Origin: an uncultured Clostridia bacterium
GTDB lineage: Bacteria; Bacillota; DTU014
NCBI GenBank assembly: GCA_900016865.1
Contig: FIZI01000010.1
Coordinates: 1 to 38,804, forward strand
Reading direction: 5' to 3'
DNA: 38,804 nt
Numbering within the stretch: position 1 is the first letter of the stretch; each line of letters begins with the position of its first letter. This document shows, piece after piece, positions 1 to 38,804 of the stretch. The notes under the pieces were generated by a model that did not search any database, was not told the origin of the DNA, and was given only the letters and a program-made list of their open reading frames with translations. A program made the position numbers and the translations under genes.

Positions 1-744
1 GGGTACGAACTCGAGTATATTGGCCTCGAGAATTTTAGATACGCTCTGTTTGTTGATCCCGACTTCGTCAGGGTCTTCGCTGAGACAGTGGTCAAGATGC
101 TGGTGGAAGTCCCGTCAATCATCTTCTTTAGCTTCTTCTCGGCGCTGCTTCTCAACCAGCAGTTCAAAGGACGTCTGCTTGCCAGAACGATCTTTTTCTT
201 GCCGGTAGTGATGACGTCCGGAGTCATCCTGACGCTCGAGAGCGGAGACTATATGAGCAATCTGCTGGAGCAGACAAATACCTCTGCTGCAAATGCATTG
301 ACCGGGCCGCTCTTGACTGCGTTTCTCATGCAGTTGAAGCTGCCGAGAGAGATGTTGTCGTACGTTGTTACAGTTGTAGAACATATACCGGATGTCATTA
401 GAGCATCCGGCATACAGATACTGATCTTCTTGGCAGGCCTTCAATCAATACCTGAGACCTTGTACGAGGCGTCAAAGGTAGAAGGTGCGACACCATGGCA
501 AACGTTCTGGATGATCACTATGCCGATGATGAGCCCCATGGTCTTTGCCAATGTCATTTACTCAATAATTGATTCGTTCCTTTCATCGTCCAACCAACTG
601 GTCAGGTACATCAGGGATACAGCGTTTGCAGGTGCAGGTTTTGGTATAGGAACAGCTATGGGTGTCATGTACTTCGCAGCAGTGACGATCATTCTTTTGA
701 TCGTGGCTCGCATTATGTCCGGTTGGGTCTTCTATCACGAGTAG
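1..744 (+). CDS. ABC sugar permease, MalF/UgpA type (5' partial)
   Basis: This is one of two membrane subunits of a CUT1-type carbohydrate importer. The frame is already open at base 1 and reads through to TAG at 742-744, so the gene starts outside the window; the first in-frame ATG at 88 is internal. Hydrophobic segments recur along the product. The cytoplasmic EAA loop that docks on the ATPase is visible as EASKVEGATPWQTFW (encoded around 465-515), followed by the usual MPMMSP. The opening residues (IGLENFRYAL) match the 'VGLENY' region that normally lies after the first membrane helix, so only the N-terminal helix is missing. The next permease starts 26 bases downstream, then the SBP. Substrate is not readable from sequence; the downstream GH3/GH2/GH29 genes suggest an oligosaccharide. 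Confidence 0.93.
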   Translation, partial: GYELEYIGLENFRYALFVDPDFVRVFAETVVKMLVEVPSIIFFSFFSALLLNQQFKGRLLARTIFFLPVVMTSGVILTLESGDYMSNLLEQTNTSAANALTGPLLTAFLMQLKLPREMLSYVVTVVEHIPDVIRASGIQILIFLAGLQSIPETLYEASKVEGATPWQTFWMITMPMMSPMVFANVIYSIIDSFLSSSNQLVRYIRDTAFAGAGFGIGTAMGVMYFAAVTIILLIVARIMSGWVFYHE

Positions 745-770
745 CTCTTCTGTCTGAAGGAGGAATACCC

Positions 771-1730
771 ATGTCTGCATCAGCAGAGAGTCGCATAGGC
801 AAGGCGCTGTCAACGTCGAGGTTTCGACATGCTTCGCATCGGGTATCCCAGGTCTTGCTTGTGATTTTTAGAGCCGCCTTGATCATCGGGATCTCGTATA
901 TCATCCTATTCCCGATTCTGATGAAGGTCTCTTCGTCATTTATGTCGCGCAGAGACCTGGTTGATCAGACTGTGAAATGGATCCCGAAGCGCTTCACATG
1001 GGACAACTACAGATTGGCGGTTGAGATGCTGAAATTCCCGACAGTGTTTAGGAACTCCCTGCAGCTGTCGGTGATAGTCAGTATCCTGCAGCTGTGCTCC
1101 AGCATACTCGTTGGGTACGGCCTTGCAAGATTCGACTTCAAGGGGAAAAATCTGATCTTTGCCGCAGCAGTCTTTACTCTGGTAGTGCCTCCTCAGATGA
1201 TCATGGTCCCGCTCTATCTCAACTGGAGGTTCTTTGACCTCTTTGGGCTGCTGCCTGACAAAGGTTACAACCTCTTGGGCACTTACTGGCCCTTCATCCT
1301 TACGTCTATCACCGGGACAGGGCTGAGGAACGGCCTGTTCATCCTGGTCATGAGACAGTTCTTCAGGGGCATGCCAAAGGATCTTGAAGAGGCGGCTTAT
1401 GTTGACGGGGCCAGTCCGCTGATGACGTTCTTCAGAGTCATGCTGCCAAACGTCAAACCTGCCGCAGTGGTTGTGTTTCTGTTTGCATTTGTCTGGCAGT
1501 GGAACGACTCTTTCTTGACAACGCTGTATCTCGACTCGAATTTCTTGCCGGTGGCACTGGCCAACTTGTCTCGCACCCTTGCAAAGGAGTTGGAGATGAA
1601 CCATCCTCAGTACTTCTCACTCGTCGTCAACGCAGGAAGCTTGATGATGATACTGCCGGTGCTAATACTCTACGCTTTTCTCCAGCGGTACTTCGTAGAG
1701 AGCATAGAGCGCACGGGGCTTATCGGTTAG
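771..1730 (+). CDS. ABC sugar permease, MalG/UgpE type
   Basis: Second membrane subunit of the same CUT1 importer, 319 residues, within the family's normal length. I chose ATG 771 because AAGGAGGA sits about seven bases before it; an in-frame earlier start at 723 would lie inside the upstream gene and has no such site. A first membrane helix (ALIIGISYIILFPILMKV) is followed by further helices. The EAA loop reads EEAAYVDGASPLMTFFRVMLP, and the C-terminus YFVESIERTGLIG is typical of MalG-type subunits (QRYFV..GL..G). It pairs with the upstream permease and the SBP at 2040. Function as a permease is firm; substrate is inferred only from context. Confidence 0.94.
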   Translation: MSASAESRIGKALSTSRFRHASHRVSQVLLVIFRAALIIGISYIILFPILMKVSSSFMSRRDLVDQTVKWIPKRFTWDNYRLAVEMLKFPTVFRNSLQLSVIVSILQLCSSILVGYGLARFDFKGKNLIFAAAVFTLVVPPQMIMVPLYLNWRFFDLFGLLPDKGYNLLGTYWPFILTSITGTGLRNGLFILVMRQFFRGMPKDLEEAAYVDGASPLMTFFRVMLPNVKPAAVVVFLFAFVWQWNDSFLTTLYLDSNFLPVALANLSRTLAKELEMNHPQYFSLVVNAGSLMMILPVLILYAFLQRYFVESIERTGLIG

Positions 1731-2039
1731 TCCGGGCGAGTCGTTTATGTCTTATTTTGTGAATGGTATGCAGGAATTCGCGGGACCATGGTGAATTATA
1801 GTCATACGGAGAAAGTTCCATACCACTGAGACCTATTAGTTGTCATTTTGGCTGATCAGACAGACTGTGATTCTCGAAACATCATGACCTGGTAAGCCTA
1901 TGTGACCTGCATAGACCCACTTTCGCGGTGGTTGTCATTGGTTGAACCTAGACTGGTGGAGGTGATGGGCCTTATCCAGGTATTTCGGGCGTGGTACGGT
2001 GAAAGCCATGTTATTAATGATCAAGGAGGAGGAAGCTAG
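1731..2039 (+). other. Intergenic region between permease and SBP
   Basis: About 309 bases with no supported gene. It ends in a strong ribosome binding site (AAGGAGGAGG, about 2022-2032) for the SBP. I see no intrinsic terminator and no convincing sigma-A promoter. A spaced 7-bp inverted repeat (TGGTATG near 1763, CATACCA near 1820) is too weak to call. The length suggests that the SBP has its own promoter or a long leader, but the sequence does not settle this. Confidence 0.4.
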
Positions 2040-3311
2040 ATGAAGAACGCCCTGAGAATCATCTCTGTTGCGGTCATGTTGTCTATGTTGTTCGGGTCAG
2101 TGGCTCTGGCTGCCACTGGAGGATTCGACCTTGGCGGCAAGACCATTACTGTGGTGGCTGCAGTCGACAAGCTCGAAGGACTGCGGAAAGAGGGAAGAGT
2201 GGCTGAAGCTGAGCAGCTGTTCAACTGCAAACTCGAGTCTTTGGTCTTGCCAGTCGACACGATCGTTGAGACTATGGTCACACGACTCATAAGCGGGGAC
2301 TCTGAGTATGACGTATGGGGCATTGACAATGACAACTTCTTTGATCTAGTTGGAAGAGACGCTCTCCTTCCGATCAATGCGGTTCTTGGCGACGCTTACT
2401 TCGACGAAGCCCGCAAGTACGCCGAACCAGCGATCAGGCACTTCAGCGTTGGTGGCAACATCTATGTCTTGAGTAGCTTCGAGACTCTGCCTAATGGTGC
2501 TACGACGTGGTTTGCGTTTAACAAGGACATCATAGAGGCAGAAGGCCTACCGGATCCGTACGACTTGTATGAGGCTGGCGAGTGGAACTGGGAAAACTGG
2601 CGCAACATGATGGTAGCCGCCACAAAGGACCTTGATGGCGACGGCACACCTGACCAGTATGGTGTCCAGGGATTGGCGGTATGGGCTTACATTGTCTGCA
2701 GCAACGGCACAAACCTCTTTGTCCCAGGCCCGGATGGCAAGCTGAAGTACAACTGGAACAGCGAGAATGTCCTTGAGGCTATCCAGTTTGGCCGTCAGCT
2801 CGGGTATATCGACCAGGTCGCCGCATCCAGCGGATTTGACCAGGGTACAGTCCTCTTTGCATATCAGGCTACCTGGCAGTTGGATGGGCTCAAGACTTCG
2901 GGGATGAATTACGGTCTGATCCCGTTCCCGAAGGGCCCAAGAGCTGAGGGGCACACCATGTATACCGGGTTCTGCGGCGGTCTCGCTCTGCCCTCGAACT
3001 CTGCTGAGCCTCATGCTATAGCAGCTGTCATGGACTATCTGTTCTATCCTGAGGACTTCGAGACCTATCTGGATGAGAGAAACCAGACCATGATCAACGA
3101 CTACTGCCCGGATCGTCGGTCCGCGAGGATCTTTGCTGAGTTCCTCCCAGAGTTCAACAAGACTGGACAGATCCTCAACTACTCCTTGACCGCAGACGAA
3201 GTCTGGGATGCCTACGTCGCAGCAATGCAAGGCGAGAAGACCCCTGCCGAGGCAATGAATGAGGTTGCCGCTCAGGGTCAGGCCTATCTTGATGAGCTGT
3301 TGGGTCAGTAG
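2040..3311 (+). CDS. Extracellular sugar-binding protein (SBP family 1)
   Basis: Captures a sugar or oligosaccharide outside the membrane and delivers it to the permeases at 1-1730. 423 residues. The N-terminus is a Sec signal peptide (basic MKNALR, hydrophobic core, cleavage likely after VALA around residue 24). There is no lipobox cysteine, so anchoring is unclear. The mature part resembles CUT1 binding proteins: ISGDSEYDVWGIDNDN near the N-lobe, then FNKDIIEAEGLPDPYDLYEAGEWNWENW, the usual 'nominate a residue, then tryptophan' stretch. ATG 2040 has AAGGAGGAGG at good spacing. The order permease-permease-SBP is less common than SBP first. Two stem-loops follow before the GH3 gene. Substrate not assigned. 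Confidence 0.9.
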   Translation: MKNALRIISVAVMLSMLFGSVALAATGGFDLGGKTITVVAAVDKLEGLRKEGRVAEAEQLFNCKLESLVLPVDTIVETMVTRLISGDSEYDVWGIDNDNFFDLVGRDALLPINAVLGDAYFDEARKYAEPAIRHFSVGGNIYVLSSFETLPNGATTWFAFNKDIIEAEGLPDPYDLYEAGEWNWENWRNMMVAATKDLDGDGTPDQYGVQGLAVWAYIVCSNGTNLFVPGPDGKLKYNWNSENVLEAIQFGRQLGYIDQVAASSGFDQGTVLFAYQATWQLDGLKTSGMNYGLIPFPKGPRAEGHTMYTGFCGGLALPSNSAEPHAIAAVMDYLFYPEDFETYLDERNQTMINDYCPDRRSARIFAEFLPEFNKTGQILNYSLTADEVWDAYVAAMQGEKTPAEAMNEVAAQGQAYLDELLGQ

Positions 3312-3329
3312 TATAGGTAGTGTAGAATG

Positions 3330-3406
3330 ATCGGCTATCTCATACGTGAGTAGCCGATGACTGCCAGCCCCTCCCTGAGTGCCAATGCAGCAGTCGGGGA
3401 GGGGCT
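3330..3406 (+). terminator. Two stem-loops after the SBP gene
   Basis: First hairpin 3330-3358: ATCGGCTA and CTCA pair with TGAG and TAGCCGAT around a TACG loop with one bulged base. Second hairpin: AGCCCCTCCC (3366-3375) pairs with GGGAGGGGCT (3397-3406). Neither has a long T-run, so they may be partial terminators or mRNA 3'-end stabilisers that keep SBP message above that of the downstream glycosidases. They lie in the gap before the GH3 start at 3449. Confidence 0.55.
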
Positions 3407-3448
3407 TCCATATGTCTGGAGAATGAGTTCAAAGCGAGGTAATCTCAG

Positions 3449-6100
3449 ATGAAGAAGCCCTACTGCCGTTACAAGGATAGGACCGTACCTATTGAGGACA
3501 GAGTCAGCGACCTCTTGAGCCGCATGACCCTGAGGGAAAAGGTCCGGCAGATGGACATGTATGTAGGTTCGAGTTTTGTCAAGCTGCGCGACGGCACTTC
3601 TGTGGTGACTGATGACGCTGAGATTCTGTGGGACAAGGTAGCTGAGGCGATTGGCTCCGAAGGGATCGGGTGCATTCACGACCTCTACGCCACTGCCAAG
3701 ATCAACAACGAGATCCAGCGATATGCGATCGAGAAGACGCGGCTTGGTATTCCCATATTGTTTAGCGAGGAAGGGCTGCATGGCTTGTGTCGGCCAGGCT
3801 GCACGATCTTTCCTCAGAGTATCGCGTTGGCATCGACATGGCGGCCCGAGATCGTAGAAGAGGTAGGCAGGGCAATTGCGAGGGAGACCCGGAGCTTCAA
3901 TATACACGAGATATTCGGGCCAGTGCTTGACCTTGCAAGGGACCCGCGCTGGGGGCGTATGGAGGAGACCTTCGGAGAAGACACTTACTTGAGCAGCCAG
4001 ATGGCTGTTGCTATGGTGAGAGGGCTTCAGGGCAAGCGGCTTAGTGATCCGGACAGTGTAGTCGCAGAACCAAAGCACTTCGCAGGCTACGGAGTCCCTA
4101 CAGGCGGGCTCAACTGCGCACCCGCTCTCATTGGAAAAAGAGAGTTGTTTATGTACCACCTTCCGATCTTTGAGGCAGCGATAGTAGAGGGTGGAGCTAT
4201 CAATGTCATGTGTTCCTATAACTCTATCGACGGGATACCGTGTTCGTGCGACCACGAGTTGCTTACCACAGTGCTGCGGGATCAGTGGCAGATGCGAGGC
4301 TTCGTTAGAGCGGACCTCGGAGCACTGGGGAATCTCTATCATTGGCACAGAGTAGCCGAGTCTCGAGAAGAGGCGATCAGGCAATCAATAGAAGCAGGCC
4401 TGGACATGCAGTACTATGACTACCCGCATGAGTTCTTCCAAAATGCGTTGATCAAAATGGTAGAAACGGGTAGGATGAAAGAGGAGACCATAGATCGAGC
4501 AGTCGCTCGAATCCTGAGAGTCAAGTTCATGTTAGGGCTCTTTGACAATCCGTGCATTGATCCGAAGTTATCAAGATCAGTAGTGCGCTGCGAACAACAC
4601 AGGCAGGTCGCTCTGCAAGCGGCGCGGGACGCCATTTGTCTCCTGAAGAACGACCACGGACTCTTGCCGCTACCCAAGGATATTGGCTCAGTAGCTGTGA
4701 TCGGGCCAAATGCTGCTGAGGCGAGACTCGGCGACTACACTCCTAGGGTCGAAGGGTTCGAGCCTGTCACTGTCCTTGATGGGATTCGCAGCATAGTCTC
4801 TCCTCAGACGAGGGTTGACTACGTCAAGGGCACGTCGATCGCTCCGGTAGACTTGAGGCCGCTGCCTTCGGCCTGGTTGCAAACTCCGGAGGGCGATAAA
4901 GGCCTGAAGGCAGAGTACTACGACAACCCCAGCGGCAGCGGCGACCCTGTTTTGGTCCGGATTGACCAGGAAATCAACTTCAACTGGATCGTAGCAAAGC
5001 CATGCGCGGAGGTTGGCCCGAGCGACTTCTTCGTCAGGTGGACCGGCACGATGACCCCGCAGTATAGCTTCGATGGGTACTTGGGCATCGGGACGTTTGA
5101 CAGCATGCGGGTATGGGTGGATCAGGCGTTATTGCTTGACAGCCGCAAGCCGGGTGCAGAGGGCAGCCCCGACTCGGGTGTGGAGGGTGTGCGACGGGTC
5201 CCGTTTAGGTTTGAGGCAGGCAGATCGTACGCCATCAAGATAGAGTACTGCAAGGACGCAGGCGGCGCGCGTGTCGTCTTTGGGTGGAGCAGCGAGCAGG
5301 ATCAGATCGATGAGGCGGTGAAGTGTGCCAAAAACGCGGATGTCGCCATCGTAGTCCTGGGCGACTCCAGTGAGACGAGTGGGGAGGGGCTTGACAGGGT
5401 GGACCTCGGCCTGCCTGGAAAGCAACTTGACCTGCTCAAAGCGGTATACGAAACAGGCACTCCGGTTGTGCTGGTGTTGCTCAATGGCAGGGCATTGACG
5501 CTCAACTGGGAGGCAGCTCATATTCCAGCGATCATTGAAGCGTGGTTCTGCGGAGAGCAGGGCGGGACTGCCATTGCAGAGACGCTGTTTGGAGATATAA
5601 ATCCTGCAGGGCGATTGCCAGTCTCCTTCCCCAAGGCTGTAGGCCAGCTCCCGGTCTACTATAATCGTCAACCGGGCGGTAGGCATACCTATGTGGAGAT
5701 GGACTGGGAGCCTTTGTTTCCGTTTGGATATGGCTTGAGCTACACTCGCTTCAGCTACGCCAATCTTAGAGTTGTTCCTCAAAGGATTAGGCTGGGCGAC
5801 TGTGTGGACGTTCATGTAGATATTACGAATACTGGCGACAGAGACGGAGAGGAGGTTGTTCAGCTCTACATAAGGGATCTATGGAGTTCGGTCGTTAGGC
5901 CGCACAAGGAACTCAGAAGGTTCAGGCGAGTGGCCATTTCGGCTGGCCAAACGGTGACTGTTTCATTTACGCTCGATGTGAGAGACTTCAGGCTCATGGA
6001 CAGAGAATACGAATGGGTGGTCGAGCCGGGTACCTTTGAGATAATGGTCGGCCCTCATTCTGGTGCCTTGGACCTCAAGGCCCATCTGGAGATATACTGA
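3449..6100 (+). CDS. GH3 beta-glucosidase/xylosidase-like enzyme with PA14 insert
   Basis: Retaining exo-beta-glycosidase, 883 residues, no signal peptide, so cytoplasmic. The N-terminal (alpha/beta)8 domain carries GPVLDLARDPRWGRMEETFGED and KHFAGYG. The nucleophile is probably Asp289 in GFVRADLGAL, where family members usually have SDW or SDC. The second domain has SETSGEGLDRVDLGLPGKQ (about 641-657), with Glu642 and Glu646 near the acid/base position. A PA14 domain is inserted at about 485-615 (GLKAEYYDN to VVFGWSSEQ). The C-terminus (about 770-875) is the fibronectin-III-like domain with NTGDRDGEEVVQLYI. PA14-bearing GH3 enzymes are mostly beta-glucosidases, but xylosidases share the fold, so specificity is open. 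First of four cytoplasmic glycosidases in a row; the start has only a weak GAGGT site. Confidence 0.92.
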   Translation: MKKPYCRYKDRTVPIEDRVSDLLSRMTLREKVRQMDMYVGSSFVKLRDGTSVVTDDAEILWDKVAEAIGSEGIGCIHDLYATAKINNEIQRYAIEKTRLGIPILFSEEGLHGLCRPGCTIFPQSIALASTWRPEIVEEVGRAIARETRSFNIHEIFGPVLDLARDPRWGRMEETFGEDTYLSSQMAVAMVRGLQGKRLSDPDSVVAEPKHFAGYGVPTGGLNCAPALIGKRELFMYHLPIFEAAIVEGGAINVMCSYNSIDGIPCSCDHELLTTVLRDQWQMRGFVRADLGALGNLYHWHRVAESREEAIRQSIEAGLDMQYYDYPHEFFQNALIKMVETGRMKEETIDRAVARILRVKFMLGLFDNPCIDPKLSRSVVRCEQHRQVALQAARDAICLLKNDHGLLPLPKDIGSVAVIGPNAAEARLGDYTPRVEGFEPVTVLDGIRSIVSPQTRVDYVKGTSIAPVDLRPLPSAWLQTPEGDKGLKAEYYDNPSGSGDPVLVRIDQEINFNWIVAKPCAEVGPSDFFVRWTGTMTPQYSFDGYLGIGTFDSMRVWVDQALLLDSRKPGAEGSPDSGVEGVRRVPFRFEAGRSYAIKIEYCKDAGGARVVFGWSSEQDQIDEAVKCAKNADVAIVVLGDSSETSGEGLDRVDLGLPGKQLDLLKAVYETGTPVVLVLLNGRALTLNWEAAHIPAIIEAWFCGEQGGTAIAETLFGDINPAGRLPVSFPKAVGQLPVYYNRQPGGRHTYVEMDWEPLFPFGYGLSYTRFSYANLRVVPQRIRLGDCVDVHVDITNTGDRDGEEVVQLYIRDLWSSVVRPHKELRRFRRVAISAGQTVTVSFTLDVRDFRLMDREYEWVVEPGTFEIMVGPHSGALDLKAHLEIY

Positions 6101-6135
6101 CGACCAAAAAGGACTACAGACGATGGAGGGTGGCT

Positions 6136-8430
6136 ATGCGACGCGTTATACCGCTTAACTTCGGCTGGAGGTACGCTGACTCCTTTTGCGAAGACTATCT
6201 CAAGGAGAATGCAGACGAGACAGGTTTTGTAGAGGTCGACCTGCCTCATACCAACAGAGAACTGCCTTACAACTACTTCGACGAGTCTGAGTTTCAATTC
6301 ATATCCTGCTATCGCAAACATTTCGACATTCCCTTGGAGTACAAAGGCAAGCGCATCTTTGTCGACTTCGAGGGCGTGATGTGTTATGCAGAGGTTTATG
6401 TCAACGGCGTCTATGCGGGAGAGCACAAGGGCGGGTACACTCCATTCTCCATTGACATTACTGACAAAGTGCGCTTTGGAGAAAACAACGTCTTGTCCGT
6501 CAAGGTGGACTCAACCGAACGTCCGGATATCCCGCCATTTGGTAACGTGGTTGACTATCTGACTTACGGAGGAATATACCGTGAGGTCAGCCTGCGGGTA
6601 GTCAATCCGGTATACATAGCCAACGCGTTCTTTGCCCCATCAGACGTGCTTCAGACAGACAAGGAGATACGCGCTAAGGTATTCGTATCCAACCCCGAGC
6701 AGAAGGCGGGCGAAACCGTTGTCTGCGTAGCGCTCAAAGACGGCGATACCGTCATCTCGGAGCAGAGGAAGACCCTGCAGCTTACTGGAGACGACAAGGT
6801 TATGGTTGAGATCGTCCTCTCCGGCATTCGTGATGTAGAGCTGTGGGATCTCGACAACCCAAGGCTTTATACGTGTGAAGCGTATCTTGTTGACAGCAAT
6901 ATCTCAGACTGTGCCGCAGATTGTGCCGGGTGTGACAGAGGCGTCGACAAGGGTGTGCTCGATCGGTTTTCAGCAAGGATTGGATTCCGCGAAGCACGTG
7001 TCGAGCCTGACGGCTTCTATCTCAACGGCAATAAGATCCAACTGCGCGGACTCAACAGGCATCAGTCTTATCCGTATGTAGGCTACGCTATGCCTGAGCG
7101 AGTCCAGAGGCGGGACGCTGACATACTCAAGTACGAGCTCGGCCTCAACTTGGTGCGGACATCGCACTATCCGCAGTCAGTGCACTTCCTCGACAGGTGT
7201 GATGAGATTGGGTTGCTTGTCTTCGAAGAGATTCCGGGCTGGCAACACATAGGAGATGCCGAATGGAAAAAGGTCGCATGCCAAAGCCTCAGAGAGATGA
7301 TAGAGAGGGATTGGAACCACCCGTCGATTTTCCTGTGGGGCGTTCGCATTAATGAATCAGGCGATGACCATGACTTCTACACCGAGACCAACAGGATAGC
7401 GCGTGAGCTAGATCCCACCAGACAGACCGGAGGCGTGCGCTGGCGCGAGCGCAGTGAGTTCCTGGAAGACGTCTACACGATGAACGACTTCATCCACAGC
7501 GGCGGCGAAGCTGTCCTCAGAGACCCGTCCAGGGTAACGGGCCTGCCCGAGCCTGTCCCGTATATGGTGACTGAGTTCAACGGCCATATGTACCCGACCA
7601 AGCGCTTTGACCAGGAAGAGCGGCTGGTTGAACACGCAATGCGACATATCAGGGTACAGAATGCCGCTGCGATGGATCCGGGGATCTCAGGAGCGATCGG
7701 CTGGTGTGCCTTTGACTACAACACTCACAGTGAGTTTGGCTCAGGAGACCGCATCTGCTACCACGGTGTCATGGACATGTTTAGGATACCGAAGTTCGCA
7801 GCATACGCTTATGGCAGTCAGAAGGATCCAAGCCAGGGCGTTGTGTTGGAGGCGGCTACTCTGTGGGCTCGCGGTGAGCGATCCATCGGCGGAGTTATCC
7901 CTCTAGTGATCTTCACAAACTGCGACTATGTGGATCTAGTCCTCAACGGAGTTGTTGCAGGGCGCTACTACCCCGCCAGAGACGAATACCCTGGATTGCC
8001 GCATCCACCTGTGGTCATAAAGGAAAGCCCTGAGCAGTTTGGAGTTTGGGGATTCAGGTGGCCCGATGGAGAGATCGTGGGTTATATCAATGGCAAGCCG
8101 GTTGCCAAGAAGGCCTATGCCGGTCAGCCTGTCGCTACCAGACTCGAGGCAATTGCTGACGACGATGTCTTGACTTTGGGCGAGACATATGATGCCACAA
8201 GAGTGGTGTTCAGAGTAGTTGACCAGGTGGGCAACCTGACTCCGTATATCAATGAGTCAATAAAGCTCGATATAACCGGCCCGGGGCGGATAATCGGGCC
8301 CAGTGAGCCGACCCTCATCGGAGGATGCATTGGAGTCTATGTGCGCACTACTGGCCAGTCCGGTGAGATTCGGTTGACCGGGCGTTCGAGTCGGTTTGCC
8401 CCTGCAGAGGTTGCCATTCGAGTGCAGTAG
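6136..8430 (+). CDS. GH2 glycosidase (beta-galactosidase/glucuronidase-like)
   Basis: Retaining beta-glycosidase, about 764 residues, no signal peptide. ATG 6136 is preferred: GGAGGG lies six bases upstream, whereas the in-frame GTG at 6130 overlaps that site. Domains in order: GH2 sugar-binding jelly roll (about 1-165, with DLPHTNRELPYNYFD and EVYVNG), Ig-like sandwich, TIM barrel, C-terminal sandwich. Counting from GTG 6130, the acid/base is Glu409 in WGVRINESGD after NHPSIFLW, and the nucleophile is Glu482 in YMVTEFNGHM. It is much shorter than LacZ. A cysteine-bearing insertion (DCAADCAGCDRG) sits before the barrel where relatives usually have a short linker. With alpha-xylosidase and alpha-fucosidase in the window, removal of galactose from xyloglucan fragments is a reasonable inference, but GH2 also covers glucuronidase and mannosidase. 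Confidence 0.9.
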   Translation: MRRVIPLNFGWRYADSFCEDYLKENADETGFVEVDLPHTNRELPYNYFDESEFQFISCYRKHFDIPLEYKGKRIFVDFEGVMCYAEVYVNGVYAGEHKGGYTPFSIDITDKVRFGENNVLSVKVDSTERPDIPPFGNVVDYLTYGGIYREVSLRVVNPVYIANAFFAPSDVLQTDKEIRAKVFVSNPEQKAGETVVCVALKDGDTVISEQRKTLQLTGDDKVMVEIVLSGIRDVELWDLDNPRLYTCEAYLVDSNISDCAADCAGCDRGVDKGVLDRFSARIGFREARVEPDGFYLNGNKIQLRGLNRHQSYPYVGYAMPERVQRRDADILKYELGLNLVRTSHYPQSVHFLDRCDEIGLLVFEEIPGWQHIGDAEWKKVACQSLREMIERDWNHPSIFLWGVRINESGDDHDFYTETNRIARELDPTRQTGGVRWRERSEFLEDVYTMNDFIHSGGEAVLRDPSRVTGLPEPVPYMVTEFNGHMYPTKRFDQEERLVEHAMRHIRVQNAAAMDPGISGAIGWCAFDYNTHSEFGSGDRICYHGVMDMFRIPKFAAYAYGSQKDPSQGVVLEAATLWARGERSIGGVIPLVIFTNCDYVDLVLNGVVAGRYYPARDEYPGLPHPPVVIKESPEQFGVWGFRWPDGEIVGYINGKPVAKKAYAGQPVATRLEAIADDDVLTLGETYDATRVVFRVVDQVGNLTPYINESIKLDITGPGRIIGPSEPTLIGGCIGVYVRTTGQSGEIRLTGRSSRFAPAEVAIRVQ

Positions 8431-8470
8431 TCGCACACCAGACGCTAGATTCCAAGGGAGATGAGTCCAG

Positions 8471-9862
8471 ATGAGCGATGCTGACAAGGAAGCCCAGGAA
8501 GGCGTAGTAGAGCGCGGCAAGCACAATTACAGCGCTGAGGACCGCTACGTTAGGCCGGACGACCCCACCCTATTGGAGCGGTTGGAGTGGTTCAAAGATC
8601 AGAAGCTGGGTTTGATGATACACTGGGGCCCCTATTCGCAGCTGGGTGTCGTTGAGTCGTGGGCGCTGAGTGATGCAGATGCGGACTGGTCGCGGGTCGG
8701 ATATGACTGGTTTGACGACCCGGAGGAGTTCAAGCGTCAGTACTTCAATCTGAACACCACGTTCAATCCCATCCGGTTCCAGCCGGAGGTATGGGCGGAC
8801 CTGGCTGCGGATAGCGGGTTCAGGTACTTGATATTCACGACCAAGCACCATGACGGCTTTTGTATGTGGGACACGAAACAGACCGACTACAAGATCACGG
8901 GCCCTGACTGTCCGTTTCGCACCCACAAGTACGCCGATGTCTGCAAACACCTGTTTGATGCATTTCGCAGCAGGGGGCTCGCAATCGCGTGCTATTTCTC
9001 AAAGGCGGACTGGCACACTCCGTATTACTGGGCTCCAGGGATGAAGCGCAGTAAGCCATCCTGGAGAGGGCCGTCCTATGATCCAGCGGAATATCCGGAG
9101 CTTTGGGAGAAGTTTGTGCGGTTCACTCATGCCCAGATCATGGAGTTGATGTCAGAGTACGGGCGGATCGATATTCTGTGGCTCGATGCAGGGTGGGTGC
9201 GGCCGGAGACCGGGCAGGATATCCGGCTCAGAGAGGTGGTCGAAAAAGCGCGACAGTTGCAGCCTTGGCTGATATGCGCAGATCGGACCGTTGGAGGGCC
9301 GTATGAGAATTATGTGACGCCTGAGCAAACGATTCCGGAACGCCCAATGAGCATCCCGTGGGAAAGCTGCATTACTATGGGCACGTCGTTTTCGTTTGCC
9401 TATGAGGACACGTACAAGTCTCTCAGGGAGTTGGTCTGTATTTTGACTGAGGTCGTGGCAAAGGGCGGCAACCTCGCCTTAAACGTCGGCCCTCAGCCTG
9501 ACGGCAGGCTGCCTCGGGGGGCCGTGCGGTGTATGAAGGAGCTAGGCGATTGGCTCAAGTCGTACGGAGAGGCGATCTACGGCACTAGGCCCTGCGCGCC
9601 GTACTTCAAGAGCAATTGCGCGTTCACGAGCAAAGACGACTTGATCTACTGCATCTACCTCTATCCAAAGGAGCCGAGCACAGTGCCTGACAGTGTGGTC
9701 ATTCCTTATGCTGGGCCTGTGAGTGCAGTCGACTTGGTCTCAGGCCAAGAAGGGCTTGAGTTCGAGCGTACAGATGGCGGACTGCGAGTGGCTTTGCCTG
9801 AGAGCGATCTGGCTGCAAGCGATTTGGTGGCTCACGTGTTTAGGCTGAGAAAGGCCATATAG
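8471..9862 (+). CDS. GH29 alpha-L-fucosidase
   Basis: Retaining alpha-L-fucosidase, 463 residues, predicted cytoplasmic. Family hallmarks: GLMIHWGPYS near the N-terminus, FTTKHHDGFCMWDTK (His126 and neighbours, substrate-binding HHDGF), and RIDILWLDAGW with nucleophile Asp239. Later GGNLALNVGPQPDG matches the conserved 'LLLN(I/V)GP..DG' strand, and the tail is a short C-terminal beta-sandwich. GGGAG precedes ATG 8471. It is followed 90 bases later by a second, divergent GH29. Fucose caps on xyloglucan, other plant glycans or host-type glycans are all possible substrates; the acid/base residue of GH29 is poorly conserved and I do not assign it. Confidence 0.93.
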   Translation: MSDADKEAQEGVVERGKHNYSAEDRYVRPDDPTLLERLEWFKDQKLGLMIHWGPYSQLGVVESWALSDADADWSRVGYDWFDDPEEFKRQYFNLNTTFNPIRFQPEVWADLAADSGFRYLIFTTKHHDGFCMWDTKQTDYKITGPDCPFRTHKYADVCKHLFDAFRSRGLAIACYFSKADWHTPYYWAPGMKRSKPSWRGPSYDPAEYPELWEKFVRFTHAQIMELMSEYGRIDILWLDAGWVRPETGQDIRLREVVEKARQLQPWLICADRTVGGPYENYVTPEQTIPERPMSIPWESCITMGTSFSFAYEDTYKSLRELVCILTEVVAKGGNLALNVGPQPDGRLPRGAVRCMKELGDWLKSYGEAIYGTRPCAPYFKSNCAFTSKDDLIYCIYLYPKEPSTVPDSVVIPYAGPVSAVDLVSGQEGLEFERTDGGLRVALPESDLAASDLVAHVFRLRKAI

Positions 9863-9955
9863 GCGCAGATCGATGTGGGCCCGTGCAGACCACGCGGGCC
9901 TGCATTCAGCGCGGGTGAGCGATCATTTTCGAGATGCCTTGGCGGAGGGAAGCAC

Positions 9956-11383
9956 ATGGACGATTCTATCCGCGCAGCTGTGAACGTCGTGCCTTCAGAG
10001 CGGCAGATCAACTGGCAGAGGACGGAGTTCTACGGCTTCATCCATTTTGGCATAAACACATTTACCGATCGCGAGTGGGGAACAGGAAAAGAAGACCCCA
10101 AGCTGTTCAACCCGACTGAGCTGGATGCAGATCAGTGGGTCAGGACGTTCAAGGCAGCCGGGATGAGAGGCCTTATCCTGACCTGCAAACACCACGATGG
10201 GTTCTGCCTTTGGCCGAGCAAATACACGGACTACTCTGTCGCGGCTAGTGACTGGCGCGGCGGCAAAGGCGACCTGGTGCGCGAGGTGTCCGATGCCTGT
10301 AGGCGAGGCGGCATCAAGTTTGGGATCTACCTCTCGCCGTGGGACAGGCATGAGAGGACTTACGGAGACTCTGAGGCCTACAACCGCTTTTATCTCGCGC
10401 AACTCAAGGAGCTCTTGACTTCCTACGGAGAGATATTCAGCGTGTGGCTTGACGGTGCCTGTGGAGAGGGGCCTGACGGCAGGAAGCAGGTCTACGACTG
10501 GGACGCGTACCATCGGCTTGTCAGAGAGCTTCAGCCGGGTGCGGTCATCTCAGTATGCGGTCCGGATGTCAGGTGGTGCGGAAACGAGGCCGGGCACTGC
10601 AGGGAGTCAGAGTGGAGTGTAGTGCCGGCTGTTCTCAGGAAGGCCGAGTTGACCCAGGAGAAGTCTCAAAAGGTCGACGACGGCACGTTTGCACGGCGGA
10701 TCAACACTGAGGATGCAGACTTGGGCAGCCGCGAGGCCATACGCGGTGTGAAGGAGCTGGCCTGGTACCCGGCTGAGGTCAACACATCTATCCGGCCGGG
10801 CTGGTTTTACCATCCCGCTGAGGACGACCAGGTCAGAACTGTGGATGAGCTCTTGAAGATCTACTACGGCTCAGTCGGGGGCAACGCGTGTCTCCTCCTA
10901 AATGTGCCTCCTGACCGCCGTGGGCTTATACACGAACGTGACGCGGCTGTCCTGGAGGAACTAGGCAGAGTCATCCGAGACACATTTGCAGAAAATCTAG
11001 CAGACAATGCAAAGGCATGGGCGTCTGATACACTCGATTTCAACCATCGAGTTGAGAATATCCTCGACGGCAACCCGGACACCTACTGGCGCCCGTCTGA
11101 AGGGAATGAGACCTGCTCGATCGAAATCGATCTCGTGCGGCCAGTCGTGTTTGACCGGGTCGTCCTTTGTGAGCATATCAGATCAGGGCAACGGATCGAG
11201 AGTTTCTCAGTTGATTACTGGACTGATGACGGTTGGGTCGAATGCTACCGCGGCACAGTAGTAGGCTACAAGCGGATTTGCTGCTTCGAGCGCGTAAAGG
11301 CTCAGAGGCTCAGGATCAGGATCACTGGATCACGCTACTACCCAACACTGTCCGAAGTGGGGGTTTATCTCGAGAGGCGTTGA
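9956..11383 (+). CDS. GH29-like alpha-L-fucosidase with F5/8-type (CBM32-like) C-terminal domain
   Basis: Second alpha-L-fucosidase-type enzyme, 475 residues. ATG 9956 has GGAGGG about eight bases upstream; an upstream in-frame extension to 9875 gives a low-complexity N-terminus and is rejected. The catalytic part has FGFIHFGINTF-type and TCKHHDGFCLWPSKYTDYS motifs, and SVWLDGACGEG with probable nucleophile Asp166. From about residue 358 a discoidin-like (F5/8C, CBM32-like) sandwich follows, beginning with the 'ILDGNPDTYWRP' signature. The first GH29 lacks this domain. The pair probably divides linkages or aglycones (GH29 A and B subfamilies differ this way), which is inference. No signal peptide. 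Confidence 0.9.
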   Translation: MDDSIRAAVNVVPSERQINWQRTEFYGFIHFGINTFTDREWGTGKEDPKLFNPTELDADQWVRTFKAAGMRGLILTCKHHDGFCLWPSKYTDYSVAASDWRGGKGDLVREVSDACRRGGIKFGIYLSPWDRHERTYGDSEAYNRFYLAQLKELLTSYGEIFSVWLDGACGEGPDGRKQVYDWDAYHRLVRELQPGAVISVCGPDVRWCGNEAGHCRESEWSVVPAVLRKAELTQEKSQKVDDGTFARRINTEDADLGSREAIRGVKELAWYPAEVNTSIRPGWFYHPAEDDQVRTVDELLKIYYGSVGGNACLLLNVPPDRRGLIHERDAAVLEELGRVIRDTFAENLADNAKAWASDTLDFNHRVENILDGNPDTYWRPSEGNETCSIEIDLVRPVVFDRVVLCEHIRSGQRIESFSVDYWTDDGWVECYRGTVVGYKRICCFERVKAQRLRIRITGSRYYPTLSEVGVYLERR

Positions 11384-11426
11384 GTCTGCTGTTGCGCTCA
11401 TTCTGGCGCTCTTGATCCGGTAGAGC

Positions 11427-11492
11427 GTTTAGACAGATTTAACGTTGTTTTAATGTACGACAAATTGTCCCTAAAGGTTCTCCTGTTACACT
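11427..11492 (+). promoter_or_regulatory. Sigma-A promoter with upstream direct repeats and a palindrome
   Basis: A promoter-like pair TTGTCC (11465-11470) and TACACT (11487-11492) is separated by 16 bases, just ahead of the gene at 11524. Upstream are three TTTA-type hexamers, TTTAGA (11428), TTTAAC (11438) and TTTAAT (11449), spaced 10 and 11 bases apart. This is the helical spacing used by OmpR/PhoP-type response regulators. A perfect inverted repeat GACAA-A-TTGTC (11459-11469) overlaps the -35 box. An OmpR-family regulator is encoded in the transcript that this promoter would drive, so autoregulation is plausible but unproven. Confidence 0.55.
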
Positions 11493-11523
11493 GTAGTCAA
11501 GATGACGGTAAAGGAGAATCGCC

Positions 11524-12015
11524 ATGGAAATGCTTGATCAGATCGAGAGACTTAGGGAAAAGGCAAATGTCACCTATGAAGAGGCCAAGAATGCTCTTGA
11601 GGCTGCCAATGGAGACCTGTTGGACGCGTTGATCCTTCTGGAGAGACAGGGCAAGGTGCAGCCGCCTAGTGGTGACGGCTACTACAGCAGCGCCAGAGAC
11701 AGGGAAGGCGCAGGGCAGAGCCACAGCGGGCCAGAGTCAATTCAGAGCTCACGAGGAGAGGGGCTTGGCGATGTCTTTGACAGGATTGGCAAGTTCCTTG
11801 TTGGGCTAGTTGACAAGGGCAACAGGATCAACCTCGAGGTGTTCAAAGATGGCGGCAGCAAGGTCAGGTGTCCGTTGACCGTACTAGTGCTGCTGTTGAT
11901 ATTCGCACCGTGGATTGTCATCCCATTGGTTGTGATTGGATTGGTGCTTAATTATAAGTTCCAGTTCAACGAATCCAATGCGTCCAACGGAGCTGATGCG
12001 TCTGACAGGGCATAG
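11524..12015 (+). CDS. DUF4342-like membrane protein with UBA/TS-N-like N-terminus
   Basis: 163 residues. Residues 1-45 form a UBA/EF-Ts-N-like three-helix unit (IERLREKANVTYEEAKNALE, then NGDLLDALILLERQGK). A polar linker follows. A long hydrophobic stretch at about 115-145 (LTVLVLLLIFAPWIVIPLVVIGLVL) would be a membrane anchor. This arrangement matches the DUF4342 family, whose members are often near two-component systems and whose function is not established. AAGGAG precedes ATG 11524, and the gene lies directly under the promoter at 11465-11492. The response regulator starts about 70 bases after its stop, suggesting one transcript. I propose a membrane accessory role for the sensor kinase only as a guess. 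Confidence 0.75.
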   Translation: MEMLDQIERLREKANVTYEEAKNALEAANGDLLDALILLERQGKVQPPSGDGYYSSARDREGAGQSHSGPESIQSSRGEGLGDVFDRIGKFLVGLVDKGNRINLEVFKDGGSKVRCPLTVLVLLLIFAPWIVIPLVVIGLVLNYKFQFNESNASNGADASDRA

Positions 12016-12085
12016 CGCAAGCCAGTAGGTGTTTACAGCGCTGCTGTGGGTCTATGACAGCGTCCGGAGGGAGTGGCAACTCGTC

Positions 12086-12775
12086 TTGAGCGCGAGGATT
12101 CTTGTCGTAGACGACGAGCCGAAGTTCGCTCGATTTCTTGAAATGGAACTGACGTATGAGGGCTATGAGGTCGCCAAGGCATTCGATGGGCGTGTCGGCC
12201 TTCAACTGGCGGAGACTGGCGAGTTCGACTTGGTTCTCCTTGATATCATGCTGCCCGGGCTAAACGGCATGGAAGTGCTCAGGAGGATACGTCGAGTAAG
12301 CCAGGTCCCGGTCATCATGCTGACAGCGAGGGACAGCGTGATCGACAAGGTCTCCGGGCTCGACCAAGGGGCTGATGACTACATAACCAAGCCGTTTGCT
12401 ATCGAAGAGCTCCTGGCACGCATACGGACAGCCTTGAGGAAGACCGCTGCCAGATCAGCTCCCCAGAACGCGCTCGTTCTCTCGGCAGGAGATGTTCGAC
12501 TCGACGTGCAAAGGCGCATTGTGACTGTGAGAGAAACTCCCGTGGAGTTGACCAAGCGCGAGTTTGACTTGCTGCAATACATGCTGGAGCATAAGGGCGT
12601 CGTGTTGAGCCGCGAGTTGCTGCTTGAGGATGTGTGGGGGTTTGACTTCGAGGGGCAGACAAATGTCGTCGACGTGTATATCCGTTTCCTGCGGTCGAAG
12701 ATCGATGAGGTGTTTGGCATCAAACTAATACATACTGTTCGCGGCGTTGGGTATGTGATACGCGATGAGAACTGA
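12086..12775 (+). CDS. OmpR/PhoB-family response regulator
   Basis: Receiver domain plus winged-helix DNA-binding domain, about 229 residues. The receiver has the acidic pair in LVVDDEP, phospho-acceptor Asp53 in LLDIMLPG, Thr in MLTARD and Lys102 in YITKPF. The C-terminal OmpR domain has LTKREFDLLQYMLEHKG, LLEDVWGFD and VDVYIRFLRSKID. The start is uncertain: TTG 12086 gives the standard SARILVVDDE N-terminus but its GGAGGGAG is about 15 bases away, and the frame is open back to a GTG at 12029 with no ribosome binding site. It overlaps the kinase gene by 11 bases, as cognate pairs often do. The direct repeats upstream of 11465 could be its own operator. Confidence 0.93.
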   Translation: MSARILVVDDEPKFARFLEMELTYEGYEVAKAFDGRVGLQLAETGEFDLVLLDIMLPGLNGMEVLRRIRRVSQVPVIMLTARDSVIDKVSGLDQGADDYITKPFAIEELLARIRTALRKTAARSAPQNALVLSAGDVRLDVQRRIVTVRETPVELTKREFDLLQYMLEHKGVVLSRELLLEDVWGFDFEGQTNVVDVYIRFLRSKIDEVFGIKLIHTVRGVGYVIRDEN

Positions 12776-14264
12776 TGATCGCGGCCGCTCGGCTCGCAGC
12801 GTGCGCATCACGCCCCGTATATCGGTTGCGCGAAGGCTCAATATGAGTCTCTGGATTCGCCTAATAAGCGTCTTTCTGCTGCTTGATATCGCCCTGTTCG
12901 CGGTCACTGCGGTTGCCACCATGATCTATGCAGAGCGGACCGCTGCAGATATGGCAGCGCTGATCGAAGGTTCTATCAGCCTACCAGGGGATTCAGCAGA
13001 GATTCGGACTGGTTCGGGTGTGCGCATCGTTCAGCTGGACCGGAACCCTGAAGGCTGGCACCCTCCCGGCTTTATCAGGCCTGTGTTCCCTGATTCGACC
13101 AAACGCGCGGCTCGCAAGTATGAGTTCGCAGAAGAAGTTACCCAGGCACACTGGCGGCATATCGAGCACCTGACCTTCAGAATCGAGGATATCTACAATG
13201 GCTCCCCGTACGCGGTCGTAGTCGAGCTTGAGCCTGTACTCAGATTTGCCAAAGCCCTCATGCTGACTCTCCTAATAGTCCAGATCTACGCCGCTATACG
13301 CAGTTTTCGAAGCAGCGGCCGGATCATTCATCGCACCTTGCGCCCAATCGTCGAGCTCGCCGAGAGGGCCCAGAGCATTGATACGGACAGGGGGCCTTTC
13401 ACTCCTGAGGAGGTGCAGGCTCTTACAGGCAAGCTAAACCGAATCAACGCAGCAAGGCTTGACACCCGAATTGAGGTCGACGGCGCCAAAGATGAGCTCA
13501 AGGGCCTGGCCTCAGCCATTAACAACATGCTCGACCGCATCAATGAGTCATACAAGGCGCAGGCACGCTTTGTGTCCGACGCTTCGCACGAGCTTAGGAC
13601 TCCCATAGCTGCCATTCAAGGGTATATCAACCTCTTGGATAGATGGGGCAAGCACGACGAACAGGCTCTACAGGAGTCCATAGACGCCATAAAGCATGAA
13701 GCTGCAAACATGAAAGATCTCGTGGAGCAGCTTCTCTTCTTGGCACGCGCCGACAACGACGTTGCCGACCTTACAATGGAAACGTTTGATCTCGCCGAAC
13801 TGGCCTCGAGTGTCTGTCAGGAGACGCAGCTGATAGACCAGAGCCATGTATTGGAGTCTCGTCTGTCGTCGGTATACGTGCACGCGGATCCCAAACTGAT
13901 CAAACAGGCACTTCGCATTTTGGTTGATAACGCAATCAAGTACACCCCTGCAGGAGGGAAGATCGTCATCTCTGTACAAAGACGCGGGCCTAGGGCTTGG
14001 ATCACTGTTCAGGACGACGGCATTGGCATTCCGCCGGACGCGGTTCCTCGCATCTTTGACAGGTTTTATCGCGCAGATGTGTCTCGGGCCAGAGAGACAG
14101 GAGGAACGGGCCTCGGACTGGCGATCGCCAAGTGGATCGCTGATCGTCATGGCGGACACGTCGAAGTGTTGAGCCGTGAAGGCATCGGCACTCGTTTTTC
14201 AATCGTCTTGCCCGCGACTATGCAGCAGCCCGCAGTCTCCTCTCAGACGACAGCCAGCCTCTGA
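12765..14264 (+). CDS. Sensor histidine kinase partner of the OmpR-type regulator
   Basis: 499 residues, ATG start inside the end of the regulator gene. A membrane helix lies at about 29-52, then an extracytoplasmic sensor of about 100 residues, a second helix at about 157-180, a linker region, and the kinase core. Autophosphorylation site His275 is in VSDASHELRTPIAAIQG. ATPase motifs are present: N box DNAIKYTP, G1 DDGIGIP, F box FDRFYRAD and G2 GGTGLGLAIAKW. The layout is that of ArlS/CssS-like kinases of Gram-positive bacteria. The signal is unknown; no sugar-sensor domain is recognisable. Its genomic place between two sugar operons need not mean that it regulates them. Confidence 0.94.
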   Translation: MRTDDRGRSARSVRITPRISVARRLNMSLWIRLISVFLLLDIALFAVTAVATMIYAERTAADMAALIEGSISLPGDSAEIRTGSGVRIVQLDRNPEGWHPPGFIRPVFPDSTKRAARKYEFAEEVTQAHWRHIEHLTFRIEDIYNGSPYAVVVELEPVLRFAKALMLTLLIVQIYAAIRSFRSSGRIIHRTLRPIVELAERAQSIDTDRGPFTPEEVQALTGKLNRINAARLDTRIEVDGAKDELKGLASAINNMLDRINESYKAQARFVSDASHELRTPIAAIQGYINLLDRWGKHDEQALQESIDAIKHEAANMKDLVEQLLFLARADNDVADLTMETFDLAELASSVCQETQLIDQSHVLESRLSSVYVHADPKLIKQALRILVDNAIKYTPAGGKIVISVQRRGPRAWITVQDDGIGIPPDAVPRIFDRFYRADVSRARETGGTGLGLAIAKWIADRHGGHVEVLSREGIGTRFSIVLPATMQQPAVSSQTTASL

Positions 14265-14629
14265 AATACATGAACTTGATAGGTAGTCGACACCTGGATT
14301 CTTGGGCAATCCAATGAAGTCGGACCAAATCTAACCGGTTCGATGCTCACCAAGAGTCTACAATTGCACCGTCCGTATAGAGTCATCCGATGTGAGTCTC
14401 TTCAGAGTTCTCAACCCCAGTGTAACATAGGCAGCCTTTGGGCGGTTAGGTCGTCTGCGGCATGCTTGTTTTTAGCTTGCCATTAGGCAGATTTCAACAA
14501 CCCCGCGAATACAATTTAGAGAGGAAGGATACAGCCTTAGCTTAGGTTGGACGATTTCGATTGGAGTTGGATGATGGCGTCCCGAGTATGCTAATAGCTC
14601 AAGCTAAACGCATTATGGAGGTCAGAGCC
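14265..14629 (+). other. Intergenic regulatory region ahead of the second transporter operon
   Basis: About 365 bases without a supported gene. It contains an operator-like palindrome (14330-14343), a TACAAT -10-like hexamer at 14359-14364 whose -35 region the palindrome would cover, a half-site-like CGGTTAG at 14443-14449, and a second TACAAT at 14510-14515. No good -35 partner is visible for either -10, so promoter assignment is tentative. GGAGG at 14617-14621 is the ribosome binding site of the mini-SBP. I see no terminator for the kinase gene. Confidence 0.4.
14330..14343 (+). promoter_or_regulatory. Candidate LacI-family operator O1
   Basis: TCTAACCGGTTCGA contains the perfect palindrome AACCGGTT with a central CG, the usual form of LacI-family operators. 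It matches 12 of 14 positions of the motif at 19591 and 10 of 14 at 35345, both also in front of sugar genes. A LacI-type regulator is encoded at 18531 in the same gene cluster. The site lies just upstream of a TACAAT hexamer, so a bound repressor would block the polymerase. Confidence 0.5.
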
Positions 14630-15055
14630 ATGAAATCAAAGAGTATCATCACCTTGACTCTTGTGGTACTCTTGGCGCTTCTCCTGAGTTTCAGCACGTT
14701 GGCAGCGGACGCATATCCAAAGTACACTAGGAAGCCCACCACGATAACTATGTGGGTGTGGACGAGCAACGAGAACTACTCGATCAATGAGTGGCTCGAT
14801 GAGGAGACGTTTGTTGAGCTCCCTGGCGGACAGAATCCAGGTAAGCTCCTGCTAGAGGCTCATGAAATGGTTGACACTGCCTTTCACTTGCCGATCATGT
14901 CTAACGTTGCGAGCAGCATCAGTCAGCGAATGCAGGACTACCTGAATGGCAAGATAGACAGATTTGTAGACATCCTCGCACTTTGGGACAAGGATACCAT
15001 CGAGTACATAAGAGAGTTTGAGTATGACAACGTAGTCTATGGGCGACTGCCGTAA
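14630..15055 (+). CDS. Internally deleted SBP paralogue (mini-SBP)
   Basis: An intact 141-residue frame with GGAGG eight bases before ATG 14630, a Sec signal peptide (cleavage near STLAA) and a terminator. It is a paralogue of the 435-residue SBP at 15235 with two in-frame gaps. Residues 1-52 match the start of the paralogue (TITMWVWTSNENYSI versus TLTMWAWTSNENYSI). Then 57 residues are missing and NEWLDEETFVEL aligns with NKWLDEETFVKL. Then about 241 residues are missing and GGQN to the C-terminus (YLNGKIDRFVDIL versus YVDGKIQRFADIL) aligns to the end. Both junctions fall where the paralogue carries short matching sequence (CGAT; GGCG). Most of both lobes is gone, so sugar binding is unlikely. 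It is either a decaying tandem copy that kept its frame or a small secreted protein with a new role. Confidence 0.85.
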   Translation: MKSKSIITLTLVVLLALLLSFSTLAADAYPKYTRKPTTITMWVWTSNENYSINEWLDEETFVELPGGQNPGKLLLEAHEMVDTAFHLPIMSNVASSISQRMQDYLNGKIDRFVDILALWDKDTIEYIREFEYDNVVYGRLP

Positions 15056-15064
15056 CTATATATG

Positions 15065-15086
15065 AAAGGGGCTGTGTTGGCCCCTT
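15065..15086 (+). terminator. Intrinsic terminator-like hairpin after mini-SBP
   Basis: AAGGGGC (15066-15072) pairs with GCCCCTT (15080-15086) around a 7-base loop, ten bases after the stop codon, followed by CCTGTTTAC. The T-tract is short, so termination may be partial. This would separate the mini-SBP from the full-length SBP at 15235. Confidence 0.6.
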
Positions 15087-15234
15087 CCTGTTTACATCAG
15101 CTGATTGGCGTCGCTACTTTGGGAGGAGAGGGGTGATGTAGCCAATAGGACAGAGAGCGCATGCTGCTACGATGCTGGGATGCTAGGCTTTCACATGGAC
15201 CGCCAAATACCAAGTGGTAAGGAGTGACGAGTCA

Positions 15235-16542
15235 ATGAAGAGGATTCTAGTGGGGATTCTTATACTCCTATTGCTCAGCTCCTGTGCATCGGCTACAGAC
15301 TACTATCCTGAGTACACCGGTGAGCCGGTCACGTTGACAATGTGGGCTTGGACCAGCAATGAGAACTACTCGATTGAGGAGTTCGAGAAGGTGTACCCAA
15401 ATATCAAAGTCATATGGGAAGACTTCGGAGTCCACTACGACAAGGCTCAGACTGCTCTGGCAGCAGGTTCAGGGCTGCCAGACGTATTGATGATCGAGTA
15501 CTCCTTTGCGCCTCAGTTTATGGACCTTGGTGCATTTCAGCCGATCAACAAGTGGCTCGACGAAGAGACGTTTGTCAAACTCTACGGCGAGGCCTCTCTT
15601 GGTCTCTGCTCTATGGATGGCGAGATATACGGAACCCCTCAGGATAGCGGTGCCAACGCTCTCTTCTATAGAAAGGATATCTTTGACAAGTACGGTTTGA
15701 AGGTCCCTACCACCTGGGACGAATATGCAGAACAGGCTAGAAAACTAAAGGCGGCTGCTCCCGACCTCGAGTTTGCAGCACCCCCGATCGGTTATGCATT
15801 GGTGTGGGTAGGCATGATCTGGGGAGCAGGCGGGAAGCTGTTTGACTATCACGACGGCAATTGGTACATAGACTTCACCAACCCTATTGCAGAGGAGTTC
15901 TTTGAGTTCTGGGGTGAGTTGTTCGACGAGGGAATTCTCGACCTTCAGATGTGGTGGAATCCTGACTGGTATTCTTCACTCAACGAAGGCAAGACTGCAA
16001 CAGTTATCGTGGGCTCATGGTTCGGCGAATGGCTCAGGTACAATGCCCCAGAGTCTGCAGGACAGTGGAGAGTCGCTGTGCCTCCGTTCATCAGGAAGGG
16101 TGAGGAGCACAACGGCATGATAGGCGGCTCCGGCTTCTACGTCACTTCCCATTGCAAGAACCCTGAGGCTGCTGCCATATTCGTCAACTGGCTCAACTCG
16201 CATCCTGACTCGCTCAGGTGTCTGCACAGGTACAGCAATCTGCCGATTATGGTCTCCACAAGGTATGAAGAGATTCTCGACGAGATAGCCGGGCCGGACG
16301 AGTTTTTTGGCGGCCAGAATATAGTTGAAGAGCTCTGGCATGCTCATGAGCTCGTAAACACGACCTTTGTTGCTCTACCGATTTGGTCCAATATGGACAG
16401 CGCTCTGAGCCTGCTTCTGCAGGATTATGTCGACGGCAAGATCCAGAGATTTGCAGATATCCTCCCGGTGTGGGAAAAGCAGGTTATTGAGACCATGGAG
16501 GAGTTTGGCTACACCAACCTCATAGTTGGAGAGCTTCCATAA
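15235..16542 (+). CDS. Sugar-binding lipoprotein (SBP family 1)
   Basis: 435 residues. ATG 15235 with AAGGAG upstream is chosen over the in-frame GTG 15214, which lies before that site. The N-terminus MKRILVGILILLLLSSC is a lipoprotein signal with lipobox LSSC and Cys17 as the lipid anchor. The mature protein has TLTMWAWTSNENYSIEEFEKVYPNIKV, LAAGSGLPDVLMIEY, and NALFYRKDIFDKYGLKVPTTWDEY, which are family-1 solute-binding signatures. It is the parent-type paralogue of the mini-SBP immediately upstream. A 40-base hairpin follows, then its two permeases. The substrate is unknown; binding-site aromatics (WWNPDWY) fit an oligosaccharide. Confidence 0.92.
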   Translation: MKRILVGILILLLLSSCASATDYYPEYTGEPVTLTMWAWTSNENYSIEEFEKVYPNIKVIWEDFGVHYDKAQTALAAGSGLPDVLMIEYSFAPQFMDLGAFQPINKWLDEETFVKLYGEASLGLCSMDGEIYGTPQDSGANALFYRKDIFDKYGLKVPTTWDEYAEQARKLKAAAPDLEFAAPPIGYALVWVGMIWGAGGKLFDYHDGNWYIDFTNPIAEEFFEFWGELFDEGILDLQMWWNPDWYSSLNEGKTATVIVGSWFGEWLRYNAPESAGQWRVAVPPFIRKGEEHNGMIGGSGFYVTSHCKNPEAAAIFVNWLNSHPDSLRCLHRYSNLPIMVSTRYEEILDEIAGPDEFFGGQNIVEELWHAHELVNTTFVALPIWSNMDSALSLLLQDYVDGKIQRFADILPVWEKQVIETMEEFGYTNLIVGELP

Positions 16543-16570
16543 CCAAGAGAGTCATAACCCCTCTTGCGGC

Positions 16571-16610
16571 TGGGCTGAGGCTGGATACCGCGGTATCTGG
16601 TCTCAGCCCA
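16571..16610 (+). other. 40-base hairpin between SBP and permease genes
   Basis: TGGGCTGAG (16571-16579) pairs with CTCAGCCCA (16602-16610). The middle GATACC-GC-GGTATC (16584-16597) is a perfect palindrome, and the four bases on each side that join the two can pair as one G-C and three G-U. The whole unit is therefore one nearly continuous stem with a tiny loop. There is no T-run. Such structures between binding-protein and permease genes commonly stabilise the upstream message, giving more SBP than permease. Confidence 0.7.
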
Positions 16611-16667
16611 TGGATACAGCCTGACCACATGGAGCGACGACAAATCCAGTTTAGAGGTGCTGACGCT

Positions 16668-17555
16668 ATGACCTCAGTGACAAAAAAGAAGCTAATGACG
16701 ACGTTAAAGGCTTATCTCTTTTTGGCACCCTTTCTCGCTCTGTTTATCCTCATGGTCATATACCCGATAGGGTTGGGTGCGAAGCTCTCTTTGTATGGAC
16801 AGAGAGGCGCAAGAATGTGGTATGTCGGCTTTGACAACTACTTTCGCATATTTCAGGACAAGAAGTTCTGGGAAGCGTTCAAGATCCCCGCATTCCTCTT
16901 GTTTGTTCAAGTGCCACTGATGCTGCTCCTTGCGACTATTGTGTCACTCATGTTTGAGACCCGTAAGCGAAGCGGGTCTGTTTTCCGCTTTATCTACTAC
17001 TTGCCTTACTGTATTCCGGGGATCGTGGCCGGCATCGTATGGTCCTACATCTTTTCCGACTCGATGTCGCCTCTAAAGCCGCTGCTTCAGTTTTTTGGCT
17101 ATCAGGGTGAAAAACTGCTGACGCGGCCCAACGTCCCGCTGATACTTCTGATCATCATCTTGTGGGAGTTCACCGGTTACACAGCATTTGTCATCTATTC
17201 CTCTCTGATCTCCATCCCAAGGGAGTATTCGGAGGCTGCTCAGTTGGATGGCGCCGGGTTTTGGCAGATCGCGTTTAAGATCAAGATCCCCCTGTTGAAG
17301 GACGTGCTAATCACCCTGTTTATTTTCAACGCAATAGGAGCAATCCAGGTGTTCAACGAGCCATGGATGCTTGGAGGCCTAGTAGTGCTGCCCAACAACT
17401 ACACGCCTGCCATGTACATCTATTCTTCGGCTTTTTCACAAGGCCGGTTTACATATGCGGCAGCCATGGGAATGATCTTAGCGTGTGTGACCTTTGTGTT
17501 TTCTCTGTGGGTACTCAGAACTGCGGCTAAACAGCTCCTAGGGAGCAAGTCCTAG
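16668..17555 (+). CDS. ABC sugar permease, MalF/UgpA type
   Basis: Membrane subunit of the second CUT1 importer, about 295 residues. ATG 16668 has AGAGGTG about eight bases upstream; an in-frame ATG at 16629 is possible but has no ribosome binding site. The first helix AYLFLAPFLALFILMVIYPI is typical. WYVGFDNYFRIFQDKKFWEAF is the conserved post-helix-1 segment. The EAA loop is REYSEAAQLDGAGFWQIAFKIKIPLL, leading into a C-terminal helix. The partner permease starts 32 bases downstream. The SBP upstream is the lipoprotein at 15235. Confidence 0.93.
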   Translation: MTSVTKKKLMTTLKAYLFLAPFLALFILMVIYPIGLGAKLSLYGQRGARMWYVGFDNYFRIFQDKKFWEAFKIPAFLLFVQVPLMLLLATIVSLMFETRKRSGSVFRFIYYLPYCIPGIVAGIVWSYIFSDSMSPLKPLLQFFGYQGEKLLTRPNVPLILLIIILWEFTGYTAFVIYSSLISIPREYSEAAQLDGAGFWQIAFKIKIPLLKDVLITLFIFNAIGAIQVFNEPWMLGGLVVLPNNYTPAMYIYSSAFSQGRFTYAAAMGMILACVTFVFSLWVLRTAAKQLLGSKS

Positions 17556-17587
17556 GCCGGGGGTGTGAGCCTAGAGGAGGGGTTGGA

Positions 17588-18409
17588 GTGAGCAAGCGAG
17601 TCATGGTCGGAATAGGTGTAACTGCTATCTTGGTTGCTCTGGCTGTGTATTTCATATTCCCGTTCTACTGGCTCGTAATTGGAATAACTAAGGACGTCGG
17701 ACAGCTATTCCAGAAGTCTCTGCTTCCTGGAGTTCCAAGCCACCTGCGCGAGAACATCCAGAGAGTCTTTGCATACGAGAACGGTGTGTTCTTCAAGTGG
17801 CTAGGAAACTCGTTTCTGTACGCCACAGTGGGATCTGTAACAGGTGTGACAGTCGCGGCTTTGGCCGGGTTTGCCTTCCGCAGATACGACTTTTTCTTGA
17901 AAAAGCCGCTGTTCATATTGATCTTGGGTTTCTCAATGGTTCCGGGATATGCCACCACATTGCCGCTGTTCATGATGTTTAGGGATCTACGTCTCATCGA
18001 TACGCGCTGGGCTGTGCTTTTGCCGGCCTTTGTCAACGTGTTTGGTGTGTATATGATGGTAGCCTATTTCAACCAAATAACCGACGACATGTTCGACGCT
18101 GCTGAAATCGATGGGGCCAACGACTTCGCTATCTTCCTCCGAATAGCTTTTCCGAACATAGTGCCCGGGTTCATTACCTTGGTGCTGTTGTCCTTTGTAG
18201 GTTCTTGGAACAACTTCTTCTTGCCGCTAGTCGTGTTGAACAGCAGAGCAAAGATGCCTCTTATCTTGGGAATTACCACTATTACAGACCCGCAGGGATT
18301 CCCGGTGTACAACTTGACTCTGACTGCAAGCTTTTTCACCATATTGCCGCTGCTCATCATGTTTACCGCTCTCCAGAGATATTTTAGGCCGCAGCTGTAT
18401 GTGCGGTAG
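17588..18409 (+). CDS. ABC sugar permease, MalG/UgpE type
   Basis: Second permease of the importer, 273 residues. It starts at GTG 17588 behind AGAGGAGGGG. Helix 1 is AILVALAVYFIFPFYWLVIGI. The EAA loop DMFDAAEIDGANDFAIFLRIAFPNIVPG is clear. WNNFFLPLVVLNS and the ending LQRYFRPQLYV are typical of MalG-type proteins. The gene is followed by the LacI-family regulator 121 bases later. No ATPase gene accompanies this importer. Confidence 0.93.
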   Translation: MSKRVMVGIGVTAILVALAVYFIFPFYWLVIGITKDVGQLFQKSLLPGVPSHLRENIQRVFAYENGVFFKWLGNSFLYATVGSVTGVTVAALAGFAFRRYDFFLKKPLFILILGFSMVPGYATTLPLFMMFRDLRLIDTRWAVLLPAFVNVFGVYMMVAYFNQITDDMFDAAEIDGANDFAIFLRIAFPNIVPGFITLVLLSFVGSWNNFFLPLVVLNSRAKMPLILGITTITDPQGFPVYNLTLTASFFTILPLLIMFTALQRYFRPQLYVR

Positions 18410-18530
18410 TGCAGTCGCAGCAGCAGGAGTGTTCCTTGGCAGCAGGAAATCTGGCCATTGATGTAAAATCAGGTTATCTATACGCTTAGGTGTGTACTGA
18501 TGGGAGGATTTGTACCACAGGAGGGCACCG

Positions 18531-19529
18531 ATGCCAACCATAAGAGATGTAGCAAAAAGAGCAGGAGTCTCGGTAGCAACAGTCTCAGCAGTGATCAATG
18601 CCGATTCGGGTGTTAATGTCAGCGAAGAGAAGAGGCGGAGCGTTGAGAAAGCTATCGAGGAGCTGAACTACAGACCCAACAGGATCGCTCAGGCACTGTC
18701 CAAGAGGCAAACCAAGACCATAGCGTATGTGGTGCCTACGATCAGCAACGAGTTTTTCTCTCAGATGGCTCACTTTATCGAGGACAGGGCGTTTGAGCGT
18801 GAGTACGGCGTATATCTATGCAATACGCACAGCAATCTCGAACGCGTCGATCTGTATATGGACATATTGATCGAGAACCAAGTGGCCGGTGTAGTGACGA
18901 CGCTGACCTGGGATATCATCGAACAAGGTTTCATCGACGGTATTAGAGCAGAGGGAATTCCCATCGTAGGCCTTGCAGGGGCGAGAGTAGTAGACGGTTT
19001 GGATACAGTTACAATAGACGACGTGATGGTTGGCAGAGTTGCTGTCACGCACCTAATAGACCGCGGCCATCGAAAGATCGGCTTTATCGGTATCAAGGAT
19101 AGCCGGACTACGGGCGAGCGGCTTGCAGGCTATTTGGAGGCATTGCGCGAATCTGGGATAGAGGTCAGTGATGACTACATAGGGCTTGGGACCGGCTTCT
19201 CTCGTGAGGACGGCTATCAGCTGGCTGGCGCTCTATACAGTAGGTGCCCTGAAATGACCGCGGTATTTGTCTACAACGACGTTATGGCTGCAGGGGCGAT
19301 CGACAGATTTCGCGATATGGGAGTGAGGATACCCGACGAGATGGCTGTAGTCGGCTGTGACAACAGTATCTCGGATTACACAAGGCCCAAGCTTACCACC
19401 CTCGACTTCTCAAAAGAAAAAATGGTCGAGGACGCGATGGACTTGCTGTTTAGACGGATTGCCAAGGAGAAGTCCCCCTACAACCAGATCAAGGTTGTGC
19501 CTCAGTTGATAGTCAAGGAGTCTTCGTGA
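18531..19529 (+). CDS. LacI-family transcriptional regulator
   Basis: 332 residues; ATG 18531 is preceded by AGGAGGG at good spacing, so the in-frame TTG at 18510 is not used. The DNA-binding head is at residues 1-57: helix-turn-helix IRDVAKRAGVSVATVSAVIN and hinge helix PNRIAQALS. The rest is a periplasmic-binding-protein-like effector domain (TIAYVVPTISNEFFSQM, VTHLIDRGHRKIGFIG, VFVYNDVMAAGAIDRFRDMGVRIPDEMAVVGCDN). Regulators of this class repress sugar genes until a sugar binds. It sits between a transporter operon and an arabinofuranosidase operon. LacI-type palindromes occur before both (14330, 19591) and at the alpha-xylosidase promoter (35345), making these its likely targets. The effector is unknown; arabinose- or xylose-derived sugars are a guess. 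Confidence 0.95.
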   Translation: MPTIRDVAKRAGVSVATVSAVINADSGVNVSEEKRRSVEKAIEELNYRPNRIAQALSKRQTKTIAYVVPTISNEFFSQMAHFIEDRAFEREYGVYLCNTHSNLERVDLYMDILIENQVAGVVTTLTWDIIEQGFIDGIRAEGIPIVGLAGARVVDGLDTVTIDDVMVGRVAVTHLIDRGHRKIGFIGIKDSRTTGERLAGYLEALRESGIEVSDDYIGLGTGFSREDGYQLAGALYSRCPEMTAVFVYNDVMAAGAIDRFRDMGVRIPDEMAVVGCDNSISDYTRPKLTTLDFSKEKMVEDAMDLLFRRIAKEKSPYNQIKVVPQLIVKESS

Positions 19530-19570
19530 CAAACAGGAAAGGCCGATAAGGGCAAGCGTGGGACTGATAC

Positions 19571-19604
19571 CCGTTGCGTAACAACGGCGGTCTAATCGGT
19601 TAGA
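19571..19604 (+). promoter_or_regulatory. Candidate LacI-family operator O2 and adjacent hairpin
   Basis: TCTAATCGGTTAGA (19591-19604) is an interrupted palindrome, CTAA-N-CG-N-TTAG, matching O1 at 12 of 14 positions. Its left half also reads as a -10-like TCTAAT, but no -35 stands at the right distance. Four bases before it, CCGTTG (19571-19576) pairs with CAACGG (19582-19587) around a 5-base loop; this may be a weak terminator of the lacI-type gene or a second protein site. The arabinofuranosidase starts at 19726. Confidence 0.5.
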
Positions 19605-19692
19605 AAATCGAAGGCTCCGCTAGGGAACAGGCGCTTAGCTCCGGAGACCTGGTTGACCGAAGATGCAGCCAGAGTGACCCGGGGTGATGTAG

Positions 19693-22025
<2,333 letters not shown>

Positions 22026-22061
22026 TGAACGCCAACGACAGAAGGCAAGGAGGCGAGATGC

Positions 22062-22769
22062 GTGTCTGTTACGAGGGAGGCCGCCATCGTCTTTGCACTG
22101 ATGTGTGTGTTTGTGCCTTGTTTGCTGTTGGGAGCTCACGCGGTAGCCCTGGCGCAGAGCATCCCCAAAAAGGAGGCTTGGTACCCGGTTTGGGATATGC
22201 TTGGGGACTTGACTGCTCATGACCCGGCTATTGCGGAGGAGGATGGGGTATGGTGGGTGTTTCACACAGGAGCAGGCCTGCAGGTGAAGCGTTCAGATGA
22301 CGGTCGTATCTGGACTCAGGATCAGCCTATATTCCAGGAACCCCTGCTATGGTGGAAGGACTACGCAGCCAACATGAACTACAACGACGTCTGGGCGCCG
22401 GATATTAGCTGGTATAACGGCAAGTGGTGGCTATACTACTCCGTATCCGTATTTGGCAAGAACACCTCGGCCATTGGCCTTGCCTCAACTACGAGTATAG
22501 CCTCTGGTGAATGGAAAGACGAAGGCGTAGTTGTGCATTCCAACCTGTTGACTCCGTACAACGCGATCGACCCAAATCTGCTTTTTGATGCTGAAGGCAA
22601 GCCGTGGCTGGTATTTGGCTCCTGGTTCAGTGGCATTCAGGTAGTACGTCTCGACGAGAACACTATGAAACCTGCTCTTTGTCTCGGTGGATCATTGCTG
22701 CGTCAATGTGCGGAGCGACTACAAAATAGCGGTCGGCCGCTCCAAGAACGTAGAGGGGCCGTATGTTGA
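22062..22769 (+). pseudogene. GH43 endo-arabinanase, 5' part (frame-disrupted)
   Basis: Secreted arabinanase fragment starting at GTG 22062 behind AAGGAGG, with a signal peptide (core FALMCVFVPCLLLGAHAVA, cleavage near ALAQ). GH43 landmarks: catalytic base Asp54 in LTAHDPAI, WAPDISWYNGKWWLYYSVS, and the second acidic residue Asp170 in YNAIDPNLLFD. Similarity stops at GSWFSGIQVVRLDENTMKP, near 22673. After that the frame reads unrelated residues to its stop at 22769, while the expected continuation appears in another frame. In family members about 30 residues separate these points and include the catalytic acid Glu (E-A-P region); they are absent here. The product would be inactive. Confidence 0.85.
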
Positions 22770-23409
22770 CAAGAACGGCATAGACATGATGGACGGCGGT
22801 GGCACGATCATCGATGCAGGTAATACCAGGCATAACAGAGTTGGCGGCCAGGACGTCTACGAGAACAAGTTGCTGATCCGACACGCCTACGACCGGGCAA
22901 TACGGGGTGCACATGTCCTCCTCATTAGTGACCTGCAGTGGGACGATGAGGGATGGCCTGTTGTGTGTGAGAGTGAGATCAACGGTTACTACCAGATCCA
23001 GAACAAGGCCAACGGTAAGTTCCTGACAACAGCCTATGGCAACACGGCGGTTGGCGCCAAGGCGGTCTTGGAGGCCGACCCCAAGGGAGCCCCGTTTGAC
23101 TGGCAGATCTACAGAAAAGAAGAGGACTACTACAGAATCCAAAGCAGAAGCAATTTCAACTACCTCGAGGTTGCAGCAGGAAGCACAGATATAGGAGCAG
23201 CTATACAGCTGGGCAGTTACGAGAACCGTGATCAGAGGCTGTGGAAACTCGTGCAGCAGGACAACGGGTGCTTCAGCATAGTGAACAAGAACAGCGGGCT
23301 TGTGCTCGAAGCGTCCGATGACCCAGACAGCGGCAGGTGTTCAGTGATTCAGGGAGCAGACAGGGGAGACGACAGCTAGCTTCGGCGGCTAGTTTTTGTC
23401 AAGAGATGA
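22669..23409 (+). pseudogene. GH43 endo-arabinanase, 3' part with ricin-type lectin domain
   Basis: Continuation of the arabinanase in a different frame: LLFVSVDHCC, then YKIAVGRSKNVEGPYVDKNG and MMDGGGTIIDAGNTRHNRVGGQDVY, all typical of arabinanases. A ricin-B/CBM13-like beta-trefoil follows from INGYYQIQNKANGKFL, with QxW-like motifs FDWQI and RLWKL. The frame stops at TAG 23377-23379 just where the third QxW motif should be. Reading through gives LRRLVFVKR to TGA 23407-23409; one C-to-T change would turn Q-L-W-R into stop-L-R-R if tryptophan also became arginine. A second lesion is therefore likely, and the ancestral end is 23409. The longest ATG/GTG-initiated piece begins at GTG 22687. 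Confidence 0.82.
23374..23397 (+). terminator. Possible terminator overlapping the arabinanase stop
   Basis: CTAGC (23376-23380) pairs with GCTAG (23388-23392) around a 7-base loop and is followed by five T. It overlaps the TAG stop and the probable former coding end of the arabinanase, so it may be fortuitous. If real, it would separate the pseudogene from the secreted GH51 gene at 23453. Confidence 0.35.
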
Positions 23410-23452
23410 GAGCTTCGAACCAGGCTGAACGAGCCTTAGGGAGGTGTGAGCC

Positions 23453-25939
23453 GTGAGGATTAGGCCTTTTGTCGGTCTGTCAATGTTCATTGCTGTACTG
23501 GCCTCGCTAAGTCTGGCGCATTGTGCATTTGCCGCAGAGATGGGGGCTCCGACGCATTCTGCTGTGTTGACTGTTGACACAAGCAACCCGGGCATAGAGA
23601 TCAGCCAGATGCTGTACGGAGTCTTTTATGAGGACATCAACTACGCTGCAGACGGCGGGCTTTACGCTGAGCTGGTTAGGAATCGATCGTTTGAGTTTTT
23701 GCGCAGGCTGGAGGGATGGGGCCGGTTGCTCAAGCAGGATAACGGGACTATCGTGATAGAAAACCAAAATCCGCTCAATGAGAACAACAGGTACTACGCG
23801 AAGCTCGTATCCGACGGAAGTGGAAAAGAACTGGGCCTGATCAATTCCGGCTACGGCGGAATCGCCGTGTCCGAAGGCAAATGCTACGATTTCAGCGTCT
23901 ATGCGAGGTGCGAGGACGGTTTTGACGGGCGACTCCTAGTGACTTTGGAAAGCCTTCAAGGCGAGGTTTACGGAAACACCGTGATTTCTGGCATTACTGA
24001 TGAGTGGCAGAAGTACACTGCAGAGATCTTGTCTGCGGAGACAGACAAGGCAGCCCGGCTGGTGGTGAGAGTCGAGGGAGAAGGCTGTGTCTGTTTGGAC
24101 ATGATCTCGCTTTTCCCAAGAGACACCTGGATGGGGCGTGACAACGGGCTCAGGCCAGACCTCGTGGAGATGCTGGTAGATCTCAAACCCGCTTTTCTCC
24201 GGTTCCCAGGCGGGTGCATCGTCGAGGGACATAGCATCATAAACGCATATCGTTGGAAGGACACAATCGGCGATGTTGCAGAGAGAAAGGTGAACAGCAA
24301 TCTGTGGGGGTACTACCAGTCGTACGGACTAGGATTTTATGAGTACTTCCTCCTGTGCGAGGATCTTGGAGCAGAGCCTGTGCCAATCGTGAATGCCGGC
24401 ATATCTTGTCAAGTCAGGGGCGCGGAGTATGTGCCAATGCACCAGTTGGACGAATGGGTCCAAGACGCGCTCGACCTGATAGAGTTCGCGAACGGCCCTG
24501 TCGACAGCACTTGGGGAGCTGTGCGTGCAGCTCTGGGGCACCCGGAACCGTTCAACCTCAAGTACCTAGGGATAGGCAATGAAAACTGGGGCCCGGAATA
24601 CCACAAGAGGTATGAAGTGTTTCACAGAGCTATCAAAGACAAGTACCCGGACATCAAGTTGATAGCAGGCCCCGGCGTATCATATGAAGGCTCGAGCTAT
24701 GAGGCTGACAAAGCGTGGGCCGAAGCCACAGGAGTTGACATCTTTGACGAGCACATGTACTGCCCTCCACAGTGGTTTTTCAACAACGCAGACCGATATG
24801 ATGACTATGCACGGGGAGATATGAAGATTTTTGTAGGCGAGTACGCTGCTCACGGCCCAGGCAGGCGAAACAACCTCGAGGCAGCGCTGGCAGAGGCCGC
24901 CTTCATGACAGGCCTCGAGAGGAACTCCGACATAGTGCACATGGCCGCGTACGCACCGCTGTTCAACAAGGTCGGCTCCAGTCAGTGGGTGCCTGACTTG
25001 ATCTGGTTTGACAACACCAGGGTATACGGCACGCCGAGCTACTACGTTCAAAAGATGTTCAGCACAAACCTGGGCGATCGGATACTGCCTCATGAGTATG
25101 AGACAGATGAGGCTGTGCCAGAACAGGAGCCGATCTCGGGAAGAGTTGGACTTGGGGCCTGGCGAACCAGGGTTGAGTATGATTTCATACGAGTGACTGC
25201 TGGCGACAGTGTGCTCCTATACGATGATTTCGACGATGAGCTTGTCGGCTGGGAGAGCAGGCGCGGGCTGTGGGAGCTTTCGAACGGGATGCTCAAGCAG
25301 ACGGTCATAGACGACGATTGCACTATTTTGGCAGGCAGCCGCGATTGGAGCAACTATACGATTGAGGTCCGTGCACGAAAGATCTCCGGGGCAGAGGGCA
25401 TGTTGATCCCTTTTGGAGTCAAGGACAGCAACAACTACTACTGGTGGAACCTCGGCGGCTGGGGTAATACGCAGACAGCCATTGAAAAGGCAGTTGCAGG
25501 CCAGAAGACGATCATTGGCGGCGGAACAACCCTGCGCATTGAGGCCGGTATCTGGTATGACATAAGAATAGAGGTATCCGGCAGGACAATCCGCTGCTAC
25601 TTGAACGGCGAACTGATCCACGATGTAGTGGACGAGGACGACACCACTCAACTGTACCTAGTGTGCAGCTATGACGAAGGTGACAATGACGTGATAATCA
25701 AGGCAGTCAATAGGTCGAGTGTGTCACGCACAGTCGAGGTCAGGCTGGCCGGCAGCTTCAAGCCTTCGGGCAAAGGCACTGCAGAAGTGCTGACGTCCGA
25801 TGATCTTGACGACGAGAACTCCTTTGTCAGGCCGTTTAACATAGCTCCGGTAGTAACGGAATTAACAGAGCTTTGCAGTAAGTTCGAGTATACGTTTAAA
25901 CCGTACTCTGTCACTGTCTTGAGAATAAAGGGGACTTGA
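23453..25939 (+). CDS. Secreted multidomain GH51 alpha-L-arabinofuranosidase
   Basis: 828 residues, GTG start behind GGGAGGTG. The signal peptide is MRIRPFVGLSMFIAVLASLSLAHCAFA. A CBM4/9-like carbohydrate-binding sandwich covers about 95-220 (YDFSVYARCEDGFDGRLLV, EWQKYTAEI). The GH51 barrel follows with FLRFPGGCIVEG, acid/base Glu377 in GIGNENWGPEY and nucleophile Glu463 in FVGEYAAHGPG. The C-terminal arabinofuranosidase sandwich is interrupted at about 565-740 by a LamG/3-keto-disaccharide-hydrolase-like jelly roll (LLYDDFDDELVGWESRRGLWELS to FGVKDSNNYYWWNLGGWGN). This enzyme acts outside the cell, unlike the GH51 at 19726, and probably trims arabinan or arabinoxylan side chains. Confidence 0.94.
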   Translation: MRIRPFVGLSMFIAVLASLSLAHCAFAAEMGAPTHSAVLTVDTSNPGIEISQMLYGVFYEDINYAADGGLYAELVRNRSFEFLRRLEGWGRLLKQDNGTIVIENQNPLNENNRYYAKLVSDGSGKELGLINSGYGGIAVSEGKCYDFSVYARCEDGFDGRLLVTLESLQGEVYGNTVISGITDEWQKYTAEILSAETDKAARLVVRVEGEGCVCLDMISLFPRDTWMGRDNGLRPDLVEMLVDLKPAFLRFPGGCIVEGHSIINAYRWKDTIGDVAERKVNSNLWGYYQSYGLGFYEYFLLCEDLGAEPVPIVNAGISCQVRGAEYVPMHQLDEWVQDALDLIEFANGPVDSTWGAVRAALGHPEPFNLKYLGIGNENWGPEYHKRYEVFHRAIKDKYPDIKLIAGPGVSYEGSSYEADKAWAEATGVDIFDEHMYCPPQWFFNNADRYDDYARGDMKIFVGEYAAHGPGRRNNLEAALAEAAFMTGLERNSDIVHMAAYAPLFNKVGSSQWVPDLIWFDNTRVYGTPSYYVQKMFSTNLGDRILPHEYETDEAVPEQEPISGRVGLGAWRTRVEYDFIRVTAGDSVLLYDDFDDELVGWESRRGLWELSNGMLKQTVIDDDCTILAGSRDWSNYTIEVRARKISGAEGMLIPFGVKDSNNYYWWNLGGWGNTQTAIEKAVAGQKTIIGGGTTLRIEAGIWYDIRIEVSGRTIRCYLNGELIHDVVDEDDTTQLYLVCSYDEGDNDVIIKAVNRSSVSRTVEVRLAGSFKPSGKGTAEVLTSDDLDDENSFVRPFNIAPVVTELTELCSKFEYTFKPYSVTVLRIKGT

Positions 25940-25976
25940 TCTTTACGCCGACTTCCATGGTTAAAGAGGCCACGTG

Positions 25977-26017
25977 CAGGCAGGTGGTTAAGCCCGCCAA
26001 CAGACTAGGCCTGCCTG
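25977..26017 (+). other. Stem-loop downstream of secreted GH51
   Basis: CAGGCAGG (25977-25984) pairs with CCTGCCTG (26010-26017) across a 25-base loop. It lies just before the stronger terminator hairpin at 26040 in the short space between two convergent genes. Confidence 0.4.
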
Positions 26018-26039
26018 AGCAGAGGAGCGGTGAGCCTTT

Positions 26040-26066
26040 GGGGTAGGCGCTTTGTGTGCCTACCCC
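26040..26066. terminator. Terminator between convergent operons
   Basis: GGGGTAGGC (26040-26048) pairs perfectly with GCCTACCCC (26058-26066) around a 9-base loop, followed on the + strand by TTTA. It overlaps the last codons of the minus-strand permease at 26060 and can act on both strands. Placement between convergent operons supports a terminator role. Confidence 0.7.
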
Positions 26067-26941
26067 TTTAGGCCTGTAGTTGCAATGCCTTGTATGAAGT
26101 ACTTCTGGAAAGCCGCGTATACCAAGATCACAGGAATGAGCGCACAGACTGACGCAGCCATTATTAGCCCGTATTCGACTCCGTACTGAGTGTAGAATTT
26201 CCTAATCCCGAGCTGAATCGTCTTGTTTTTGTCCGATGTCAAATAGATCAAGGGCCCGAGGAAGTCGTTCCAGACGAACTTGAACTGAAAGATCGCAAGT
26301 GTTGACAAAGCGGGCTTGGCTAGAGGGAGTATAATGCGCGAGTAAATCCCAAACTCGCTAAGCCCGTCTATGCGGGCACACTCGCACAACTCGTCTGGGA
26401 TGGTCATGAAAAACTGCCTCAAAAGGAACACGCCAAACGGCGAGAAGGACTGCAAGACGACCAATGCCCACAGAGAATCGCTCAGGCCCAGATTTTTCAT
26501 AAGGATGAACTGGGGGATCATGATCACCTGAAATGGGACCGCCATGGTCATGATGTAGACGAGAAACATAGTATTGCGTTCGGGAAACGGGATCTTGGCA
26601 AACGCGTAAGCGGCCAGGCTGCTAGTCACCAGCGAATTGAACGTGACCACAAGAGTCAGCCATATCGTGTTTTTGTAGTAGGTGAGGAAGTCGATCTTCT
26701 GCCAGATCTCTACGTAGTTTTTCCACCGGATGTTTTTTGGAATCCAGTCAATGGGATACGAGAAAACCTCGTAGCCGGGTTTGAGCGATGACGAAAGCAT
26801 CCACAAAAACGGCATGATGAAGGCCGCAGCGCCCAAGACTAGCAGCGCGTACACCAGAGCCCTCTTGATGAGGTCTTTGATCCTAATGGCCTTGGGTTCC
26901 GAGGGCAGCGCTCCACGGACCGTCATGTTATGGGTACTCAT
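26060..26941 (-). CDS. ABC sugar permease, MalG/UgpE type
   Basis: Last gene of the minus-strand operon, about 293 residues. The ATG at 26939-26941 (MSTHNM) is preferred because AGGAGTGG precedes it; an upstream in-frame start at 27001 would overlap the previous gene. Helix 1 is YALLVLGAAAFIMPFLWMLSSS, followed by FSYPIDWIPKNIRWKNYVEIW. The EAA loop reads DELCECARIDGLSEFGIYSRIILPLAKP, with cysteine in the second alanine position, and WNDFLGPLIYL with the QGIATTGLKG end is typical. Partner of the permease at 26977 and SBP at 27989. Confidence 0.94.
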   Translation of the reverse strand: MSTHNMTVRGALPSEPKAIRIKDLIKRALVYALLVLGAAAFIMPFLWMLSSSLKPGYEVFSYPIDWIPKNIRWKNYVEIWQKIDFLTYYKNTIWLTLVVTFNSLVTSSLAAYAFAKIPFPERNTMFLVYIMTMAVPFQVIMIPQFILMKNLGLSDSLWALVVLQSFSPFGVFLLRQFFMTIPDELCECARIDGLSEFGIYSRIILPLAKPALSTLAIFQFKFVWNDFLGPLIYLTSDKNKTIQLGIRKFYTQYGVEYGLIMAASVCALIPVILVYAAFQKYFIQGIATTGLKG

Positions 26942-26976
26942 AGCAACCACTCCTAAGCCTGAAGTCTTGAGGCGCT

Positions 26977-27894
26977 TTACATCATGGTGTAATGAACCCA
27001 CTTTTTCTCCATTCGAAACTGGACGATTGTCACAATGAGGACCAGGGCAAACAACACTGTAGCTATGGCAGAGGCATACCCAAACCTGAAGAGCAGGAAC
27101 GCCTGGTAGTAGATGTAGTAGACGAGCACGTTGGTCGCCCTACCAGGCCCGCCGTCTGTCATGATCACGATTTGGTCAAACACCTTGAATGAGTTGATCA
27201 CCAAGAGAATGCTGACGAGGAAGGTCGTTGGGCTGAGCATGGGTAGTGTGATGTAACGGAACTTCTGCCATGAATTCGCGCCGTCGATTGTCGCCGCCTC
27301 GTACAGCTGCTCGGGTATTCCCTGTAGGCCGGCAAGAAATATGACTGTGTAGTAGCCAACCTGCTTCCAGACGCTCATAAGTATGACTGCGGGCATCGCC
27401 CACTTGACTGAGGCGGTCCATCCCGGAGGGTTGTCAATCCCAATGGAGCGCAAGAAGCTATTGATTGGCCCCATAGTTGGGTGATAGAGCATGTTCCATA
27501 CTACAGCGACTGCTATGATCGAGGATATCTCGGGGAAGAAGTATATGGTCCTGAAAAACTTGATCCCTCTAACCCTCTGGTTGAGCAGGGCTGCAAGGAA
27601 CAGCGCGAATACGATTGTCAAAGGCACTGAGACCGCAGAGTAGTATATGGTGTTCTTGAGTGAGATCTTGAATCCACTGTCCCTAGCTAGCCGCATGAAG
27701 TTCCTCAGGCCGACAAACTTCGCAGGATTTGCGAAGTCCCAGTCCAAGAACGACAGTCCAAAGGCTGCAACTATCGGGATCAGGGTGAGAGTCACAAACC
27801 CCAGTATGTTTGGGAGCAGAAACGCATAGGCAGTGAGGCGTCTTGCCTGCCGCAGGCTCCTCGACTTTCTCTTGGCGATATTTGCTGTACTCAT
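26977..27894 (-). CDS. ABC sugar permease, MalF/UgpA type
   Basis: 305 residues; ATG start with an AAGGCGG site. Helix 1 is AYAFLLPNILGFVTLTLIPIVAAFGLSF, and KFVGLRNFMRLARD is the conserved segment after it. The EAA loop is EQLYEAATIDGANSWQKFRYITLPMLSPT. The C-terminal TDGGPGRATNVLVYYIYYQAF is a hallmark of UgpA/MsmF-type permeases. A perfect 11-bp hairpin lies between this gene and the upstream SBP gene. Membrane subunit of the third CUT1 importer of the window. Confidence 0.95.
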   Translation of the reverse strand: MSTANIAKRKSRSLRQARRLTAYAFLLPNILGFVTLTLIPIVAAFGLSFLDWDFANPAKFVGLRNFMRLARDSGFKISLKNTIYYSAVSVPLTIVFALFLAALLNQRVRGIKFFRTIYFFPEISSIIAVAVVWNMLYHPTMGPINSFLRSIGIDNPPGWTASVKWAMPAVILMSVWKQVGYYTVIFLAGLQGIPEQLYEAATIDGANSWQKFRYITLPMLSPTTFLVSILLVINSFKVFDQIVIMTDGGPGRATNVLVYYIYYQAFLLFRFGYASAIATVLFALVLIVTIVQFRMEKKWVHYTMM

Positions 27895-27926
27895 GCTGAC
27901 GCCGCCTTTCCTGTTTCATGAGGGGA

Positions 27927-27952
27927 GCCCTATGGGTTTTCACCCATAGGGC
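27927..27952 (-). other. Perfect 11-bp hairpin between SBP and permease genes
   Basis: GCCCTATGGGT (27927-27937) and ACCCATAGGGC (27942-27952) form a perfect stem with a TTTC loop (GAAA on the coding strand, a stable tetraloop). It lies in the 94-base gap after the SBP gene on the minus strand, the same position as the hairpin at 16571 in the plus-strand operon. Likely role: transcript attenuation or SBP message stabilisation. Confidence 0.72.
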
Positions 27953-27988
27953 GCCTATGCACACGGAGACGTGTAACTGACAAAGGCC

Positions 27989-29242
27989 TTACCACCACTC
28001 TTCCTTGATCTCCTTGGCGCGCTCGGCCATGTTCTTAAGCCCGGCATCGAGCGAGATCTGGCCTGTCATTATCATGCTGTGCTCCTCGCTCAGCATTTTG
28101 TCGATAGCATTTGAATACACGCTGGGCGGCAGCTCTACAGTGGTCTCGGCAGTCATGAGTGCTTCGGCCCCACCCTCGGGGAAGCCGGGTGCAGAGGTGT
28201 AGATCTCGAGCACTTCAGGTGTTCTAAGCGCAGGCAGGACTCCTCTGGACGCAAAGATCTTGGCGCCCTTCTCACCGCCGAAGTAGCTAACCAATTTCCA
28301 TGCAGCGTCTTTTTTCTTTGACTTGGAGTTGATGGCGAGAGTTGTCAGGCCTTCGACAGTTGAGCCGGGATTTGTGCCGGGCCAGTGTGGCGACTTGGCT
28401 ATGCCCCAATTCACATCGTGCTCATCGATCAAGAGCGAGCCTATGAACCAAGTGCCCATCCAGAGCATCCCAACTCTTCCACTTTCGAACAAGCCGCGAT
28501 AGTGAGTGTTGGAGGTGCGAATCTCTGCGAAGCTCATGACCGACTTGTCCTCGTTTTGCATGGCCAATGCCAGTTCATACGCAGGCCTGAGGAATTCGTA
28601 GTCGCCGTCTACCAGTGTCAGATCGGTGGTTAGGAGTATAGGACACTGGATCTGGCTTCTCCAGGAGTGGAAGTAGGCTCCATAAATCTTCTCATTGCCC
28701 TCACCGCTGGTGAGCTTCTTAGCGACTTCGCGGAACTCCGGCCATGTCATCTCATTGGAAGGGTAAGGCACTCCCGCCCTATCAAAGATGTCTTTGTTGT
28801 AGTACAAGACATAAATGTCGCTCCTGTACGGGAAGCCCATGAGTTGTCCTTCGTGCATGACGTACTCAATCGCTGATCCATATTGCGATAGATCAACGCC
28901 GTCCGCTTCGATGTAGGAGTTGAGTGGAGTGAGGTAGTTGCGGTGGAGGTAGTTGGAGTAGCTTGCGAAGTCCTTTACTGCAAACACGTCGACTTCTTCA
29001 CCGGCAGCAAGCATGACGGTCATCTTGTCAGGATACTCCGCAGCAGCAATGTCAATAACTTCAACCTTGATGTCTGGATACTCAGCCTCGAAATCGTCGA
29101 TGACCAACTGATACTCAGGCGACATGCTGAAGTCCCACACGGCAAACCTGATAGTTGTCTGCTGTGCACCGACATGGAGAGTGAACAAAGACAGAACGAC
29201 CAATAGACACACGGGCAACACAAGGCTCAACCGCTTTTTCAC
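27989..29242 (-). CDS. Extracellular sugar-binding protein (SBP family 1)
   Basis: 417 residues, GTG start with GGGAGGA about ten bases upstream. The signal peptide is MKKRLSLVLPVCLLVVLSLFTLHVGA, cleaved before QQTT; no clear lipobox. Family-1 features: TIRFAVWDFSMSPEYQLVIDDFEAEYPDIKV, LAAGEEVDVFAVKD, YNKDIFDRAGVPYPSNEMTWPEF, and a C-lobe with LAINSKSKKKDAAWKLVSYF. First gene of the importer set, downstream of the YesN-type regulator (150-base gap) and therefore probably its target. Substrate unknown. Confidence 0.93.
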   Translation of the reverse strand: MKKRLSLVLPVCLLVVLSLFTLHVGAQQTTIRFAVWDFSMSPEYQLVIDDFEAEYPDIKVEVIDIAAAEYPDKMTVMLAAGEEVDVFAVKDFASYSNYLHRNYLTPLNSYIEADGVDLSQYGSAIEYVMHEGQLMGFPYRSDIYVLYYNKDIFDRAGVPYPSNEMTWPEFREVAKKLTSGEGNEKIYGAYFHSWRSQIQCPILLTTDLTLVDGDYEFLRPAYELALAMQNEDKSVMSFAEIRTSNTHYRGLFESGRVGMLWMGTWFIGSLLIDEHDVNWGIAKSPHWPGTNPGSTVEGLTTLAINSKSKKKDAAWKLVSYFGGEKGAKIFASRGVLPALRTPEVLEIYTSAPGFPEGGAEALMTAETTVELPPSVYSNAIDKMLSEEHSMIMTGQISLDAGLKNMAERAKEIKEEWW

Positions 29243-29392
29243 TTGCCTATTCCTCCCTTGTCAATTTGGTGCTATTGTCATTCTAGGGCCTTGTTGGTAT
29301 GAGTGGAATGTCCTTGAGTCGGATAATTTGTCTTTGGGCGAGTGGACAGCCCTGCGGAATGGGGTAGTTTTTTCAGATTCCTAATACTTTCG

Positions 29393-31015
29393 TCAGAATG
29401 CCTTTCCAGAGTACTCAGTAGGGGTGATTCCCACGATCTTTTTGAACACCCGGCTGAAGTAGTACGCGTTTTGATAGCCGAGCATCTCCGATACCTCATA
29501 GACCTTGTAGTCCGTCTCCCTCAGTAGCCTTTTTGCCTCGTTGATCTTCACCCTTGTCACGTAGTCAGTGAAGCATACTCCTGCCGACTGTCGAAAGATA
29601 GTGCTGAGGTATCCGGGACTGATGTTGATAGATGAGGCCACTTGCTCCAAAGTGATTCGCTCCATATAGTGATCAAGTATGTACCGCTTGGCCCTCGCGA
29701 CTACGCGGTTCATCTTGGGCTGGTCGTCCCCTGCGACCACTCTGCATATCCTCTGTTCCAATCCAATCAACCAGTTGATGATCTGAGCCAGGGTTCCCAG
29801 GCCAAGGATGGTTTCGTAGAGGCTCAGATCTCCAAATATCTCCCTCAGTTTTTCCTCGCCGATCTCCGGTGAACCGCTGATAGAATACGCTATCTGAAAG
29901 CAGATGTCGTAGGCTTGCTTTCTTGATACGTTGGGCTTGTTGAGCAGCGAGATAATCGACTCAAAGACCTTGCCGATCATCTGAACGTCGTGAAGCTCAA
30001 GTGCTTCGGTCAGATCATCTCGCAGAGCGGATACGTCGATTTGGTCTGGGTCTTCGTAGTCCCTCGGCAGATCCCTGAACAGGAGAACAGGCTGATCTCC
30101 GGTGTAGTAGCTCTGCTGAGCTGCCCTGCAGGCATTGAAGTATGCTGAAGCAAGATCTGAGTACCTGCAGCATGGGTCGCTGATTCCCACTGAGACCTCG
30201 ATGCCGAAATATTGATCCAGGACTTGCGTCAATCTTTCGCCCAAGGCCGTTGCCTTGTCTCTGAAGGCGGCTTCGTCCGTTTGTTCAGGGATTGCGAAGA
30301 CAACGACGAATTCGCCATGGCTCCACGAGAACGTATATCCGTCATATACGTCGTTGACTATCTCATCGATTGTGCTGCGGATTACCGCTTCAAATGATGT
30401 GATCTCATCTTCTTCGTACTTGTCGAGGACAGATAGGTTGTTGATTCGAACGGCCGCGCACGTGAGCCTGCCGCTCAGTTTGAGCCCGAGGTGTTTTGCC
30501 TGTTCGAGTAGTGTGGATTCAGCCAGCCCGGGTTTAGCAATGATCTGCCTGAAAAAACTCTCTCGGAATAAGTGGATGTTCTTGCCTATGTTTTCGTGCA
30601 GTGGCTTCTGAGCCAGAGTCCCTCCGCGCTCGGCTATGATCTTTTCCCGAGCTGCAGCCAGCGCATGCTCAAGGGCCTCTGATTCAAGATCCAGCTTAAT
30701 AAGGTATTCCTCAGCTCCAAGTTTCATTGCCTGTTTGACCAAGTGGAATTCGTCGTACCCACTGAGCACGATATATTTCGGGTGGCGCCCTGCTTGGGAC
30801 GCGAGACGCATCATTTCCAGGCCGTCCAGCACGGGCATTTTCACGTCGGTAATTACGATATCCGGGTTGTGTTCGATGATCAGATCCAGTCCCTGGCGAC
30901 CGTTTGCAGCCTCGCCAACGATCTCGTAACCGAGGTCCTCCCACCGCAGCATAGACTGAAGCCCAAGCCTCACCAAGGGTTCGTCATCAATGATCGCTAC
31001 CTTAGTGTTCGGCAT
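29393..31015 (-). CDS. YesN-type response regulator with AraC DNA-binding domain
   Basis: 540 residues from the ATG at 31013-31015 (MPNTKVAIIDDEP), which has GAGGTGAT just upstream; the GTG at 31024 is an in-frame alternative. The receiver has Asp10/Asp11, phospho-acceptor Asp57 in VITDVKMPVLDG, and Lys in YLIKLDLES. A long middle region follows. The C-terminus is an AraC-type double helix-turn-helix: ITLEQVASSINISPGYLSTIFRQ and YKVYEVSEMLGYQNAYYFSRVFKK. Regulators of this class activate adjacent sugar ABC transporters after phosphorylation by a YesM-type kinase. Its start overlaps the end of the kinase gene, and an SBP-permease set follows, the classic arrangement. Confidence 0.95.
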   Translation of the reverse strand: MPNTKVAIIDDEPLVRLGLQSMLRWEDLGYEIVGEAANGRQGLDLIIEHNPDIVITDVKMPVLDGLEMMRLASQAGRHPKYIVLSGYDEFHLVKQAMKLGAEEYLIKLDLESEALEHALAAAREKIIAERGGTLAQKPLHENIGKNIHLFRESFFRQIIAKPGLAESTLLEQAKHLGLKLSGRLTCAAVRINNLSVLDKYEEDEITSFEAVIRSTIDEIVNDVYDGYTFSWSHGEFVVVFAIPEQTDEAAFRDKATALGERLTQVLDQYFGIEVSVGISDPCCRYSDLASAYFNACRAAQQSYYTGDQPVLLFRDLPRDYEDPDQIDVSALRDDLTEALELHDVQMIGKVFESIISLLNKPNVSRKQAYDICFQIAYSISGSPEIGEEKLREIFGDLSLYETILGLGTLAQIINWLIGLEQRICRVVAGDDQPKMNRVVARAKRYILDHYMERITLEQVASSINISPGYLSTIFRQSAGVCFTDYVTRVKINEAKRLLRETDYKVYEVSEMLGYQNAYYFSRVFKKIVGITPTEYSGKAF

Positions 31016-32891
31016 GTGTATCACCTCGCTTCTCTGTTGCTGGCCCTCCAGTTTCTGCAGCAGCTGCAGTAAGGTCGGAAGGCTGGCTGCTCTCTAGCGG
31101 TACCTCTATGAGCACCTCTGTATACTCGCCGACACTGCTCCTGATAGTGAGGCCGTACTCTTGGCCGTACGCCAGTTTGATGCGCTCGTTGACGTTTCTT
31201 ATGCCAATCCCCGAAAGCCCACGAGCCTTTTGTTTAGGCGGCGCATTTAGTGCTGCTTCGATTTCTGCTTTGGTCATGCCCACTCCGTCGTCTTTCACAC
31301 TAATCACTAGACGGCCGCCCCGCTCGGATACTGTTATGGCTATCCGGCCGGAGTCGCGCTTGGGCTCGATGCCGTGAAAAATGGAGTTTTCGACAATGGG
31401 CTGAAGGGTGAACTTAATGATACGACAGCTCAAAAGCTCCGGCCTTTCCACGTTGCACTCCAGTTGTATTCGGCCGCGATAACGCATGTTTTGGATGTAG
31501 ATGTAGTCATTCAGGAGCGAGATCTCCTCTTCAAGAGTGATGGTTTCAGACGCAGTCTTGGAGAGATACATGAGAAGCCTTCCAAGAGCCGTAACCATCC
31601 GCTTGATCCCGTCCGCTTTTTGGATGGACGCCATCACTTTCAACGAATTTAGGGTGTTGTAGAGAAAATGAGGGTTTACTTGGTGTTGGAGCACCTGCAA
31701 TTCAAGCCTGCGTTTCTCCCGTTCGTCCTCTATGACCTGATTCAAGAGGTCTTTGATGTTGTCTGCCATCTGGTTTACAGCTCTGCCGAGCGTGCCTAGT
31801 TCATCGTCGCCCTCAATCGACGGATCTCTCTCAAAATCCCCGGAAGCTATTGCCTTGGTGCGGTGCAGTATGTTGGTCAACGGCTGAGTCAGATTGCTCG
31901 ATAAATAGATCGTCAAGAGAGTCACAAATACGAAGCTCAAGAGGAGGATAACTACAGTGATTCTGAGCAGGAATCCTTTTTGTTTATTGAGTTCTGCCGA
32001 CGACAGGACCTGTACTATGCTCCATCCAGTTGACTCAGACCTGGCGAAAGTGATGTGCCTTTGCTCGTCGTTGATTTTGGCACTTGTGTTGCCTTGCAGG
32101 GTGTCCTGGCGGATCACGTAGTCGATATAATCAAGATCGGCCAGGTCGTGCCCGATGCATGCAGGGTTGCTGTGGTAGACTGCACGTCCATGCGGGTCTA
32201 CTACCATAAGTGTTTCGTCAGGCCGCGGCTTGAGCCCCCTAAACAAGTCGGATATGAGGCTGATCCTAAAGCCGATGATGTGCCAGCCTATCTCCCGGTT
32301 GTTGATGGAGTGGAAGACAGGCCTGACAAGCGGCAGGATGTACCTCTCATATACATCTCTTGACGGGTTTTCGACTATTCCGTACCATCCTTTCTTGCCT
32401 TTTAGAGACATACCGTACTTGAACCAGTCAGTCTGCTCGAGTTGGGCAAGGTCCAGCAGAGTTCCCTGAGGTTGGCCTGCCCGTAAGTCCACGCCGTTGT
32501 GCCCGTGTATGAAGACTGAGTAGACGTACGTTCCGACCGGCGAGTTGAACCGCAGCTGGTAGTCCTTTAGCTCAAGAAATGCGTCAATGTCAGCGTCGTA
32601 TCCGCTTTCGAGCTCTGAGTAGTCTTTTGTGAGGACCCTGTCGAGGTTCTTGTTCATGAATAGCCAGTCCGACAACTGTGCCGCGTGCTCAAGCTGCTTC
32701 TCTATGATTGTGACTGTGTAGGCTAGATTGCTGACAGAAGTACCTATCATGTTTTTCTCAAGTGTCTGGTGCGAGTTTCTATAGTAGTAGTAGCTGATCA
32801 CGGCTGAAGGGACGATTGCGAGCGCGAGAAAACAGATGATCAGCTTGCTCTTGAGCGTCTTGAGGGGGCGCAGTTTGGCCAATGAGATCAC
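31002..32891 (-). CDS. YesM/LytS-type sensor histidine kinase
   Basis: 629 residues. Membrane helix at about 14-36, a large extracytoplasmic sensor (about 37-305, dCache-like: TLMVVDPHGRAVYHSNPACIGHD, GWSIVQVLSSAEL), second helix at about 307-330, HAMP at about 330-385, then the His_kinase domain with His408 in LQHQVNPHFLYNTLNSLK. The ATPase part has LQPIVENSIFHGIEP, DDGVGM and GIGIRNVNERIKLAYG. The start is GTG 32891, or possibly TTG three codons later, because GGGGTGATC could serve as its ribosome binding site. It overlaps the response-regulator gene by 14 bases. Expected role: sense an extracellular sugar or loaded SBP and phosphorylate the YesN-type partner. Confidence 0.95.
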   Translation of the reverse strand: MISLAKLRPLKTLKSKLIICFLALAIVPSAVISYYYYRNSHQTLEKNMIGTSVSNLAYTVTIIEKQLEHAAQLSDWLFMNKNLDRVLTKDYSELESGYDADIDAFLELKDYQLRFNSPVGTYVYSVFIHGHNGVDLRAGQPQGTLLDLAQLEQTDWFKYGMSLKGKKGWYGIVENPSRDVYERYILPLVRPVFHSINNREIGWHIIGFRISLISDLFRGLKPRPDETLMVVDPHGRAVYHSNPACIGHDLADLDYIDYVIRQDTLQGNTSAKINDEQRHITFARSESTGWSIVQVLSSAELNKQKGFLLRITVVILLLSFVFVTLLTIYLSSNLTQPLTNILHRTKAIASGDFERDPSIEGDDELGTLGRAVNQMADNIKDLLNQVIEDEREKRRLELQVLQHQVNPHFLYNTLNSLKVMASIQKADGIKRMVTALGRLLMYLSKTASETITLEEEISLLNDYIYIQNMRYRGRIQLECNVERPELLSCRIIKFTLQPIVENSIFHGIEPKRDSGRIAITVSERGGRLVISVKDDGVGMTKAEIEAALNAPPKQKARGLSGIGIRNVNERIKLAYGQEYGLTIRSSVGEYTEVLIEVPLESSQPSDLTAAAAETGGPATEKRGDTHAEH

Positions 32892-32918
32892 CCCAGGCTC
32901 AGACTAGCGAGTACGCGC

Positions 32919-32944
32919 GCAAAAGGCAGAGGGGCCCTCTTTGC
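32919..32944 (-). terminator. Weak hairpin after the alpha-xylosidase gene
   Basis: GCAAA (32919-32923) and TTTGC (32940-32944) flank an inner AGAGG/CCTCT stem. On the minus strand this lies in the 75-base gap between the alpha-xylosidase stop and the kinase start, and a TTTT follows the inner stem. It may attenuate read-through into the kinase gene. Evidence is limited to base pairing. Confidence 0.35.
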
Positions 32945-32966
32945 GGGGCTCCCTGCGGAGATAGCC

Positions 32967-35285
32967 CTAGAGTTGGACGGAAATCTCACTGTCTGCAAAT
33001 CGATATGGTGTGATCTTGATTCCATCCTCGGTAATCTCAGTGTTTGCTCCGGCAGCCGCCTGTACGCGGTCGACCCCTCTTAGCAGCACACTCCACGGCT
33101 TGCCAGTGCCTGTCGCTTGGATGTTTAGCTTGGCGTCCTGTCGCTTTGCTATCACTCTTAGCTTGGGCTCACCGTCCATTGCGTAGACTGTTGTCGATGT
33201 GCTCTCACCGTCACCAAGCTCAAACAGATGCAGGGTAACCCCGTCGTCGTAGTCATAGTCGGGTCTTGTGTCTACGTTTCCTACAGCGACGATGGACCCT
33301 GGGCGGGCCATCAACGGCAGGCTCATGTATCCGTGTTGTTCCGTGACCCATCTGCCTCCCTCCACCTTTTCGCCTGTCACAAAATGCGTCCAGGTGCCAG
33401 CGGGCAAGTAGTATGTGACCATCCCATCGGGCCTCATTATCGGAGCGACGAGCAGTGAATCACCCAGCATGTATTGTCTATCGAGGTAATCGCAGGCAGG
33501 GTCCTCTGTGAACTCCATTACCATTGGTCTCATGACCGGGATGCCCCTGTCGTGAGCTTCAACTGCAAGTCTGTAAATATAGGGCATCAGGCTGCATTTA
33601 AGGTTCGTGAAGTACCTGAGGACGTCGATTGCTTCTTGGTCGAACATCCAGGGAACCCTGTACGAGCTGTTGCCGTGGAGCCTGCTGTGCGATGACAGCA
33701 AGCCGAACGCGATCCACCTCTTGTACAGGTCTGCAGTGGCCGTATCCTCAAACCCGCCTATGTCGTGGCTCCAAAACGCAAACCCCGACATGCAGAGAGA
33801 CAGTCCGCCGCGCAGGCTTTCTGCCATGGACTCGTAGGTTGCTCGGCAGTCTCCGCCCCAGTGGACGGGGAACTGCTGCGAGCCTACTGTAGCGGAGCGG
33901 GCGAACACAACAGCGTTTCCTTTGCCGTATGCGTGCTCGAGTTCTTCGAACACGACCTTGTTGTACAGATAGGTGTAGTAGTTGTGCATTTTCTCCGGAT
34001 CGGACCGGTCGTAGTACACCACGTCAGTAGGGATGCGCTCTCCAAAGTCAGTCTTGAAACAGTCGACACTCATATCTATCAGCGCCCGCAGTTTGCTAGC
34101 GTACCACTCGCAAGCTGCCGGATTGGTGAAGTCAACTATCGCCATTCCAGGTTGCCACAGATCCCACTGCCAGACATCACCGTTTGGTCGCCTGAGCAAG
34201 TAACCTTTTGCCTTTCCTTCATCAAACAGCTTCGACCTTTGAGCGATGTATGGGTTGATCCACACGCAGATTTTGAGGCCTTTTTCTTTGAGGCGTTTTA
34301 GCATGTCAGCAGGATTGGGGAACGTCCTTTCATCCCACTCGAAGTCGCACCAGTGGTATTCCTTCATCCAGAAACAGTCAAAGTGGAACACGTGTAGTGG
34401 GATCTCGCGCTCTGCCATTCCGTTGACAAAACTCATGACTGTATCTTCATCGTAGTCCGTGACAAACGAGGTCGTGAGCCAGAGCCCGTACGACCAGGGA
34501 GGTGGAAGAGCAGGCCTGCCCGTCAGGGCAGTGTATTTCTCCAGAACTTCTTTTATGGTAGGGCCGTTGATGACGAAGTAATCCAGAGATTCACCTGCGA
34601 CACTAAATTGGACCTTCTGTACGCGCTCTGTTGCAACCTCGAACGAAACCTTCTCCGGATGGTTGACAAGGACCCCGTATCCTTTGTTTGTGACATAGAA
34701 CGGGATGTTCTTGTATGCTTGCTCGCTACCTGTGCCTCCGTCTCTATTCCAGATCTCTACCTCTTGGCCGTTTTTCACAAAATGCGTGAATCGCTCACCA
34801 AAGCCATATACACACTCGCCGACACCAAGGGATAACTGCTCCTTCATGTAGGTACGGCCGTCATCTGCCTTGACATACCCCATCGACTTGAAATCACTGC
34901 TAGTGATGCACTCGTCTTCGTCATAGAACCCGACAAACCATTCGGACTTGCTGACTCTTACCGATAGATTGCCGCTTTTTAGTTCGATGAAGTCCTCGCT
35001 GTCACTGATCTTGACATCTGCGTCCTGCTTGTTGATCGCAAATGATGGGCCTCTGTCGAATGCACCCCTAAAGTGGGCGACCTGGACACGTATGACATCA
35101 TTCATAGGTGAGGAGAGCTTGATCGTGAAGAGTGGGCCTTCAAGGGTCTGACCTCTGTGATGAACGCGTTGGTAAGGTGCGTAGATGGTTACTGAGTCGC
35201 TTTCAACCTGGGTGTCGTACACTTGCGCGGGGTGAAACAGGGTAAAGCCATCTTTGATTCTCCAGAGACCGTCAGTGAATTTCAT
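32967..35285 (-). CDS. yicI: GH31 alpha-xylosidase (YicI type)
   Basis: 772 residues, ATG behind GGAGG, no signal peptide. Retaining exo-enzyme that removes alpha-1,6-xylose from the non-reducing end of xyloglucan oligosaccharides or isoprimeverose. The catalytic block matches E. coli YicI closely: FHFDCFWMKEYHWCDFEWD, KICVWINPYIAQRSKLF, and VDCFKTDFGERIPTDVVYY with nucleophile Asp413. The acid/base is Asp479 in VHWGGDC. The 66-residue spacing equals that of YicI (416 and 482). YGFGERFTHFVKNGQ and the N-terminal GH31 sandwich are also present. It heads the minus-strand operon and has a good promoter at 35363-35392 with an operator-like site over the start point. Strongest single clue that the locus handles xyloglucan fragments. 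Confidence 0.96.
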   Translation of the reverse strand: MKFTDGLWRIKDGFTLFHPAQVYDTQVESDSVTIYAPYQRVHHRGQTLEGPLFTIKLSSPMNDVIRVQVAHFRGAFDRGPSFAINKQDADVKISDSEDFIELKSGNLSVRVSKSEWFVGFYDEDECITSSDFKSMGYVKADDGRTYMKEQLSLGVGECVYGFGERFTHFVKNGQEVEIWNRDGGTGSEQAYKNIPFYVTNKGYGVLVNHPEKVSFEVATERVQKVQFSVAGESLDYFVINGPTIKEVLEKYTALTGRPALPPPWSYGLWLTTSFVTDYDEDTVMSFVNGMAEREIPLHVFHFDCFWMKEYHWCDFEWDERTFPNPADMLKRLKEKGLKICVWINPYIAQRSKLFDEGKAKGYLLRRPNGDVWQWDLWQPGMAIVDFTNPAACEWYASKLRALIDMSVDCFKTDFGERIPTDVVYYDRSDPEKMHNYYTYLYNKVVFEELEHAYGKGNAVVFARSATVGSQQFPVHWGGDCRATYESMAESLRGGLSLCMSGFAFWSHDIGGFEDTATADLYKRWIAFGLLSSHSRLHGNSSYRVPWMFDQEAIDVLRYFTNLKCSLMPYIYRLAVEAHDRGIPVMRPMVMEFTEDPACDYLDRQYMLGDSLLVAPIMRPDGMVTYYLPAGTWTHFVTGEKVEGGRWVTEQHGYMSLPLMARPGSIVAVGNVDTRPDYDYDDGVTLHLFELGDGESTSTTVYAMDGEPKLRVIAKRQDAKLNIQATGTGKPWSVLLRGVDRVQAAAGANTEITEDGIKITPYRFADSEISVQL

Positions 35286-35344
35286 GATCTTGCCTCCTAG
35301 ATCGCTTGGCTTGGGTAAGCTGTTGGTCTAGGATTGCATTCACC

Positions 35345-35358
35345 ATTACCCGGTTCGT
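35345..35358 (-). promoter_or_regulatory. Candidate LacI-family operator O3
   Basis: On the + strand ATTACCCGGTTCGT matches 10 of 14 positions of O1 (14330), including an unbroken CCGGTTCG. It sits 4-5 bases beyond the -10 hexamer of the minus-strand promoter, i.e. over the expected transcription start of the alpha-xylosidase gene, the classic place for a repressor. It would connect this operon to the LacI-type regulator at 18531. Confidence 0.45.
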
Positions 35359-35362
35359 TTTC

Positions 35363-35392
35363 AATATATCACCTACCAGACGCAGGTGTAAA
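35363..35392 (-). promoter_or_regulatory. Sigma-A promoter of the alpha-xylosidase operon
   Basis: Read on the minus strand: -35 TTTACA (35387-35392), an 18-base spacer, and -10 TATATT (35363-35368). The alpha-xylosidase start codon is about 80 bases downstream. Both hexamers are close to consensus. Confidence 0.65.
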
Positions 35393-35618
35393 GCCAGGGA
35401 GGCCACAGATCCACTTCCCGTTTCTCGTGGGGCCGCGAGTGTTTTCTACTGTCATCGCTGTCAGGCATCGGTGTGAGCTAATCGCGAAGGAACATCGGTG
35501 TCAGTGCGCAAATACAACAGGATAGAGGTATTCTAGAAGACTCTGGGACAATTTGGCACAGCGCTTCTTCGTGGGATTCCAGAACTTACCGGTGACACTA
35601 GGCATAGGAGGGTGATCG

Positions 35619-36131
35619 ATGGGTAGGCGAGTATTGGTTACATATGCAACCAAATATGGTGCGACAGCAGGGATTGCTGAGAGGATTGGGCAAGTGCTCC
35701 GTGGGGAGGGTCTGCAAACTGATGTGATCCCGGTGGAACGGGTGCGCGACCTGGCTCTGTATGAGGGGGTTGTCCTCGGTAGTCCGCTATATATGGGTAG
35801 GTGGCGCAAAGATGCAACTAGGTTCCTAGCAGACAAGCAGGGTGAGTTGGCTACGAAGCCGCTGTGGCTGTTTTCTAGCGGTTTGACAGGTGAGAACGAT
35901 ACAGACGCCACAGACGAGTCAGGCCTGCCACAGGCAGTGAGATCAATCGCAGACCGGCTAGGGCCTAGAGGTATCATCTATTTTGACGGACGGATAGATC
36001 CGAGGAAGCTGAATGTCTTGGAGAGGCTGGTTATGAGAGTTGTCAAGGCCCCCGTTGGTGACTTCCGGGACTTCGGAGCGATCACGGAGTGGGCGAGGAG
36101 TATAGCTCGTGATCTGAAGGGAGGCAACTAG
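35619..36131 (+). CDS. Flavodoxin-domain protein (HemG/Flavodoxin_5-like)
   Basis: 170 residues, ATG behind AGGAGGGTGATC. The N-terminus MGRRVLVTYATKYGATAGIAERIG is an FMN phosphate-binding loop (T-x-Y-G-T/A type, about residues 8-14). VVLGSPLYMGRWRKDATRFL and PLWLFSSGLTGE are the next flavin contacts, all typical of Flavodoxin_5 proteins related to menaquinone-dependent protoporphyrinogen oxidase. In bacteria without haem synthesis such proteins are usually general flavodoxins, so HemG activity should not be assumed. The downstream gene starts five bases after the stop, suggesting an operon. Confidence 0.88.
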   Translation: MGRRVLVTYATKYGATAGIAERIGQVLRGEGLQTDVIPVERVRDLALYEGVVLGSPLYMGRWRKDATRFLADKQGELATKPLWLFSSGLTGENDTDATDESGLPQAVRSIADRLGPRGIIYFDGRIDPRKLNVLERLVMRVVKAPVGDFRDFGAITEWARSIARDLKGGN

Positions 36132-36136
36132 CAAGC

Positions 36137-36649
36137 ATGAAGACACGATTGTCGATCGATGATGTGCTCGAGCTAGATGAAAGCCAGCGGAGGTCATTGC
36201 GGCTGCTTTGGACGCCTCGTCCCTGCGACATTGCTGTAGCTTTGGTCTGCAGGGATGTCGAAAACGACGTATATGAGCCCGTCGTATTCGCTGTTGGTGA
36301 GATATCTATCACTCCACACGGCATGATCTTGGGCAACCTCGCCTCAGAGGCTCTCTTTGCCATCACTCCACCTGATTTTCACGAAGACGAGGATTCAGCT
36401 GCTCCTTCTGACCAAGACGACGCTATTGAGACTCAGTTGCCGTTCGCAGGCGGTTCGTTTTCTAAGGAGGAATGCCTTCCTCTGCTAGACATAGGCCAGA
36501 TGCTCAGGATACTGGTACAGCATCATTCCAGCTACAGAATTCGCCTTGATATTGCTCCCGAGCGCTTGACGTGCACTGTCGACGGTGAAGAGTGCGGTCC
36601 TGAAGAGCTCTGCGACGCACTCTGGGAGGCAGTTCGGATGCTGCTTTGA
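36137..36649 (+). CDS. Hypothetical protein
   Basis: 170 residues, not recognised. ATG 36137 follows the flavodoxin stop by five bases; GGGAGG is about 12 bases upstream, a little far. The N-terminal half is mixed (LSIDDVLELDESQRRSLRLLW, then a possible beta region VFAVGEISITPHGMILG). The centre is a very acidic linker (DFHEDEDSAAPSDQDDAIE), and the end is helical (CGPEELCDALWEAVRMLL). There is no signal peptide or membrane helix. Codon use and spacing suggest a real gene co-transcribed with the flavodoxin. Confidence 0.65.
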   Translation: MKTRLSIDDVLELDESQRRSLRLLWTPRPCDIAVALVCRDVENDVYEPVVFAVGEISITPHGMILGNLASEALFAITPPDFHEDEDSAAPSDQDDAIETQLPFAGGSFSKEECLPLLDIGQMLRILVQHHSSYRIRLDIAPERLTCTVDGEECGPEELCDALWEAVRMLL

Positions 36650-36806
36650 CTTTGTAGAGAACTTCCAGGCACGACCAAGATATCAGTATGAAGAACTGCA
36701 TTACCTCCACGTGTATCATGCCTAATAGGTCACGCCGTCCATTGGCCTCATCAACATGGCGGAGTTGAGAGAGGTCGGAGCCCAAATACGTTAGGGGGTA
36801 TGATGC

Positions 36807-37124
36807 GTGAGGAGGTCAAGTATCGTCAGTGTGTTGGTCGTGCTTGCCATCCTCAGTGCCGCGTCAACTATGGCCAACCAAAACATTTGGATCGAGTGGA
36901 TGAAGGAAGAACTGAAGCTTCCCGAGTACGCGAATATGAGCCTTGTCTCCATAGTCTACGGAGACGACCTCAGGGAGAAGAGCTACAACGAGGCGATCGG
37001 ACTCTTTAGGTCGTATCCCGACCTCAGAGGAATCATCGCACCTACGACTGTCGGAATCGCGGCGGCTGAGAGCGAGTGGCACCGGAATCATCTTTATCTC
37101 GCACAGGCTGAACGAGGTTTTTGA
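36807..37124 (+). pseudogene. RhaS-like sugar-binding protein remnant
   Basis: A GTG start behind GGGGG gives a signal peptide (MRRSSIVSVLVVLAILSAASTMA) joined directly to the middle of a rhamnose-type periplasmic binding protein: NQNIWIEWMKEELKLPEYANMS, VYGDDLREKSYNEAIGLFRSYPDLRGIIAPTTVGIAAA. In RhaS-family proteins about 130 residues normally separate the signal from NQN; they are missing. The similarity ends near 37067, and the C-terminal third is also missing, because the frame runs into ABC ATPase sequence in another frame. Not functional as a binding protein. Confidence 0.85.
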
Positions 37125-37494
37125 AATATCGGACAGGATCACCATACTCCGTGACGGCCGGTACATCTCCTCGCACCTGACACACGAGATAACGGAGCAG
37201 CAAGCTATCCAAGGCATGGTTGGACGAGACGTCGCTAATCTATACGTCAGAGATCCCATCGAACTCGGAGAAGAGGTCTTGCGCGTTGAGGGCTTGACGA
37301 GATACGGGGAGTTCAGAGACGTCTCCTTTAGTGTTCATCGCGGGGAGATCATAGGCTTGGCCGGGTTGGTTGGAGCCGGCCGTACAGAGGTGGCCAACAC
37401 TATCTTTGGGATTAGCAGGCCTGATAGAGGTTCTATCCTGGTAGAGGGGAGGCCTGTATCCATAGGCAGCCCGAGTCGCAGGCATCAGTGTTGA
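37063..37494 (+). pseudogene. RbsA/MglA-type sugar ABC ATPase remnant
   Basis: Frame 1 from about 37063 reads [34 protein letters not shown]: the H-loop and end of the first nucleotide-binding domain of a two-domain sugar ATPase. It continues GMVGRDVANLYV and then the start of the second domain, VSFSVHRGEIIGLAGLVGAGRTEVANTIFGI (degenerate Walker A, as usual for domain 2), RGSILVEGRPVSIGSP. The first about 190 residues and everything after IGSP are missing. The frame closes at TGA 37492-37494. It joins RhaS sequence on its left and permease sequence on its right without any intergenic DNA. An internal start at 37216 could still be translated, but the product would be useless as an ATPase. Confidence 0.85.
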
Positions 37495-37796
37495 TAGGAT
37501 CAGGTTCTTTGTGTACGCGGCAACAGGCTGTCTGTACGGTATGTCTGCGGTTCTTTGGGTCTCGAGATATGCTTCTGCGCAGAGTGATTCTGCCATTGGA
37601 TTTGAGTTGTCGACCGTCGCAGCGGTGGTCATAGGCGGGGTAAGCACGTTCGGCGGCAGCGGCAGGATAACAGGTGTTGCTTAGAGCACTCCTGCTCAGC
37701 ATAATCGAGAATGCGCTAAACGTGACAGAGGATCAGCCGATTGGCCGCGTTGACACTCGAGGCACAGCCCGCGGGTTGGACCAGCAGTCTTTGTAG
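37466..37796 (+). pseudogene. RbsC/RhaP-type sugar permease remnant (frameshifted)
   Basis: From 37466 frame 2 reads AARVAGISVDRIRFFVYAATGCLYGMSAVLWVSRYASAQ, FELSTVAAVVIGGVSTFGGSGRITG, the C-terminal part of a BPD_transp_2 permease. It stops at TAG 37682-37684. The continuation VLLRALLLSIIENALNVT is in frame 3 from about 37674 and ends at TAG 37794-37796. Loss of two bases (GTG-TTG to GTTG near 37675) would explain the shift. The first two thirds of the permease are missing. Together with the two preceding remnants it is a fossil of a rhamnose/ribose-type ABC operon. Confidence 0.82.
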
Positions 37797-37844
37797 GAGT
37801 CGCAGAGTGCAGGTTGCCCGCCTAGACAGGCACCAGAGCCGCTG

Positions 37845-38555
37845 TTATTCGTTCTTGCAGGCTGCGTCCTCCTTGTACGCGACTATCAGAGAAGGGTTGG
37901 ACGCAATACTGCGGTATTCGAAAACCGTCTCTACTCGCCGGAACCCTGCTTCTCTCAGCACTCGGCGTTCTGTATGCATGGAGAACGGAATGTCTATGTG
38001 ATAGAGCTTGTTCTCATCAAGCAGTCCGTCTTCCTTGAGTCTCATGTAATTATCCAGGAGTCTGTATTCCTCGTCTGGAGTGACTATGTAGTCAGCAACG
38101 ACGAAACGCCCCGTCGGCTTGAGGCATCTATAGACTCTCTCGTAGAGCTGTAGTTTGTCCGCGTATAGCCAGTGGTGCATGGTTTGCGCGGCGACCGCGT
38201 AGTCGAAGGCCTCCTCGCCGAAGTCATAGTCGAAGTATGACGCGTGAATGATCGTGATCTGATCCATCACTTCAGCATATTTCTGTTCCAGCCGATCGAG
38301 CATCTCCTTGCAGAGATCGATGCATACGAACCTTGCATTGGGCACACGCCTGAGAATGTATTCGATCTCCATCCCGGTCCCGCAGCCTAGATCAAGAATG
38401 GTAACAGGCTCTGAAGTCACATCAAACTGCTCGGCCAGCTGGGCTTGTTCAGCCTCGTATGTAGGAGACTCCTTCATATGGTCTTCATACCCATCTATCC
38501 TCGCTGAGAAGAACTTATCCATCGTCTCCGGTTTGTATGAACTTGACAAGGACAC
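37845..38555 (-). CDS. Class I SAM-dependent methyltransferase
   Basis: 236 residues, GTG start at 38553-38555 behind AGGAG. SAM-binding motif I is ILDLGCGTG (residues 53-61), Asp80 ends the second strand (FVCIDLCKEML), and motif IV is FDYAVAAQTMHHWLYADK. The fold is UbiE/Methyltransf_25-like; the substrate is not predictable. The N-terminal MDKFFSARIDGYEDHM resembles small-molecule methyltransferases common in Bacillota. It stands alone on the minus strand between the ABC relic and the edge repeat. Confidence 0.92.
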   Translation of the reverse strand: MSLSSSYKPETMDKFFSARIDGYEDHMKESPTYEAEQAQLAEQFDVTSEPVTILDLGCGTGMEIEYILRRVPNARFVCIDLCKEMLDRLEQKYAEVMDQITIIHASYFDYDFGEEAFDYAVAAQTMHHWLYADKLQLYERVYRCLKPTGRFVVADYIVTPDEEYRLLDNYMRLKEDGLLDENKLYHIDIPFSMHTERRVLREAGFRRVETVFEYRSIASNPSLIVAYKEDAACKNE

Positions 38556-38632
38556 TCACTCTCCTGCACTCTGCTTTGACTCCATTGTACCTGTGGATGC
38601 ATGAGACGGCTAGAGCAATACTGCTTCAGAAT

Positions 38633-38703
38633 GGGTCGATGTGTAGTCTCCTTTGCTTGCCGCTCGCAGGGTCGATGTGTGGTCTCCTTTGCTTGCCGCT
38701 CGC
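38633..38703 (+). repeat. 36-bp tandem repeat, two copies
   Basis: Unit 1 (38633-38668) and unit 2 (38669-38703) both begin GGGTCGATGTGT and end TTGCTTGCCGCTCGC. They differ by one base (A/G at the 13th position of the unit), and unit 2 lacks the last A. In reverse translation this produces a repeated peptide in spurious minus-strand frames. The second copy also forms the left arm of the inverted repeat at 38669-38801. Confidence 0.85.
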
Positions 38704-38801
38704 TTCGGCGTCCTGCCTTCGCTCGCTGTGGAAGGTCCAGCTCTCCGTCCTCCTGACTCCGAGCTGGACCTACAGTCGCTTCGGAGACCACACATCGCCC
38801 C
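38669..38801. repeat. Large nested inverted repeat at the window edge
   Basis: Outer arms: 38669-38687 (GGGTCGATGTGTGGTCTCC) and 38783-38801 are reverse complements over 19 bases with one mismatch. Inner arms: AGGTCCAGCTC (38733-38743) and GAGCTGGACCT (38761-38771) are perfect, with a 17-base loop. The whole 133 bases can fold into one compound hairpin with no coding potential. It could be a MITE-like or interspersed palindromic element or a structured RNA; the window ends three bases later, so its right border is unknown. Confidence 0.7.
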
Positions 38802-38804
38802 AGA

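Follow-up and report, generated by a model that had tools for sequence, protein, structure and literature searches.

In the window (the whole 38,804-nt stretch of DNA analysed here), a 141-codon gene with a start codon, a ribosome binding site and a signal peptide stands immediately before a solute-binding protein (SBP) gene that it resembles in part, raising the question of whether it encodes a small secreted protein maintained by selection or is what is left of a second binding protein. Our analysis points to the latter: this mini gene is probably the remnant of an old tandem SBP copy caught half-way through gene decay and not a new small secreted protein. An earlier note on this DNA had offered selection or recent decay as the two readings; recent decay now looks the likelier, while a selected small protein has gained no positive support.

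Structure and operon setting of the mini gene

The gene and its surroundings comprise the following features:

14330–14343, + strand: LacI-type operator TCTAACCGGTTCGA, one mismatch to TCTAANCGNTTAGA, 5′ of the mini gene (motif search)
14617–14621, + strand: ribosome binding site GGAGG, good, 8 nt 5′ of the ATG (sequence)
14630–15055, + strand: mini gene, a doubly deleted in-frame SBP paralogue, 141 aa (ORF translation, alignment)
15066–15086, + strand: hairpin GGGGCUGUGUUGGCCCC 3′ of the mini gene, lacking a canonical U-tract and weak as a terminator (terminator scan, fold)
15235–16542, + strand: intact tandem paralogue, a carbohydrate ABC transporter solute-binding protein (SBP_bac_1, PF01547, E = 1e-34; Pfam)
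16629–18409, + strand: two ABC permease genes of the same operon (16629–17555 and 17588–18409)
18510–19529, + strand: LacI-family repressor, the probable owner of the operator
19591–19604, + strand: second operator, perfect, TCTAATCGGTTAGA, before the ArfA gene (motif search)
19717–21231, + strand: arabinosylfuranosidase ArfA, the operon's cargo enzyme (NF051901, 776 bits, curated cut-off 625)

Alignment with the tandem SBP, which the earlier note had called for, resolves the mini gene into three collinear blocks: the signal peptide and first strand (to YSI), the 12-residue segment NEWLDEETFVEL and the C-terminal ~78 residues. Identity to the neighbour is 70 % in the N-terminal and 51 % in the C-terminal of the two longer blocks. 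The note had also described the expression signals as intact, and here the ribosome binding site stands but the terminator does not, as the scan detected no intrinsic terminator after the mini gene and the hairpin has a folding z of only −1.6. Nor is the paralogue's signal peptide retained as such; that of the mini gene is type-I-like and without a lipobox, carries five extra residues and has no counterpart of the cysteine in the borderline lipobox of the paralogue. In the intact SBP of the window (15235–15300), this lipobox reads LSSC and matches PF08139 exactly at the cut-off, and most of the aligned SBP orthologues have ordinary signal peptides in place of a lipobox. No Rfam match to an RNA-family element was found in the leader of the mini gene.

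The two operators listed above are the only sites in the whole genome, and the genome-wide motif search placed none between the mini gene and the SBP gene. In four related loci (L020, L023, L024 and L032), TCTAANCGNTTAGA occurs as a pair less than 300 bp directly 5′ of the SBP gene; as the operator precedes the SBP in these relatives and the mini gene here, the mini gene is in the position of first gene in the operon for arabinoside uptake. The order SBP, permease, permease, LacI and arabinofuranosidase recurs in L015, L020, L023 and L024, each of which is led by a single intact SBP. A promoter scan returned no sigma-70-like promoter near the upstream operator, and we therefore only infer that the mini and SBP genes are co-transcribed; on the + strand between the two genes, it likewise returned no promoter-like site.

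Deletions, junctions and predicted product

Recomputed at the DNA level, the absences proposed in the earlier note were confirmed: the mini gene lacks paralogue residues 48–104 (exactly 57 codons) and 119–359 (exactly 241 codons), 298 codons relative to the intact paralogue, both in frame. A third in-frame deletion removed a single residue (TFVALP to AF-HLP). Each of the two large deletions has its junction at a short repeat, as follows:

14781–14784, + strand: junction 1, 4-bp microhomology CGAT, with paralogue copies at 15371–15374 and 15542–15545 (DNA comparison)
14825–14828, + strand: junction 2, 4-bp microhomology GGCG, with paralogue copies at 15586–15589 and 16309–16312 (DNA comparison)

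With the paralogue taken as an approximation of the ancestral mini sequence, microhomology of this length is expected by chance at ~2.6 % of in-frame joins in the SBP gene, and its presence at both junctions fits a repeat-mediated deletion mechanism. Loss of DNA between short repeats has been described as a path of bacterial gene decay (PMC3637634). The preserved frame itself says little. The note had reasoned that random decay rarely leaves two large in-frame deletions, but the chance that both keep frame is 1 in 9, and out-of-frame cases would have escaped notice as an ORF, making this a weak argument.

The junctions also bear on whether an assembly error has joined pieces of a full-length second copy, since the assembly comprises 59 contigs and tandem paralogues are hard to assemble. 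We regard such an error as barely credible: assemblers make no joins at overlaps as short as 4 bp, let alone two of them in frame, and the mini gene differs from its neighbour throughout, at the identities given above.

For the mini protein, AlphaFold returned a pLDDT of 60 (below 50 at residues 36–87) and a pTM of 0.37; the full SBP scored 86 and 0.85. No compact fold was seen in the predicted model, and the two-lobe fold that closes on a sugar is absent from it, both lobes being mostly deleted. Searches with the mini protein gave 0 matches to Pfam models and 0 to NCBIfam models, and thus no PF01547 or PF13416 match across both lobes. With most of both lobes gone, sugar binding in the manner of an SBP is very unlikely. 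What the mini gene does display is collinear common descent with an SBP_bac_1 member and, relative to intact relatives, a pseudogene-type loss of essential parts.

Counterparts in related genomes

The search for the same short form in relatives, suggested by the earlier note, covered about 570 genomes in all, including the gene's own genus (one genome), 398 genomes of the phylum, 17 of the order of G064 and two of the class, together with 21 fetched loci. No counterpart of the mini gene, and hence no small secreted protein conserved in several genomes, was found in this set. In G001, the only genome of the same family that was compared, the DNA upstream of the SBP bears no trace of a mini gene. 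Viral contigs contained no match that would indicate a viral origin, and a literature search on truncated SBP relics yielded nothing useful.

When up to 3 kb of sequence before the SBP of each fetched locus was searched with a profile, the only positive besides the window was L015, setting aside L022, where the match is probably a separate SBP operon, and L055, where it is a contig-edge copy. In L015, positions 3734–3781 encode FEDFGYDNVIVGELP followed by a stop, which corresponds to the last ~16 codons of the SBP C-terminus. This fragment lies 219 bp before the intact SBP (start 4001), behind operator sites at 3542 and 3654, and so sits where the mini gene does in the window and ends in the expected stop; however, the hmm match is weak (E = 0.006), and nucleotide identity is 26/48 to the mini gene compared with 36/48 to the SBP of L015 itself. 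Either an upstream copy that has eroded further or a partly duplicated end of the neighbouring gene could account for it.

Several irregular SBP copies were also encountered. The SBP frame of L021 (4001–5305) carries one internal TAG where ADILPMWE has its conserved W, and that of L025 (19–1326) carries one internal TAA after VHYE; these stops are either assembly errors or decay. In L033 (4001–5561), the SBP match is split between two frames (residues 4–284 and 330–435, with ~400 bp between them), suggesting a disrupted or inserted copy. The contig-edge copy of L055 (genome G166, left edge of contig C72) is an SBP N-terminus that runs off the contig end, and a second SBP copy of G166 begins close to the edge of contig C92; the two may be a tandem pair that the assembly has split.

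Age, constraint and the open frame

In a tree built on the shared columns, the mini gene forms a long branch outside the group of its genomic neighbour, although its exact position is poorly supported. Forcing the two to be sisters costs ~14 lnL units under a codon model, so that the duplication or acquisition is old. Third positions differ between them at 43–58 %. A recent tandem duplication of the neighbour is ruled out by these two observations.

Constraint along this branch is harder to read. Depending on topology, omega for the whole mini branch is about 0.03–0.15 and fixing it at 1 costs ~11–18 lnL units, so that neutrality is rejected for the branch taken in its entirety. Because synonymous sites on the mini branch are saturated, this low omega chiefly reflects the period that preceded the deletions; it can be explained by pre-deletion constraint, the two periods being inseparable under saturation. 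Branch dN/dS is accordingly uninformative as proof of either selection or decay. At the level of residues, the mini gene breaks 10 of 51 family-invariant positions (W to L, G to E, P to A and L to R among them), compared with none in the intact copy of the window and at most five in any core member. These changes are concentrated in the C-terminal block (8/31, compared with 2/21 in the N-terminal block), where mini-branch dN is 0.24 compared with 0.03; the N-terminal block shows little acceleration. Since the distant full-length relatives L029 and L030 break even more invariants in their C-terminal block, the count favours relaxed constraint without proving it.

The disparity between blocks would also be expected of a mosaic gene, in which the N-terminal blocks derive from one SBP copy, the C-terminal block derives from a more diverged one and junction 2 is the fusion point. 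Treating the blocks separately gains 5.5 lnL under one topology, and the C-terminal block is, as described above, far more diverged from the neighbour. The gain falls to 0.7 lnL, however, when the mini gene is placed beside L015, the blocks are short and the C-terminal block is more variable family-wide, leaving a mosaic origin highly improbable.

How long a frame of this length would stay open was estimated by neutral simulations assuming indel rates of 5–10 % of substitutions: it survived in 31–47 % of runs at 2 % divergence, in 6–17 % at 5 % and in 0.4–2.6 % at 10 %. It follows that the deletions are recent (less than ~5–8 % neutral divergence) or that the open frame has been selected. Selection could have kept a small secreted protein, composed of the first strand and C-terminal helices of the SBP and acting, as the earlier note envisaged, as a decoy, a permease-contacting fragment or a signal. 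The intact start, signal peptide and ribosome binding site, the 141 open codons, the survival odds at 5 % divergence and the low whole-branch omega all speak for such a protein. We nonetheless consider it quite unlikely, given that it is known from one genome only, has no confident fold, has lost the sugar-binding core with most of both lobes and has broken invariant residues in what it retains.

Selection might otherwise act on translation of the mini gene and not on its product, as untranslated RNA at this point would lower expression of the transporter. This possibility, which we hold only tentatively, is compatible with decay and would refine it. The operator upstream of the mini gene, the empty scan between the mini gene and the SBP and the fact that every size change in the mini gene is in frame are consistent with it; on the other hand, the promoter scan is empty upstream of the mini gene too, the effect would presuppose Rho dependence in this lineage and the corresponding slot of L015 is untranslated, though only ~330 nt long. 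That a shrunken SBP is kept in frame by selection, whether it works on the arabinoside transporter as an exported small protein or is a spacer whose translation shields the operon behind it from polarity, appears unlikely.

Under the preferred reading of gene decay, an old tandem SBP copy would once have stood first in the LacI-controlled arabinoside-uptake operon, until its role passed to the downstream copy that adjoins the permeases. From the upstream copy, 57 and 241 codons would have been lost through two microhomology-mediated deletions, such that it no longer makes a binding protein; that the frame of this copy has stayed open would be due to the recency of the deletions or to chance, perhaps aided by selection against stops and frameshifts, which would be polar on the SBP and permease genes downstream. 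This account builds on the observed deletions, microhomologies, old divergence and operator position and on the C-terminal fragment of L015; the lack of function, the timing of the decay and the polarity effect are its presumptive parts. Against it stand the intact start, signal peptide, ribosome binding site and frame, the non-neutral branch, the slight acceleration of the N-terminal block, the possibility that the L015 fragment is a duplicated neighbour end and the lack of any upstream trace in G001.

Comparison with known systems

The locus offers a worked example of how an apparent small secreted protein, complete with ribosome binding site and signal peptide, can prove to be a half-deleted paralogue. 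The position of the operator and the L015 fragment suggest that an upstream tandem SBP may erode in more than one lineage, and, if translation of such relics is indeed selected against polarity, this would help to explain in-frame remnants at the heads of operons.

Among family 1 carbohydrate ABC SBPs (PF01547, SBP_bac_1), the neighbour is a clear member, with which the mini gene is collinear in three blocks; compared with these proteins, 298 residues are missing from the mini gene, and almost nothing of the Pfam domain is left. The mini gene is reminiscent of bacterial gene remnants left by RecA-independent short-repeat deletion, for example during the reductive evolution of Streptococcus agalactiae (PMC3637634), in that large deletions bounded by short repeats have struck a redundant gene; unlike those remnants, both of its deletions are in frame and leave an ORF with a ribosome binding site and a signal peptide. 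The related Bacillota operons L020, L023 and L024 share the gene order and operator motif of the window but have one SBP directly behind the operator, whereas in the window the mini gene stands between the two.
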